Below, piece by piece: positions 1 to 64,000 of a stretch of DNA of 64,000 nucleotides. The position numbers and the translations under genes were made by a program. How positions within the stretch are numbered: position 1 is the first letter of the stretch; each line of letters opens with the position of its first letter. Below the pieces are notes generated by a model. The model searched no databases, had not been told where the DNA came from, and worked only from the letters and a program-made list of their open reading frames with translations. This stretch comes from Candidatus Puniceispirillum marinum IMCC1322 (GTDB lineage Bacteria > Pseudomonadota > Alphaproteobacteria > Puniceispirillales > Puniceispirillaceae). The DNA is taken from contig NC_014010.1 in NCBI RefSeq assembly GCF_000024465.1, positions 1,984,001 to 2,048,000 of the forward strand. Reading direction: 5' to 3'.

Positions 1-158
1 GCTGATATATCTGCAAAATTTTGCTTGCTCTTAATACCAATATCAACGGTAGTTGTGTTAATACCCCTAGCCTTGATGAGGTCGGCAACATAGTCCAATT
101 CACGCGCTTTGGTGTCAAACGTGCCTATTACATAGGCAGATTTTGGTGCTTTTTTCAT
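1..158 (-). CDS. Tm-1-like ATP-binding (UPF0261) protein, N-terminal fragment
   Basis: The reverse strand from 158 opens with ATG and reads without a stop to the window edge, giving 52 residues with the N-terminal pattern VIGTFDTKARELDYVADLI. This pattern is typical of the UPF0261/Tm-1-like family, whose founder is the tomato Tm-1 resistance protein. In bacteria the biochemical role is unproven, and members are often encoded beside a TIM-barrel partner, which would lie outside the window. The ATG shares the ATGA tetranucleotide with the stop codon of the upstream livF-like gene, so it is almost certainly the next cistron of the Liv-type transporter operon and translationally coupled to it. 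The gene is 3'-truncated only by the window boundary. Family assignment rests on a short segment and is good but not certain. Confidence 0.75.
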   Translation of the reverse strand, partial: MKKAPKSAYVIGTFDTKARELDYVADLIKARGINTTTVDIGIKSKQNFADIS

Positions 159-922
159 AATGCTTTTGCCGTTTTAGGTTGTGTAGAGGTATTGTTGACG
201 CCGATCCCCAGATGCCGCTGTTGCAGGTCCGGATCTGTAGCAAGTGTTGCTGAGGGGAGATACTCAACAATGGCACCATTAACCATAATGCCAACATGAT
301 CCGCTACCTGAAGCGCCACCTGGAGATTCTGTTCAATAATCAGCAAAGCGATACCGTCTGCGCTGAGTTTTTGGAGAAGCGTGACTACCTGTTCCACAAT
401 GACAGGTGCCAGCCCCTCTGTCGGTTCATCCATGATTAATAAATTCGGATTCAGAAGTAATGCCCGACCAATGGCAAGCATCTGCTTTTCGCCACCGGAT
501 AGCTCATCACCAAGATGTGTGCGGCGTTCTTTCAAACGGGGGAAAATGTCGTATATGCGTTCAATAGTCCATTTGCCATTTGCTTTGGGATTGGCAATTA
601 GTCGCAGATGTTCATCAGTAGTAAGTGAACGGAATAACCGTCGTCCTTGCGGCACATAGCCAATGCCCAATTTGGCACGGTCGTCAGGAGACCGGCTTGT
701 GATGTCAATACCGTGAAATTCAAGGGTGCCCGATGTTACCGGCAATAACCCCATAATGGCGTTACATAAGGTGGTCTTTCCCATACCATTTCGTCCAACG
801 ATGGATAATGGCTTGGCCGCGTCTAGGACAATGGTTGCGTTTTGCACTGCATAGCTACTGCCGTAATGGACGTTTAAGTCTTGGATTTTCAGGCATGATC
901 GAGGCGAAGTTCCGGTGGCCAT
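155..922 (-). CDS. livF: Branched-chain amino acid-type ABC transporter ATPase (LivF-like)
   Basis: This is a 255-residue cytoplasmic ABC ATPase of the LivF class. Walker A GRNGMGKTT lies at about residues 43-51, the signature LSGGEKQ at 141-147 and Walker B LLIMDEPTEG at 161-170, followed by an H-loop-like segment near IIEQN. It would pair with the LivG-like ATPase to energise the two membrane permeases encoded upstream. The start codon overlaps the livG stop (TAATG), and its stop overlaps the start of the UPF0261 gene (ATGA), so translation is coupled through the cassette. The true substrate cannot be read from an ATPase. LivFGHMK-type systems carry branched-chain amino acids, but also amides, urea and aromatic acids. 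Confidence 0.88.
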   Translation of the reverse strand: MATGTSPRSCLKIQDLNVHYGSSYAVQNATIVLDAAKPLSIVGRNGMGKTTLCNAIMGLLPVTSGTLEFHGIDITSRSPDDRAKLGIGYVPQGRRLFRSLTTDEHLRLIANPKANGKWTIERIYDIFPRLKERRTHLGDELSGGEKQMLAIGRALLLNPNLLIMDEPTEGLAPVIVEQVVTLLQKLSADGIALLIIEQNLQVALQVADHVGIMVNGAIVEYLPSATLATDPDLQQRHLGIGVNNTSTQPKTAKAL

Positions 923-1689
923 TATGTGCCTCCCATATAGATCATGCGTACATGATCGTTATCCATAATGTCTGATGGGCTACCGTCAGCGATAATTTTG
1001 CCATTATGCATAACGCTGACCCAATCAGCATATTGCAAGGCAAGGTCAACATCATGCTCGATTATAATGAGTGTTATTTCCCTAGCTAACATGCCAAGCA
1101 GATTGCTCAAGAGGACACGTTCAGCAGGTGAGAGTCCGGCCGCAGGCTCATCAAGCAACAGCATTATGGGTTCGCCTGCCAAGGCCATACCGATTTCAAG
1201 TTGACGTCTTTTGCCGTGCGAAAGTGCGCCGGCAGTTTCGGATAGGGCATCAGTTAACCCAACCTGTTCGGCTACATTTTCGATAATTTCAGTAATCGGA
1301 GACTGGCTAAGCTGGGCAAAGGGTAGACATGACGTCCAGCCATTAGTTGCGCCCCATTGCGAAATCAACAAATTTTCTCGTACTGTAAGACCGTCAAACA
1401 ATTTGGCATTCTGATAGGTTCGGCGAAGGCCGAGATCCACACGTCTGTTCGGTGCCATTTTTGTGATGTCACACTGGTTTAAAAATACGCTACCTTCTGC
1501 CACAGGATGAATGCCAGCCAGTAAATTGAATAATGTGGTTTTTCCAGCACCATTTGGGCCAAGCACAGCGCGCCGTTCACCACGCCTGATACACATGGAA
1601 ACGTTATCTACGGCGGCAAGTCCGCCAAAGCGCCCGACAACACCCTCAATTTCGAGGGTGTTGTCATGCTTCATGTTTTTATTGGTCAT
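922..1689 (-). CDS. livG: Branched-chain amino acid-type ABC transporter ATPase (LivG-like)
   Basis: This is a 255-residue LivG-class ATPase with Walker A GPNGAGKTT near residue 44, signature region LSHGKRRQLEIG, Walker B LLLLDEPAAGLSP and the switch histidine in IIIEHDVDLAL. An open frame extends upstream to a TTG at 1695. ATG at 1689 is preferred because it overlaps the stop of the binding-protein gene as ATGA (1686-1689), the same coupling used elsewhere in this operon. The signature serine is followed by HGKRRQ rather than GGEKQ, which is normal for LivG. Partner of the LivF-like protein on the cytoplasmic face of the importer. Confidence 0.88.
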   Translation of the reverse strand: MTNKNMKHDNTLEIEGVVGRFGGLAAVDNVSMCIRRGERRAVLGPNGAGKTTLFNLLAGIHPVAEGSVFLNQCDITKMAPNRRVDLGLRRTYQNAKLFDGLTVRENLLISQWGATNGWTSCLPFAQLSQSPITEIIENVAEQVGLTDALSETAGALSHGKRRQLEIGMALAGEPIMLLLDEPAAGLSPAERVLLSNLLGMLAREITLIIIEHDVDLALQYADWVSVMHNGKIIADGSPSDIMDNDHVRMIYMGGT

Positions 1690-2933
1690 GGGCAAGATGG
1701 GTTGTCGCGGCTGACCGGACCACGGGCAAGAAACGTTTCAGCATCCATACCAAGGGTCTGATTTACGTCACCGACAACTTTGATTACCTTATTACCAAGT
1801 GTGCCATCCGGCTTTTCAAACACTTCGGTGATGAAGTTGTCGATAATGCCGTTGCGATTGTGGTCAACGCGCATAATTCCCCCTGTGGGAGAAACAAACG
1901 CTAGGTTGGTCAATGCCGCACGATAGGCTTTATGGTTGTTGGATAAATTGCCATCCACCTGATCAAGACCCAGAAGCGCCGCTTTTGCACTCATATAATA
2001 ATGATGAGCAAAAATAGTTGGGGATGTGAACCCATCTGGAAATTCAGCACGGTAGGCATCAGCAAATTTATTCCATTCAGGATGGTCAAAATCACTGACA
2101 GTCGGGGTACCAGCGGGTGCACCAACCAGTAATTTACGGAATGGCCCTTTTGAATCCAGAATTGACTGGTCAATCGTGATCGTACCACCAATGATGGGTT
2201 TCGTACCGCCCGCCTGATGATACTGGGTCAGGAAATTAATGGCGTCAGCCCCACCCAAGGCCACATACATCGCATCAATATCATTCGGAATCGAATAGAT
2301 AATTGAGTTGTAGTCCTTGTTCCCAATCGGCACCCAGAATTTTTCTGGTACCCGCCCTCCAGCGTCACAGAATTCATTCATAAAGCCCAGAACCTGGGTA
2401 TATGGGAATGAATAGTCTTCTGCAATCACAACGACTTTCTTATAGCCTTTGTCCTGATAGGCATAAGTGCCAAGGCCAGCCTGCCACTGTGCGCCATCAC
2501 CGCCAAAACGGAAAAAATTATCAGAAGACTGACGCAAAGTTGTATCCTGTGCGGCAGATGAGCCATTAAAAAACGTTACATGGGGGTATGTTTTAGAAAA
2601 ATCACGAAGAGCAATACCCTCGCTACCGCTGAGCGGGCCGACGATAATATTGACCTTGTCATTTTCAATCAATTTGCGGGCACTGTTAACAGCTGATTCA
2701 GGACTTGCATTCGATGACATGGTGGATAGGGTGATTTTTTTGCCACCAGCCATACCACCAAATTCTTTGACAGCTAATTCAACGCCGCGAATGCCATCTT
2801 GGCCAAGCGCCGCGAAGGCACCTTCCAAGATCGAAATCACACCTATTTTTATATCTGCCGCAAAGGCAGTATTCTGACCTGTCATGACCAGCGCAAAGGC
2901 CATCAGGCACTTCAAAAATGCTTTTTTGAACAT
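1686..2933 (-). CDS. Liv-type ABC transporter periplasmic substrate-binding protein
   Basis: This is a 415-residue periplasmic binding protein of the leucine-binding (type I, Peripla_BP_6) family. An N-terminal signal peptide (basic MFKKAF, hydrophobic core, cleavage near AFAAD) precedes a typical start of the mature chain, ADIKIGVISILEGAFAALGQ. The open frame extends to 2969, but ATG at 2933 is chosen because GAGAGGAAG lies a few bases before it and the signal peptide then begins correctly. It lies third in the minus-strand operon, after the permeases and before the ATPase genes. The mature protein is somewhat longer than E. coli LivJ/LivK. Residues that would fix ligand specificity cannot be judged by eye, so the substrate is left open. 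Confidence 0.85.
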   Translation of the reverse strand: MFKKAFLKCLMAFALVMTGQNTAFAADIKIGVISILEGAFAALGQDGIRGVELAVKEFGGMAGGKKITLSTMSSNASPESAVNSARKLIENDKVNIIVGPLSGSEGIALRDFSKTYPHVTFFNGSSAAQDTTLRQSSDNFFRFGGDGAQWQAGLGTYAYQDKGYKKVVVIAEDYSFPYTQVLGFMNEFCDAGGRVPEKFWVPIGNKDYNSIIYSIPNDIDAMYVALGGADAINFLTQYHQAGGTKPIIGGTITIDQSILDSKGPFRKLLVGAPAGTPTVSDFDHPEWNKFADAYRAEFPDGFTSPTIFAHHYYMSAKAALLGLDQVDGNLSNNHKAYRAALTNLAFVSPTGGIMRVDHNRNGIIDNFITEVFEKPDGTLGNKVIKVVGDVNQTLGMDAETFLARGPVSRDNPSCP

Positions 2934-3000
2934 TTTTCTTCCTCTCAGTTTTTGTGGTTTGTATGTCACCCGAAAAACAAAACAAAAAAGAAAAAAGGGG

Positions 3001-3987
3001 TTAACTCCTCACCTGTTTTTGGTCAAAAAAATGTAACATTTTACCTGCCATGCCACTTAGACCTTGCGGTGACATGATCATAATTAACAATAATACGAGT
3101 CCTATAACTGTGTTAAACCGATCCTGCGAAATCAGGTCTATTGCAAAAACATCAATTAGCACAAAGATGAGGGCACCAACGAAAGCACCGGATGGCTTTC
3201 GAAGCCCACCAATCACAGCAATAATCAAAACATCTAGGATGGGGTCAAGTCCGACTGAAAATGAAGAAATACGGCCATAATACCAAACCAGTAAAACACC
3301 ACCCATACCAGCAATGAGACCTGAAACAGCGTAAGCTGTGATAATGGCAGGTGGTGATGGAATACCTACCGACATGACCCGTTCTGGATTGTCACGCACG
3401 GCCTGAATAACAAGACCAAGCGGTGACTTGATAAACCCTTCAATCAATAGGCTGGCAAAAAGCGCGACAGCAAGTACCAGAAAATAAAAAGGTACCGGCG
3501 CGCTAATATCAATGCCAGCGATAATAGGTGCATCCAATCCAGCGAAACCGTTCCAGCCATTCAAAAGCGAGTAATTCTGACGGGTTAGAAAAAAGAAAGT
3601 CATGCCAATAGCCAAGGTAATCATAATGGCATAGATACCTGTTGACCGGCGGCAGATAAGCCCGAGAAGTGCTCCAGCTAATGTGGCAAATAAAAGTGCT
3701 AGAATGACCGTAACAGGCCAGGGCAGTAAAACCCCAACATTTTCAACTGTATTTGGTCCAAAATAGGCAATGGTATAGCCAGCAATGCCTGCCAAGGTCA
3801 TTTGCGCGAATGATACAACCCCCAAATATGAGGCTAGAAAACTGAGGCTGATGGCAATTATACCCCAAAGCAAAGCTCGGGTTGCAATCTGTGTAAGCCA
3901 AAATTGATCCGCAAAAAGTGGCAGGAATAACAGGAAAACCAGTCCCATAATCATTAAGGCATGCCGGGATCTACTAAACCGTGTCAT
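3001..3987 (-). CDS. livM: Liv-type ABC transporter permease (LivM-like)
   Basis: This is a 328-residue polytopic inner-membrane protein with about eight to ten hydrophobic segments. It carries the LivM-family cytoplasmic loop around residues 200-230 (SPLGLVIQAVRDNPERV), which contacts the ATPases, and the conserved GGLRKPSGAFVGAL segment near residue 265. It forms the translocation pore with the LivH-like permease encoded immediately upstream; the livH stop and livM start overlap as TAATG. The gap of 67 bases to the binding-protein gene is the largest inside the operon and holds the strong ribosome-binding site of that gene. Confidence 0.88.
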   Translation of the reverse strand: MTRFSRSRHALMIMGLVFLLFLPLFADQFWLTQIATRALLWGIIAISLSFLASYLGVVSFAQMTLAGIAGYTIAYFGPNTVENVGVLLPWPVTVILALLFATLAGALLGLICRRSTGIYAIMITLAIGMTFFFLTRQNYSLLNGWNGFAGLDAPIIAGIDISAPVPFYFLVLAVALFASLLIEGFIKSPLGLVIQAVRDNPERVMSVGIPSPPAIITAYAVSGLIAGMGGVLLVWYYGRISSFSVGLDPILDVLIIAVIGGLRKPSGAFVGALIFVLIDVFAIDLISQDRFNTVIGLVLLLIMIMSPQGLSGMAGKMLHFFDQKQVRS

Positions 3988-4853
3988 TATACTTCTGCCT
4001 TTCCAATTAGTCCCTGTGGGCGAAAGGCGAGCACCAGAACCATGAGGCCAAATGTGAAAACCACGCTGTAGGTCGGTGCATAGGCAAGGCCATATTGTTC
4101 GGCTAATCCAACCATTAAAGCACCTAATGCTGCCCCGCCAACGCTACCCATACCGCCTACAATCACAACCACCAATGAGAATAGTAGGTATTGTACATCG
4201 GTACCGGGGGCAACGGATAGCGCGCTGGCGGCCACATTGCCAGCGACACCGGCAAGCGCCCCGCCAAGTGCAAAGACATAAATAAAAATGCGACCCACAT
4301 TGAAACCTAAGGCGCGTAGCATATCCCTGTCATCAACGCCGGCACGAATCATCATGCCCAGTTTCGTACGGGAAATAAGGAGCCACAGCCCAACACCAAT
4401 GCCGATGGCCAAAACCATCACAAAGATGCGCACCGCAGCATAACCAATATTCAGCACTGGCAGGAAAACGCTACCGCTTAATAATGCAGGCATTTCGATT
4501 TGATAGGTGATGCCGCCCCAATAGGCCAACATCAGGTCAGCAAGAATTATCGATAAGGCAATCGTAAGAAGTGTCTGTCGTAATTCTTCCCCCTGATAAC
4601 GTCCTAGCAGGCACGCTTGAATCAAGGCACCTACGGCCGCGGTACCGATAGCACTGCCAACAAGGCCAATAACCCATGAGCCGGATGCGGTTGTGATTTC
4701 ATAGCCAAGATAGGCGCCCAGCAGTAATAATCCACCATGTGCCATATTTACTGTGCGCATGAGACCAAAGATTAGGGTAAAGCCACTTGCCGCTAGAAAA
4801 TAGAGAGCGGCAAGGGTGAGACCATTTAATGTAACGACTGCAAAATATTGCAT
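3987..4853 (-). CDS. livH: Liv-type ABC transporter permease (LivH-like)
   Basis: This is a 288-residue hydrophobic inner-membrane permease of the LivH class. It opens with FAVVTLNGLTLAALYFLAAS and carries the conserved NMAHGGLLLLGAY motif near residue 36 and the ATPase-contacting loop around SRTKLGMMIRAGVDDRDM near residue 165. It is the first gene of a minus-strand operon running livH-livM-binding protein-livG-livF-UPF0261, so the promoter should lie in the gap above 4853. An AGG-type ribosome-binding site (AGGTAGAATAG) sits just before the ATG. Gene order with permeases first and the binding protein in the middle differs from the enteric livKHMGF order. Confidence 0.88.
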   Translation of the reverse strand: MQYFAVVTLNGLTLAALYFLAASGFTLIFGLMRTVNMAHGGLLLLGAYLGYEITTASGSWVIGLVGSAIGTAAVGALIQACLLGRYQGEELRQTLLTIALSIILADLMLAYWGGITYQIEMPALLSGSVFLPVLNIGYAAVRIFVMVLAIGIGVGLWLLISRTKLGMMIRAGVDDRDMLRALGFNVGRIFIYVFALGGALAGVAGNVAASALSVAPGTDVQYLLFSLVVVIVGGMGSVGGAALGALMVGLAEQYGLAYAPTYSVVFTFGLMVLVLAFRPQGLIGKAEV

Positions 4854-5486
4854 ATCTATTCTACCTTTGTATCAACGTACACAGTTAAACAATAGGATAA
4901 ATCAACTAGCTATACTTTGGAGTAGCGGCTCGTTACGTTCAGCAAACAGTCAGTTAGATCATCTACTCCAAATCAGAAGTTTAACTATAAATAACAGGTA
5001 GTAAAAAAATCGTTAACTTGCTGAAATTAAATATTGTCGGTGCATATTTTTACAGAAATTAGGTTTTAGAATTTGCTTTCCACCATTATAACTTGAAGGA
5101 TAGTCGTCGTTCATATTATTAGTCTAAAGAATCAATCTGGCGCTTTGCAGACTAGCCGCCTGATTTGTAGCTGTCTTACAGCGTATGACCGGCGTCATAA
5201 TCATGTCATATGTCAGTCACAGCGCATATGAAACGCATATGGGTTATGTCAGCATGATCGGCGTTGATCGGCAGACTTTTAGCCATAGACCGTTTGATAA
5301 GCTGAAATATCCCAGAGTCCGGATAGGCTTTAGCGTCTGAAAGCCGTTTCAGATCGTATCGATTGTGAAAGCGGTTGAGATGACGTTGTCAGCTCAGACC
5401 GATAAATCCATACCACCTGCCAGAAGCCAGTAATCAAGACCCGTGGTTAGCGATCAAGACCCGTGGTTAGCGATCAAGACCCGTGG
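4854..5486. other. 633-base gap without a convincing gene
   Basis: No open frame here has a ribosome-binding site, family pattern or suitable length. The left end should contain the promoter of the minus-strand Liv operon. The centre is rich in small repeats: CGCATATG occurs twice near 5228-5240, GATCGGC twice near 5260-5272, and TCTGAAA/TTTCAGA form a 7-bp stem with a 4-base loop at 5336-5353. The right end is the 20-bp tandem repeat that runs into the cupin gene. A small RNA cannot be excluded. Confidence 0.5.
5336..5353. other. Small perfect inverted repeat
   Basis: TCTGAAA, a GCCG loop and TTTCAGA form a perfect 7-bp stem. It lies downstream of the cupin stop on the minus strand, so it could end or protect that transcript. 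There is no clear U-run on either side, so calling it a terminator would be unsafe. Confidence 0.35.
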
Positions 5487-5499
5487 TTAGCGATCAAGA
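5433..5499. repeat. 20-bp tandem repeat, about 3.3 perfect copies
   Basis: The unit ATCAAGACCCGTGGTTAGCG is repeated perfectly at 5433-5452, 5453-5472 and 5473-5492, with a partial copy to 5499. The last copies overlap the 3' end of the cupin gene on the minus strand and supply its TAA stop (5487-5489) and last codons. Because the period is not a multiple of three, copies beyond the stop are untranslated. There are no spacers between units, so it is not a CRISPR array. Confidence 0.95.
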
Positions 5500-5897
5500 T
5501 AGGTATAATCGATGTCTTTCCAGCTATCAGTTGGAAACATCCAGATGATTTCTAGCGGCACATCACCATTGTTTTGAATGCCATGTTCTTCGCCTGGTGG
5601 AATATAGACAACATCATGCGCGGTAACTGCACGCGTCTGGTCATTGGCCATCAGCATGAGACCAGACCCCGCTTTGATAAAATAGACTTCCTGCGGGGCG
5701 TGGATGTGTGGCGGTAATGCGCTGCCAACAGGGATCACCAGACAGCCAACCGACAAGCCATGGCTTTGATGCAGATTCGCATCAACCAGATAGCAGAACC
5801 GCAAATCAGGATTGGCTCCGATGGCAATGCGCTCGGGGCCATGCTGATCCCATGTGGCGTCATTCAGATTGCTGATGAAAATCTTTTCGTCGGCCAT
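5487..5897 (-). CDS. Single-domain cupin protein
   Basis: This is a small protein of 136 residues forming one cupin barrel. Motif 1 is complete (PPHIHAPQEVYFIKAGSG, with the two metal-binding histidines and the glutamate) and motif 2 is VVYIPPGEEHGIQN, with the third histidine. It is therefore likely a metal-dependent enzyme or sugar/organic-acid-binding protein, not a degenerate fold. The frame extends to 5924, but ATG at 5897 has AGGTGA at good spacing and is preferred. It is the last gene of the PotABCD-type operon, starting about 50 bases after the permease gene, which suggests it acts on the imported compound. Small cupins of this layout include isomerases, sugar epimerases and DMSP lyases (DddW/DddK type); the sequence alone does not decide. 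Confidence 0.75.
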   Translation of the reverse strand: MADEKIFISNLNDATWDQHGPERIAIGANPDLRFCYLVDANLHQSHGLSVGCLVIPVGSALPPHIHAPQEVYFIKAGSGLMLMANDQTRAVTAHDVVYIPPGEEHGIQNNGDVPLEIIWMFPTDSWKDIDYTYLDR

Positions 5898-5946
5898 AGA
5901 GTCACCTGCTTTCCCTTTCATCACACCGCGTTACCGCGCTGGTGGT

Positions 5947-6783
5947 TTATTTCTGCTTGCCAAAAATCTGTGTGATCAGCAACAGACCCGATGAAATGAT
6001 AATTAGAATGGTCGAAATGGCGGCAATGGTCGGGTCGATCTGGTCACGCAAGGCCAAAAACATGCTACGCGTGATGGTCGAATTGTCACCGCCAGATACA
6101 AATAGCGAGATAATGATTTCGTCAAAGGAGGTTAAAAAGGCAATCAACGACGCCGAAATGATCGAAAATTTGATCTGCGGCAAGGTGATTTCCATAAAGG
6201 CACGCAGACGCGTTGCCCCTAGTGACCGTGCCACCTTTTCCTGATTCATATCGTAATTTTTCAAAGCCGACAGAATGATAATCAGCACCAGCGGCATCGC
6301 CACCAATGAATGCCCCAGCACCAGCCCAGGAATGCTGTTGACCATCTTGAACTGGACAAAGAAATAGAACAGGCCGATAGCCACCAGAATTACCGGCACC
6401 ATCATCGGCGAAATCATGATCGGAAACAGAATGCTGCGTAGTTTGTTATTGCTGTTGATAAGCCCATATGCCGCCATCGTGCCGATAGGCGTTGCCACCA
6501 GAATAGTCAGAATGGCGACTTTAATTGAAGTCCATGTGGCGGCCATCCAGTCATTAAAGCCATTTTCCACTTTCCATGAGAAAAAGTAATTCTCGTACCA
6601 ACGCAGAGAAAAACTCTTAGGTGGAAATTCGAGATACTGGCTTTCCGAAAAAGACATCGGAATAACGATCAAGGATGGCACAATCAGCAGGAACAGAACC
6701 AGTATCGAAAAGATATAGAGCCAAAGCCGGTCTTTGAGCTTGATCTGTGTTTCGGATACATGTTTGTTGAAAAATCCCATCAT
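5947..6783 (-). CDS. ABC transporter permease, PotC type
   Basis: This is a 278-residue inner-membrane permease with six hydrophobic segments and the EAA loop near residues 185-205 (EKVARSLGATRLRAFMEITLPQIKFSI), typical of the PotC/spermidine-putrescine class. It would form a heterodimeric pore with the PotB-type permease encoded directly upstream; that gene's TAG stop abuts this ATG. Two adjacent ATG codons (6783 and 6780) make the exact start uncertain by one residue. Substrates of this class include polyamines, opines, 2-aminoethylphosphonate and other small cations. Confidence 0.87.
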   Translation of the reverse strand: MMGFFNKHVSETQIKLKDRLWLYIFSILVLFLLIVPSLIVIPMSFSESQYLEFPPKSFSLRWYENYFFSWKVENGFNDWMAATWTSIKVAILTILVATPIGTMAAYGLINSNNKLRSILFPIMISPMMVPVILVAIGLFYFFVQFKMVNSIPGLVLGHSLVAMPLVLIIILSALKNYDMNQEKVARSLGATRLRAFMEITLPQIKFSIISASLIAFLTSFDEIIISLFVSGGDNSTITRSMFLALRDQIDPTIAAISTILIIISSGLLLITQIFGKQK

Positions 6784-7671
6784 CTAGCTCCTTTGACCTA
6801 GCTGATCGACGGAGATCAGCTTTGACGCCAGATACAGGATCAGCATTGTCACCACTAGCAGAACGACGCCCAGCGCACTGGCCGCACCCCAGCTGAAATA
6901 GAGCTCGATATTGCTGGAAATCTTCATCGCGGCCATGATCACCCGGCCACCGCCAAGCACTGCCGGGGTGACATAGAAGCCAAGACACAGAACAAAGACA
7001 ATCAGCAGCCCTGCCAGTAGTCCGGGGATGCTCATCGGGAAAAATACCGTCCAGAACGCCCGTGTTGGCGTGGCGCCCAGACTAGACGCCGCTTTCAGAC
7101 AATCCTTGTCAATCGCCCGCATATTTGCATAAAGCGGCAGGATCAAGAATGGTAGCATGATATGCACCATGCCGATCAAGGTACCGGAGGTGTTATGCAC
7201 AAATTTTATCGGTTCGGCGATAAGTCCCAGATCAACTGCCAGACTGTTCACCAGCCCCTTTTTCTGCAGCAATACCAACCACGCATAGGTACGCACCAGC
7301 AAGCTGGTCCAGAAGGGGATCAGCACGCCAATCATGCAGATATTGGCCCAGCGGTTGGATAATTGCGACATGAAATAAGCCAGCGGATAACCAATAAGCG
7401 CACAAATGAGCGTGGTCAGAAAGCTGATCTTAAAGGTGGTGATGAAAATACGGATATAGGCCTTGCTTTCGATCATCCGGGTATAGTTTTCGAAAGATAA
7501 TGTGCCATCGCGTCCAATGAAAGACAGATAGAATAACCATCCGATCGGAATGATGATCAATGCTCCAACCATTAGCAGATAGGGCACGGTCAGGCCAAAA
7601 AAGGTGTAACGTTCACGGCTTGCTAGTTTGCGCAGGCTGGCTTCGTTCAGATGTTCTGCAACGCCCGACAT
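6784..7671 (-). CDS. ABC transporter permease, PotB type
   Basis: This 295-residue permease has a cytoplasmic N-terminus, six predicted membrane spans and an EAA-type loop near residues 190-215 (DCLKAASSLGATPTRAFWTVFFP). It belongs to the BPD_transp_1 PotB class. Its ATG overlaps the TAA stop of the ATPase gene (TAATG at 7669-7673), and its own stop abuts the PotC-type gene. The tight packing means the three membrane-complex genes are expressed as a unit and assembled stoichiometrically. Confidence 0.87.
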   Translation of the reverse strand: MSGVAEHLNEASLRKLASRERYTFFGLTVPYLLMVGALIIIPIGWLFYLSFIGRDGTLSFENYTRMIESKAYIRIFITTFKISFLTTLICALIGYPLAYFMSQLSNRWANICMIGVLIPFWTSLLVRTYAWLVLLQKKGLVNSLAVDLGLIAEPIKFVHNTSGTLIGMVHIMLPFLILPLYANMRAIDKDCLKAASSLGATPTRAFWTVFFPMSIPGLLAGLLIVFVLCLGFYVTPAVLGGGRVIMAAMKISSNIELYFSWGAASALGVVLLVVTMLILYLASKLISVDQLGQRS

Positions 7672-8753
7672 TATGCGCTTTCCACGAAATAACTATCGGC
7701 CAACCGCAAACCAACCGAGATTGCTTTGCCGATGCCTGGGATTTCCTGTTTCAAATCGGTGCCGTTCGGAATCCGCATTTGCAATGTTTGCCCACCATAA
7801 GTGGTCTGATCCAGATCGATCACCAGTAACTGGCTCTCGCCCTGGAAGATCGAATCCTTTACGGTGCCCTTAAAATAATTGGTGCCCTTTTCTTTTTTAC
7901 TGGTGATGAATAGTTTTTCCGGCCGGATCACCAGCAGAAAATCACCATCCTTTTCGATTGTATGATTCACCAGAACTTCGGCTTTTCCAAGAATGGCTTT
8001 TTTGTTCTTAACCGTCACAGGGACAAGCGTGGACTCACCGATAAAATCGGCAATAAAGGCATTATTGGGTTCTTGATAGATATCATTCGGGCTACCTAGC
8101 TGCTGGAGCTGACCGTCATTGATGACAGCGATGCGATCCGACATCGTCAAGGCTTCTTTCTGGTCATGTGTCACATAAACTGTGGTCATGTTGAGACTAT
8201 CGTGAAGCTGGCGCAATTCGATCTGCATTTCTTCACGCAGTTTTTTATCGAGCGCAGATAGCGGCTCATCCATCAGCAAAATCTGGGGTTTGAAAACAAT
8301 CGCCCGGGCCAGGGCAACGCGCTGGCGCTGGCCACCTGACAATTCGTCAACGCGGCGATGCCCAAGACCGTCAAGCTTTACCGTCGCCAAGGCTTCATCA
8401 ACACTGATTTTGGTTTCAGCCGCACTGACGCCGCGTAATTTCTGTGGATAGCCGACATTCTGTTCGACATTCATATGCGGGAATAAGGCATAGTTCTGGA
8501 ACACCATGCCGATACCGCGCAGATGTGGTGGCTTGAGAATGACCTCTTCATCGCCAAATTTGACACTGCCATGATCGGGGCTGGTAAAGCCAGCCAGCAC
8601 CATCAGCAAGGTTGTTTTGCCCGAACCCGAAGGCCCCAGTAAGGTCAGAAATTCACCCGATGTGACATCAAGACTAACGTCATTCAGGGCGAAAAAATCA
8701 CCATATTTTTTGGTAATATTTGCAATGGAAATATTTAATGAACTATTTTTCAT
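7671..8753 (-). CDS. ABC transporter ATPase, PotA type
   Basis: This is a 360-residue ATPase of the PotA/FbpC class. Walker A GPSGSGKTT lies at residues 40-48, the signature LSGGQRQRVALARA and Walker B ILLMDEPLSALD in the middle of the nucleotide-binding domain, and the switch histidine in YVTHDQKEAL. A C-terminal extension of about 120 residues forms the TOBE domain common in importers of this type. It is separated from the binding-protein gene upstream by about 118 bases containing a strong hairpin, so its expression may be lower than that of the binding protein. Confidence 0.9.
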   Translation of the reverse strand: MKNSSLNISIANITKKYGDFFALNDVSLDVTSGEFLTLLGPSGSGKTTLLMVLAGFTSPDHGSVKFGDEEVILKPPHLRGIGMVFQNYALFPHMNVEQNVGYPQKLRGVSAAETKISVDEALATVKLDGLGHRRVDELSGGQRQRVALARAIVFKPQILLMDEPLSALDKKLREEMQIELRQLHDSLNMTTVYVTHDQKEALTMSDRIAVINDGQLQQLGSPNDIYQEPNNAFIADFIGESTLVPVTVKNKKAILGKAEVLVNHTIEKDGDFLLVIRPEKLFITSKKEKGTNYFKGTVKDSIFQGESQLLVIDLDQTTYGGQTLQMRIPNGTDLKQEIPGIGKAISVGLRLADSYFVESA

Positions 8754-8822
8754 AATTGTGACTTAATCAATAATGGTGGGATTGATAATGGTGAATGATT
8801 TTGCAAGCTAGGTTTGCTAAAT

Positions 8823-8848
8823 GGCTGGAGGGTACATACCCTCCAGCC
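8823..8848 (-). other. Strong intercistronic hairpin between binding-protein and ATPase genes
   Basis: A perfect 12-bp inverted repeat (GGCTGGAGGGTA and its complement) with only two bases between the arms lies 23 bases after the stop of the binding-protein gene on the minus strand. It is not followed by a U-run (ATTTAGCAAACC comes next), so it is not a normal terminator. Its position matches stabilising or attenuating hairpins known from other binding-protein-first operons such as malE-malF. Confidence 0.8.
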
Positions 8849-8871
8849 GTAGTCTATGGAAATAAGACCGA

Positions 8872-9930
8872 TTATTCAGTCATCATTTCAGTATATTTTT
8901 CCGCAGCGATTGTACGCCATTTGGCATACCATGCGGTTTTCAATGTCAGCTGATGCTTGGCATTGTCTGGATGACTAGGCATCTGACGCGCACGTGAATC
9001 TTCCATCAGACCTAGCTCATAGACCTTTGTATTGGTCGGACCATAAGTGATGTATTTGGCAAATTCGGCCATATATTCAGGCTTCATCATCTCGGCAATA
9101 TATTTCATTGCCAGATCCTTGTTCTTGGCATTTTTTGGAATGCCATAGCCTTCCCAGTCCATGATGCCGCTTTTCCAGTCATAAGCAACCTTTGCACCGT
9201 CAAGTTTGGCCACGTCAAAACGACCATTCCAACCAGTTGTCATATCGACTTCACCATCTTTCATCAGCTGGGCATGCTGGGCACCAGATGTCCACCATAC
9301 AGCGATGTGATCCTTGATTGAACGGATCTTGTCGAGGGCGCGATCGATACCTTCTTCGCTATCAAGCACGGTATAGATATCTTCCATGGCGACGCCATCA
9401 GCAAGCAAAGCAGCTTCGAGCTGGGCGTCCACTTTGGCGCGCATCGCGCGGGTACCCGGGAATTTTTCTACATCGAAGAAATCGGCCCAGCTACGCGGTC
9501 CGTTATCACCATAAGTATCGGTGTTCCATGCTGCCACAACCGAGAAAATATCGGCACCAGCACAATAATCACTATACATGCCTGGCAAATGGTTGCTGAC
9601 ATCGATCACCGAATAATCAAGCTTTTCCAGAATGCCTTCGGTACCACCAGAGGCACAGCCACCAGCACCACTTGAAAAGATATCGAATTTATCCGCGCCT
9701 GATTTGACCATCAGTTTCACGTCCGAGATACCACCATAGGTATCTTCTTTGACTGTAATACCCATGGCTTTGGCCGCAGGCTGGAAAATACCAACCGACT
9801 GACCTTTTTGATAGGCACCACCCCAAGATACGATTCTAAGCTCATCTGCAAAACTGGCTGTCGTGACGCTCATCACGCTTGCAACCGCCGCAGTGACAGC
9901 AAGTGATTTCAATTTAAACGATTTTTTCAT
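8872..9930 (-). CDS. ABC transporter periplasmic substrate-binding protein, PotD type
   Basis: This is a 352-residue binding protein. A clear signal peptide (MKKSFKLKSLAVTAAVASV, cleavage near ASFADE) precedes a mature chain opening with LRIVSWGGAYQKGQS, the usual first strand of family-1 PotD/PotF-like proteins. A strong ribosome-binding site (AAGGGGG) lies just before the ATG, fitting high expression. It is the first gene of the operon binding protein-ATPase-permease-permease-cupin and is divergent from the enolase-superfamily gene. Ligand not readable; related proteins bind polyamines, opines, phosphonates or other small organic ions. Confidence 0.85.
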   Translation of the reverse strand: MKKSFKLKSLAVTAAVASVMSVTTASFADELRIVSWGGAYQKGQSVGIFQPAAKAMGITVKEDTYGGISDVKLMVKSGADKFDIFSSGAGGCASGGTEGILEKLDYSVIDVSNHLPGMYSDYCAGADIFSVVAAWNTDTYGDNGPRSWADFFDVEKFPGTRAMRAKVDAQLEAALLADGVAMEDIYTVLDSEEGIDRALDKIRSIKDHIAVWWTSGAQHAQLMKDGEVDMTTGWNGRFDVAKLDGAKVAYDWKSGIMDWEGYGIPKNAKNKDLAMKYIAEMMKPEYMAEFAKYITYGPTNTKVYELGLMEDSRARQMPSHPDNAKHQLTLKTAWYAKWRTIAAEKYTEMMTE

Positions 9931-10101
9931 TATTTCCCCCTTGAGGTCATTTTACAATTTTGAATAAAAGGTTGATAGAGGTTGCACAATGATTTCAGAC
10001 TAGTCAAACTTTTAGGCCATCAAAAATAAGATTATTGTAATTTTATATTACGGTCTGCCAATTCATCAAGCGTATATAGATTAGAAAGACTTTGTATTAA
10101 G

Positions 10102-11250
10102 ATGAAAATCCAGAAACTTGAAACATTCACCTCGCGCTATGTCAGCTTTGTCAAAGTCACAACCGATGATGGGAAAAGCGGTATCGGGCAGATGTCCACC
10201 TATCATGCTGATATAACGGCGCAGGTATTTCACCGGCAGGTCGCGCCCTGGGTGCTTGGAAAATCGATTGCGGGTGCGCATCATGACGATGATGAAGGGG
10301 ATGCCCGCACGGTATTTGCCGACCTGGCCGCTTTGGTGACCGAACGCGAGCATAAATTCCCCGGCTCTTATATATATAGGGCGTTGGCCGGACTTGATAC
10401 GGCGTTGTGGGATCTGGTGGCACAGGCCGCAGAGATGCCCGTTACCGCGCTGATTGGCGGACAGGCTGGCCAGCTTCGTGCCTATGCCTCATCGATGAAA
10501 CGCGATATTACGCCAGCCGATGAAGCCGCACGCTTTTGCCAGCTTCGCGACGAAAAGGGCTTTGATGCGTTCAAATTCCGCGTCGGTGCCGAATGCGGGC
10601 GCGGCAAGGATGAATGGCCCGGGCGCACCGAAGAGATTATCCCGACAGTGACCGCGGCATTGGGTGACGGCATTGTCAAAATGGTCGATGCCAATAGCTG
10701 TTTCGGGGTCGAACGCGCGATCGAAGTCGGGCATATGCTGCAAGATCACGGTGTCACGCATTATGAAGAGCCATGCCCCTATTGGCATCCGGATGACACG
10801 TTGCAGGTGACGAACGCGCTGGCTATCGATGTGACTGGCGGTGAACAGGATTGTGATATGCGCGTCTGGAAAGACATGATCGACCGCCGCATTGTCAATA
10901 TCGTGCAACCCGATGTCATGTATATGGGCGGCATCACGCCGTGGTTGCAGGTGGCCGATATGGCGAAACAGGCCGGCCTTAAATGTACCCCGCATGCGGC
11001 GAATCTGTCGCTGGTGACGGTCTGTACGATGCATGCGCTCAAGGCGATTGCGAATGCCGGTGCCTATCTGGAACTGTCAATCGAAGGCGCGGATTATTAC
11101 CCGTGGCAGGACGCCTTGTTTCGGGGCGATCCGTTCAAGGTGACGGACGGGCATGTGACGATTAGCGATACCCCCGGATGGGGGGTCGAGGTCAATCCCG
11201 ACTGGCTGGCGGCGGCAGATTATGCGGTGAGTGAGGTTGGCGGTTCGTGA
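10102..11250 (+). CDS. Enolase-superfamily enzyme, mandelate racemase subgroup
   Basis: This 382-residue protein has the capping domain (about 1-125) and TIM barrel of the mandelate racemase/muconate-lactonizing family. Visible catalytic elements are the KFR base motif at 158-160, metal ligands D196, E222 or E223 and E248 (in VDAN, YEEP and GGEQ), and the D271/H298 dyad. Their spacing closely follows mandelate racemase (D195, E221, E247, D270, H297). The Asp-His dyad fits the subgroup that contains mandelate racemase and many sugar-acid dehydratases, which abstract a proton next to a carboxylate. It is transcribed away from the PotABCD-type operon across a 171-base gap, suggesting one shared catabolic unit. 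The exact substrate (sugar acid or other 2-hydroxy acid) is unknown. No strong ribosome-binding site is visible. Confidence 0.85.
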   Translation: MKIQKLETFTSRYVSFVKVTTDDGKSGIGQMSTYHADITAQVFHRQVAPWVLGKSIAGAHHDDDEGDARTVFADLAALVTEREHKFPGSYIYRALAGLDTALWDLVAQAAEMPVTALIGGQAGQLRAYASSMKRDITPADEAARFCQLRDEKGFDAFKFRVGAECGRGKDEWPGRTEEIIPTVTAALGDGIVKMVDANSCFGVERAIEVGHMLQDHGVTHYEEPCPYWHPDDTLQVTNALAIDVTGGEQDCDMRVWKDMIDRRIVNIVQPDVMYMGGITPWLQVADMAKQAGLKCTPHAANLSLVTVCTMHALKAIANAGAYLELSIEGADYYPWQDALFRGDPFKVTDGHVTISDTPGWGVEVNPDWLAAADYAVSEVGGS

Positions 11251-11380
11251 TGAGGGGGATGGTGGCGTGAGGCGTTGCCTGTTATCCGTCGTCGTTCTGT
11301 AATTTAGCCAAGTTACGGCTGTGAGTAACTGTTTGTTAACCTGCATGTGATAGCGTTTCCCAAAACCATGGGAGTCGAAG

Positions 11381-13249
11381 ATGAAACCTCAGGAATTAAC
11401 AATCGGTCAGCTTATAAGTGAGAAACGGCAACTTCGCGTTCCAGTTTATCAAAGATCGTATGAATGGACTCCAGAAAAGCAGCTAGATAGATTTTTTGAA
11501 CAACTAAAAGATCAGGCAAAAAGGATTGAGACTGGTTCAGAAAGGCTGGTTAGCCATTATATGGGCACATTGTTGCTTATTAGTGATAGAGGTGATGTTC
11601 AAAAACTGATTCACGATATAGTTGACGGTCAGCAGCGACTAACTAGCTTTTTTCTTGCTATTGCGGCTTTGAAGGATGCCTCACATTCCTTTGGGTTGCA
11701 TTCGTTATCTAGTGAATTAGATAGACATATTTTCAACGATACTGATATTCCAGACTTTCGCTCTAAATTGGTGCCGAATGCTAAGGAACGAGGAATCTTT
11801 GATGATTTATTACGCCTTGGTTTAGAAGGTATGAAAGAAAACATCCTATATTCTAATTTCTTCGCTACAACAGGAGCATTAAAGCAAAAGGGTTCGGAAA
11901 CACCAAAGGCCTTAAGCGCATATCACTGGTTACAACAGAATTTCTCTCGGTATCTTTCTGATGGAGAGAATGAAGATATCCGGACGAAAGCAAATGCATT
12001 GCTGATGGCTCTTACTGATCAATTCAAATTAATAGTTATTGAACTAGAAGAGCATGATGACCCTCAGGTCATTTTTGAAACATTAAATACTGGAGCGGAA
12101 CCTCTCGCTGCTATGGATTTAGTGCGCAATTTTATTTTTCACCGCGCTTCAAAAGAAGGTGAAGCTAGTCAAAATGATGTCGAAAATGAATTGAGTAGTA
12201 AATTCTCGCCAGACACTTTTTGGAGAGCATCAATAAGGCAAGGACGTTTTAACAGAAAACGCTTAGACCACTATCTAACACATATGCTGGCGGCTGAGAT
12301 GGGGAAAGAAATCTCCATTCATGAATTATATAAAGAATATAAAAGTTTTGCTGATAATTATTATGGTGCGCACAGTGTTGTAGATGAAGTGAAAACACTC
12401 ACCAAATATACTGAAACATATAAAACAATTTCAGATGGAAAGTCTTCCATCAACCTTGATTCCACAGAGTCTGACAAAGCACTTTTTTGGCTTAAAAATA
12501 CCTTAGAAGCATTTGATGTAGGAACAGCGGTTCCCATAATATTTGTTACTGACACATTACCGAATATTACCGATCATCAGAAAGCCGAAATCTACAATGC
12601 AATTGAGAGTTTTATTGTGAGGCGTGCCGTTTGTGGTTTGACGACAATGGGCCGTAATTTGTTTTTCGCAAGTATTGCTAGAAAGCTCAAAAGCAATCCT
12701 TCATCCGGATTTATACTTGATGTTCTAAGACAGTCAGATTCAGATACGACTAGATTTCCTGATAATGATGAGTTTCGTAAAGCATTTTTTGAGAAAGAAG
12801 TTTACAAAACTTTGCGATCAAAAAGAGTTGGACTTTTGCTTCGTCGAATAGAGCAACAAACCCTGACTGACCATGATGAGCGCGATAATTTAGCTGACAA
12901 CTTAACGGTTGAACATGTTATGCCCCAGAAATGGAATGAGCATTGGCCATTGCCAAATGGAGATTTTTATTCTTCAAGTGAGGTATATAGCTCTGAAATG
13001 AAGAAAGTGGCCAATCAAAGAGAGAGTTTAATTCATACGTTTGGAAATCTGACGCTTTTAGCAAGCAAGACTAATCCGGCGTTAGGTAACGATAACTTTG
13101 AAATCAAAAAACAAAAGCGTCTTGGGATTTCAAAACTCAAAATGAATTTAGAAATATCGAATGAAGAAGTATGGGATGTAGAGCAAATTCTTTCACGAAC
13201 CAAACGGTTGTTTAATCAAGCAGAAAATATTTGGCGCACGGTCAGATAA
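11381..13249 (+). CDS. DUF262/DUF1524 protein, GmrSD/SspE-like putative anti-phage nuclease
   Basis: This is a 622-residue protein. The N-terminal DUF262 (GmrS-like, ParB/Srx-type NTPase) part carries VPVYQRSYEW at about 20-29 and the hallmark DGQQR at 82-86. The C-terminal DUF1524 part carries an HNH-type nuclease signature, VEHVMPQKWN near 510 and FGNLTLLASKTNPALGN near 554-570. Fused DUF262-DUF1524 proteins include type IV restriction enzymes (GmrSD, cleaving glucosylated hydroxymethylcytosine DNA) and SspE, which acts with DNA phosphorothioation. The gene is markedly A+T-rich with AT-ending codons unlike its neighbours, stands alone and has no modification genes beside it, all signs of horizontal gain. 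A GGGAGTCGAAG ribosome-binding site precedes the ATG. Family is certain; target specificity is unknown. Confidence 0.88.
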   Translation: MKPQELTIGQLISEKRQLRVPVYQRSYEWTPEKQLDRFFEQLKDQAKRIETGSERLVSHYMGTLLLISDRGDVQKLIHDIVDGQQRLTSFFLAIAALKDASHSFGLHSLSSELDRHIFNDTDIPDFRSKLVPNAKERGIFDDLLRLGLEGMKENILYSNFFATTGALKQKGSETPKALSAYHWLQQNFSRYLSDGENEDIRTKANALLMALTDQFKLIVIELEEHDDPQVIFETLNTGAEPLAAMDLVRNFIFHRASKEGEASQNDVENELSSKFSPDTFWRASIRQGRFNRKRLDHYLTHMLAAEMGKEISIHELYKEYKSFADNYYGAHSVVDEVKTLTKYTETYKTISDGKSSINLDSTESDKALFWLKNTLEAFDVGTAVPIIFVTDTLPNITDHQKAEIYNAIESFIVRRAVCGLTTMGRNLFFASIARKLKSNPSSGFILDVLRQSDSDTTRFPDNDEFRKAFFEKEVYKTLRSKRVGLLLRRIEQQTLTDHDERDNLADNLTVEHVMPQKWNEHWPLPNGDFYSSSEVYSSEMKKVANQRESLIHTFGNLTLLASKTNPALGNDNFEIKKQKRLGISKLKMNLEISNEEVWDVEQILSRTKRLFNQAENIWRTVR

Positions 13250-13304
13250 AACCACATGTCCATAAGCTAATTTAAAATATACCCAACTACCCTACCCACT
13301 CCCC

Positions 13305-14429
13305 CTACAAAACCTTGCGGAGTTCGCTGGCGATGATGTGCTGGGCGTCTTCGGTCAGATAGGGATGCATCGGCAAGGCCATCACCCGCGCGCATAGATC
13401 ATGCGTCACCGCCAGCCCATCTGCCGACACCGGATAATGCTGATAAGGCGGTTGCTGGTGCATCGGGATCGGATAATAGATCGCGGTGGGCACGCCGGCC
13501 TCGCCCAGTCTGGCACAGATCGCATCGCGGTCACTACCCGCTGGCAGTTTCACAGAATATTGTGCCCAGCTTGATGTGGCACCGGCGGATAGGGATGGGA
13601 TTTCAACCATATTACCCAGCATCGCCGCATAGCGGTCAGCCACCGTCTGGCGGGCGGTAAGCTCATCGGCGAAAATATCGAGCTTGGCATCGAGTACGAC
13701 CGCCTGCATCGTATCCAGCCGTCCGGTCATGCCAATACGTATATTATCATATTTGGTCTTGCCCATGCCATGCACACGGCATGAACGGATGATCTCGGCA
13801 ATCTTGTCATCATCGGTAAAGACCGCGCCGCCATCGCCATAGCATCCCAAAGGCTTGGCCGGAAAGAAGCTGGTACAGGTCACATGCGCCAGCTGGCCAA
13901 CGGATGTGCCATGCCAGCTTGCCCCGAAACTTTGCGCCGCATCATCGATAACCCACAGATCATGATGCGCGGCAAAATCCATGATCGCCGGATAATTGGC
14001 AGGCTGGCCAAACAGGCCAACGCCGATAATGCCAACAACCTTGATGCCTGCTTTGCGGGCGCTGTCCATCGCCGCATCAAGCTTGTTGGGGTCGAGATTG
14101 AAACTGTCATGTTCGACTTCGGCAAAGACTGGCACCGCGCCCATTACCGGCATCACTTCGGCGCTGGCGGCAAAGGTAAAAGACGGCACAATGACACCAT
14201 CACCTGGCTGTAATCCTAATCCCGAAAGCGCCAGAAGTAGCGCATCGGTGCCGGATGAACAGGCGATATTATGTTTGGCGCCACTCCAGTCGGCAAGGCG
14301 GGCTTCGAGTGCGCCGACTTCGGGCCCCATGATATAGGCACCATGATCAAGTACGGCGGCAAAACCTGCTTCGACCTTGTCGCGAATGCGTGATTGCTGG
14401 CTTTTCAGATCAATAAAGGGAATGGACAT
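13305..14429 (-). CDS. DegT/DnrJ/EryC1-family sugar aminotransferase, WbpE-like
   Basis: This is a 374-residue PLP-dependent aminotransferase. It opens with IPFIDLKSQQSRI, has the CSSGTDALLLAL phosphate-binding loop near 57-69, DDAAQSFGA near 162 and the PLP lysine in SFFPAKPLGCYGDGG (about K192). Overall phrasing is closest to WbpE/WlbC, which converts UDP-3-keto-GlcNAc-uronic acid to the 3-amino sugar on the way to diacetamido-mannuronic acid of surface polysaccharides. It follows a Gfo/Idh/MocA dehydrogenase by 16 bases in the same direction, as WbpB precedes WbpE functionally. Other pathway genes are not in the window, so the sugar is an inference. Confidence 0.82.
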   Translation of the reverse strand: MSIPFIDLKSQQSRIRDKVEAGFAAVLDHGAYIMGPEVGALEARLADWSGAKHNIACSSGTDALLLALSGLGLQPGDGVIVPSFTFAASAEVMPVMGAVPVFAEVEHDSFNLDPNKLDAAMDSARKAGIKVVGIIGVGLFGQPANYPAIMDFAAHHDLWVIDDAAQSFGASWHGTSVGQLAHVTCTSFFPAKPLGCYGDGGAVFTDDDKIAEIIRSCRVHGMGKTKYDNIRIGMTGRLDTMQAVVLDAKLDIFADELTARQTVADRYAAMLGNMVEIPSLSAGATSSWAQYSVKLPAGSDRDAICARLGEAGVPTAIYYPIPMHQQPPYQHYPVSADGLAVTHDLCARVMALPMHPYLTEDAQHIIASELRKVL

Positions 14430-14445
14430 TATGGCTCGCTTTGGT

Positions 14446-15420
14446 TTAACGGGTGCTGTCTGTCATATCGACAAGCTGATGTTGCATTTGTTCGAGAACC
14501 ACCTGTACGGCAAGGGCGTCCTCAATATCGGTGGGGGCGGGATTACCGCTGGCGCAGGCCCGGATAAAGGCGCGCATTTCATCTTTCAAAGGCTCGCTTT
14601 CGGCAATGGCTATGGGCTGTGGTGGCTGGCGGGTGATGGTGAAATAATCGCCATCCTGACGGATATCATCGGTGAACAGGGTCAGCTTTTCGTCCCACGG
14701 TTTGGTGTCGTCAAACACCAGCGATCCGGTGGTGCCGGTAACGGTCAGGCAATGTTGTTTGACCGGATTGATCCAGCCCGTATTGAGATGCGCGCTGACA
14801 CTGCCCGGAAACCCAAGAACGGTGCTCAAGATATCGACAATGCCTGGTGTTATATGGCTGGCACCTGCACATGAAATATGCGCCGGTGTTGTGCCGGTAA
14901 GCGCTAGCACAAGCGAGAGATCATGCGGGCATAGATCAAATAACACGGACTCGGTGTTGCGAATACGTCCCATGGCCAGACGGGTGGCCTGAATATGACG
15001 CAGGTCACCAATAGCACCAGCCGCCAGCTGTGTCTGCAGTTCGATAAAGGCTGTGTGATAGCGGATCAGATGTCCAACCATGACCTGGCGATCATGCTCT
15101 TTGGCCGCGGCGGCGATGCGCGTTGCATCATTCATGCTCAAGGCCAACGGCTTTTCGATATAGACATGCTTGCCAGCCGCCAGCAATGGTAGGGCAATGT
15201 CAGCGTGACTGTTGGCCGGTGTCGCAATGACAACACCATCAAGCGATGGATTCTGGCATAGATCGTCAAAGCTGGCAGGCTGGCTGTTAAAGGCGGCGGC
15301 AAAATCGCTGGTGTTTTCGGGGGTGGCATCGGCGACGCAGGCAAGCGCATCAAGTGACGCCAGATTGCGGGCAAGATTCCGCCCCCACATGCCACAACCT
15401 ATCAAACCGATATTCGTCAT
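14446..15420 (-). CDS. Gfo/Idh/MocA-family oxidoreductase, WbpB/WlbA-like
   Basis: This is a 324-residue NAD(P)-dependent dehydrogenase. The Rossmann fold opens with IGLIGCGMWGRN (GxGxxG at 8-13), the catalytic EKPLA lies at 89-93, and FDLCPHDLSL near 163-172 carries the conserved Asp-His pair of the substrate domain. The pair with a WbpE-like aminotransferase suggests oxidation of a UDP-N-acetyl-hexuronic acid at C3, which the aminotransferase then aminates. It is the first gene of a two-gene minus-strand operon; the 241-base gap upstream separates it from the divergent ProXp-ala gene. The family is broad (inositol, glucose and biliverdin enzymes), so the substrate rests on the neighbour. 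Confidence 0.82.
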   Translation of the reverse strand: MTNIGLIGCGMWGRNLARNLASLDALACVADATPENTSDFAAAFNSQPASFDDLCQNPSLDGVVIATPANSHADIALPLLAAGKHVYIEKPLALSMNDATRIAAAAKEHDRQVMVGHLIRYHTAFIELQTQLAAGAIGDLRHIQATRLAMGRIRNTESVLFDLCPHDLSLVLALTGTTPAHISCAGASHITPGIVDILSTVLGFPGSVSAHLNTGWINPVKQHCLTVTGTTGSLVFDDTKPWDEKLTLFTDDIRQDGDYFTITRQPPQPIAIAESEPLKDEMRAFIRACASGNPAPTDIEDALAVQVVLEQMQHQLVDMTDSTR

Positions 15421-15661
15421 TAAACGCCGCCATTATAAAAAGTCTTTCTCTTGATAATCACCACGTGATTCGGCGTCAATCGTTGCATTTGGTTACATTT
15501 TTTGAGGTCTGGACTACGGTAAGCCGATTTTATCGCCTGTCACGCCGATCATCACTTTTGATTTTGGGCATCCTCGGTTACATAGAAGTCATGGTCATAT
15601 CGCATGACCTGATGAAATGACCTTGCGGCCTGTACGGCCAGAGAAGAACGGAGTGCGATCT

Positions 15662-16210
15662 ATGGATGCGTCATCTGCCTTTAAGGATAGTTTGCCCACC
15701 ACCCCCGAAGCGATCATGGCGGTTCTGAAGCGTCTGGACATAAGCTTTTCAACGCATCATCATCCGCCCTTGCGCACGGTTGAGGATTCAAAACAATTTC
15801 GTGATGGCATGAATGGCGCGCATATCAAAAACCTCTATATGCGTGACCGCAAGAAAAAGAATTTTCTGGTGGTTGCCGACGAAGACCGTACGATTGACAT
15901 GAAAACGCTGAATGGACGGATTGGCTGTGACCGGCTGTCTTTTGGCAGTGCTGACCGGCTATTTGAAATGCTGGGCGTTAGACCAGGTGCGGTCAGCCCC
16001 CTGACCCTGATCAATGATCCGGATCAGGCGGTGCGGCTGGTGATTGATGCCAAGATTCTGCAAGGTGGAATGATATATGTGCATCCGCTGGTCAATGATG
16101 TGACGCTGGGCATGTCGCCTGATGGGCTGCGCCGCTTTTTCCAACATACAGGACATGACCCGATGGTGCTTGATTTCGATAGTAAAGGCACCACATTAGA
16201 ACAATCATGA
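15662..16210 (+). CDS. prdX: Prolyl-tRNA deacylase ProXp-ala (YbaK/PrdX family)
   Basis: This is a 182-residue free-standing editing domain of the YbaK/INS family that hydrolyses Ala-tRNA(Pro) and so prevents alanine misincorporation at proline codons. Family features are the N-terminal helix ending in LDISFSTHHHPPLRTVEDS, then NGAHIKNLYMRDRKKKNFLVV, the catalytic lysine region, and the C-terminal GLRRFFQHTGHDPMVLDF. The frame runs back to 15617, but ATG at 15662 has GGAG about 10 bases before it and gives the usual family length. It appears monocistronic, followed closely by the thioredoxin-domain gene. Confidence 0.85.
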   Translation: MDASSAFKDSLPTTPEAIMAVLKRLDISFSTHHHPPLRTVEDSKQFRDGMNGAHIKNLYMRDRKKKNFLVVADEDRTIDMKTLNGRIGCDRLSFGSADRLFEMLGVRPGAVSPLTLINDPDQAVRLVIDAKILQGGMIYVHPLVNDVTLGMSPDGLRRFFQHTGHDPMVLDFDSKGTTLEQS

Positions 16211-16265
16211 CATGCCCCTAGTTAGGGTATGTTAAACAAATGACGACGTTAAATTTGAGGCTGAT

Positions 16266-17165
16266 ATGGAACAGATCATCGCTGGTGCAAGCGCATCCCC
16301 TGTCGATGTAAATATGAATAATTTTATGGCTGAGGTCATCGATGGCTCGTCGCAGATGCCGGTTATCGTGCAATTCTGGGCGCCTTGGTGCGGCCCATGC
16401 AAACAGCTAGGCCCGATTTTGGAAAAGGTCGTTGGCGCCAATGCGGGCAAGGTCAAGATGGTGCGCGTCAATATCGACGAAAATGCCGAAATCGCACAGC
16501 AGATGCGGGTACAATCAGTCCCAACCGTTTTTGGGTTTGTGAATGGCCAACCCGTAGATGGCTTTGCCGGTGCGCAGGCCGAATCATCGATCAAGCAGTT
16601 TGTCGCCAAGCTGATTGCCAGTGGTGGTGGTGGCGCCGATGCGGCCAGCATGATCGAGGCCGGTAACGAAGCAGTTGACCAACAGGATTTTGCCGCGGCA
16701 ATGACGCATTTCCAGCAAGCGATGGAAGCTGATCCTGAATCAGCCGAAGCATTGGGCGGTGTTATTCGCTGTCTGACCGGCATGGGTGATCATGCCAGCG
16801 CGCGTGACGTGGCGGATCAGCTAAGCGATGAATATAAGGAAAATAAGGCAATTATCACGGCGATTGCGGCGCTTGATCTGGCCGAACGGGCGGCGGAATC
16901 GGCTGGCGGGTTGGACGCCGCACGCGCGGTTGTGGCTGCCGAACCCGAAAATCTGGATGCGCGTCAGGAATTGGCGATGGCCTTGTTTGCTGTTGGTGAA
17001 AATGCGGCTGCGATGGAACAATTGCTGGAATCGATCCGCATTGACCGGACATGGAATGACGAAGCGGCACGGGTGCAATTGCTTGATTTCTTCACGTCGA
17101 TCGGCGTTGCCAATCCCGATGTGATGAGAGCACGACGCAAGCTATCGACATTGCTGTTTTCGTAA
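16266..17165 (+). CDS. cnoX: Thioredoxin-domain co-chaperone CnoX (YbbN)
   Basis: This 299-residue protein has an N-terminal thioredoxin fold with an intact WCGPC active site at 41-45, then a helical C-terminal half with TPR-like repeats (about 125-295). CnoX combines holdase chaperone and redox activity and hands clients to GroEL or DnaK. The E. coli protein lacks the first active-site cysteine, whereas this one keeps both and should be redox-active. A clear GAGG ribosome-binding site precedes the ATG. It heads a short run with the LON-domain and Trm112 genes, an arrangement I recall as common in alphaproteobacteria. Confidence 0.88.
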   Translation: MEQIIAGASASPVDVNMNNFMAEVIDGSSQMPVIVQFWAPWCGPCKQLGPILEKVVGANAGKVKMVRVNIDENAEIAQQMRVQSVPTVFGFVNGQPVDGFAGAQAESSIKQFVAKLIASGGGGADAASMIEAGNEAVDQQDFAAAMTHFQQAMEADPESAEALGGVIRCLTGMGDHASARDVADQLSDEYKENKAIITAIAALDLAERAAESAGGLDAARAVVAAEPENLDARQELAMALFAVGENAAAMEQLLESIRIDRTWNDEAARVQLLDFFTSIGVANPDVMRARRKLSTLLFS

Positions 17166-17252
17166 GACGATCCGCATGGATTAAGCTGCAATATTTAGGC
17201 GGCATGCGGGAACTAGGTTGCGCATAATCACGTTAGAGAGGATTTTCATATT

Positions 17253-17906
17253 ATGGTGTCATCACCCTTTGCTGTTGATTTTGGCGATCTGCCATCCCAG
17301 TTGCCGATTTTCCCGCTGGCCAATGCGGTGCTGTTGCCAGGTGGACAATTGCCGCTGAATATTTTCGAGCCGCGCTATCTGGAAATGTGCCAATTTGCGC
17401 TGACCACGCCAACCCGCATGATCGGCATGATCCAGCCTTCAATGCAGGGTGATGAAGATGATCTGTTTGCTATTGGCTGTGCGGGGCGCATCAGCTATTT
17501 TCAGGAGACGGATGACAACCGTTTGATGATTTCGCTGGATGGCATTTGCCGGTTCAGGCTGGATGATGCCGCGGTACAAGATGGCGGATTCAGACTGGCC
17601 AATGTCCGCTGGGATGGCTTTGATGCTGATATGATCCCGGATGATCTGGCGCTGGAAAAGGAGCCGCTACTGGCGATCATGCGCCGCTATTTTGAAATCA
17701 AGGGGTTTGACGCTGACTGGGACAATATCGAGCGCGCCGAAAATGTGCAGTTGTTGACCACATTGGCTATGGTATGCCCGTTTGATGTTTCCGAAAAGCA
17801 AGCTTTGCTGGAAGCTGAAACAATGAAAGCGCGTGCAGACCTGCTGATGGCGATGATGGAAATGGCCATTCATGGCAATGAAAGCCCGCATGAGTCGCGC
17901 CATTGA
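17253..17906 (+). CDS. LON peptidase N-terminal-domain protein
   Basis: This 217-residue protein consists of the substrate-binding (LON_substr_bdg) domain of Lon protease without an ATPase or protease domain. Diagnostic stretches are [19 protein letters not shown] and FEPRYLEMC near the N-terminus and a helical C-terminus ending in [18 protein letters not shown]. Stand-alone forms are widespread in alphaproteobacteria and may bind unfolded or damaged protein, but no activity is established. The position directly after cnoX supports a protein quality-control role. AGAGGA lies upstream of the ATG at rather long spacing. Confidence 0.85.
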
Positions 17907-17955
17907 TATGATGAATAATAACCAGACTGATGAATTGACGAATGGGGATGAAAAG

Positions 17956-18141
17956 ATGATTGATCCAACCTTGATGGATATTCTGGTTTGTCCGATTGCG
18001 CGTTGCCCGCTGGTATATAATGCCAAAACCAACGAACTGATCAGTGTGCAGGCGCGCAAGGCCTATCCGGTGCGCGACGGGGTGCCGATCATGCTGATCG
18101 ACGAAGCCCGTGACCTCGATGATAATGATGTGCCAGCCTAG
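17956..18141 (+). CDS. Trm112 family protein (UPF0434)
   Basis: A 61-residue protein starting [18 protein letters not shown] matches the Trm112/YcaR family, small proteins that in eukaryotes and archaea activate methyltransferases. Two cysteines (residues 12 and 16 region) remain from the zinc-binding set. The frame is open back to 17872, overlapping the LON-domain gene by 35 bases. ATG at 17956 is preferred because GGGGATG precedes it and family members start exactly here; ATGs at 17890 and 17908 are alternatives. It follows the LON-domain gene in the same operon. Confidence 0.8.
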
Positions 18142-18158
18142 ATAATTTCACTCAGATA

Positions 18159-18536
18159 ATGGACAATGTAATGACCGCACCAACCAGCTTTCCTCTGCCA
18201 CAGGAAATCCGCCTGTCACCAACCAAGGATATGCTGACAATTTCATTTGATACAGGTGATCTGGTGACCCTGCCTGCCGAATTATTGCGGGTTGAATCAC
18301 CATCAGCCGAAGTGCAGGGGCATGCGCCAGATCAGAAAAAAACCCCTGCCGGAAAAGCCAATGTCCGGATCAAGGATATCGAACCGGTAGGTAATTATGC
18401 TGTGCGTCTGGCGTTTGATGATGGTCATAATACCGGTCTGTTCAGCTGGGCATTGCTGTTTGATTACGGCATGCGTAAAGACGAATTAATGCAAGCCTAT
18501 GAAGCGCGGTTGGCGGCAGAAGGACTGCACAGGTAA
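18159..18536 (+). CDS. DUF971 domain protein
   Basis: This is a 125-residue stand-alone DUF971 protein, the same domain that forms the N-terminus of gamma-butyrobetaine hydroxylases. Visible family elements are PQEIRLSPTKDMLTISFDTG at the start and the C-terminal IEPVGNYAVRLAFDDGHNTG followed by FSWALLFDYG. Its function is unknown; in other proteobacteria it is often near iron-sulfur or quality-control genes. It lies 17 bases after Trm112 in the same direction and ends only 8 bases before the opposing hydroxylase gene, so no terminator separates them. A second ATG at 18171 is an equally possible start. Confidence 0.8.
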   Translation: MDNVMTAPTSFPLPQEIRLSPTKDMLTISFDTGDLVTLPAELLRVESPSAEVQGHAPDQKKTPAGKANVRIKDIEPVGNYAVRLAFDDGHNTGLFSWALLFDYGMRKDELMQAYEARLAAEGLHR

Positions 18537-18544
18537 TCATGCGC

Positions 18545-19879
18545 CTAATGCGGTAATTTACCCTGCATCAAGGATGCCTTGTTAAGCTTGCCACCCGCGG
18601 CAATCTGGCTGAGCGCCTGTTTCAAGGGTGAAGCATTGACCAGACTCATGCCAATGCCGCTGAGTCGGCGCACGCTTCGCGGCATGTTGAAAAACAGATT
18701 ATTCAAAGTGGTTGTCACCGCGCTCATCGCCAGCACTTCGACGTTCCGTCCAGCGGCATAATCACGCAAGACCGATGGATGACTAGCGGTCAGGCCACGC
18801 TGATGCGCCTGTGTCAGACAATCAGCCAGCACGGCGGCATCGCCAAGCGCCAGATTATAACCTTGTCCGGCAAGCGGATGAATGGCGTGAAAAGCATCAC
18901 CTGCCAGCACCATATTGTCACTTGTTGGGAATAGGCTGAGCGCGGGAGCCAATGGCCATAAAAGCCGATCACCATCAACAGTCAGACGACCCAGATCATG
19001 CCCAAAGGCGGCGTTACAGGCGATGCCGAACTGGGCATCATCCATCGCCATATGCGCATCAGCTTCGTCTTTAGGTAATGTCCAGACCAGCGAAAGCAGA
19101 TTGTCCGGCATCGGCATCAGGGCAATGGGCCCGCCCAGCAGAAAGCGTTGAAAGGCACTGTTGCCATGCGGCATTTCGCTTTTCAGAACTGCGACAATGG
19201 CCGATTGCCGATGCGGTGCAGTGCGGGACTTTAGCCCTGCTAATTTACGAAGCGGGCTGTTGGCGCCATCGCACGCGACCAGCAGATCGCATGATATGGT
19301 GCGACCAGACGCACATGTCATATGCGCTTTTTGACCGCTAACGGATAATGAGCTGATCGTCTCATCCTGAATATATCTAACATTGGTGCTGGCAAGGCGT
19401 TGTTTTAGAGCTGCAAATAGATGGCTATTCTCAACGACAAAACCCATGGGCGCGTCATCATGTGACCAGTGCAGATTAAAATCACTTTTGGCCTGACTAT
19501 GCTTGCGGGCGGATGCCGTGGTGGTACCTTCGGCCACATGCATATGCCAGATCGGTGCGGCCTTTTCGGATAGATAGTCCCAGATACCAAGACAATCGAG
19601 CATCTTGGCTCCGGCGGCATGGATTGTGGTTGTGCGGCGATCACGCGGGATTGATGCGGCTGGTTCGGCGCTATGACCCGAAGCAGGGTTGCTGCCGGAT
19701 GAATGGTCAATTCCAGAGGATCGGTCAATTCCAGAGGATCGGTCAATTAATGTCACATCATATGGCGTATGTGCCAGGGTGATGGCCATCATCAGTCCTG
19801 TCAGACCGCCACCGGCAATGACAATTTCAGTTATGTGGGGCGCGTTTGTTTCGGGATCATGTGTCTGTTTAACTGGCAT
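18545..19879 (-). CDS. UbiH/UbiF/COQ6-family FAD-dependent hydroxylase
   Basis: This is a 444-residue aromatic-ring hydroxylase of the ubiquinone-biosynthesis class. The FAD-binding Rossmann fold IVIAGGGLTGLMMAITLAH lies near the N-terminus, the DG motif in DLLVACDGANSPLRKLAGL near 205-225, and the second FAD motif GDAFHAIHPLAGQGYNLALG near 325-345. ATG at 19879 is chosen over the GTG at 19885 because AAGGGG sits 5 bases before it. The start lies just after the stop of the phosphatase gene. An unusual insertion of about 25 residues after the second beta strand consists of repeated RSSGID-type hexapeptides encoded by an 18-bp tandem repeat. Which ring position it hydroxylates cannot be told. 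Confidence 0.85.
   Translation of the reverse strand: MPVKQTHDPETNAPHITEIVIAGGGLTGLMMAITLAHTPYDVTLIDRSSGIDRSSGIDHSSGSNPASGHSAEPAASIPRDRRTTTIHAAGAKMLDCLGIWDYLSEKAAPIWHMHVAEGTTTASARKHSQAKSDFNLHWSHDDAPMGFVVENSHLFAALKQRLASTNVRYIQDETISSLSVSGQKAHMTCASGRTISCDLLVACDGANSPLRKLAGLKSRTAPHRQSAIVAVLKSEMPHGNSAFQRFLLGGPIALMPMPDNLLSLVWTLPKDEADAHMAMDDAQFGIACNAAFGHDLGRLTVDGDRLLWPLAPALSLFPTSDNMVLAGDAFHAIHPLAGQGYNLALGDAAVLADCLTQAHQRGLTASHPSVLRDYAAGRNVEVLAMSAVTTTLNNLFFNMPRSVRRLSGIGMSLVNASPLKQALSQIAAGGKLNKASLMQGKLPH
19705..19748. repeat. In-frame 18-bp tandem repeat in the hydroxylase gene
   Basis: The unit GGTCAATTCCAGAGGATC occurs perfectly at 19705-19722 and 19723-19740, followed by 8 bases of a third copy. On the coding strand it yields RSSGID hexapeptide repeats plus a decayed third copy (DHSSGS) in a loop of the FAD-binding domain. 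Length variation keeps the frame, so the site could expand or contract without killing the gene. Confidence 0.9.
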
Positions 19880-19881
19880 TA

Positions 19882-20400
19882 TCACCCCTTAAAATGTTGT
19901 TGCAGTACATGCCGCGCCATAGTTGCCAGATTGCCCCCTTCGAAACGATAGGCATGACAGCCTGCGTGATGACCTGCTTCGACATCTTTTGCATTGTCGC
20001 CGATCATCACTGAGCGTGATAGATCAAGCGCCCATTTTTCGGCAAGATCAAGTATCATACCAGGGGCAGGTTTGCGACATGCGCAGGGGGTTTTCAGATC
20101 TTCGATAACGGCCAAAGGGTGATGCGGGCAAAAGGCAATATCGGTGATGGTGACACCCGCCTTGCCAAGTTCGTTTTGTAAATGATTATGAAAGGCGTGC
20201 ATATCGGCCTCGGTGAAAAAACCGCGCCCAATACCACCCTGATTGGTGACGATAAATATATCCAGCCCGGCATCAGCAAATAGCTGTAACGCCTCAACCG
20301 CACCATCAATCCACGCAAAATCGGCGATATCCCATGTATAACCATGATCGTGGGTCAGGGTATTGTCGCGGTCAATAAAGATGGCAGGTTTGTCTATCAT
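19882..20400 (-). CDS. HAD-IIIA phosphatase, GmhB-like
   Basis: This is a 172-residue HAD phosphatase. The nucleophile motif is IDRDNTL (Asp10, Asp12), motif II is IVTNQGGIGRG, motif III lies in CRKPAPGM and motif IV in MIGDNAKDVEAG. The CPHHP and PCACRKP pair forms the zinc loop of GmhB, which dephosphorylates heptose-1,7-bisphosphate for LPS core synthesis; histidinol-phosphatases share this fold. The frame opens at a GTG (20448), but ATG at 20400 fits the family start. It is followed directly by the hydroxylase gene on the same strand. Motif I has Asn where GmhB usually has Gly (DRDGT), which may affect specificity. Confidence 0.8.
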   Translation of the reverse strand: MIDKPAIFIDRDNTLTHDHGYTWDIADFAWIDGAVEALQLFADAGLDIFIVTNQGGIGRGFFTEADMHAFHNHLQNELGKAGVTITDIAFCPHHPLAVIEDLKTPCACRKPAPGMILDLAEKWALDLSRSVMIGDNAKDVEAGHHAGCHAYRFEGGNLATMARHVLQQHFKG

Positions 20401-20529
20401 GCTGTCCGTAAAGGTTAAGGGTGCCCGAAGCGGTAAAAGAATAATCACAGGTTCGTTTTCAGCGATTGTTAATCTATTATATAGTCAATAGTTGGCAGAT
20501 CGCCAGTTCATCCTTGCTTTGATCTTAGT

Positions 20530-20571
20530 TGGTACATGCGGGCTGGTGCATGTGGGTTGGTACATATGGGT
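20530..20571. repeat. 14-bp imperfect tandem repeat, three copies
   Basis: Three adjacent 14-base units (TGGTACATGCGGGC, TGGTGCATGTGGGT, TGGTACATATGGGT) lie in the intergenic region before the DapC-like gene. They are G-rich on the plus strand and do not form an open frame with the gene. Confidence 0.75.
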
Positions 20572-20679
20572 GGGGGTTACGATTGCCCATTCGGGCGGCA
20601 TGCGGTACGACTATACCGCGTTCATGCTGTTATGGACGTAGGTTGATATTTTACGGACTTGGTATTGTAAGGCGTGACC

Positions 20680-21876
20680 ATGAAGTTAAACCCCGACTAT
20701 TCGGTTTTTGATGGCAATATGTTTGTGCAGCTTCGGGCTTTGCTGGCCGATGTAGCCTTGCCAGAAAATAAACCCATGCTTGATCTGTCGATTGGCGAGC
20801 CGCAATTACCGGTGTCATCAATACTGACCGATGGGGTTCAGTCATATAATAACGGCTGGCAATTTTATCCAAAAGCCAATGGCACCCCCCGTTTTCGTGC
20901 AACCATCGGTGATTATATCGCGCGGCGCTGGCCGGCGGCAGCCGGACTGGTTGATGTCGATAGGGCGATCGCGCCCGTCACCGGCACACGCGAACCGCTT
21001 TTCATGTTGGGCAATCTGGTGCAGGGTACAAAGCCTGATCCGGTGGCGCTGGTGACCAACCCGTTCTATCACGCCTGGCGTGCAGGCGGGCTGGCCAGTG
21101 GTAGCGAGATTGTCTTTATGAATAGTGATGCGGGGCATAATTTCCTGCCGGATCTGGATGCGATCAGCGTGGAAATATATACACGCACAACGATCATGTA
21201 TCTGTGTAGCCCGACCAATCCGCATGGCTATGTGATGGATATTGACTATCTGAAAAAGGCGCTTGGTCTGGCGCGGCGCTATGATTTTCTGCTGGTGCTG
21301 GATGAATGTTATGCGGATATCTGGCGCGGTTCGCCCCCTACGGGTTTGCTGGAAGCAGCGGCAGCCTTGGTGCCGGATAGTGGCGACGATGATCCTTTAC
21401 ATAATATGGTGATATTGAATTCACTGTCGAAGCGGTCTGGTGCGGCGGGTATCCGCGCTGGTTTCATGGCTGGCGACAGCTCGGTGATAGAGCTGTATCT
21501 GAAGCTGATTGGTAATGGCGGGTCGCTGGTGCCGACACCATTGCTGGAAGTTGCCAGCGATCTATATGCAGATGAAGCGCATGTTGCCAAAATTAGGGCA
21601 CATTATGACCATTCTTTTGCCCTAGCCGAACAGCATCTTGGCATCACCGCCCCACCTGGCGGTTTCTTTCTGTGGTTGCCGGTTGAGGATGATATAGAGT
21701 TTGTAAAACGACTAATGGCTGAACAAGCGGTAAAAGCCATTCCCGGATCATATATGGGCGTTGAAACAGCGGCAGGTAATCCAGGGCGTGGATATGTAAG
21801 GCTGGCTTTGGTGCATGAACATGCGGTGATCGATCAGGCATTGGCACGTATTGCCACTTTATATCAGGCGAAATAG
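20680..21876 (+). CDS. Class I/II aminotransferase, DapC-like
   Basis: This is a 398-residue fold-type I PLP aminotransferase. It has LDLSIGEPQLPV near the N-terminus, the YPKANGTPRFRATIGDY substrate segment, SPTNPHGYVMD and LVLDECYADIW in the PLP domain, and the Schiff-base lysine in NSLSKRSGAAGIRAG (about K251). Phrasing and position next to ftsK resemble alphaproteobacterial DapC (N-succinyl-diaminopimelate aminotransferase), which would fit asd and dapF in this window. ATG at 20680 is preferred over GTG at 20674 because AAGG lies 7 bases before it. DapC identity is probable but not proven; alanine or aspartate aminotransferases are similar. Confidence 0.75.
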   Translation: MKLNPDYSVFDGNMFVQLRALLADVALPENKPMLDLSIGEPQLPVSSILTDGVQSYNNGWQFYPKANGTPRFRATIGDYIARRWPAAAGLVDVDRAIAPVTGTREPLFMLGNLVQGTKPDPVALVTNPFYHAWRAGGLASGSEIVFMNSDAGHNFLPDLDAISVEIYTRTTIMYLCSPTNPHGYVMDIDYLKKALGLARRYDFLLVLDECYADIWRGSPPTGLLEAAAALVPDSGDDDPLHNMVILNSLSKRSGAAGIRAGFMAGDSSVIELYLKLIGNGGSLVPTPLLEVASDLYADEAHVAKIRAHYDHSFALAEQHLGITAPPGGFFLWLPVEDDIEFVKRLMAEQAVKAIPGSYMGVETAAGNPGRGYVRLALVHEHAVIDQALARIATLYQAK

Positions 21877-22010
21877 ACATAAAGTGACTTAAATTGACAT
21901 GCGCACCCACGGTACATGGCTGTAATATTCAGGTGAAATAAATACTGGCGATAACATATACTGGCGCAACTTGATAACCGCCGACATAGAATGGAACTAT
22001 CAGCATAGAT

Positions 22011-24374
22011 ATGCAGGACGAAACCGAAAAGAAGCCACTTTTATCCACCGCGGTTGCCCGCTTTCTCCAGCATCGCCTGATGGAGCTGGTTGGCCTGTGC
22101 CTGTTTGGGCTGGGCTGTCTGGTCATGGCCGCGCTAATTATGTCGTATGCTACCGATCCCGGGCCGAATGTGTCATCAACTTCGAATGTGCGCCACCAAC
22201 TTGGTTCGATAGGGGCTAATCTAGCTGATGGTCTTATCGCTTCGATAGGTTGGGCGTCTTTTGCTTTGGCCGCGATACCGATTCTGTGGGGTATAAGGTT
22301 AATCCGCAAGCGGGTTATCACCCATTTTCGTGTCCGTTTCTTTATGGTGCCATTTTCGTTGATATTGCTGACAGTGGCGTTGCAGGGCATAACACCGGAC
22401 GGATATGCAGTTGCTGCCAGTCAACAGCCTGGTAAAGCTATTGGAGGCATGATTGGTTCGACACTATTACATAATGCGGTCAAGTTAGCGGAGCCATTAC
22501 CAGAATTTTTAGGCTTTGGCACAGCGCATTATCTGGGGCTAGCTTTTGGTGTTTTCGGTGTCTGGAGCTGGCTGTGGTCAGCCGCCCTGTCACGCCAGCA
22601 ATGGCTGGGGCTGGGACGTGTGACGGGGCGTATAAGCGCGGGCATAAAAAGCGTGTTTGGCGCGGCTGGCAATCTGGTGGCGCGTGACGAAAGCGTTGAA
22701 AAGCCAGTCAAGAAAGCCAAGCCAAAACGGAACAAGAAAACGCGTCAGGAACCGGTTCTGGTGGCAGGTGCCAGCACCGATGATGCCGAAGCCAAAACCG
22801 ACGGACGCGTGACCAAAGCCGGCAATGGCAAACAGACAGTGCTTGATTTTGATGCCGCTACAGGATTCAAATTGCCGCCACAGAAGCTGTTACAGGCACC
22901 AGGTAAAAGCGCATCAGCGCCCGCCAAGGCAGTGTTACAGGAACATGCCAATATGCTGGAAACCGTACTGTCTGATTTCAGCGTCAAAGGCAATATCGCT
23001 GATGTGCGTTATGGCCCTGTGGTCACCCGCTATGATCTGAATCCGGCACCTGGCACAAAATCACAAAGGGTGATTTCGCTGGCTGATGATATTGCCCGTT
23101 CGATGAGCGCGATTTCGGTGCGGGTTGCGGTTGTGCCAGGCCAGAATGTGATTGGCATCGAATTACCTAATGAAGACCGGCAAACGGTGATTTTGCGTGA
23201 TGTTCTGGATAGTGCTGTCTGGCGTGAGAATAACAATGCCTTGCCGATGGCGCTTGGTAAGGATATTGCGGGCGCGCCAATTGTTGTCGATCTGGCCAAA
23301 ATGCCGCATTTGCTGGTCGCAGGCACCACCGGATCGGGTAAGTCGGTTGGGATCAATGCGATGATCCTGTCCTTGCTTTATCGCCATACACCAGAGTCCT
23401 GCCGGATGATTATGATCGATCCAAAAATGCTCGAATTATCAGTTTATGATGGGATTCCGCATTTGCTTAGCCCGGTGGTGACCGATCCGTCAAAGGCGGT
23501 GGTGGCGTTGAAATGGGCAGTGCGCGAAATGGAAAACCGTTATCGCAATATGGCGAAGATGGGCGTGCGTAATATAACCGGCTATAATGATCGTCTTGCC
23601 GAGGCGCGTGCCAAGGGCGAAACGCTGACCCGTCGTGTGCAGACCGGATTTGATCCGGAAACCGGCAAGCCAATCCATGAAGAAGAAATTCTCGATCTGG
23701 CACCCCTGCCCTATATTGTCGTGCTGATCGATGAGGTTGCTGATCTGATGCTTGTGGCGGGCAAGGAAATCGAAGCGGCGGTGCAACGGTTGGCGCAGAT
23801 GGCGCGGGCGGCTGGCATCCATGTGATTATGGCTACCCAGCGGCCATCGGTTGATGTGATTACCGGTACGATCAAGGCCAATTTCCCGACCCGAATCAGT
23901 TTTCAGGTCACGTCGCGGATTGATAGCCGCACAATTCTGGGGGAACAGGGTGCCGAACAATTGCTGGGGCGCGGTGATATGCTGTTCATGGAAGGTGGTG
24001 GCCGCGTGATGCGTGTGCATGGCCCGTTTGTTCAGGATGGCGAAGTCGAAGCGGTTGCCAATTTTCTGCGCCTGCAAGGTGAGCCTGAATATGATGAGCG
24101 CGTGGTTGCCGATGCCGAAGATGATAATGGCGGCGGGGGTGGTGCTATGGACGGGGTTTTGCCGACCGGAAATAGCCTTTATGAGCAAGCTGTCCAACTT
24201 GTGGTGCGCGAGCAGAAAGCCTCGACAAGTTTTGTGCAGCGACATCTTAAAATCGGTTATAACCGCGCGGCCACGATTATCGAGGAAATGGAATCAAACG
24301 GCATCATCAGCGCCGCCAATCATGTGGGCAAGCGCGATGTGCTGATAACGGATGAGGCGGATAATGGGTTTTAA
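22011..24374 (+). CDS. ftsK: DNA translocase FtsK
   Basis: This is a 787-residue septal DNA translocase. The N-terminus has four membrane segments (about residues 25-50, 75-95, 105-125 and 160-185), followed by a basic, low-complexity linker (about 210-290) and the FtsK/SpoIIIE motor with Walker [11 protein letters not shown] near 440 and Walker [12 protein letters not shown] near 573. The C-terminal winged-helix gamma domain (about 715-780, [21 protein letters not shown]) reads the polarity sequences of the chromosome. The protein is shorter than E. coli FtsK because its linker is short. It helps XerCD resolve dimers at the septum; xerC lies at 55079. It overlaps lolA slightly. Confidence 0.93.
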
Positions 24375-24969
24375 CATAGTGATGAAGCGTCTGTCGTCAG
24401 GGCTTGTTTTCAGCATCATTGTGATGCAGATGAGCCTGGTAGCCCAGGCCGCTGATGCCGTGAGTGCCGCCGAGGACTGGTTTGCCGATCTGACCACAAT
24501 GCAGGCGGATTTTACACAAATTTCATCGGATGGCAGTGCCGCCGAAGGCACCTTATATCTGCGACGTCCACACCGGATGAAAATCGAATATGACGGTGAT
24601 GATGCCTTGGTTCTGATCACCACCCCCGTCTGGTTGCATGTTGACCAACCCAAGCAAAAGCGCGTCACAAGCTATCCGATTTCGGAAACCGCTTTGTCGC
24701 TGATCCTCAAGGAAAAGGTTGTTCTACGCGCTGATGATTTTCAGACCAGTGCGCGTGTGGCAGATGGCATTGCGACGATCTATCTAAGCAAGGAAAGTGG
24801 TGAAGCGGCAGGTGATCTGGCGCTGGAATTCAGTCTGCAACCGTTTCAGCTTCGCAAATGGACAGTGCGTGATTCGGTTGGTGTGACGACCAGCGTGACC
24901 TTGCAGAATATGAAATTCGGCCTGACATTCCGGAATGAATTATTCCGGCAGAACGAATATTCGAATTAG
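24364..24969 (+). CDS. lolA: Outer-membrane lipoprotein carrier protein LolA
   Basis: This is a 201-residue periplasmic carrier with a signal peptide ([20 protein letters not shown], cleavage near AQAAD) and the LolA hallmarks [34 protein letters not shown] and [18 protein letters not shown]. It ferries lipoproteins from LolCDE to the outer membrane. The open frame starts at 24352; ATG at 24364 is favoured because GAGG lies 7 bases before it. The gene overlaps the ftsK end by about 11 bases, an arrangement common in alphaproteobacteria, so the two are probably co-expressed. Confidence 0.9.
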
Positions 24970-25164
24970 CATGTTCTCTGGCCTAGATATTTTGAAGGTT
25001 ATTCTGGCTGATATCATCAAATTCAATCAAAATGAAAATGGGCAAAGCACGAAACGGCATCTATGATTCGATATGTTGATAAATATGGCTATGCGGATGG
25101 TCTGATGATGAGATGACCCGCACCCAGTTATTTGTCGCGTATTAAATCGGGGGTGTCTCAGAAA

Positions 25165-27045
25165 ATGGCGACAAGTATGAAAAGCTGTATCGCCACGGTG
25201 TCGATTGCAGGTGATTTTCGGGAAAAGCTGGCGGCGATCGCCCGTGCCGGTTTTGCCGGTATCGAAATTTTTGAACAGGACTTTATCGCCTTTGATGGCC
25301 GGCCAGAAGATGTTGCCCGCATGGTCAAGGATCATGGGCTTGAGATAATGCTGTTCCAGCCCTTCCGTGATTTTGAAGGCATGCCTGACACGATGCGCCA
25401 ACGTGCTTTTGACCGCGCCGAACGCAAATTTGATCTGATGAACCAACTTGGCGTCGATCTGATGCTGGTCTGTTCGAATGTGTCACCGCATAGCCTTGGC
25501 GGTATTGATCGCGCGGCAGATGATTTTGCCCAATTGGGCGAATATGCGGCGGCAAAAGATATTCGCGTCGGCTATGAAGCGCTGGCATGGGGACGGCATA
25601 TCAGCGATCATCGTGATGCGTGGGAAGTGGTACGCCGTGCTGACCATGCGCATATCGGTATTATTCTGGACAGTTTTCATACTTTGGGGCGCGGGCTTGA
25701 TCCGCAGTCGATCCGCGCCATTCCCCGCGACAAGATTTTCTTTGTCCAGCTTGCCGATGCGCCGCTGATCGAGATGGATCTGTTATATTGGTCGCGGCAT
25801 TTCCGCAATATGCCCGGTGAAGGCGATCTGCCAGTACAGGCATTCATGCAGGCAGTGGCAGCAACCGGATATGATGGCCCCCTGTCGCTGGAAATTTTCA
25901 ATGACCAGTTCCGAGGTGGAAGCCCCTGGACAATCGCCCAGGATGGGTACCGGTCGCTTGTCTGTCTGATGGATGATGTACGGCGTGCCGAACCCGATAT
26001 TGCCTTATATGCGCCGTCGATGCCGCCGCGCATCGTATCCAGCGGTATAGAATTTATTGAATTCACCACCGATACCGATGCGGCCGAAACGCTGGAACAG
26101 CTTTTAGCTGTTCTGGGCTTTACCAAGGCCGGTCAGCATGTGTCAAAACAGGTGCAGCTTTGGCGGCAGGGCGATATCAATATTCTGATCAATACCGAGG
26201 AAAACGGCTTTGCCCATTCGGCCTATCTGATGCATGGCACATCGGTCTGCGATATTGGTATCCGTGTCGAGGATGCGACCGCCACCGCCACACGGGCAGG
26301 CGTATTAGGTGCCGAATTATTCAGCCAGCCATCGATTCCGGGTGAGCTCGATATCCCGGCAATAAAGGGCGTTGGCGGCGGTGTTATTCATTTCATCGAT
26401 GATAAAAGCGATCTGGCACGCTTGTGGGAAATTGATTTTGTGCAGGATAACCAGCCTGCCAATAGCGGCGTTGGTCTGGTCACGATCGATCATATCGCCC
26501 AGACGATGAAATATGAAGAAATGCTGACCTGGGCTTTGTTCTATACGTCGATTTTCGATACGCGCAAGGTGCCGATGGTGGATGTTGTTGACCCTGCTGG
26601 ACTGGTACGAAGCCGTGCCATTCAGAATACGGATGGAAGCTTGCGGATCACGCTGAATGGTGCCGAGTCACAGGATACATTGGCAGGTCGCTTTATCAGC
26701 GAAACTTTTGGCTCCAGTGTTCAGCATATCGCCTTTGCCAGTGATGATATTTTTGCCACCGCCGCCGCCTTGCGCCAGAACGGGTTTGAAGCCTTGACGA
26801 TTTCGCTCAATTACTATGATGATCTTGGGGCGCGTTTCGGACTTGATGATGCCTTGCTGGACAAGCTCAAAGCAGCGCAGATATTATATGATTGCGATGA
26901 AGCGGGGGAATATTTTCATGTCTATGGGCAGATGCTTGGTGCAGGTATGTTTTTTGAGATTGTCCAGCGCACAAAGGCGTATGATGGCTATGGGGCGGCG
27001 AATGCACCATTCCGGATTTCTGCGCAGAAACGAAACTGGGCTTAG
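25165..27045 (+). CDS. 3-dehydroshikimate dehydratase-like TIM barrel fused to a HPPD-like domain (QuiC/QsuB type)
   Basis: This 626-residue two-domain protein joins an N-terminal xylose-isomerase-like TIM barrel (about 5-285; GFAGIEIFEQDFIAF, DHGLEIMLFQPFRDFEG, LSLEIFNDQFRGGSP) to a C-terminal vicinal-oxygen-chelate pair (about 290-620) resembling 4-hydroxyphenylpyruvate dioxygenase. The end, MFFEIVQRTKAYDGYG, is the HPPD-type metal-ligand segment. This layout is that of bacterial 3-dehydroshikimate dehydratases (QuiC1/QsuB), which make protocatechuate from a shikimate intermediate. No protocatechuate or quinate genes are adjacent. The frame begins at a TTG (25132); ATG at 25165 is preferred after a GGGGGTG stretch. 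Function is inferred from architecture. Confidence 0.82.
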   Translation: MATSMKSCIATVSIAGDFREKLAAIARAGFAGIEIFEQDFIAFDGRPEDVARMVKDHGLEIMLFQPFRDFEGMPDTMRQRAFDRAERKFDLMNQLGVDLMLVCSNVSPHSLGGIDRAADDFAQLGEYAAAKDIRVGYEALAWGRHISDHRDAWEVVRRADHAHIGIILDSFHTLGRGLDPQSIRAIPRDKIFFVQLADAPLIEMDLLYWSRHFRNMPGEGDLPVQAFMQAVAATGYDGPLSLEIFNDQFRGGSPWTIAQDGYRSLVCLMDDVRRAEPDIALYAPSMPPRIVSSGIEFIEFTTDTDAAETLEQLLAVLGFTKAGQHVSKQVQLWRQGDINILINTEENGFAHSAYLMHGTSVCDIGIRVEDATATATRAGVLGAELFSQPSIPGELDIPAIKGVGGGVIHFIDDKSDLARLWEIDFVQDNQPANSGVGLVTIDHIAQTMKYEEMLTWALFYTSIFDTRKVPMVDVVDPAGLVRSRAIQNTDGSLRITLNGAESQDTLAGRFISETFGSSVQHIAFASDDIFATAAALRQNGFEALTISLNYYDDLGARFGLDDALLDKLKAAQILYDCDEAGEYFHVYGQMLGAGMFFEIVQRTKAYDGYGAANAPFRISAQKRNWA

Positions 27046-27090
27046 GTCTAAGATATAAATTTAATCAGCATAGCTGAGATAGACACATAA

Positions 27091-27870
27091 ATGAAAATAG
27101 CGACTTGGAATATCAATTCGGTGCGTCTGCGGCGTGATCTGGTAAAGCAGTTTCTGGATGAAAGTGATGTAGATGTGCTGTGTTTGCAGGAAACCAAAAC
27201 TGAAGATAAAAGTTTTCCAGTGGATTTTTTTGCCGAGGCGGGCTGGGGGCATCAGGCGATTCGCGGTGAGAAAAGCTATAATGGTGTGGCGATATTATCG
27301 CGTACACCACTTGCGGATATTGCGCATATAAACTGGGCAGGTAAGCAGGATTGCCGGCATATTTCGGCACGTACTGAAAGCGGTGTGACGATTCATAATT
27401 TCTATGTGCCCGCTGGAGGAGATGTTGCCGATCCGGACGAAAATCCCAAATTTGCGCATAAGCTGACTTTTCTTGCCGAGATGACGGCGCATTTTGTGAA
27501 AAACCGTCCGGAGAATGCGGTGCTGGTTGGCGATCTGAATATCGCGCCGCTGGCCGAAGATGTGTGGTCAACGAAACAGCTATTAAAAGTGGTCAGCCAT
27601 ACACCAGTCGAAACCGACGGGCTGAAAGCCCTGATGGCCAAGGGAAGCTGGCATGACCCGGTGCGTGCGCATTTTGGAGATGATGAACAGATCTATTCAT
27701 GGTGGTCCTATCGATCGCGCGACTGGCAGGTCAATAATCGTGGTCGCCGGTTGGATCATATCTGGGTTAGCACCGACCTTGCCAATGCGGTCAGCAAAGC
27801 CGAGATTCTGACCGATTACCGAAATGCGGAAAAACCGTCGGATCACGTGCCCACGATTATCACCTTGTGA
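27091..27870 (+). CDS. xth: Exodeoxyribonuclease III
   Basis: This is a 259-residue AP endonuclease/3'-5' exonuclease of the EEP family. Motifs in order: MKIATWNINSVRLR at the N-terminus, the metal-binding glutamate in CLQETKTEDKSF near 35-45, LVGDLNIAP near 148, RRLDHIWVS near 228 and the catalytic histidine in SDHVPTII near the end. It cleaves abasic sites in base-excision repair. Length and motifs are complete. It follows the QuiC-like gene by 45 bases and is followed by a 13-bp tandem-repeat tract. Confidence 0.93.
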   Translation: MKIATWNINSVRLRRDLVKQFLDESDVDVLCLQETKTEDKSFPVDFFAEAGWGHQAIRGEKSYNGVAILSRTPLADIAHINWAGKQDCRHISARTESGVTIHNFYVPAGGDVADPDENPKFAHKLTFLAEMTAHFVKNRPENAVLVGDLNIAPLAEDVWSTKQLLKVVSHTPVETDGLKALMAKGSWHDPVRAHFGDDEQIYSWWSYRSRDWQVNNRGRRLDHIWVSTDLANAVSKAEILTDYRNAEKPSDHVPTIITL

Positions 27871-27885
27871 TCTGTTCGTCGCATT

Positions 27886-27950
27886 GCCAGTTCTGTTTGC
27901 CAGTTCCGTTTGCCAGTTCCGTTTGCCAGTTCCGTTTGCTAGTCACGTTT
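27886..27950. repeat. 13-bp tandem repeat, five copies
   Basis: The unit GCCAGTTCCGTTT is repeated at 27886, 27899, 27912, 27925 and 27938. Copies 2-4 are perfect, copy 1 has one change and copy 5 is diverged. It lies between the xth stop and the dapF start, starting 16 bases after the stop, and is not translated in a credible frame. It may affect the mRNA 3' end or be a slippage relic. Confidence 0.95.
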
Positions 27951-27999
27951 GGCGGGAAAGACTTTGCACGGCATTATAAAGTGGCGTATATGCAGAAGC

Positions 28000-28881
28000 A
28001 TGATCACATTTTTGAAAATGCATGGCCTTGGTAATGACTTTGTCATTCTGGATGCCCGCGATCCCGATAGTGGGATAGGCGCGGATATATCCGTGCGCGC
28101 TGCCAGCCTTGTCTCTGATCGCCGGCGTGGCATTGGCTGTGATCAATTGCTAATTATACGGCCTAGCGATAACGCCGATATTTTCATGCAGATTCTGAAT
28201 CAAGATGGCTCGGTTGCCGGTGCCTGCGGGAATGGCACACGCTGTGTTGCCGACTATGTCATGCGTGATTTAGACGTTGATCAACTGCTTATCGAAACCA
28301 AAAGCACGATGCTGTTTGCTGAACGAAGCCGCATTGGTGATGCCGATCTAATTGCGGTCAATATGGGGGCGGCGCGGCTTGACTGGCAACAGGTGCCGTT
28401 AGCGCAGGCGCAGGATACGTTGCATGTCGATCTTGGTGCTGATGCGCCTGCCTTGGCGGTATGTCAATCTATGGGTAATCCGCATGCGGTTATGTTCGTC
28501 GATGATGTGGCAGCCATTGATCTTGACGCTATCGGACCCAAGCTGGAACATGCCGATATATTTCCAGATCGCGCTAATATCTCGATTGTGCAGAAGCTGG
28601 ATGATGCAAAATTCCGCATGCGCGTGTGGGAAAGAAGTGTTGGCATCACGCAGGCCTGTGGATCAGGTGCCTGTGCGGTTGGCGTTGCGGCGCATCGGCG
28701 CGGGCTAGCCGGACGGTTGTCAGAAATCGTGATGGATGGTGGCTCGGTAATCATCGAATGGCGTGATAACGGCACCGCAGGTGGTGAGGTCATTATGACC
28801 GGTCCGGTGACCTATGTCGGGCATGGCGTTCTGGATGATGCGATTTCGGCCTTATTTGGGACTCATCATGCCAAAGCGTAA
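28000..28881 (+). CDS. dapF: Diaminopimelate epimerase
   Basis: This is a 293-residue enzyme converting LL- to meso-diaminopimelate for lysine and peptidoglycan synthesis. It starts MITFLKMHGLGNDFVILDAR, the family N-terminus. The two catalytic cysteines are in GACGNGTRCVA (near 72) and in ACGSGACAV (near 218). The frame opens at a TTG (27949) inside the repeat tract, but ATG at 28000 is right by family length, with AGAAG before it. It overlaps mtaB by 14 bases. With asd (39405) and the DapC-like gene (20680) it supplies parts of the diaminopimelate pathway. Confidence 0.93.
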   Translation: MITFLKMHGLGNDFVILDARDPDSGIGADISVRAASLVSDRRRGIGCDQLLIIRPSDNADIFMQILNQDGSVAGACGNGTRCVADYVMRDLDVDQLLIETKSTMLFAERSRIGDADLIAVNMGAARLDWQQVPLAQAQDTLHVDLGADAPALAVCQSMGNPHAVMFVDDVAAIDLDAIGPKLEHADIFPDRANISIVQKLDDAKFRMRVWERSVGITQACGSGACAVGVAAHRRGLAGRLSEIVMDGGSVIIEWRDNGTAGGEVIMTGPVTYVGHGVLDDAISALFGTHHAKA

Positions 28882-30187
28882 TACGCCGCAGGTCGAAACC
28901 TTTGGCTGCCGTCTGAATATATGGGAGTCCGAAGTCATTCGCGAGAAAGCTGCCGCAGCAGGTGTGCAGGATGCGATCATTTTCAACACCTGCGCGGTGA
29001 CATCCGAAGCCGAAAAACAGGCGCGACAGGCGATCCGAAAAGCACGCCGCGAAAATCCGGATAGCCAGATTATCGTGACCGGATGCGCTGCTCAGATCGC
29101 GGCTGAAAACTGGGCTAGCATGGATGAAGTCGATGTGGTGCTTGGCAATCATGATAAGCTACAGGCCGAAAGCTGGCGTGATCTTGGGTCTGCCTCTGCC
29201 GCCTGTATTGATGATGTAAGTGATGGTACCCGTGAAGATGTCCGTGAAGGGACGGCGGCCGAAGTGGTCAGCGATATCATGCAGGTGCGCGAAATGGCAT
29301 CGCACATGCTAGATGGCTTTCAGGAACATACCCGCGCCTTTCTGCAAATCCAGCAAGGCTGTGACCATCGCTGTACCTTTTGTATTATCCCCTATGGACG
29401 AGGCAATAACCGTTCAGCCGGTCTGCATCAGATTATCGATGCGGCACAAGCACTGGTTGATGGGGGCGCGTGCGAAATTGTTCTGACAGGTGTTGATATC
29501 ACCTCATGGGGCAGTGATCTGGCGGGGCGCCCGCGTCTGGGACGCCTGGTCCGTGCCTTGCTCCGCGAAATTCCGGCCTTGCCACGCTTGCGTCTGTCTT
29601 CGATCGATCCTGCTGAAGGTGACGCCGAATTGATGGCGGTATTGGGCGATGATGACCGGCTGATGCCGCATTTCCATATTTCTGCGCAGCATGGCGATGA
29701 TCTGATATTAAAGCGTATGAAGCGGCGGCATCTGGGGCGGGATATCATCCGCTTTTGCGACGAAGCCCGACGTCGCCGTCCCGATATCGTATTTGGGGCT
29801 GATATGATTGCCGGATTCCCAACCGAAGATGATGCCGCACATCAGGCTAGCTGTGAGATGATCGCGCGCGCCGGAATTACGCATCTGCATGTCTTTCCCT
29901 ATTCACCACGTCCAGGCACGCCGGCCGCATTGATGCCGCCAGTGGCTGCCGCCGATATAAAAAACCGGGCCGCGTCCCTGCGGGCTATCGGATCAGGTCG
30001 GCTGTCACATCTGCTAGATAATTCGATCGGCAGTTTTGATCAGCTTCTGGTCGAGTCAGGCAATAAAGGGCATGGACGTAATTTTTCGAAAATCCGGCTG
30101 CAAGGTGATTATGTGCCAGCCGGATCGCTGGTTGATGTGAAAATAACGGATCGTGACAGTCAAGAGCTGATTGCCGAAAGAGTGTAA
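28868..30187 (+). CDS. mtaB: tRNA t6A37 methylthiotransferase MtaB
   Basis: This is a 439-residue radical-SAM methylthiotransferase that converts t6A37 to ms2t6A in ANN-decoding tRNAs. The N-terminal UPF0004 domain has its three cluster cysteines in TFGCRLNIWESE, FNTCAVTSEAEKQARQ and VTGCAAQI. The radical-SAM CxxxCxxC motif is CDHRCTFCIIPYGRG, and a TRAM-like segment ends the protein. The ETFGCRLN and NTCAVT phrasing favours MtaB over MiaB or RimO. The frame extends to 28814; ATG at 28868 gives the family start and overlaps dapF by 14 bases. Confidence 0.88.
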   Translation: MPKRNTPQVETFGCRLNIWESEVIREKAAAAGVQDAIIFNTCAVTSEAEKQARQAIRKARRENPDSQIIVTGCAAQIAAENWASMDEVDVVLGNHDKLQAESWRDLGSASAACIDDVSDGTREDVREGTAAEVVSDIMQVREMASHMLDGFQEHTRAFLQIQQGCDHRCTFCIIPYGRGNNRSAGLHQIIDAAQALVDGGACEIVLTGVDITSWGSDLAGRPRLGRLVRALLREIPALPRLRLSSIDPAEGDAELMAVLGDDDRLMPHFHISAQHGDDLILKRMKRRHLGRDIIRFCDEARRRRPDIVFGADMIAGFPTEDDAAHQASCEMIARAGITHLHVFPYSPRPGTPAALMPPVAAADIKNRAASLRAIGSGRLSHLLDNSIGSFDQLLVESGNKGHGRNFSKIRLQGDYVPAGSLVDVKITDRDSQELIAERV

Positions 30188-30188
30188 A

Positions 30189-31118
30189 ATGAGCTGGTTC
30201 AAGAAACTTAAAGAAGGTCTTGGTAAATCGACAAGCAAGGTGACCGCCTCGCTTTCATCGCTGAGCAATCTGTTTGGCGGGGCGCGCATTGATGCCAGCT
30301 CTCTGGAAGAGGTTGAAGATGCGCTGATCAGTGCCGATCTTGGCACTACATCGGCACAACGTCTTGCGGACAGGATGCGCAGGCATAAATTCGAAGGGCC
30401 AATTGATTCGGATACGCTTGGTCAGGCGCTGGCAGATGGCATCACCGAAATTCTGGAACCAGTTGCGCAAAAGCTGGAGATTGACGCCGCGCATGCACCG
30501 CATGTGGTATTACTGGTCGGGGTCAATGGGTCAGGCAAAACAACCACGGCCGGCAAGCTGGCTCAGCAATGGCGGGATGAAGGTAAAAGCGTGATGCTGG
30601 CGGCAGGCGATACGTTCCGCGCGGCGGCGATCGAACAGTTACAGATATGGGGCGCGCGTACCGGCACCGAAGTGATCGCAGGGGCGCAAGGCGGTGATGC
30701 AGCGGCGCTGGCTTATGAAGCGCTGGAAAAAGCCAAAGCCGCCAATATAGATGTTCTGATTATCGATACGGCTGGTCGTTTGCAAAACCGTACCGAATTG
30801 ATGGATGAGCTGGCCAAGATCGTACGTGTGATGCGCAAGCTTGATGCAAGCGCGCCACATGATTCGGTGATTATTCTGGATGGTACTGTCGGCCAGAATG
30901 CGATCAGTCAGGTTAAAGCCTTTCGTGAGGTGGCTGATGTGACCGGCCTGATTGTCACCAAGCTTGACGGGTCAGCGAAAGGCGGTGTTGTCGTCGCACT
31001 TGCCGAAGAATTTGGTCTGCCTGTGCATGCGGTCGGTGTTGGCGAACAGGCGGATGATCTGCAACCCTTTGCTGCCGCCGAATTTGCCAAGGCGTTAGTT
31101 GGTATCGATACCGACTAG
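30189..31118 (+). CDS. ftsY: Signal recognition particle receptor FtsY
   Basis: This is a 309-residue SRP-GTPase with only the N and G domains. Motifs: GVNGSGKTTTAGKLA (G1), DTFRAAAIEQL, DTAGRLQNRTELMDEL (G3), TKLDGSAKGG (G4) and GVGEQADDLQPF near the C-terminus. It lacks the long acidic A domain of E. coli FtsY and opens directly with MSWFKKLKEGLGKST, an amphipathic membrane-targeting helix. It docks Ffh-ribosome complexes at the SecYEG translocon. The ATG starts one base after the mtaB stop. Its partner gene ffh begins at 32146, on the same strand beyond one opposed gene. Confidence 0.93.
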   Translation: MSWFKKLKEGLGKSTSKVTASLSSLSNLFGGARIDASSLEEVEDALISADLGTTSAQRLADRMRRHKFEGPIDSDTLGQALADGITEILEPVAQKLEIDAAHAPHVVLLVGVNGSGKTTTAGKLAQQWRDEGKSVMLAAGDTFRAAAIEQLQIWGARTGTEVIAGAQGGDAAALAYEALEKAKAANIDVLIIDTAGRLQNRTELMDELAKIVRVMRKLDASAPHDSVIILDGTVGQNAISQVKAFREVADVTGLIVTKLDGSAKGGVVVALAEEFGLPVHAVGVGEQADDLQPFAAAEFAKALVGIDTD

Positions 31119-31143
31119 GATTTTCAAGCTTATGGTCAGGTGT

Positions 31144-31938
31144 CTATTTCGGAATAAAGGCATCAGTCTTGCCGCTTAGCCAATAGGCAAATAGGCCGGC
31201 ATATTCATGAAATACGATCGTCATTGTGTGCAGGCCGCGTGGCAAATTCCAGATGTAGGGGAAGCCGCTTGGCAAGGTCTGGTAATCAACCGGATAGGGG
31301 ATTACCCCACCCCATCCGGCGTTTCTGAAACTGCCTACCGCCCGCGGCATATGTGATGCCGATGTCACCAGAACCCAGAATGATCCGGGCTGTGGGGATA
31401 GCACAGTTTCGCTATATAGTGCATTTTCATAAGTGTTACGGCTGGTGCTCTCGAACAGAATGTTTGGCGATTCGGCCATGCCCAGTTCATCAAGCAGACG
31501 TTTTATGGTCTGGGTTTCGGACCAGCCTTTTGGCATCAGTTCACCGGAAAAGCCACTAAACAGGATTGGCAGATCGGGGAATTGGCGATGCAGATGAAGT
31601 GCGGTTGTAAAGCGTTCGGCGGCAGCGCTTAATTGCGGCTGACCTCTGCCTTCGGAAATCTCACCATTGCCTGTATGGCCGCCCAGAATGATGATGCCAT
31701 CAAGTGGACGACCTTCAAGGATCGGAACATCAAAGCGGTTTTCAAGAAATTGCAGCGGGATATGTGATAGCGGTATAAAGCCGTATAATAGGGGTAAAAT
31801 CACCGCCACTATGGTGAACATCCGCGCCCAGCGCCGGTTTTTGAACAGGCGGCATAGTAGCGCTGCCAGCAATAGCAAAAAGGGCTGGATGACAGGCTGG
31901 ATAAAAATCTTGAGGATTGTCGATAATATGAAAAACAT
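31144..31938 (-). CDS. DUF218 (YdcF/ElyC-like) membrane protein
   Basis: This 264-residue protein has two N-terminal membrane spans (about 5-30 and 40-60) and then a DUF218 domain. Family segments are DGIIILGGHTGNG, the FSGFSGELMPKG stretch with nearby SETQTIKRLL, ESTSRNTYENALYS and LVTSASHMPRAVGSF. ElyC/SanA-type relatives act in envelope precursor metabolism, but this member has no assigned role. The frame continues upstream to 32046, which would give 300 residues; ATG at 31938 gives a plain membrane-anchor start but has no obvious ribosome-binding site, so the start is uncertain. It is opposed to ftsY and ffh. Confidence 0.78.
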   Translation of the reverse strand: MFFILSTILKIFIQPVIQPFLLLLAALLCRLFKNRRWARMFTIVAVILPLLYGFIPLSHIPLQFLENRFDVPILEGRPLDGIIILGGHTGNGEISEGRGQPQLSAAAERFTTALHLHRQFPDLPILFSGFSGELMPKGWSETQTIKRLLDELGMAESPNILFESTSRNTYENALYSETVLSPQPGSFWVLVTSASHMPRAVGSFRNAGWGGVIPYPVDYQTLPSGFPYIWNLPRGLHTMTIVFHEYAGLFAYWLSGKTDAFIPK

Positions 31939-32145
31939 AGAACAGCTTGACAAATTTGCCAGTTTGGCGCAATAGACATGCACATCCGGCCATCGCCGAC
32001 TATCAGACCTTAGCGGGTTCCACACGTCCTTGAAGTTTTCGAGCACGGGTGCCGAATGCTTTTATGGCGCGTTCATGTAATCGCTGGTCTGCTGGGCATA
32101 TGGTTTGTGGCTTTGGAACGGATTGATAAGTGGATTTGGAATGTC

Positions 32146-33651
32146 ATGTTTGAGAATCTGAAGGACAAATTAGCTGGCGTATTTGACGGTCTTGCCAAGC
32201 GCGGTGCGCTTCGCGAAGGCGATGTTGATGCGGCCTTGCGCGAAGTTCGTCTGGCCTTGCTTGACGCCGATGTTGCCTTGCCTGTTGTCAAAACCTTTAT
32301 CGAAAAGGTGCGTGAAGGCGCGGTTGGCGTCGAAGTTCTGAAATCGGTTCGTCCAGATCAACAGGTTATCAAGCTGGTTAATGATGCGCTTATTGATGCG
32401 CTTGGTGGTGATCCAGCTCCTTTGATGACAGGCACAAACCCACCGTCAGTTATTCTGATGGCAGGTCTGCAAGGTTCGGGTAAAACCACGACTGCCGGTA
32501 AATTGGCGCGGCGTCTGCGTGAACGCGACCGCAAAAAAGTCATGGTGGCGTCGCTTGACGTGACACGTCCGGCCGCGCGTGAACAATTACGGCTTCTGGG
32601 TGAACAGGCCGAAGCCGGTATCCTGCCCGAACTTGATGGCGAGTCGCCAGTCCAGATTGCCAAGCGCGCTTTACAGTCGGCAAAATTGCAGGCCTATGAC
32701 GTGCTTATTCTGGATACGGCAGGCCGTATCAGTGTCGATGAAGCGCTGATGGCCGAATTGCGCGATGTCCGCGCCGCGACCAATCCACATGAAGTGTTGC
32801 TGGTTGCCGATGCCATGACAGGTCAGGATGCGGTAACAACAGCTTCGGCATTTAATGATGCGGTAGGTGTTACCGGAATTGTGCTGACGCGTCTTGATGG
32901 TGATGCGCGTGGTGGTGCGGCGCTATCGATGCGGCAGATTACCGGCTGTCCGATCAAATTTGTCGGTATTGGCGAAAAGCAGGATGCGCTCGAAGAATTT
33001 GATCCGGCGCGTCTGGCTGGCCGTATTCTTGACATGGGTGATGTGGTTGCGCTGGTTGAAAAGGCTGCCGAAAGCATCGAGGCCGAAGAAGCCGAACGTC
33101 TGGCCCGGCGTATGGCCAAAGGCCAGTTCGACATGAATGATTTTCTTAGCCAGATTCGTCAGCTCCAGAAAATGGGTGGACTTGGCGGTATCATGAGCAT
33201 GTTGCCAGGTATTGGTAAAATGCAAAAACAGATCGCCGCTGCCGGTGTCGATGACAATATGATCAAGCGGCAGGAAGCGATTATCCTGTCGATGACCAAA
33301 AAGGAACGTATTTCGGTGGGCTTGCTGAACGCATCACGCCGGAAACGTATCGCGTCCGGATCTGGCACATCAGTGCAGGATGTAAACCGTCTGGTAAAGC
33401 AATATCAGGATATGGCGCGGATGATGAAAAAGCTTGGCGGCAAAGGTGGCGCGTCTGCCATGAAAGCCCTGCTTGGCGGCGGTGGCCCCTTTGGCGGCGG
33501 CGGCATGGGCGGTGCTATGGGAGGTGGCAACATGCCTGACCTGGGTGCACTCGCTAAAGGATTGGGAGGTAAAATGCCCGGTGGATTATCAGGGGGGTTG
33601 CCTGGCGGTTTGCCCGGACTGGGTAGCAAGCCTCCTGAAGATAAGAAATAG
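32146..33651 (+). CDS. ffh: Signal recognition particle protein Ffh
   Basis: This is a 501-residue SRP GTPase. The N domain starts MFENLKDKLAGVFDGLAK; the G domain carries GLQGSGKTTTAGKLA, DVTRPAAREQL, DTAGRISVDEALMAEL and TRLDGDARGGAALS; the methionine-rich M domain (about 300-440) contains the 4.5S RNA-binding segment GSGTSVQDVNRLVKQYQD. A Gly/Met/Pro-rich tail of about 60 residues follows and is longer than in E. coli. The frame opens at 32056, but ATG at 32146 with TGGA before it is the family start. It binds signal sequences and works with FtsY. The downstream rpsP cluster starts after 62 bases. Confidence 0.93.
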   Translation: MFENLKDKLAGVFDGLAKRGALREGDVDAALREVRLALLDADVALPVVKTFIEKVREGAVGVEVLKSVRPDQQVIKLVNDALIDALGGDPAPLMTGTNPPSVILMAGLQGSGKTTTAGKLARRLRERDRKKVMVASLDVTRPAAREQLRLLGEQAEAGILPELDGESPVQIAKRALQSAKLQAYDVLILDTAGRISVDEALMAELRDVRAATNPHEVLLVADAMTGQDAVTTASAFNDAVGVTGIVLTRLDGDARGGAALSMRQITGCPIKFVGIGEKQDALEEFDPARLAGRILDMGDVVALVEKAAESIEAEEAERLARRMAKGQFDMNDFLSQIRQLQKMGGLGGIMSMLPGIGKMQKQIAAAGVDDNMIKRQEAIILSMTKKERISVGLLNASRRKRIASGSGTSVQDVNRLVKQYQDMARMMKKLGGKGGASAMKALLGGGGPFGGGGMGGAMGGGNMPDLGALAKGLGGKMPGGLSGGLPGGLPGLGSKPPEDKK

Positions 33652-33713
33652 TCTTGGGATCAAATGGTCTCGTTTAACCACATTATTTACTAAGCCTGTG
33701 AGAGGAAAAATTC

Positions 33714-34319
33714 ATGGCATTGAAAATCAGACTTGCACGTGGTGGTGCAAAAAAACGTCCATTTTACCGTATCGTTGTTGCCGAGGCAGCGTCGCCACGT
33801 GATGGTCGTTATGTTGAGCGCGTTGGCACCTATAACCCAATGGTGCCCAAGGATCATGAACAGCGTGTGACCCTGAATAACGAACGCATTTCATTCTGGA
33901 TGAGCAAAGGTGCCCAGCCAACCGAACGTGTTCAAAAGATGCTGGCATCTGCTGGTTTAACCGCGGCTGTTGAAATGCGCGATCAGCCCAAGAAATCTGC
34001 ACCAGGTCAAAAGCGTCTTGATCGTGAAGCCGAAGCCGCTGCCAATGCAGAAGCTGCTGCCGAAGCCGAAGCTGCCGAAAAAGCGGCGGCTGCCGAAACT
34101 GCTGCGGCTGAAGCTGCTGCGGCTGCCGAAGCCCCAGCTGAAGAGGCTGTTGCCGAAGAAGCCCCAGCTGAAGAGGCTGTTGCCGAAGAAGCCCCAGCCG
34201 AGGACGCTGTTGCTGAAGCCCCAGCCGAGGACGCTGTTGCTGAAGCCCCAGCCGAGGACGCTGTTGCCGAAGACGCTCCTGCAGAAGAGGCCGCTGAAGA
34301 GGATAAGGCTGAGGGGTAA
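33714..34319 (+). CDS. rpsP: 30S ribosomal protein S16 with a long repeated acidic tail
   Basis: The first 82 or so residues are a normal S16 ([37 protein letters not shown]). S16 assembles into the 30S body. The remaining 115-120 residues are an Ala/Glu-rich extension that begins lysine-bearing and alpha-helical and ends with repeated [18 protein letters not shown] blocks. At DNA level the blocks are near-perfect tandem copies. Alphaproteobacterial S16 often has some extension, but this one makes the protein 201 residues, more than twice the usual 80-90. GAGAGGAA lies upstream of the ATG. The stop overlaps the rimM start (TAATG). Confidence 0.93.
34131..34271. repeat. In-frame 30-bp and 27-bp tandem repeats in rpsP
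   Basis: Two identical 30-bp units (34131-34160, 34161-34190) are followed by 27-bp units at 34191-34217, 34218-34244 and 34245-34271; the first two 27-mers are identical and the third differs at one base. All begin with GCCCCAGC and encode [10 protein letters not shown]- or EAPAEDAVA-type blocks. Identity at silent positions shows recent duplication, not selection for the protein sequence alone. Confidence 0.95.
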
Positions 34320-34891
34320 TGCCACAGGCGCGTCCACAGCAAAAGGGCCGGATTTCGGTTGCCGCGATCACTGGCAGTCATGGTGTGCGTGGCAATGTGA
34401 AGATCAAACCCTTTACCGAAACACCCGAATCATTGGGACGTTTTGATAAGGTCTATCTTGAGGATGGCCAGCAGGTCGCGCTGAAAATTCTGTCGTTTGG
34501 CAGTAAAGGTGTGGTGTTGGCACGGCTTGGCAAGGTTGAAAGCCGTGACGCGTCGGATGCATTGCGCGGTCAGCATTTATATGTTGACCGGGCGGCGTTA
34601 CCGGATCTGGCAGATGATGAGATATATCATGCCGATCTGTTGGGGCTGGACGCGGTTCTGGAGGATGACAGCCTGCTTGGGCGCATTGATGCTATCCATG
34701 ATTTTGGCGCTGGCAATGTGGTTGAAATCATACCACCACAAGGTTCAAGCATCATGTTGCCCTTCAGTGGATCGGCGCTGGTTAGGGTTGAACTGGATAA
34801 GCGACGTGTGATTCTGGCGCCTCCTGATGGGTTGCTTGACGGTGCCGAAGATGAAGCCGAAGATGGCGAGGCTGAGAAGGAAAATAACTGA
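34319..34891 (+). CDS. rimM: 16S rRNA processing protein RimM
   Basis: This is a 190-residue 30S maturation factor. The N-terminal RimM domain shows [21 protein letters not shown] and the C-terminal PRC-barrel shows [20 protein letters not shown] and [17 protein letters not shown]. It binds S19 and aids 30S head maturation. It overlaps the rpsP stop by one base and the trmD start by one base (TGATG at its end), so rpsP, rimM and trmD are translationally coupled. An acidic tail ([16 protein letters not shown]) is added. Context matches the conserved rpsP-rimM-trmD-rplS operon. Confidence 0.92.
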
Positions 34892-35625
34892 TGTCGGGAA
34901 ACGAAATATCCGGGACAAAGTGGCAAGCGACAATCTTGACGCTGTTTCCAGATATGTTTCCAGGCCCTCTTGGACATTCTTTAGCAGGAAAATCGCTAAA
35001 TGAAGGCATCTGGGGGCTAAAAACGCTGGACATTCGCGACTTTGCGCGCGATAAGCACCGGACTGTGGACGACACGCCTTTGGGTGGTGGTCTTGGTATG
35101 GTGTTAAAGCCAGATGTTGTTGATGCGGCCTTGCAGGCGGTAGCGGCAACGGCGGGACCGAGAATTTATCTGTCTCCGCGTGGCAAAATGCTGGATCAGG
35201 CGATGGTGCGTGATCTGGCGGCACAGCCCGGTGCGGTGTTTCTATGCGGCCGTTATGAAGGCGTCGATCAACGTGTTATCGATGCCCATGCGATGCAAGA
35301 AGTCAGTATCGGGGATTATATTTTGTCAGGTGGCGAAGTGGCCGCGCTGACAGTGATTGACGCAGTGGTGCGTCTGTTGCCTGGGGTTATGGGCAAAGCA
35401 GAAGGGCACCATGATGAAAGTTTTGAGACCGGGTTGCTGGAGCATTCGCATTTTACGCAACCTCGAGTCTGGAATGGCATCGAAGCACCAGAGATTCTGG
35501 GTTCGGGTCATCACCGCAGAATTGCCGAATGGCGGTTGGCGGAGGCAAAGAAAGAGACGCAGACGCGACGACCAGATTTGTGGAAACGCTATTTGGAGTT
35601 GCAAAGCAAGAGTAGTAAAGAGTAA
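34891..35625 (+). CDS. trmD: tRNA (guanine-37-N1)-methyltransferase TrmD
   Basis: This is a 244-residue SPOUT methyltransferase forming m1G37. Motifs: [18 protein letters not shown] near the N-terminus, [16 protein letters not shown] near 60, the knotted cofactor site with [14 protein letters not shown] near 117 and [19 protein letters not shown] near 140, and the C-terminal [13 protein letters not shown]. All trefoil-knot elements are present. It is the third gene of the S16 operon; two small hairpins separate it from rplS. Confidence 0.94.
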
Positions 35626-35634
35626 TGAAGCCTC

Positions 35635-35666
35635 ACCTTTGAAGGTATGTCTTTGATGGCAAAGAC
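35635..35666 (+). promoter_or_regulatory. Two adjacent hairpins in the trmD-rplS gap
   Basis: ACCTT-TG-AAGGT (35635-35646) is followed by GTCTTTG-ATGG-CAAAGAC (35649-35666), a perfect 7-bp stem with a 4-base loop. No U-run follows, and the rplS ribosome-binding site AAGGGG lies about 20 bases further on. The pair could be a processing site or a leader controlling L19; no known L19 leader is claimed. Confidence 0.5.
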
Positions 35667-35698
35667 GATGGCGTTAAATTGATAAGGGGAAACGACCG

Positions 35699-36079
35699 AT
35701 GAATATCTTGGATCGTATTGGCAAAAAACAAATGGAAAAAGTGCTAGAGCAGCGCGAAATTCCCGAATTTGCACCTGGTGACACCGTCCGTGTTGACGTG
35801 AAAGTCATCGAGGGTAGCCGCGAGCGTATTCAGGCGTTTGAAGGCGTATGTATTGCGCGTAAAAGCGATGGTGTTGCCTCGTCCTTTACCATTCGCAAGC
35901 TGTCATATGGCGAAGGTGTCGAGCGTGTATTCCCGCTTTATGCCCCACAAGTCGCAGGCGTAACGGTTGTTCGTCGTGGCCGTGTGCGTCGTGCTAAGCT
36001 ATATTATCTACGTGGACGTACTGGTAAAGCGGCGCGTATTGCTGAAAAAACAACCTATCGCGAGGCGTCTTCTTCCTGA
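35699..36079 (+). CDS. rplS: 50S ribosomal protein L19
   Basis: This is a 126-residue protein at the subunit interface. Typical blocks are [59 protein letters not shown] and [16 protein letters not shown], with the full C-terminus. The length is slightly above the usual 115-120. AAGGGGAAACGACCG precedes the ATG. It is the last gene of the rpsP operon; leuC follows after 54 bases with its own ribosome-binding site, so the leucine genes may be read through from here. Confidence 0.95.
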
Positions 36080-36133
36080 TTGGCTTGTCCGGTACGGGAA
36101 AACTCCTCGCCGGCAACCTATAAGGAACAAGAC

Positions 36134-37543
36134 ATGTCGGCTCCAAAAACGTTATTTGATAAAATCTGGGATGCGCATGTCGTGCATCAACAGGATGATG
36201 GCACGTGCCTGATTTATATTGACCGGCATCTTGTGCATGAAGTGACCAGCCCGCAAGCCTTTGAAGGTCTGCGCAATAATGGCCGCACTGTGCGTGCGCC
36301 GAATCGTACGCTGGCGGTTGCTGATCATAATATTCCGACCACCGATCGTTCCGAAGGCATTGCTGATGAGGAATCGCGGATTCAGGTGGAAGCGCTTGAG
36401 TCGAACGCGGCGGAATTCGGTGTTCCCTATTTTGGTATGAATGATATCCGTCAGGGTATCGTGCATGTCATTGGTCCCGAACAGGGCTTTACCCAGCCCG
36501 GCATGACCATTGTATGTGGTGACTCGCATACGGCAACGCATGGTGCTTTCGGGGCGCTGGCCTTTGGTATCGGCACCTCCGAGGTTGAGCATGTGCTGGC
36601 CACCCAGACATTGATCCAGAAGCCGGCGAAAAATATGCGAATCACGGTTGATGGCACGCTTGGTGCCGGTGTTACCGCCAAGGATGTTATCCTAGCCATT
36701 ATCGGTAAATTGGGAACGGCTGGCGGAACCGGACATGTGATCGAATTCGCCGGATCGGTTATCCGTGGCCTGTCAATGGAAGGCCGGATGACGGTATGTA
36801 ATATGGCTATCGAAGCAGGTGCCCGTGCCGGCATGATTGCGCCTGATGAAGCGACGTTTGACTATATCGCGGGCAAGCCAATGGCCCCGAAAGGTGACCT
36901 GTGGGACAAGGCTGTTGCCTATTGGCGCACTTTGCCATCGGATGAAGGCGCCCGCTATGATACCGAATTGGTGCTGGCTGCCGAAGATATTGGCCCGACA
37001 GTAACTTGGGGCACAAGCCCGGAAGATGCCTTGCCGATTGCTGGTGTCGTGCCCGATCCCGACGCCGAAAGTGACGCATCAAAGCGTGCGAAGATCGAAC
37101 GCGCCATTGAATATATGGGACTGACAGCCGGACAGAAGCTGACGGAAATCAAAGTTGATACGGTGTTCATCGGTTCATGCACGAATAGCCGCATCGAAGA
37201 TTTACGCGCTGCGGCACGCATTGCCGATGGGAGGGTTATTGCCGATGGCATGCGCGCCTTGGTTGTGCCGGGATCAGGGCTGGTCAAGGAACAGGCCGAA
37301 GCCGAAGGTCTGGACAAGATTTTTCAGGCGGCAGGTTTCGAATGGCGCGAACCAGGCTGTTCGATGTGTCTGGCGATGAATGCCGACAAACTGGCCGATG
37401 GCGAACGTTGTGCATCAACGTCAAACCGTAATTTTGAAGGCCGCCAGGGTCGTGGTGGACGGACGCATCTGGTGAGTCCAGAAATGGCTGTTGCGGCAGC
37501 GGTTACTGGCTATCTGACCGATGTCCGTGACATGGAAAGCTAG
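36134..37543 (+). CDS. leuC: 3-isopropylmalate dehydratase large subunit
   Basis: This is a 469-residue aconitase-family subunit that isomerises 2- to 3-isopropylmalate in leucine synthesis. The [4Fe-4S] cysteines are visible in [13 protein letters not shown] (near 345) and in [12 protein letters not shown] (near 405-412). The substrate loop [14 protein letters not shown] lies near 130. The frame continues upstream to a TTG (36080), but ATG at 36134 with AAGGA 8 bases before it matches the family start. It is 13 bases from leuD and forms the heterodimer with it. Confidence 0.94.
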
Positions 37544-37556
37544 GGGAGACGAGCCA

Positions 37557-38162
37557 ATGCAAAAATTTGACACACTGACCGGAATTGCGGCACCGCTTAA
37601 TATTCTGAATGTCGATACCGATATGATTATCCCGAAGCAGTTTCTGAAAACGATCAAGCGGTCAGGTTTGGGCGTTAATCTTTTTGACGAGATGCGCTAT
37701 ACGCTGGACGGTGACGAGATCAGCGATTTTGTGCTGAATAAAGCGCCTTACCGTAATGCTGAAATTCTGGTGGCCGGTGATAATTTCGGCTGTGGTTCCA
37801 GCCGCGAACATGCGCCATGGGCATTGCTTGATTTTGGCATTCGCTGTGTGATTTCGACCAGCTTTGCCGATATCTTTTACAATAACTGTTTCAAGAATGG
37901 CGTGCTGCCAATCGTGGTTAGCGCTGACCAGCGCGACGCGCTGATGGCCGATGCATCGGATGTCGAAAATCCGGAATTGTCGGTTGATCTGGTGGAACAG
38001 ACAATCAAACGCCCGAATGGGGTGACGATTGATTTCGATATCGATCCGTTTCGTAAGACATGCCTGCTGGAAGGGCTGGATGATATTGGCCTGACGCTGG
38101 AAAAAAGCAGCGCCATTGACAGTTATGAAAGTGAACGGCAAGCCAATCAACCTTGGTTGTAG
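37557..38162 (+). CDS. leuD: 3-isopropylmalate dehydratase small subunit
   Basis: This 201-residue swivelling subunit completes isopropylmalate isomerase. It starts [20 protein letters not shown], contains [16 protein letters not shown] and the substrate-binding [18 protein letters not shown], and ends with the [17 protein letters not shown] block. The frame opens at 37521 inside leuC, but ATG at 37557 follows GGGGAGACGAG and is clearly correct. leuB begins 58 bases downstream. Confidence 0.94.
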
Positions 38163-38219
38163 ATTAGGCTTGGCGTTTCGTCAGGCTAGACGCCACCATA
38201 TGTAGCAAGAGGAAATATT

Positions 38220-39332
38220 ATGGCATCTAATCGCAAAGTAATGGTGCTTCCGGGTGATGGTATCGGCCGTGAAGTGATGCAGGCCAATATGAAAATCATC
38301 GACTGGCTGGCGAAATATCGCTCGCTGGGCTTTGATCTATCCGAAGGCCTTGTTGGTGGTGCGGCCTATGATGCGCATGGCACTCCGCTGACCGATGAGA
38401 CGCTGGCTGATTCAATGAGCGCTGATGCGGTGCTGTTTGGTGCTGTTGGTGGTCCGCAATATGACGATCTGGCATTCGAGTTGAAGCCCGAGCGCGGCTT
38501 GCTTCGGTTGCGCAAAGAGATGGATCTGTATGCGAATCTGCGTCCGGCGATTGTGTTTCCGGCTCTGGTTGATGCGTCATCGCTGAAACCCGATCTGGTA
38601 TCAGGCCTTGATATCATGATTCTGCGCGAATTATGTGGCGGTTCGTATTTCGCCGAGCCACGCGGCATTGATGTGCGCGAAGATGGTAGCAAGCTTGGCT
38701 ATGACACCAATGCCTATTCAACGCCGGAAATTGAACGTATTGGCCGTGTTGGCTTTGATCTGGCGCGCAAGCGTAATGGCCGTCTGACCTCGGTTGAAAA
38801 ATCCAATGTCATGCATTCGGGCGTGCTATGGCGTGAAGTGATGATAAGATTGCATGGCGAAGAAGGTGAAGGTGTCGAGCTGTCGCATATGTATGCCGAT
38901 AATTGCGCGATGCAGTTGGTACGCGCGCCAAAGCAGTTTGACGTGATCGTGACGGATAATCTGTTTGGCGATCTGTTGTCTGATTGTGCGGCGATGCTGA
39001 CCGGTTCGCTAGGTATGTTGCCATCTGCATCGCTTGGCGATATTGATCCAGATACAGGCATTCCTGCGGCGATGTATGAGCCTGTGCATGGGTCAGCCCC
39101 AGATATTGCGGGTAAAGGCCTTGCCAATCCGCTAGCACAGTTCATGAGTTTTTCAATGATGCTACGGTACAGTTTTGGTCAGGCCGAAGAAGCCGATCTG
39201 CTGGAACAGGCGGTTAGCGATGCGCTGGCAGTCAAACGCACAGGCGATATCATGACGCCCGGTTGTGAACAGACTGGCACCGATGGCATGACCGCCGCGG
39301 TGATTGACGCCATGGATCGTCTAGCACGTTAA
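38220..39332 (+). CDS. leuB: 3-isopropylmalate dehydrogenase
   Basis: This is a 370-residue NAD-dependent decarboxylating dehydrogenase. Motifs are [13 protein letters not shown] at the N-terminus, [15 protein letters not shown] with the substrate arginines, [31 protein letters not shown], and the metal and NAD site [21 protein letters not shown] with [14 protein letters not shown]. All catalytic parts are intact. AAGAGG lies 7 bases before the ATG. It completes leuCDB; a 21-base hairpin separates it from asd. Confidence 0.95.
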
Positions 39333-39358
39333 TTGCTATATAATTTGACCTGAATTTG

Positions 39359-39379
39359 TCTGGCTTTGTCAAAGCCGGA
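39359..39379 (+). other. Intercistronic hairpin between leuB and asd
   Basis: A 21-base near-perfect palindrome centred on TGGCTTTGTCAAAGCC forms about 9 bp with a 3-base loop and one G-U pair. It is followed by TTCGAGATATT and not by a U-run, so it is not a standard terminator. The asd ribosome-binding site AAGAGG lies after it. Confidence 0.5.
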
Positions 39380-39404
39380 TTCGAGATATTAAGAGGATTT
39401 TGAT

Positions 39405-40439
39405 ATGGGATATAGAGTTGCCGTCGTTGGCGCCACTGGTGCTGTTGGACGTGAAATGCTGCAAACCCTTGCCGAGCGTAATTTCCCCGCCGACAAGGTC
39501 TATGCACTGGCATCGTCAAAATCGGTTGGCCGCGAATTGTCCTATGGTGAAGATGACATTGTGACAGTCGAAGCGCTGGATAAATTTGATTTTAGCACAG
39601 CTGATATCGCGCTGTTTTCGGCAGGTGGTGATACGTCAAAGGCCTATGCGCCAAAAGCAGGTGAAGCTGGTTGTATCGTGATTGATAATTCGTCAGCTTT
39701 TCGTATGGATGACGATGTGCCACTGATCGTGCCGGAGGTTAATCCCGACGCCATTGAAGGCACAACGGTAGCCAAGGGTGGCCGTAATATCATTGCCAAT
39801 CCGAATTGTTCGACAGCACAGCTTGTGGTGGCGTTAAAGCCGCTACATGACGCATTTGGCGTGCGCCGTGTTGTGGTCTCAACCTATCAGGCAGTGTCAG
39901 GTGCCGGCCGTCCCGCAATGGATGAACTGTTCAATCAGACCAAGGGTATTTTTGTGAATGACGCGGTAAAACCCGAATTATTCACCAAGCAGATTGCCTT
40001 TAATGCAATTCCGCATATTGATGTGTTCATGGATGATGGCTTTACCAAAGAAGAATGGAAAATGAACGCCGAAACCAAGAAAATCTTGGATCCGTCAATT
40101 GATCTGGTCGCGCATTGCGTGCGGATTCCGGTCTTTATCGGCCATAGTGAAGCGGTCTTTATCGAAACCGACAAGCCGATCAGCGATAAATCGGCTCGGA
40201 CGCTGTTGCGGGATGCACCGGGTGTGGTGGTGATTGATCATCGGGCCAATGAAGGCTATGTCACACCGCATGAAGCGGCTGGCGAAGATGCTGTTTATAT
40301 CAGCCGGATCCGCAGTGATCCGACAGTCAAAAACGGCCTTGTTTTCTGGTGCGTTTCAGACAATCTGCGCAAAGGCGCAGCGTTGAATTCGGTGCAGATT
40401 GCCGAACTGGCTATCGAGCGCGGCATTTCCGGTCGCTAG
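39405..40439 (+). CDS. asd: Aspartate-semialdehyde dehydrogenase
   Basis: This is a 344-residue NADPH-dependent enzyme making aspartate semialdehyde, the branch point to lysine, methionine and threonine. Motifs are VAVVGATGAVGREMLQTL (dinucleotide binding), FSAGGDTSKAYAPKA, the catalytic cysteine in ANPNCSTAQLVVALKPL (near 130), and RIPVFIGHSEAVFIE with the base histidine near 245. Length is as expected. It directly follows leuB in the same direction with AAGAGG before the ATG. Confidence 0.94.
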   Translation: MGYRVAVVGATGAVGREMLQTLAERNFPADKVYALASSKSVGRELSYGEDDIVTVEALDKFDFSTADIALFSAGGDTSKAYAPKAGEAGCIVIDNSSAFRMDDDVPLIVPEVNPDAIEGTTVAKGGRNIIANPNCSTAQLVVALKPLHDAFGVRRVVVSTYQAVSGAGRPAMDELFNQTKGIFVNDAVKPELFTKQIAFNAIPHIDVFMDDGFTKEEWKMNAETKKILDPSIDLVAHCVRIPVFIGHSEAVFIETDKPISDKSARTLLRDAPGVVVIDHRANEGYVTPHEAAGEDAVYISRIRSDPTVKNGLVFWCVSDNLRKGAALNSVQIAELAIERGISGR

Positions 40440-40450
40440 GAAAACCCCGA

Positions 40451-40467
40451 ACAGATGGTTCATCTGT
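40451..40467. terminator. Possible terminator hairpin between asd and pdxY
   Basis: ACAGATG-GTT-CATCTGT is a perfect 7-bp stem with a 3-base loop in the short gap between two convergent genes. Read on the minus strand it is followed within a few bases by GGGGTTTT, so it could end the pdxY transcript weakly. On the plus strand no U-run follows. Confidence 0.4.
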
Positions 40468-40506
40468 GACGACGCATTTGGTCTATATAAATAAAGAGTA
40501 TATCAT

Positions 40507-41322
40507 CTAGCTGGTGGTTCTAAACAGATCCAGATTTTCCAGCAGTGCCAGCTCTTTTGGGTTGGGGCTTCGGGCAATCACGGCCTGGGCAAGATGGCTG
40601 GCGCGCGCGGTGGCATCGCTAAGAGGCACGCCCTGAACCAGCCCACCAGCCAGTAAGGATGTGAACAGATCACCACTGCCAGATATGCCAGCTAACCGTT
40701 TCTTATGTTGCCAGCTTTTATGGACTGAGCGCGTGATCAGAATGTCATGCACAAGATCATCATCATTGGTTATGCCAGTTGCGATAACGGCTGTCAGCCT
40801 CGCTTGCGATGCCAGCAGATGTTGTCCCGCCTTGATGGCGCTGTCACTGCCAGCAACGGGCATGCCTGATAGATAGGTAAGCTCGAACTGATTCGGGGTG
40901 ATGATATCGGCCAGCGGTAGCAGCTGGTCAATCATCCGGTCAGCCAATGACTGATCGATATATAATGTATCGGCATCGCCTAGCACCAGATCACAGATAT
41001 AGGTACCACTGGCCCCGGCAGCGCGCCAGTTGCTAATCAAGCTGGCGATATGGGCAATCTGATCGGCATGGCCAAGATAACCGCTGATGACAGCATCGAT
41101 ATCAGGGATAATATCGAGCGTCACCAGTCCATTCAGAATCGCGGCGATATGATCGGCTGGCGTCGCCTGACCGGCAAAGATACCATAACCTGGATGCGCG
41201 GCCAGCATGACGGTGTTTACGGCAAGCGGGTGAATGCCCATACTGGTCAGAACGGGCGTGGCAACACTATTGCCTACAAACCCATAGGTGACAGACGATT
41301 GAATTGATAAAATGCGCTTCAT
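40507..41322 (-). CDS. pdxY: Pyridoxal kinase PdxY-like
   Basis: This is a 271-residue ribokinase-family kinase for the vitamin B6 salvage pathway. It opens MKRILSIQSSVTYGFVGNSV, the pyridoxal-kinase phrase, and carries VISGYLGHADQI, YICDLVLGD and the nucleotide and anion-hole segment GISGSGDLFTSLLAGG with the catalytic aspartate near 225. The last motif is GSGD where many kinases have GTGD, which is tolerated. It is monocistronic and opposed to both asd and sdhC. PLP made here would feed the aminotransferases in the window. Confidence 0.87.
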   Translation of the reverse strand: MKRILSIQSSVTYGFVGNSVATPVLTSMGIHPLAVNTVMLAAHPGYGIFAGQATPADHIAAILNGLVTLDIIPDIDAVISGYLGHADQIAHIASLISNWRAAGASGTYICDLVLGDADTLYIDQSLADRMIDQLLPLADIITPNQFELTYLSGMPVAGSDSAIKAGQHLLASQARLTAVIATGITNDDDLVHDILITRSVHKSWQHKKRLAGISGSGDLFTSLLAGGLVQGVPLSDATARASHLAQAVIARSPNPKELALLENLDLFRTTS

Positions 41323-41410
41323 GAAGTGATCCTAGCGCTCATGATTGATCTAATGGCTACTTTATTTTGGATATGGTGTGAACTAATTCATTATGTCTAT
41401 CGCTTTATAA

Positions 41411-41440
41411 TTGACTAAAATAGGTGGGAAAACATATACC
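41411..41440 (+). promoter_or_regulatory. Candidate sigma-70 promoter for the sdh operon
   Basis: TTGACT (41411-41416) and TATACC (41435-41440) are separated by 18 bases and lie about 30 bases before the sdhC start. The match to the consensus is moderate and was found by eye only. Confidence 0.4.
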
Positions 41441-41469
41441 ATCATAATTCCTAGTTAATGAGGCCTTTT

Positions 41470-41841
41470 ATGTCAAAGCCGCGTCCCCTGTCGCCGCATT
41501 TACAAATCTATAAACCGCAGATGACATCGGTCTTGTCGATTTGTCACCGGGCTACAGGCGTTGTGCTGGCAACAGGAACCGGATTGGTGTGCCTGTGGCT
41601 GATCGCGCTGGCGCTTGGCGAAGACAGTTTTGCGCTGGCGACCATGATTATCCAGCATCCTTTGGGTCAATTTGTCCTATTCGGTTATTCGGCGGTTTTA
41701 TTTTATCATGCTTGCAATGGCATTCGTCACCTGGCCTGGGATATGGGATATGGTCTGGAGATTCCGCAGGTATATGCGACTGGCCGTATTGTGCTTGCCG
41801 CGACGGTCATTCTGACTGGCATTTTCTGGTTTCTAGTGTAG
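41470..41841 (+). CDS. sdhC: Succinate dehydrogenase cytochrome b556 subunit
   Basis: This is a 123-residue membrane anchor of complex II with three membrane spans. The N-terminal RPLSPHLQIYKPQMTSVLSI and SICHRATGVVLATG segments are diagnostic, and the heme-ligand region is YHACNGIRHLAWDMGYG. The frame starts at 41458; ATG at 41470 is preferred because AGG lies before it and the family begins MSKPRPLSPHLQIY. It is the first gene of sdhCDAB-zapE. Confidence 0.9.
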   Translation: MSKPRPLSPHLQIYKPQMTSVLSICHRATGVVLATGTGLVCLWLIALALGEDSFALATMIIQHPLGQFVLFGYSAVLFYHACNGIRHLAWDMGYGLEIPQVYATGRIVLAATVILTGIFWFLV

Positions 41842-41855
41842 GGCGAACCATAGCA

Positions 41856-42221
41856 ATGGTAAAAAATTCAGACAAAACAATGCCAAGACCACGGGTTTCC
41901 GGATTGTCGCATTGGCGCTGGCAACGGATGAGCGCTGTCGCTGTTTTGATGTTGATGGCCTATTTTGTGTTTGTTGTGACACGGATTGGCACTTTGGATT
42001 ATGCAGCGGCGCGCGCCTTTTTAGCAACGCCCTATCAGGCATTGGCGCTGGCATTGCTGGTTGTGATCGGGGTGTTTCATGGCACTTTGGGCGCCCATGT
42101 CGTTATTGAGGATTACGTACCCGTGAAATCTGGACGTCATGCTCTTATATTAACAGTGAGTATCATAATGGCGATTATTGCGGGGGCGAGTTTAATAGCG
42201 ATTGCGTCAGTAGCCTTTTAG
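41856..42221 (+). CDS. sdhD: Succinate dehydrogenase hydrophobic anchor subunit
   Basis: This 121-residue protein has three membrane spans and the family histidine segment VFHGTLGAHVVIEDYV. With SdhC it holds heme b and the quinone site. The same frame is open far upstream through sdhC, but that part is out of frame with sdhC and not coding. The true start is likely ATG at 41856, or possibly ATG at 41880; the ribosome-binding site is weak in both cases. sdhA follows after 18 bases. Confidence 0.85.
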   Translation: MVKNSDKTMPRPRVSGLSHWRWQRMSAVAVLMLMAYFVFVVTRIGTLDYAAARAFLATPYQALALALLVVIGVFHGTLGAHVVIEDYVPVKSGRHALILTVSIIMAIIAGASLIAIASVAF

Positions 42222-42239
42222 AAATGGGAAGCTATCTAT

Positions 42240-44030
42240 ATGCCTGATTATGAAATTGAAGATCATTATTACGATGTTGTTGTTGTTGGTGCCGGTGGTG
42301 CCGGATTGCGCGCTACGCTTGGGATGGCAACCGCTGGCCTAAAGACCGCCTGTATCAGTAAAGTGTTTCCGACGCGCTCGCATACAGTCGCGGCGCAAGG
42401 TGGTATCGGTGCGGCGCTTGATAATATGGGCGAAGGCGATAACTGGAAATATCACATGTATGATACGGTCAAAGGGTCGGACTGGCTTGGTGATCAGGAT
42501 GCGATTGAATATATGTGCCGCAATGCCGCGCCTGCGGTGATCGAATTAGAGCATTATGGGGTACCGTTTTCACGTACCGAAGACGGTAATATCTATCAGC
42601 GTCCCTTTGGTGGTCATACGCTTGATTATGGAAAGAATATGGCGCGTCGTGCCTGTTCGGCAGCAGACCGTACCGGCCATGCTATTCTGCATACACTATA
42701 TCAGCAATGTCTCAAGCATCAGGCGGCCTTTCACATCGAATATTTTGTGCTTGATCTGCTGATGAATGACGAAGGCGAATGTGCGGGCGTGATTGCTTTA
42801 TGTATGGAAGATGGCAGTCTGCATCGGTTCTGGGGTCAGCAGACAGTGCTGGCAACAGGTGGTTATGGCCGCGTTTATTTCTCTTGTACGTCAGCGCATA
42901 CATGCACCGGTGATGGCAATGCGATGGCACTGCGCGCCGGATTACCGCTACAGGATATGGAATTTGTCCAGTTTCACCCAACCGGTGTTTATGGTGCCGG
43001 TGTGCTTATTACCGAAGGTGCACGCGGCGAAGGTGGCTATCTGACCAATTCGGAAGGCGAACGTTTCATGGAGCGCTTTGCGCCGAATGCCAAGGATCTG
43101 GCAAGCCGTGATGTGGTAAGCCGGGCGATGACGATCGAGATCAATGAAGGGCGCGGTGTTGGCCCGAATAAAGACCATATCATGCTACATCTTGAGCATA
43201 TCGATCCTGAAACATTGAATATGCGTCTGCCAGGTATCATGGAAACCGCGAAGATTTTCTGCGGTGTCGATATCACCAAAGAGCCGATACCGGTTCTGCC
43301 AACTGTGCATTATAATATGGGTGGTATTCCAACCAATTATAATGGCGAGGTTCTGGCCCCAACAGCCGATGATGAAAATCACGTCGTACCAGGTTTGATG
43401 GCTATTGGCGAAGCAGCCTGTGTTTCAGTGCATGGCGCCAATCGTCTAGGTACAAACTCACTGCTTGATATCATTGTGTTTGGCCGTGCCGCCGCAAAGC
43501 GCGCTGCCGAAACCATTACCCCCGGTGATGCGCCCCGCACGGCGCCGCAATCGGCAACTGACAAAGCGATTGCCCGCCTCGACAAGATGCGGCATGCCGA
43601 TGGCGATGTGACCGCGGCCAGTATCCGGCTGGAAATGCAGCATGCCATGCAACGGCATGCGGCGGTGTTTCGTTCCAGCGAATCGCTGGCCGACGGGGTT
43701 GAGCGTATGGATGGTATCGCTGCGAAGATGGCCAAGATAGGCGTCAAGGACAAGTCGCTGATCTGGAACACCGATCTGATAGAGGCGCTGGAACTTGACA
43801 ATCTCATAGGGCAGGCACTCGTGACCATCCGTTCGGCCGATCAACGGCAGGAATCACGCGGTGCACATGCTCATGAAGATTGGCCAGAGCGCGATGACGA
43901 TAACTGGATGAAACATACGATTATGCGTCTTGACGAGCGCAATAAATCGGATCTGAGCTATCGTGGTGTCGTGATGAACACTTTGAGTAATGATGTGGCG
44001 CCAATTCCCCCTGCGCCGCGCGTATATTAG
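42240..44030 (+). CDS. sdhA: Succinate dehydrogenase flavoprotein subunit
   Basis: This is a 596-residue flavoprotein oxidising succinate to fumarate. The FAD fold [19 protein letters not shown] is followed by [17 protein letters not shown], where the histidine (about H48) carries covalent [18 protein letters not shown] and [11 protein letters not shown] form the active site, and the capping domain contains [19 protein letters not shown]. The C-terminal [23 protein letters not shown] is the usual tail motif (first 20 residues match closely). Full length and intact. GGGAAG lies before the ATG. Confidence 0.96.
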
Positions 44031-44041
44031 AGGCGTGATTG

Positions 44042-44818
44042 ATGGCTGAATTTACCCTGCCTGCACATTCGAAAATAACCAAGGGCGAGGCCTATAAGGC
44101 GCCAGCTGATTCGAGTCGTGTCAAAACCTTTCAGATTTATCGCTGGTCGCCAGATGATGACCGCAATCCACGCATCGATAGCTTTGATATCGATCTGGAT
44201 GATTGTGGGCCGATGGTGCTGGACGCGCTGATCAAGATCAAAAGTGAACATGATAGTAGCCTGACATTCCGGCGTTCATGCCGTGAAGGTATCTGTGGCT
44301 CATGTTCGATGAATATTGATGGCACCAATACTCTGGCCTGTCTGAAAAGTATCGATGATGTCAAAGATGATGTGAAAATCTATCCGCTACCGCATATGCC
44401 GGTGGTCAAGGATCTGGTACCGGATCTCAGCAATGCCTATCGGCAGTTGGCGTCAATCGAACCCTGGTTGAAAACCGACAAGACAGCCAGTGCAGATGGT
44501 GAACGCAAACAGTCTCAGGATGACCGCGAAAAGCTGGATGGTCTGTGGGAATGCGTGCTGTGCTTTAGCTGTTCGACAGCCTGTCCAAGCTATTGGTGGA
44601 ATAGTGATGAATATCTGGGGCCAGCTGTTCTGTTGCAGGCCTATCGCTGGATTTCGGATAGCCGTGATGATTACAAGAAAGAACGCCTTGATGCGCTGGA
44701 TGACAGCTTTGCTCTCTATCGGTGCCATACGATCATGAATTGTGCAAAGACCTGTCCGAAAGGTCTTAATCCCGGCAAGGCGATTGCCGGAATCAAAGGG
44801 GAAATGGCACGTCGGTAA
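44042..44818 (+). CDS. sdhB: Succinate dehydrogenase iron-sulfur subunit
   Basis: This 258-residue electron-transfer subunit has three cluster regions: the [2Fe-2S] site [19 protein letters not shown] with a later CL, then [16 protein letters not shown] and [20 protein letters not shown] for the [4Fe-4S] and [3Fe-4S] clusters. It links SdhA to the membrane anchor. The frame starts at a TTG (44039), but ATG at 44042 is preferred, with AGAGGCG upstream. A hairpin begins two bases after its stop. Confidence 0.96.
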
Positions 44819-44820
44819 TG

Positions 44821-44845
44821 TCTGTACCGGTTTGCCGGTGACAGA
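44821..44845 (+). other. Hairpin after sdhB
   Basis: TCTGTACCGG and CCGGT-G-ACAGA pair around a TTTG loop, giving a 10-bp stem with one bulged G. It starts two bases after the sdhB stop and precedes the zapE start by about 25 bases. It lacks a U-run, so it may shield the 3' end of sdhCDAB mRNA or lower zapE expression. Confidence 0.55.
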
Positions 44846-44869
44846 TATATCAATGTGACCATAACGGTG

Positions 44870-46048
44870 ATGGCCGAGGTCAAACAACAACAGCATAGTC
44901 AGGCCATGCCCAGCAATATGGGGGTTTTGCCAAGCGTGGCATTGGATGCGCTGGTGGGCAAAGGCGATCTGCGTTTTGATGCCGGTCAGGCGGATGCGGC
45001 GCGGGCGCTGGATGATCTTGTTAGCCGGATTTCGTCATTTCAGACACCAAATCTGGGCCGCCGTCTTATGGGCCTATTTGACAAAACAACGCCAGTCATG
45101 CGTGGTCTTTATATTCATGGCGGTGTTGGGCGCGGTAAAACCATGCTGATGGATATGTTCTTTGATGCGCTTGATGTCGAAACCGACAGCACGTCGGGCG
45201 CGGCGGTGATGGGTAAATGGCGTCTGCATTTTCATGATTTCATGGTGCTGGCGCAGGATCTGATACACGCGGCACGTAAAACCAATCCGGATGCGCCGAT
45301 AGAAGCGGTTGCCGATCAGCTGATCGCCCGCGGCAAAATTATCTGTTTTGACGAAATGGAAATACGCGATATTGCCGATGCGATGATTCTGGCGCGGTTA
45401 TTTACCGCCCTGTTTGATCGTGGGGCGATTGTTGTTACCACCTCAAACCGGCATGCCGATGAACTGTATAAGAATGGTCTGCATCGTGACCGGTTTCTGC
45501 CGTTTATCGCTTTGCTGAAACAGCGTTGCGAGATGCTGGAAATCGGTGCTGGCACCGATTGGCGTGGTGCGCTTCTGGCTGGATTGCCAGCCTGGTTTCA
45601 TCCCAATAATGAACGCGCGCGCGCGGCGCTGAATACATCTTTTGCGCAGGTCAGCGGGCATATGACGCCGCATGAAGAAATCGTGCGGGTTGCTGGCCGT
45701 GATATCGTGCTTGAGACCACCGCCGGTGATGTGGCGATGGTCAGTTTTGACGAACTTTGCGACAGGCCGTTGGCGGCGCGCGACTATCTGGCCATTGCAG
45801 GCCGCTTTACCGGCATTGTGATGCATGATGTGCCAGCTTTTACCGTCGATAATGAACATCTAGCACGTCGTTTTATGTGGTTGATCGATGCGCTATATGA
45901 CCGTGGTCGCTTTTTTCTGGCCTCGTCTGCATTGGCGGTGGATAAGCTGTATAGCGGTGAAAAATGGCAATTTGAGTTTGCGCGAACACAGTCGCGACTT
46001 CGCGAAATGGCAGGTCGTGGCAAAAGCCATATTCCCGCTTCGGATTAA
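44870..46048 (+). CDS. zapE: Cell division ATPase ZapE (AFG1 family)
   Basis: This is a 392-residue P-loop ATPase. Walker A is IHGGVGRGKTMLMD near 83-96, Walker B is ICFDEMEIRDIADAM near 155, and VVTTSNRHADELYKNGLHR is the sensor region. The C-terminus ends in the family segment with FLASSALAVDKLYSGEKW. Yeast AFG1 aids degradation of respiratory subunits, and E. coli ZapE binds FtsZ. Location after sdhCDAB is common in alphaproteobacteria and supports a respiratory quality-control link. ATG at 44870 with ACGGTG before it is preferred over the GTG at 44855. Confidence 0.88.
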   Translation: MAEVKQQQHSQAMPSNMGVLPSVALDALVGKGDLRFDAGQADAARALDDLVSRISSFQTPNLGRRLMGLFDKTTPVMRGLYIHGGVGRGKTMLMDMFFDALDVETDSTSGAAVMGKWRLHFHDFMVLAQDLIHAARKTNPDAPIEAVADQLIARGKIICFDEMEIRDIADAMILARLFTALFDRGAIVVTTSNRHADELYKNGLHRDRFLPFIALLKQRCEMLEIGAGTDWRGALLAGLPAWFHPNNERARAALNTSFAQVSGHMTPHEEIVRVAGRDIVLETTAGDVAMVSFDELCDRPLAARDYLAIAGRFTGIVMHDVPAFTVDNEHLARRFMWLIDALYDRGRFFLASSALAVDKLYSGEKWQFEFARTQSRLREMAGRGKSHIPASD

Positions 46049-46110
46049 CTTGGTTAGGTAGATAAACGATTGAACAAAAACACCGGATTAGGCTTGTGCA
46101 GGACATTATA

Positions 46111-46179
46111 ATTCGGTAAACCCTCGCATATATCTGGTGATCGCCAAGCTTTGCACATTTGCGCTGGTGATTCGGTAAA
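46111..46179 (+). repeat. Short direct repeats upstream of mdh
   Basis: ATTCGGTAAA occurs at 46111-46120 and 46170-46179, and CTGGTGA at 46134-46140 and 46164-46170. They lie in the 157-base gap before mdh and could be operator half-sites, but no regulator is known to match. Confidence 0.45.
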
Positions 46180-46199
46180 TACGCTCTGGAAATGGATGA

Positions 46200-47153
<954 letters not shown>

Positions 47154-47160
47154 GTGAAAA

Positions 47161-47188
47161 GGCGGGGCAAGTTCCCGCCCTTTTTTTT
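47161..47188 (+). terminator. Rho-independent terminator after mdh
   Basis: GGCGGG, a 7-base loop GCAAGTT, CCCGCC and then C plus eight T residues form a canonical intrinsic terminator 7 bases after the mdh stop. The sucC start is only about 38 bases further on. Confidence 0.9.
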
Positions 47189-47226
47189 GAGTGTCCGAAA
47201 TTAGGTCTTAATTAGGGATGTAAAAA

Positions 47227-48387
47227 ATGAATATTCATGAACATCAGGCAAAACAGCTTCTTGGTGGTTTTGGTGTGCCAGTGCCACGTGGCAATGCGGT
47301 ATTTTCCGTTGATGATGCCGTTAGTGCAGCAACTGAGCTTGGCGGTCCTGTCTATGTCGTTAAGGCGCAGATCCATGCTGGTGGGCGGGGCAAGGCCGGC
47401 GGCGTCAAAGTTGTAAAATCTGTCGATGCTGTCCGCGATGCGGCTGATGACATTCTGGGCAAGGTTCTGGTGACGCATCAGACTGGCCCCGAAGGTCGCG
47501 AAGTACGTCGGCTTTATGTTGAAGATGGCTGTGATATTGCCAGTGAATTATATATTTCCCTGCTGGTTGACCGCGCGAGTAGCCGCGTGACAATTATCGC
47601 ATCAAGCGAAGGCGGCATGGATATCGAAGAGGTTGCCGCGAACCAGCCGGACAAGATTATTTCACTTGGCATCGATCCGGCAACAGGCTTGCAGCCGCAT
47701 CATGTACGTCGCATTGCCCGTGTGCTGGGTCTTGAAGGCACAACAGCAAAGCAGTTACCAAGCTTTCTGGCATCACTTTACAAAGCCTTTGGTGATCTTG
47801 ACGCCAGCCTGATCGAGATTAACCCGCTGGTGGTTACCGGTGCTGGCGATCTGCTGGCGCTTGATGCGAAAATGAGCTTTGACGATAATGCGCTTTACCG
47901 GCACAAGGATGTGCAGGAACTGCGTGACCTGACTGAAGAAGATCCAGCCGAAGTCAAAGCCTCCGAATTTGACCTCAACTATATCAAGCTTGATGGCGAT
48001 ATCGGTTGTATGGTCAATGGTGCAGGTCTGGCGATGGCGACGATGGATATCATCCAGCTTCATGGTGCTTCACCAGCCAATTTTCTGGATGTTGGCGGTG
48101 GTGCCACAACCGAAAAGGTCACCGAAGCGTTCAAGATCATTCTGACTGACGATAATGTGAAAGGTATTCTGGTGAATATCTTTGGCGGTATCATGCGCTG
48201 CGACATCATTGCCGAGGGTGTTGTGATGGCGGCGCGTAATCTGGGGCTGACCAAGCCGCTGGTTGTCCGGCTTGAAGGCACCAACGTAGCCGAAGGCAAA
48301 AAAATCATGGCCGAGTCAGGTCTTGATATCATTCCAGCCGATGATCTTGCGGATGCCGCCGCCAAGATTGTTGCAGCTATCAAATAA
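47227..48387 (+). CDS. sucC: Succinyl-CoA synthetase beta subunit
   Basis: This is a 386-residue ATP-grasp subunit. It opens [19 protein letters not shown], contains [17 protein letters not shown] and the nucleotide-binding segment, and ends with the CoA/subunit-interface part [19 protein letters not shown] and [18 protein letters not shown]. It carries the NTP site of the alpha-beta enzyme, which makes ATP or GTP from succinyl-CoA. It starts 38 bases after a terminator, so a promoter or readthrough must serve it. sucD follows after 10 bases. Confidence 0.96.
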
Positions 48388-48397
48388 AGAGGCCGAT

Positions 48398-49282
48398 ATG
48401 TCAGTTCTTGTAAATAAAGATACACGCGTTATCTGCCAGGGTTTCACCGGAGCCCAGGGTACCTTTCATTCCGAACAGGCGATTGCCTATGGCACAAAGA
48501 TGGTTGGCGGGGTAACACCCGGTAAAGGGGGGCAGACACATCTTGATCTGCCAGTCTTTAATTCGGTTGTCGAGGCGATGCGCGAAACCGAAGCTAACGC
48601 ATCGGTTATCTATGTGCCGCCACCTTTTGCTGCGGATTCGATAATGGAAGCCATCGATGCTGGCATGCCCTTGATCGTCTGCATTACCGAAGGCATTCCC
48701 GTACTGGATATGGTCAAGGTAAAGCGGGCACTAGATGCCAGCAAAAGCCGCCTTATTGGCCCTAATTGTCCAGGCATCATCACCCCAGGTGAATGCAAAA
48801 TCGGTATCATGCCAGGTCATATCCATAAACCGGGCAAGGTGGGTATCGTGTCACGTTCGGGCACGCTGACCTATGAAGCTGTGGCTCAGACAACAGCAGC
48901 CGGTCTTGGTCAGTCAACCTGTGTTGGCATTGGCGGTGATCCGGTTAATGGCACCAACTTTATCGATTGTCTGGAAATGTTTCTGGCGGATGACCAGACC
49001 GAAGCGATCGTGATGATTGGCGAAATTGGTGGTTCGGCCGAAGAAGATGCCGCCGCTTATTATATGGCGCAACCTAACCGGAAGCCGATTGCAGGCTTTA
49101 TTGCTGGTCAGACAGCGCCTCCGGGGCGCCGGATGGGTCACGCTGGTGCGATTGTATCTGGTGGTAGCGGGGCTGCTGTTGACAAGATTGCGGCGATGGA
49201 AACTGCTGGTTTTGTGATGGCATCTTCGCCTGCCGCGCTTGGTGATGCTGTTATGACAGCGATTGGTAACCATTCTTCTTGA
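48398..49282 (+). CDS. sucD: Succinyl-CoA synthetase alpha subunit
   Basis: This is a 294-residue CoA-binding subunit. It begins [20 protein letters not shown], has [20 protein letters not shown] and [17 protein letters not shown], and the phosphohistidine lies in [17 protein letters not shown] near 250. The frame continues upstream to 48323 inside sucC, but ATG at 48398 with AAAGAGG 5 bases before it is the correct start. It pairs with SucC. Confidence 0.96.
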
Positions 49283-49347
49283 ATATAAGTGAATAGTTTA
49301 TACACTATGCCCCATAAACTGTGCCTATAAGCGATGGATAGACAGAT

Positions 49348-52281
49348 ATGCGTGATTCGGTAACCCCAAACCGTGACGAAGCCGATCATCAAAATGCTGA
49401 TTCGCTAGATAGTAGTTTTCTATCTGGTGCCAATGCCACCTTTATTGCAGAAATGAGCGAAGCGTGGCGGCAAAATCCGCGCGGTGTCGATGCGTCATGG
49501 GCGCGTTATTTCGAACAGCTTGATGCGCTTGACGAGATTGAAGAAAAGGGGCCAAGCTGGGGCAATGGTTCAAGCCGTGTTGTCGGTGCCATTGATCCGG
49601 AGGCATCGATCAAGGCCGTGGCGGCGGCGCATAAGTCGAATGGCAATCTGAATGCCGGCAATATGCGGGCGGCGACGCTGGACTCATTGCGTGCCGTGAT
49701 GTTGATCCGCGCCTATCGTATCCGCGGGCATCTGCTTGCCCAGCTTGATCCGCTAGCATTGGAAGAGCCGGAATTGCATCCAGAGCTTGATCCTGAAACC
49801 TATGGTTTTGGCGAAGATGACTGGGATCGCCCGATTTTCATCAATTATGTGCTGGGTCTGGAAACCGCAACCTTGCGCGAAATTATTGATGTGTTGCGCA
49901 AGACCTATTGCGGCACCATTGGCGTCGAATTCATGCATATTCAGGATCCTGCGCAAAAAGCCTGGATTCAGGAACGTATCGAAGCCATCGGCAACCGTAC
50001 GGATTTCACCATCAAAGGTAAGCAGGCGATTTATGAACGTCTGGTCGATGCCGAAGAATTTGAACGCTATCTGCATAAGAAATATACTGGCACTAAACGT
50101 TTTGGCATGGATGGTGCCGAAGCGGTGATTCCGGCTATCGAACAAATTCTCAAGCGTGGCAACCAGCTTGGCCTTGGCGAAGCTGTTATCGGCATGGCGC
50201 ATCGTGGCCGTCTGAATGTTCTGCATAATGTGCTGAGCAAGCCGTTTCGGGCGATCATTTCCGAATTTCTGGGCAATCCGGCAAATCCCGAAGATGTGGG
50301 TGGGTCGGGTGATGTGAAATATCACATGGGTGCATCGGCTGATCGCGTGTTCGATAATAGCCCGGTGCATCTGAGTCTGGCACCAAACCCATCACATCTG
50401 GAAATTGTTGATCCGGTTGTTGTTGGGCGGGTGCGGGCCAAACAGCAACAGCGTGATGACCATGACCGTACCGAAGTGCTGGGCATTCTTTTGCATGGTG
50501 ATGCGGCCTTTGCCGGACAGGGCGTTGTTGGTGAAACCTTTGCCTTTTCGGATCTGCGTGGCTATCGCACCGGGGGCACGATCCATATCATTGTCAATAA
50601 CCAGATCGGCTTTACCACCAGCCCGTCCTATTCACGTTCATCGCCATATCCGACTGATGTTGCTAAAATGGTGATGGCACCGATTTTTCATGTCAATGGT
50701 GATGATCCCGAAGCGGTTGTGCATACAGCACGGATCGCGATTGAATTCCGGCAGGCTTTCAATACCGACGTTGTTATTGATATGTTCTGCTATCGCCGCT
50801 TTGGCCATAATGAAGGAGATGAACCAGCCTTTACCCAGCCGCTTATGTATAAGGCGATTGGGCAGCATCCCTCGACACGTGATATCTATGCCCAGAAGCT
50901 GATAAGTGAAGGCGTGTTTGACAAAGCTGGTGCGCAAAAGGTCATTGATGACCGCATCAAGCATCTGGATGAAGAGTTTGAGGCTGGCACAAGCTATCGC
51001 CCGAATAAAGCCGATTGGCTTGAGGGTATGTGGTCTGGTATGCGCACGGCGCATGGCGATGTTCGCCGCGGCGAAACCGCTGTTGATATCGATGTGTTGC
51101 GCAAGCTTGGCGTCGATATGAACAAGGTTCCGGATCATATGCGGATCAATTCGAAATTGACGCGGATTCTGAAAGCGCGTGCTGACAATATCGAAAAAGG
51201 GTCTGGCATTGACTGGTCAACTGCCGAGCTTCTGGCCTTTGGTACCTTGATGCTGGAAGGCAATCCGGTGCGCCTATCCGGTCAGGATTCCTGCCGTGGT
51301 ACTTTCAGCCAACGCCATTCAGTGCTGGTTGATCAGGATACCGAAGAACGCTTTGCGCCGCTGGCGTATTTGGCCGATGACCAGGCCCCGTTTGAAGTGA
51401 TTGACTCACCATTATCCGAAGCCTCGGTGATGGGCTTTGAATATGGGTTTTCACAAGCCGAACCCAATGCGCTGGTCATGTGGGAAGCGCAGTTTGGTGA
51501 TTTTGCCAATGGCGCGCAGGTTGTGGTTGATCAGTTCATTTCATCAGGCGAGGCCAAATGGCTACGGATGAGTGCGTTGGTTCTGTTGTTGCCGCATGGC
51601 TATGAAGGTCAGGGCCCAGAACATTCATCAGCGCGTCTTGAGCGCTATCTGCAACTATGTGCCGAGGATAATATGCAGGTGGTCAATTGCACGACACCGG
51701 CGAATTATTTTCATGTTCTGCGCCGCCAACTGAAACGTGATTTCCGCAAGCCGTTAGTGGTGATGACGCCAAAATCATTATTGCGTCATAAGGCCTGTGT
51801 GTCGGATTTGGCCGAAATGGCAAGTGGCACAAGTTTCCACCGTGTTCTTGATGAGCGTGATACCAAGGTCAAGCATGGTAAAGTCAAGCGGATCGTGATG
51901 TGTAGCGGCAAAGTCTATTATGATCTGGCCGCCGCCCGTGATGAAGCCAAGGCATGGGATATAGAAATTCTACGTCTGGAACAGCTATATCCGTTCCCGA
52001 CAAAAGCCGTGATAGAAGCCTTGGAGGCTGTGCCAAACGCCAAGATCATATGGTGTCAGGAAGAACCCAAAAATATGGGTGGCTGGACATTCGTTCGTGA
52101 TTTCATCGAAGAGGCGATGGAACAGGCTGGATCAAAGCAAAGCCGCCCGATCTATGCTGGACGTGCCGCTGCTGCGTCACCAGCGACAGGTAGCCTGTCA
52201 CGACATAAGCTGGAACAGCAGACGCTAGTCGATGACGCACTTGGTTTTGATAAGCAAAGCGGCAGGGCCGCCGCAGAGTAA
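49348..52281 (+). CDS. sucA: 2-oxoglutarate dehydrogenase E1 component
   Basis: This is a 977-residue thiamine-diphosphate enzyme. It has the short N-terminal E2-binding segment SFLSGANATFIAEMSEAW, VIGMAHRGRLNVLHNVLSK, the thiamine-diphosphate motif region HGDAAFAGQGVVGET and INNQIGFTT-like segment VNNQIGFTTSPSYSRSSPY, FNTDVVIDMFCYRRFGHNEG, and the C-terminal transketolase-like domain with CQEEPKNMGGWTFVRDFI. It decarboxylates 2-oxoglutarate for transfer to SucB. Length is somewhat above that of E. coli SucA (933). The ribosome-binding site is weak. Confidence 0.95.
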   Translation: MRDSVTPNRDEADHQNADSLDSSFLSGANATFIAEMSEAWRQNPRGVDASWARYFEQLDALDEIEEKGPSWGNGSSRVVGAIDPEASIKAVAAAHKSNGNLNAGNMRAATLDSLRAVMLIRAYRIRGHLLAQLDPLALEEPELHPELDPETYGFGEDDWDRPIFINYVLGLETATLREIIDVLRKTYCGTIGVEFMHIQDPAQKAWIQERIEAIGNRTDFTIKGKQAIYERLVDAEEFERYLHKKYTGTKRFGMDGAEAVIPAIEQILKRGNQLGLGEAVIGMAHRGRLNVLHNVLSKPFRAIISEFLGNPANPEDVGGSGDVKYHMGASADRVFDNSPVHLSLAPNPSHLEIVDPVVVGRVRAKQQQRDDHDRTEVLGILLHGDAAFAGQGVVGETFAFSDLRGYRTGGTIHIIVNNQIGFTTSPSYSRSSPYPTDVAKMVMAPIFHVNGDDPEAVVHTARIAIEFRQAFNTDVVIDMFCYRRFGHNEGDEPAFTQPLMYKAIGQHPSTRDIYAQKLISEGVFDKAGAQKVIDDRIKHLDEEFEAGTSYRPNKADWLEGMWSGMRTAHGDVRRGETAVDIDVLRKLGVDMNKVPDHMRINSKLTRILKARADNIEKGSGIDWSTAELLAFGTLMLEGNPVRLSGQDSCRGTFSQRHSVLVDQDTEERFAPLAYLADDQAPFEVIDSPLSEASVMGFEYGFSQAEPNALVMWEAQFGDFANGAQVVVDQFISSGEAKWLRMSALVLLLPHGYEGQGPEHSSARLERYLQLCAEDNMQVVNCTTPANYFHVLRRQLKRDFRKPLVVMTPKSLLRHKACVSDLAEMASGTSFHRVLDERDTKVKHGKVKRIVMCSGKVYYDLAAARDEAKAWDIEILRLEQLYPFPTKAVIEALEAVPNAKIIWCQEEPKNMGGWTFVRDFIEEAMEQAGSKQSRPIYAGRAAAASPATGSLSRHKLEQQTLVDDALGFDKQSGRAAAE

Positions 52282-52341
52282 GTGAAGTGGCATCGTGTTG
52301 ATGCCGATGCATATCCAATGCACCAAAGGAGGGTGCTTGTA

Positions 52342-53595
52342 ATGGCAACCGATATTATTGTCCCGACTCTAGGCGAATCTGTTAGCGACGCAACGATTGC
52401 ACGCTGGATCAAAAAAGCAGGTGATACGGTAGCCGCCGACGAACCCGTAGTTGAACTGGAGACCGATAAGGTGACGCTGGAAGTGCCCTCGCCTGTAGCT
52501 GGCAAGCTAAGCGAATTGGTCGTGGCTGAAGGTGATACGGTCGAAGTTGGCGCTGTATTGGCACGCGTTGAAGCCGGCAAAGGCGCACGCGCTGCCGCAG
52601 ATAAAGCTGAGCCGGCAAAAGCCGAGCAAGCCAAGGCACCGGAAGCTAAAGCCGAAGCCATACCGGCAGATAAAGTCCCGACCGCATCCAAGGCCGATGC
52701 GCATCCGTTGTCGCCAGCCGTACGCCGCCTTGTTGAGGAAAATAATCTGAACCCGGCCAGCATTGTTGGTACGGGTGTTGATGGCCGTCTGACAAAAGCC
52801 GATGTGCTGGCGGCGATGAAAGCGCCAACGGCACCAACGGCACCAGCACAAGTAGCAAGCCAGACACCACGGCAAACACCGCGCGAGATTGATGCGGCGC
52901 GTGAAGAGCGTGTGCCGATGTCGAAATTGCGGCGGGTGATCGCAGGGCGTCTGAAAGAAGCACAGAATAACGCGGCGATGCTGACCACATTCAACGAAGT
53001 CGATATGACCGAACTTATGGCATTGCGGGCAAGTTACAGAACTGAATTTGAAAATACCCATCAGGTGCGGCTTGGCTTCATGGGTATGTTTGTGCAGGCG
53101 TCGGTTATGGCGTTGCGGGAATTTCCGGCGGTCAATGCCGAAATCGACGGTAACGATATCATCTATAAGAACTATTATAATATCGGTGTTGCTGTGGGCA
53201 CGCCGCAAGGACTTGTGGTGCCAGTCATCAAAGGTGCCGAGGCGATGAATCTGGCTGAGGTTGAACGCACAATCGGTGATTTTGGCATGCGAGCACGTGA
53301 CGGTAAGATTGCGCCAGACGATATGGCAGGTGGCACCTTTACCATATCGAATGGAGGTGTTTATGGATCTTTGATGTCGACACCAATTCTGAATCCGCCG
53401 CAAAGTGGAATATTGGGGATGCATAAAATTGAAAAGCGGGCGGTTGTGGTCGATGATGCCATCGTGATCAGACCAATGATGTATCTGGCGCTATCTTATG
53501 ACCACCGGATCATTGACGGCCGTGAGGCGGTTTCATTTCTCGCCCGGGTTAAGGATCTGGTTGAGGATCCACGGCGTCTGTTGATTGGTGTTTAA
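52342..53595 (+). CDS. sucB: 2-oxoglutarate dehydrogenase E2 component (dihydrolipoamide succinyltransferase)
   Basis: This is a 417-residue E2 chain. The single lipoyl domain (1-78) has its lipoylated lysine in [14 protein letters not shown] (about K43). An Ala/Lys/Pro linker leads to a peripheral-subunit-binding domain ([18 protein letters not shown], about 110-150), and the catalytic domain ends in [17 protein letters not shown] with the active-site histidine. AAAGGAGG lies upstream of ATG 52342; the open frame back to 52282 is not used. It forms the core of the complex with SucA and the Lpd encoded next. Confidence 0.95.
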
Positions 53596-53640
53596 AGGTT
53601 CCGATAATCCTGATCACGGGATGTTAGTTAAGGATAGATA

Positions 53641-55050
53641 ATGACCGATAGTAATTTCGATCTGATTGTAATCGGCGCTGGACCAGGTGGCTATGTGGCA
53701 TCCATTCGTGCCGCCCAGCTGGGCATGAATGTCGCCTGTATCGACCGGCGAGAAACGCTTGGTGGCACCTGTCTGAATGTTGGTTGTATTCCGTCAAAAG
53801 CGTTGCTGAACGCGTCAGAACATTATGCCAATGCGGCAGGTGATACGCTGGCTAATCTGGGTATTACGACGGGTGCTGTAAAACTTGATCTGGCTCAGAT
53901 GATGGCATCAAAAGACAAGATTGTCGGCGATCTGACATCAGGCATCGATTTTCTGTTCAAGAAGAACAAGGTCACACGCCTTGTGGGTACGGCCCGCATT
54001 GATGGTGCTGGTGCGGTTACGATTACCTCGGGCAAGGATAAAGGTGCCTATAAAGCCGAGAATATTCTGATCGCGTCAGGTAGTCACCCTTCAAGCTTGC
54101 CCGGAATCGATATTGATGAAGACCGTATTGTCAGCTCGACAGGGGCTTTGGCGCTTGCCAAGGTGCCAAAGAAACTGGTTGTGATTGGGGCGGGTTATAT
54201 CGGGCTGGAACTTGGCACCGTATGGGCGCGCTTGGGTGCCGAGGTTGAGGTGATCGAATTTCTGCCGCGTATCCTGCCAGGCATGGATTCGGAAATTGCC
54301 AAAAAATTCATGACCATTGCCAAAAAGCAAGGTCTGTCATTCAAGCTGAAAACGGCGGTAAAATCGGCCAAAGCCAGCAAGACTGGCGTGAGTTTGACGG
54401 TCGAACCTGCTGGTGGTGGTGATGCGGAAACAATCAAGGCTGATATCGCGCTGGTTTCTGTTGGACGCCATCCGGCGATTGACGGGCTTGGCGTTGATAA
54501 GATCAAGCTGGCGTTAAGCGAACGTGGCCGAATCAAAGTCGACGCCCGTTTTGAAACCAATATTGAAGGCATCTTTGCCATAGGTGACGTGATTGATGGG
54601 CCCATGCTGGCGCATAAAGCCGAAGAAGATGGTGTTGCCGCGGTTGAAATGATGGCTGGTAAGGCCGGGCATGTTGATTATGATCTGGTGCCAGGCATTG
54701 TCTATACGGCACCTGAAATCGCCACGCTTGGCAAAAGCGAAGATATGCTGAAAGAGGCTGGCATTGCCTATAAGGTTGGCAGTTTTCCATTTTCGGCCAA
54801 TAGCCGTGCCCGCGCACAAGGGCATAGTGAGGGCTTTGTAAAGATTCTGGCGGATGCCGAAACGGATCGCGTTCTTGGCGTACATATTATCGGCCATGAG
54901 GCTGGTACGGTTATCCATGAATGCGCAACGGCAATGGCGTTCGGGGCATCATCCGAAGATATTGCCCGTACCTGTCATGGGCATCCGACGCTTAATGAAG
55001 CGGTCAAGGAAGCGGCACTGGCGGTTGATGGCCGCGCGATACATATGTAG
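53641..55050 (+). CDS. lpdA: Dihydrolipoamide dehydrogenase
   Basis: This is a 469-residue flavoprotein disulfide reductase. The FAD motif LIVIGAGPGGYVASIRAAQ is followed by the redox-active GGTCLNVGCIPSKALLNAS near 41-60, the NAD fold VVIGAGYIGLELGTVWARLG, the second FAD motif GIFAIGDVIDGPMLAHKAE and the C-terminal HGHPTLNEAVKEAALAVDG with the catalytic His-Glu pair. It reoxidises the lipoyl group of SucB. AAGGATAGATA precedes the ATG. It ends the TCA cluster and converges on xerC after 28 bases. Confidence 0.96.
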   Translation: MTDSNFDLIVIGAGPGGYVASIRAAQLGMNVACIDRRETLGGTCLNVGCIPSKALLNASEHYANAAGDTLANLGITTGAVKLDLAQMMASKDKIVGDLTSGIDFLFKKNKVTRLVGTARIDGAGAVTITSGKDKGAYKAENILIASGSHPSSLPGIDIDEDRIVSSTGALALAKVPKKLVVIGAGYIGLELGTVWARLGAEVEVIEFLPRILPGMDSEIAKKFMTIAKKQGLSFKLKTAVKSAKASKTGVSLTVEPAGGGDAETIKADIALVSVGRHPAIDGLGVDKIKLALSERGRIKVDARFETNIEGIFAIGDVIDGPMLAHKAEEDGVAAVEMMAGKAGHVDYDLVPGIVYTAPEIATLGKSEDMLKEAGIAYKVGSFPFSANSRARAQGHSEGFVKILADAETDRVLGVHIIGHEAGTVIHECATAMAFGASSEDIARTCHGHPTLNEAVKEAALAVDGRAIHM

Positions 55051-55078
55051 TTCTGGCTATGCAAAGACCGGTTTTGAT

Positions 55079-55978
55079 CTAGCGCAATTTGGCGCGTGGA
55101 TGTGTTTCCTGATGCACTTTGACAAGATGCGCTTCATCAACATGCGTATAGAGTTGCGTTGTTGCCAAGCTGACATGGCCTAGTAACTGTTGTATGGCGC
55201 GTAAATCCCCTCCATTACCCAGCAGATGCGTCGCAAAGGCATGCCGCAAAGCGTGCGGCGTTACATGCGCTGGCAGATCAAGTTCGACCCGAAGCGATTC
55301 GACAAGTCGCTGTACCGCACGCGCGCCTAATGCGCCGCCGCGGCTGCTGACGAATAAGGGTTTGTCACTATCAAGGGCCAGGGGACACAGATCAATATAT
55401 TCGTCCACCGCTTGGGCAGCGGCACGCAAAACCGGCACATCACGCATTTTGTTGCCTTTACCCATAATAGATAGCCAGTCGCCAAGTGGCGCGTCCTGAC
55501 GCCGTAGGGATAATGCTTCGGAAATCCGCAAGCCGGCACCATAAAGCAGCATAAGCACGGCAAAATCACGCGCCTTGATCCAGTCATCGCCCCGACGCGC
55601 AAAAATCGCGGCAAGAAGTGCCTGTGCATCATCAACCGACAGGGATTTGGGCACGGTGCGTGGCGGGCGTGGCGCCCGAAGCCAGCTTAAGTCCGGCACA
55701 TCAAGCAAATTCTGGCGGCTGGCAAAGCGCAAGAAGCTACGCAAGGCAGAGACGCGGCGGGCGATTGTCGTACGTGCCAGATCACGACCAGACATGCTGG
55801 CAATCCAACCCCGAAAAACGGTTCTGTTTGGACTGCTGGTCAATTTGTCGGGTTGAGTAGCAAGATAGCTTGTATAATCATCAAGGTCGGTTTCATAGGC
55901 GTCGATGGTATTGCGCCCATAGCGTTTTTCTTCGGCCAGCCATGCCAGCCATGCGGCACGATGCGCCGGCGTAATCAT
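55079..55978 (-). CDS. xerC: Tyrosine recombinase XerC
   Basis: This is a 299-residue site-specific recombinase. The N-terminal SAM-like core-binding domain (1-95) and the C-terminal catalytic domain carry the full set: Arg in GAGLRISEALSL, Lys in MGKGNKMRDVPVL, His and Arg in TPHALRHAFATHLL, His in LLGHVSLATTQLYTHV and the nucleophile Tyr in the last motif (near 275). It resolves chromosome dimers at dif with XerD and FtsK. The start overlaps the DUF484 stop (ATGA at 55975-55978). In gamma-proteobacteria, too, xerC follows a DUF484 gene. Confidence 0.9.
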   Translation of the reverse strand: MITPAHRAAWLAWLAEEKRYGRNTIDAYETDLDDYTSYLATQPDKLTSSPNRTVFRGWIASMSGRDLARTTIARRVSALRSFLRFASRQNLLDVPDLSWLRAPRPPRTVPKSLSVDDAQALLAAIFARRGDDWIKARDFAVLMLLYGAGLRISEALSLRRQDAPLGDWLSIMGKGNKMRDVPVLRAAAQAVDEYIDLCPLALDSDKPLFVSSRGGALGARAVQRLVESLRVELDLPAHVTPHALRHAFATHLLGNGGDLRAIQQLLGHVSLATTQLYTHVDEAHLVKVHQETHPRAKLR

Positions 55979-56670
55979 GAGCGATTGATCTCATATTCAA
56001 GCCGTGCTGCCATGGTCACTGCCAGCATTTCGGCCAGTAATATCAGCAGGTCAGTGCCCAGATTGGGCTGGAAACTGGTTTCGGTCTTGCCGCCAAGTGC
56101 CAGTACACAGCGTGACATGGGTTCGGCAAGTTGATCTGGAAGCCGGATAATCGCAACCGATGGCGCGCTCAGCTTTAAACCGGATTTTGCGGCTTCGCTA
56201 GGGTGGCCTAGAAACAATGATTGCCCTTCGAGGGCATCATTAATCACCTTGGCAGGCATAACGACGATATCGCTTTGCCTAGCAAATTGCAGCACGCTTT
56301 CACGCTCGATGAATAGACGACAAAACCGCAGATCAAAGATCGTCGGAAATTCCTGGGTGATGGCTTCGCACATGCCAGCGATGTCGGTGCTGGCCAGCAA
56401 AGCCAGCGTGGCGTGATGAAGACGCTGCCAATTGACCATATTTTCCGAGGCCACATGAAGCAAAGATTCATTCGCCTTGGACAGTCTTTGCGCTTCTTTG
56501 CGTGCCCGTGCGGCAATCGCTGGCGTTAAATCAACAATATTGACGCGATCCGGATCACCCGCATCAGCTTTCAGTGCAGACGCATGCTTATCCAGAAAAT
56601 CCGGATTTTCGCTGAGAAAGCGTAAAACATCTTCGGCGGTGGGTTGATATCCGGATGAATCAGAAGGCAT
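55975..56670 (-). CDS. DUF484 family protein
   Basis: This is a 231-residue protein with the DUF484 opening TAEDVLRFLSENPDFLDKHASAL and a GAF-like fold. A helical, coiled-coil-like segment (about 50-85) precedes the sensor-like core (WQRLHHATLALLASTDIAG). No function is established. It lies directly upstream of xerC with an ATGA overlap, as in many proteobacteria. The preceding transaldolase gene is on the same strand. Confidence 0.85.
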   Translation of the reverse strand: MPSDSSGYQPTAEDVLRFLSENPDFLDKHASALKADAGDPDRVNIVDLTPAIAARARKEAQRLSKANESLLHVASENMVNWQRLHHATLALLASTDIAGMCEAITQEFPTIFDLRFCRLFIERESVLQFARQSDIVVMPAKVINDALEGQSLFLGHPSEAAKSGLKLSAPSVAIIRLPDQLAEPMSRCVLALGGKTETSFQPNLGTDLLILLAEMLAVTMAARLEYEINRS

Positions 56671-56685
56671 TATTTATACCCATAT

Positions 56686-57339
56686 CTAGAGAATTGACTG
56701 ACCTGTTCCCGCCCAGTCCGCCATGAACGCATCAAGCCCCTTGTCGGTAAGCGGGTGTTTATATAAAGCCCCCAGAATTTTTGGCGGGATCGTAACGACA
56801 TCAGCACCCAATAAGGCGGCGTCAACCACATGCTGGGTGCTCCGCACCGAGGCCACAAGCACTTCGGTCTGCATATCGTAATTATTATAGATCGTGCAGA
56901 TTTCCTCAATCAGCCCCATTCCATCAGCGCCCAGATCGTCAAGCCGTCCAACAAAAGGCGAAATAAAGGCAGCGCCTGCCTTGGCGGCAAGCAATGCCTG
57001 TCCGGGTGTGAAGCATAAGGTGACATTGACCTTGGTGCCAGCGTCGGCCAAAGCGCGACAGGTCATCAGGCCCGCTTCGGTAAGCGGTACCTTGACCGCG
57101 ACATTCTTGGCAATAGCGGCCAGTTTCCGGCCTTCGGCCAGCATCGTGTCATGATCGGTGGCGGCGACTTCGGCGCTTACTGGTCCGTCGGTCATCTCAC
57201 AGATTTCGGCAATGGTTTCGATGATATTGCGGCCAGATTTGGCAATCAACGACGGGTTGGTTGTGACACCATCAACAAAACCGGTTTTTATATAGGTTGC
57301 GATTTCCGCAACATCAGCGCTATCGAGAAAAATTTTCAT
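56686..57339 (-). CDS. Transaldolase/fructose-6-phosphate aldolase (TalC/MipB family)
   Basis: This is a 217-residue short TIM-barrel aldolase. It opens [20 protein letters not shown], followed by [15 protein letters not shown], and the Schiff-base lysine lies in [14 protein letters not shown] near 85. [14 protein letters not shown] and [20 protein letters not shown] are family segments. This subfamily acts as transaldolase or fructose-6-phosphate aldolase in the pentose phosphate pathway. It is first of the three-gene minus-strand group, and divergent from priA. Confidence 0.9.
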
Positions 57340-57452
57340 CTGGTTTACCTTAAATACAATGAAAGCCTATCGCGATTTAGCTCTTGCGATTTGGCTGTTG
57401 TGACCGCAGTTTATCCCAAGGAAGGTTGCAAATCTATAACCATGATAAGCCT

Positions 57453-59720
57453 ATGTTGAAAAGCCCCCATAATAGTGCAGACAAGAAGCGCCAGACGACT
57501 TGTATTTTGACATCGGAAACGGTGTCGGTTGCTGTTGCGGTGCCTATTGCTGGTGCCTATGACTATCTGCAGTCAAAGGGTACGCTGCAAGCAGCAGTTG
57601 CAGGTCAATCAGCGGCTGGAATTAGCCGTGGTACAATTGTGACAGTGCCTTTTGGTGGCCGGCTTGTGACAGGCATTGTCATGGGCGCAGGTGCTGGTGG
57701 CGTGGCACCGGAAAAATTGAAAGCCATTCATGCGGTGGCGCCACTTCCGACACTGAATGAGGCGTTTATCAGCTTTATAGAACGGGTTGCGGCGTGGACA
57801 TTGGCACCTATCGGCGCGGTTGCAAAGATGGTGCTGAGTCAGCCACAAGCCTTACAAAGGCCGCCACAAACCACCCTGTTCACCCCCGCCAAGATCATGC
57901 CGGATGGAGTCCGTATCACCCCAGCGCGCCAGCAGGTGCTTGATGTGCTTGGCGATGCCGGGGCGATGACTGCTGCCGAACTGGCGCGCATCGCCAATGT
58001 AGGTAGCGGCGTGATCAGCGCGATGGCCAAAGCGGATATGCTGACTGCTATGCAGGTTTCGGCTGATCGCCCGCCACCGCCGCCGCAGACAGATCGCCCT
58101 AGTCTGACATTAACCGGTGAACAGCAAGCCGCCGCCGATATCATGGTGGCGGCCTGTGGCACGGGGTTTCACCCGTTTCTGCTTGATGGGGTCACTGGAT
58201 CTGGCAAAACAGAAGTCTATTTCGAAGCGGTTAAAGCGGTACTTGATGCGGGCAAGCAGGTTCTCATTCTATTGCCGGAAATTGCCTTATCAAGCGGCTG
58301 GCGCTCACGGTTTGCGCGCCGGTTTGGCGTGGCGCCAGTCGAATGGCATTCGGATATTGGTAATAGCCAGAAACGCAAGGCATGGCGCTATGTGTTATCG
58401 GGCGAGGCGAAGCTGGTTGTTGGCGCGCGTTCGGCGCTGTTTCTGCCATTTTCCAATCTGGGCCTGATTATCGTCGATGAAGAACATGAACATGCCTATA
58501 AACAGGAAGATCAGACAATCTATCAGGCACGCGATATGGCTGTGGTGCGTGCGCATATTCAAAAATGCCCGATTATTCTGGCTTCGGCGACACCATCGCT
58601 GGAAAGTTGGGTGAATGCTGGCAAAACAGGTGAAACGCCGCGTTATCAGCATATTGGCTTGCCCAACCGGATCAAGGGAGCCGCCCTGCCAGCGATGAGC
58701 GCGATTGATTTACGCCAGACGCCGCCTGAGCGTGGTCGCTGGCTGGCACCACCGCTGGTCGAGGCGATTGCCACACGATTGGCGGCAGGCGAACAATCAT
58801 TGCTGTTTTTGAACCGGCGTGGCTATGCCCCGCTAACCTTATGTGGCAGCTGCGGGCATAAATTAGTTTGTCCGAATTGTGATAGCTGGATGGTCGCGCA
58901 TAAACTATCAGGCCAACTTCGGTGTCATCATTGTGGGCATCAGACCCGGCCAAGCAATCACTGTTCAGCCTGTGGTCAGGACGATACGATGCAGGCGTGC
59001 GGCCCCGGTGTCGAACGGCTTGCCGAGGAGGTGTTATGGCGGTTTCCCGATGCCCGTTTTGCCGTGCTATCAAGTGATACGGTCGGCACACCAAAGGCCG
59101 CGGACGCGTTTATCCAGTCGGTTATTGAGGGGGATGTCGATATTATCATTGGCACGCAAATGGTTGCCAAAGGGCATCATTTCCCCAATTTGACGCTGGT
59201 TGGTGTTGTTGATGCCGATCTGGGTCTGGCTGGCGGTGATCTGCGCGCTGCCGAACGAACGTTCCAGATGTTATCACAAGTGGCAGGCCGTGCTGGCCGC
59301 GAATCGCGCCCTGGCGAAGCAATGCTGCAGACGCTCGATCCCGAAAATCAGGTGCTTACCTGTTTGCTTGAGGGCAAGCGCGATGCGTTTCTGGCAATGG
59401 AGGCGCATGCGCGATCTTTGGCTGGCATGCCACCTTTCGGGCAGCTAGCGGCGCTGATTCTGTCGTCACATGATGAAAAACGGCTTCATGCGACGTTACG
59501 TCGCCTCGATCAGTCCAGACCGCATTTTACCGGTGTTGATATTTTTGGCCCGGCCATTGCCCCCATAGGGTTCCTGAAAGGGCGGCATCGGGGGCGGTTA
59601 TTGATCCGCACCGATAGATCGGTTGATATTCAAGGAATTCTTCGCGATTGGCTGGCTGATTTTAAGCCAGATTCGGGAGTAAAACTGCACATTGATATTG
59701 ATCCCTATAATTTTCTGTAA
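57453..59720 (+). CDS. priA: Primosomal protein N' (PriA helicase)
   Basis: This is a 755-residue superfamily-2 helicase for replication restart. The N-terminal 3'BD domain (about 20-120) is followed by Walker A DGVTGSGKTEVYFEAV, the DEEH box IIVDEEHEHAYKQEDQ, the cysteine-rich zinc insertion (CGSCGHKLVCPNCDSW, LRCHHCGHQTRPSNHCSACG) and helicase motifs DIIIGTQMVAKGHHFPNLTL and QVAGRAGRESRPGEA. The frame starts at a TTG (57384), but ATG at 57453 is the first plausible start. It lies beside the ATP synthase operon, as in other alphaproteobacteria. Confidence 0.92.
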   Translation: MLKSPHNSADKKRQTTCILTSETVSVAVAVPIAGAYDYLQSKGTLQAAVAGQSAAGISRGTIVTVPFGGRLVTGIVMGAGAGGVAPEKLKAIHAVAPLPTLNEAFISFIERVAAWTLAPIGAVAKMVLSQPQALQRPPQTTLFTPAKIMPDGVRITPARQQVLDVLGDAGAMTAAELARIANVGSGVISAMAKADMLTAMQVSADRPPPPPQTDRPSLTLTGEQQAAADIMVAACGTGFHPFLLDGVTGSGKTEVYFEAVKAVLDAGKQVLILLPEIALSSGWRSRFARRFGVAPVEWHSDIGNSQKRKAWRYVLSGEAKLVVGARSALFLPFSNLGLIIVDEEHEHAYKQEDQTIYQARDMAVVRAHIQKCPIILASATPSLESWVNAGKTGETPRYQHIGLPNRIKGAALPAMSAIDLRQTPPERGRWLAPPLVEAIATRLAAGEQSLLFLNRRGYAPLTLCGSCGHKLVCPNCDSWMVAHKLSGQLRCHHCGHQTRPSNHCSACGQDDTMQACGPGVERLAEEVLWRFPDARFAVLSSDTVGTPKAADAFIQSVIEGDVDIIIGTQMVAKGHHFPNLTLVGVVDADLGLAGGDLRAAERTFQMLSQVAGRAGRESRPGEAMLQTLDPENQVLTCLLEGKRDAFLAMEAHARSLAGMPPFGQLAALILSSHDEKRLHATLRRLDQSRPHFTGVDIFGPAIAPIGFLKGRHRGRLLIRTDRSVDIQGILRDWLADFKPDSGVKLHIDIDPYNFL

Positions 59721-59811
59721 ATGCGTTTTTGAAGCGATCGCGGTTTCTGGCCATGTGGTTTCTGTTTTGACGCATTTTTAGGCCGTTGAATGCTTGCGTT
59801 TCGGCTAGGGC

Positions 59812-59817
59812 TATGAT
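59812..59817 (+). promoter_or_regulatory. Possible -10 box of the atpHAGD operon
   Basis: TATGAT lies in the 191-base gap between priA and atpH, about 95 bases before the chosen start. A convincing -35 at the usual spacing is not obvious, although TTGAAT lies about 20 bases before it. Weak, by-eye evidence only. Confidence 0.25.
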
Positions 59818-59911
59818 AGCACCCAAGGCGTCGTCAAAAGTTGGTCGGGATGCCCCAACCGGCTGTAGGCACCAAAAGTTGTTCGTATCTTATCAGGATG
59901 AGGGTAAGTCT

Positions 59912-62001
<2,090 letters not shown>

Positions 62002-62052
62002 GCGTCGAACCTGAGACCCGAACGTAATACCCGTTGAGGGGGAGTTTAGCCG

Positions 62053-62928
62053 ATGGCATCATTACAGGATCTGAAGACGCGAATCAAAAGTGTCAAGTCC
62101 ACGCAAAAAATCACTGCCGCCATGAAAATGGTGGCGGCGGCGAAATTACGTCGGGCACAGGAATCTGCCGAAGCTGGACGTCCCTATGCGACACGTATGG
62201 GGCAGGTGATATCAAGTCTGGCGGCAAAAGCGAATAAGGAATCTGCGCCCGAATTGCTGGTTGGCAATGGAAAAGATCAGGTTCATCTGTTGGTTGTGAT
62301 GTCTGCTGACCGTGGTCTTTGTGGCGGTTTTAATGGTTCGATCACACGGGCAACGCGTAATGAAGTCGCCCGACTTCGCAGTGAAAACAAGACCGTCAAA
62401 TTATTTATGGTCGGCCGTAAATCTGCCGATGCTTTGCGTCGTGAACTTGGTGACATCTATATGGCGTCACTTGAAGGCATTCAGGGCACATCAGTGTCCT
62501 ATGGTGACGCTGATTCAATCGGCCAGACCATCCGTGACGGATTTGAAGCTGGTGAATTTGACGTTTGTTCGATCATCTATAACAAGTTCAAAAGCGTGAT
62601 CGCCCAAGAAGTTACGCATACACAGCTTATTCCAGCGCAGATCGACATGACCGAAGAAAGTGACACGCTGAGTGTCAGCTATGAATATGAGCCGGAAGAA
62701 GAAGAGCTTCTGAATGCGTTGCTTCCGCGTGGTATCTCTACGCAAATCTACAGCTCGTTGCTTGAATCATCAGCGTCCGAACTGGCCGCACGTATGACGG
62801 CAATGGATAACGCAACACGTAATGCTGGCGATCTGATTGACCGGCTTACATTGATTTATAACCGCACACGACAGGCGACGATCACCAAAGAACTGATCGA
62901 GATCATCTCGGGTGCTGAAGCTGTTTAA
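62053..62928 (+). CDS. atpG: ATP synthase subunit gamma
   Basis: This is a 291-residue central-shaft subunit. It opens [30 protein letters not shown]-type helix (the first 20 residues match the family), has [16 protein letters not shown] near 85, and ends [20 protein letters not shown] followed by the terminal helix that rotates inside the hexamer. GAGGGGGAG lies upstream of the ATG. Gene order atpH-A-G-D is the alphaproteobacterial F1 arrangement; the F0 genes are elsewhere. Confidence 0.95.
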
Positions 62929-62997
62929 GCAGCTTTGTGAATATAGTGTGAAGACGCGTAACATATTTTGATTAGGAACAACCCGGTCGGGTAATGA

Positions 62998-64000
<1,003 letters not shown>

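What the first reader, a model, noticed from the sequence alone, without database searches (positions are those of the whole stretch)
11381..13249. Isolated A+T-rich GmrSD/SspE-like DUF262-DUF1524 gene as a one-gene defence island
The fused protein has both the DGQQR motif of DUF262 and an HNH-like DUF1524 C-terminus, so it looks like a complete nuclease of the modification-dependent (type IV or SspE-like) kind. It stands alone between metabolic genes, with base composition and codon choice clearly unlike its neighbours, and no modification or DndB/SspBCD genes beside it. A lone SspE-like protein would need phosphorothioation genes elsewhere in the genome; otherwise it should attack modified phage DNA by itself. 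This is the best candidate for an accessory system here.
Basis: partly seen in the sequence, partly recalled or inferred. Interest (0 to 1): 0.7.

Follow-up and report, generated by a model that had tools for sequence, protein, structure and literature searches.

The report
Lone single-chain GmrSD-type restriction nuclease gene
A marine bacterium carries one complete, recently acquired gene for a known kind of enzyme that most likely cuts chemically modified phage DNA; it is an ordinary new member of that enzyme family, not a new system.

Summary
The ORF at 11381-13249 (+, 622 aa) is an intact fusion of GmrSD_N (DUF262) and GmrSD_C (DUF1524). All nucleotide-binding and HNH residues are present. 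It is the most A+T-rich of 50 long ORFs in the window, and it is absent from all 60 other genomes of its family.

By sequence and tree it falls with the biochemically tested single-chain E. coli GmrSD (29.6% identity over the whole length), not with the phosphorothioate-linked DndI (18%). SspE models match weakly and mostly the first ~100 residues. Lone genes are common among its relatives. Only 12 of the 80 best genomic homologue loci have a type I HsdM nearby, and none has DndC.

The genome does contain a DndC-type gene, paired with a second, distant DUF262-DUF1524 protein 1.19 Mb away. No DndD was found, against positive controls that rang. Ordinary phosphorothioation, and with it SspE- or DndI-like action of the window gene, is therefore unlikely.

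The gene sits beside a conserved DegT block whose outer side differs in every relative. Here the tRNA-Gly normally about 200 bp from that block is 73 kb away, past a 30-kb integrative element.

Verdict: new member of a known kind (type IV, GmrSD). Which modification it recognises is unknown.

The parts
11381..13249 (+). single-chain GmrSD-type (DUF262-DUF1524) nuclease gene, 622 aa, intact
11370..11374 (+). GGGAG, ribosome-binding-site-like, 6 bases before the ATG
   Evidence: read directly; not tested
11402..12139 (+). GmrSD_N / DUF262 domain (residues 8-253), ParB/Srx-type NTPase and sensing half
   Evidence: Pfam PF03235, E 3.5e-29; ParB-like weak fold matches
11624..11638 (+). DGQQR motif (residues 82-86), nucleotide hydrolysis motif
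   Evidence: invariant in 32 sequences; aligns with D83-R87 of DndI
12755..13216 (+). GmrSD_C / DUF1524 domain (residues 459-612), HNH nuclease
   Evidence: Pfam PF07510, E 9.2e-26
12911..12916 (+). E511-H512, the (E/D)H of the HNH site
   Evidence: aligns with D507-H508 of E. coli GmrSD and E507-H508 of DndI; H invariant
13046..13075 (+). GNLTLL...N part of the HNH site (N556, N565)
   Evidence: both invariant in 32 sequences; N565 aligns with N541 of DndI
10102..11250 (+). left neighbour: mandelate racemase / muconate lactonizing enzyme family
   Evidence: Pfam PF13378, PF02746
13305..15420 (-). right neighbours: DegT-type aminotransferase and GFO/IDH/MocA oxidoreductase, start of a block conserved across the family

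Best explanation
It is a stand-alone, single-chain type IV (modification-dependent) restriction enzyme of the GmrSD family, acquired horizontally. The N-terminal DUF262 half binds and hydrolyses nucleotide through DGQQR and senses modified DNA. This licenses the C-terminal HNH half (E511/H512, N556, N565) to cut incoming phage DNA that carries modified bases, most likely modified cytosines. It needs no partner methylase because unmodified host DNA is not a substrate. Shown here: domain content, intact motifs, full-length relationship to an E. coli protein matching the tested GmrSD, fold, foreign composition, absence from relatives. Inferred: activity, modified-DNA dependence, and the particular modification.
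For: Pfam GmrSD_N and GmrSD_C. Best PADLOC model is the type IV enzyme model, full length, 250.7 bits; an E. coli prophage protein scores 1516 bits on that model. That E. coli protein has 629 aa, lies at tail-fibre genes and carries D507, H508, C517, N522, N528 and N535 at the published positions of Eco94GmrSD (PMC4437046). The window protein is 29.6% identical to it over 604 columns, against 18.1% to DndI, and groups with it, apart from DndI and the second own DUF262 protein (support 0.893, midpoint root). AlphaFold model pLDDT 88 aligns over the whole chain with DndI and SspE and, more weakly, BrxU. A lone arrangement is common: none of the 80 genomic homologue loci has DndC within the DNA held (10 kb or less each side) and 12 have HsdM. 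Absent from 60 of 60 family genomes.
Against: The best fold match is the phosphorothioate-linked DndI (Z 24.5) and not the type IV enzyme BrxU (Z 13.8). The modified-DNA dependence of the whole clade rests on very few tested members. Several relatives lie inside type I restriction operons (L032, L034), so some members may have another role. No expression or activity evidence exists. Its genome encodes three C5-cytosine methyltransferases with catalytic motifs visible on reading, so any recognition of 5-methylcytosine would have to spare those sites.
Confidence: 0.75

Rival explanations
1. DndI-like nickase: it attacks DNA lacking phosphorothioate marks, and the host is spared by its own marks.
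For: DndI (9JFL) is the best structure match by profile and by fold. The sulphur-sensing patch P23/Y25/Q26 of DndI aligns with P21/Y23/Q24 here. A DndC-type gene is present elsewhere in the genome.
Against: P and Q are invariant in the 32-sequence family alignment (Y is Y or F there), and all three are also in the E. coli GmrSD-like protein, so they do not discriminate. DndD was not found although three control records rang; DndE was not found either, but without a positive control. The DndC gene has its own, different DUF262 partner. Only 18% identity to DndI and a separate branch.
Confidence: 0.08
2. SspE-like nickase that is switched on by phosphorothioate marks made by SspABCD elsewhere in the genome.
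For: Shared domains and fold (7dri Z 23.3, 7drr Z 22.9).
Against: SspE models score at most 66 bits, best over residues 10-102. DUF4007, which I recall from memory as an SspB domain, was not found, but that search had no positive control. The protein is 622 aa against 771 for a solved SspE.
Confidence: 0.05
3. RloF-like accessory of type I restriction loci: a member of the branch that works with, or is regulated by, HsdMSR rather than sensing modified bases.
For: Two plasmid relatives, including the most similar one (L032, 34%), lie inside hsd operons and a third lies near one; L043, in the same small tree group, also has HsdM and HsdS. The association of GmrSD homologues with type I systems and the name RloF are published (PMC4619093).
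Against: No hsd gene beside the window gene. Other members of its own tree group have none next to them: L041 and L042 none found, L040 about 5 kb away.
Confidence: 0.1

Closest known systems
Eco94GmrSD / E. coli CT596 GmrSD (type IV restriction enzymes)
   Same: Single chain of nearly the same length (622 and 629 aa), both domains, DGQQR and (E/D)H...N...N motifs, 29.6% identity over the whole length to an E. coli protein matching Eco94GmrSD at all six mutated positions
   Different: Chromosomal, not in a recognised prophage; E511 in place of D507; substrate untested
BrxU (GmrSD-family enzyme of a BREX island)
   Same: Domain order and overall fold (Z 13.0-13.8)
   Different: No sequence match to it was reported in the PDB searches; no BREX genes beside the window gene
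DndI (IscS-DndBCDE-DndI)
   Same: Best fold match (Z 24.5, 541 residues) and the same key residues
   Different: 18% identity; separate branch; no dnd genes nearby and DndD not found in the genome
SspE
   Same: DUF262 + DUF1524, fold
   Different: Shorter; sequence models match weakly, mostly the N-terminal ~100 residues
RloF (type I restriction locus proteins)
   Same: Same domain family; the most similar plasmid relative is placed this way
   Different: No type I genes in its neighbourhood

Membership tests
GmrSD (type IV restriction) | DUF262 (GmrSD_N) and DUF1524 (GmrSD_C) domains, fused | tested here: met
   Both over Pfam cut-offs
GmrSD (type IV restriction) | (I/V)(I/V)DGQQRLTT, (E/D)HxxPQ, (G/A)NLxLLxxxN and NxxFxxK motifs (PMC4619093) | tested here: met
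   IVDGQQRLTS, EHVMPQ, GNLTLLASKTN, NDNFEIK in the sequence (motifs); the last T of RLTT is S here
GmrSD (type IV restriction) | Full-length relationship to a tested GmrSD | tested here: met
   29.6% over 604 columns to a 629-aa E. coli protein that carries all six Eco94GmrSD positions mutated in PMC4437046; identity of that protein to Eco94GmrSD itself not measured
GmrSD (type IV restriction) | Cuts glucosyl-5hmC/5hmC DNA, not unmodified DNA | not testable with these tools
   Needs biochemistry or phage plating
BrxU | Encoded within a BREX locus | tested here: not met
   Neighbours are metabolic genes
DndI | Encoded with dndBCDE | tested here: not met
   No dnd gene beside it; DndD not found in the genome with positive controls; one DndC gene 1.19 Mb away
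DndI | Sulphur-sensing patch P23/Y25/Q26 | tested here: inconclusive
   Residues present but shared with the E. coli GmrSD-like protein and the family at large
SspE | SspBCD modification genes in the genome | tested here: inconclusive
   DUF4007 (recalled as SspB domain) not found, but no control rang; SspC and SspD not searched on their own
SspE | Full-length match to SspE models | tested here: not met
   At most 66 bits in pieces, best piece residues 10-102
RloF | Lies between hsdS and hsdR of a type I locus | tested here: not met

The most novel reading that the evidence does not exclude
The two DUF262-DUF1524 nucleases of this genome and its orphan DndC-type sulphur enzyme form a split, minimal sulphur-based defence lacking DndD, in which the window enzyme reads or is restrained by a mark made by DndC without the usual partners.
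Probability: 0.04. Interest if true: 0.65.

Novelty: new member of a known kind. Interest (0 to 1): 0.2.

Why it matters
It adds a clean, partner-free GmrSD-type enzyme in an ocean bacterium of the SAR116 type, a group whose phages and their DNA modifications are little studied. The genome appears to encode several C5-cytosine methylases, so if the enzyme is active its specificity should exclude those marks. That makes it a modest but usable lead for finding GmrSD enzymes with narrower specificity.

Tried and rejected
Mobile-element signs at the gene's own ends: no convincing terminal repeats and no tRNA in the window. A viral-contig search with the single protein found no close relative; with an alignment, prophage and viral relatives at 30% identity or less appeared. 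NCBIfam gave no match. DUF4007 and DndE searches in the genome were negative but had no positive control, so they carry no weight. The fold ranking (DndI above BrxU) was considered as evidence for a sulphur-linked role and rejected as weak, because sequence and tree point to GmrSD and a shared fold shows no function. A search for relatives of a 709-aa protein at C1:407067-409196 in phage records found nothing.

Full report
What is there. The window lies at C1:1984001-2048000 of a complete 2,753,527-base genome. The size fits Candidatus Puniceispirillum marinum IMCC1322 (SAR116), which is my recollection and was not tested. The ORF at 11381-13249 (+) encodes 622 aa from ATG to stop and has a GGGAG before the start. 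Pfam finds GmrSD_N at residues 8-253 and GmrSD_C at 459-612, both far above cut-off. The ORF has GC 0.378 and GC3 0.305, while nine nearby genes have GC3 0.47-0.63, and it is the most A+T-rich of 50 long ORFs in the window.

Integrity. In an alignment with 31 homologues from other genomes, D82-G-Q-Q-R86, H512, N556, N565 and K576 are invariant. Aligned with the solved DndI, DGQQR matches D83-R87, H512 matches H508 and N565 matches N541. R87 and N541 are the residues whose mutation lowered ATPase or nuclease activity in DndI (PMC11662687). The gene does not look decayed.

Which family. The best PADLOC model is the type IV enzyme model, full length, 250.7 bits, closely followed by one of the 'Orf5' models (249.7 bits). 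DndI itself scores 944 bits on another Orf5 model, PDLC02701, on which the window protein reaches only 115.9. The near-tied model PDLC02693 also matches the E. coli GmrSD-like protein at 255.7 bits, so it does not separate the two. That E. coli protein has 629 aa, lies by tail-fibre genes, scores 1516 bits on the type IV model, and carries D507, H508, C517, N522, N528 and N535, exactly the positions mutated in Eco94GmrSD (PMC4437046). I treat it as that enzyme or a near-identical relative; the accession was not matched. The window protein is 29.6% identical to it over its length and 18.1% to DndI. In a FastTree phylogeny of 56 sequences it groups with L040-L043 and a Gemmobacter plasmid protein (support 0.93), inside the branch that holds the E. 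coli protein and apart from DndI (support 0.89; midpoint root; the sequences were chosen for similarity to the window, so the tree is a guide only).

Structure. An AlphaFold model from 32 sequences has pLDDT 88 and pTM 0.80. It matches DndI (Z 24.5), SspE (Z 18-23) and BrxU (Z 13-14), with nothing else above Z 5. The large rmsd values show that domain angles differ. DndI being the top match is noted against my preferred reading, but DndI, SspE and BrxU share one architecture, and the sulphur-sensing residues of DndI (P23, Y25, Q26) also occur in the E. coli GmrSD-like protein.

Phosphorothioation in this genome. A DndC-type gene over its curated cut-off exists at C1:809183-810340 (coordinates). 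Right behind it is a second DUF262-DUF1524 gene (C1:807446-809173, 575 aa, 37% GC), the only other DUF262 gene found in the genome. The two nucleases are only about 20-22% identical. DndD gave no hit in the genome while three control plasmid records rang. In most of the control neighbourhoods dndC sits with dndD and others; one Hymenobacter plasmid also has dndC without annotated partners. The DndC gene is the only one among 136 genomes of the order. Without DndD ordinary phosphorothioation is unlikely, so an SspE-like enzyme would stay idle and a DndI-like enzyme would be expected to harm the host. A modification-dependent enzyme fits without further assumptions.

Neighbourhood and origin. 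None of 60 other genomes of the family has the gene; DUF262 genes of any kind occur in 12 of 136 genomes of the order. To the right, DegT, the GFO oxidoreductase and a YbaK-type gene are kept together in all 29 relatives examined. Beyond the DegT stop almost every relative has something different; in 17 of 21 a tRNA-Gly(GCC) follows within a few hundred bases, and in one more ARAGORN calls it tRNA-Ser. In this genome that tRNA is at C1:1924100-1924174, about 73 kb from DegT. A 213-bp direct repeat (98%) at C1:1924166-1924378 and C1:1954209-1954421, ending 9 bases inside the 5' end of the tRNA, brackets a 30-kb element with a tyrosine integrase, a SIR2 + HerA pair and a TrwC relaxase. A further 42.9 kb separates the outer leader copy from DegT, and the window gene is the DegT-side end of that stretch. 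Whether the 42.9 kb came in with the gene, or the gene came alone, is not resolved; the contrast in composition with its immediate left neighbour (GC 0.568) favours separate arrival.

Context of relatives. Among the 80 genomic loci kept (the best of 387), 12 have a type I HsdM gene within the DNA held (10 kb or less each side), and none has a DndC gene. This was a tblastn check with a few query proteins, so other defence genes were not counted. Viral and prophage copies are common. Published surveys report the same: fused GmrSD genes in mobile regions, often near type I systems (PMC4619093). A lone gene is not unusual for this branch.

A constraint on specificity. The genome has three C5-cytosine methyltransferase genes with the PC and ENV motifs visible in the translations. 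If they are active, the window enzyme should not accept 5mC as broadly as BrxU does (PMC8565348). This is inference.

Verdict. A real, intact, horizontally acquired member of the GmrSD family, most likely a stand-alone type IV restriction enzyme. It is ordinary in kind; its substrate is unknown.

Noticed in passing
same genome, C1:807446-810340 (L127:17446-19173 and L120:1405-2562, both -): Two-gene A+T-rich cassette: DndC-type sulphur enzyme (385 aa) followed by a DUF262-DUF1524 nuclease (575 aa, 37% GC), between metabolic genes; DndD was not found in the genome. Only DndC-type hit among 136 genomes of the order.
   Followed up: partly
same genome, C1:1924166-1954421 (L143-L145): About 30-kb integrative element bracketed by a 213-bp direct repeat that ends inside the 5' end of tRNA-Gly(GCC); carries a tyrosine integrase, a SIR2 + HerA pair matching the known defence models, and a TrwC relaxase.
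   Followed up: partly
same genome, C1:1429907-1437797 (L130): 38-40% GC stretch with proteins matching MzaB, MzaC and MzaE defence models next to a C5-cytosine methyltransferase: a probable Mza-type system.
   Followed up: partly
same genome, C1:1497714-1511911 (L129): 40% GC stretch with another C5-cytosine methyltransferase (C1:1504606-1505787) among unnamed genes.
   Followed up: no
same genome, C1:407067-418218 (L131): Stretch, phage-like by my reading of the translations, with a C5-cytosine methyltransferase (C1:411855-413141); one of its proteins (709 aa) has no match in the phage records.
   Followed up: partly
L003-L031, outer side of the DegT gene: The stretch after DegT and tRNA-Gly(GCC) differs in nearly every relative, and L008 has an integrase-like reading frame there: probably a shared insertion hotspot of the family.
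   Followed up: partly
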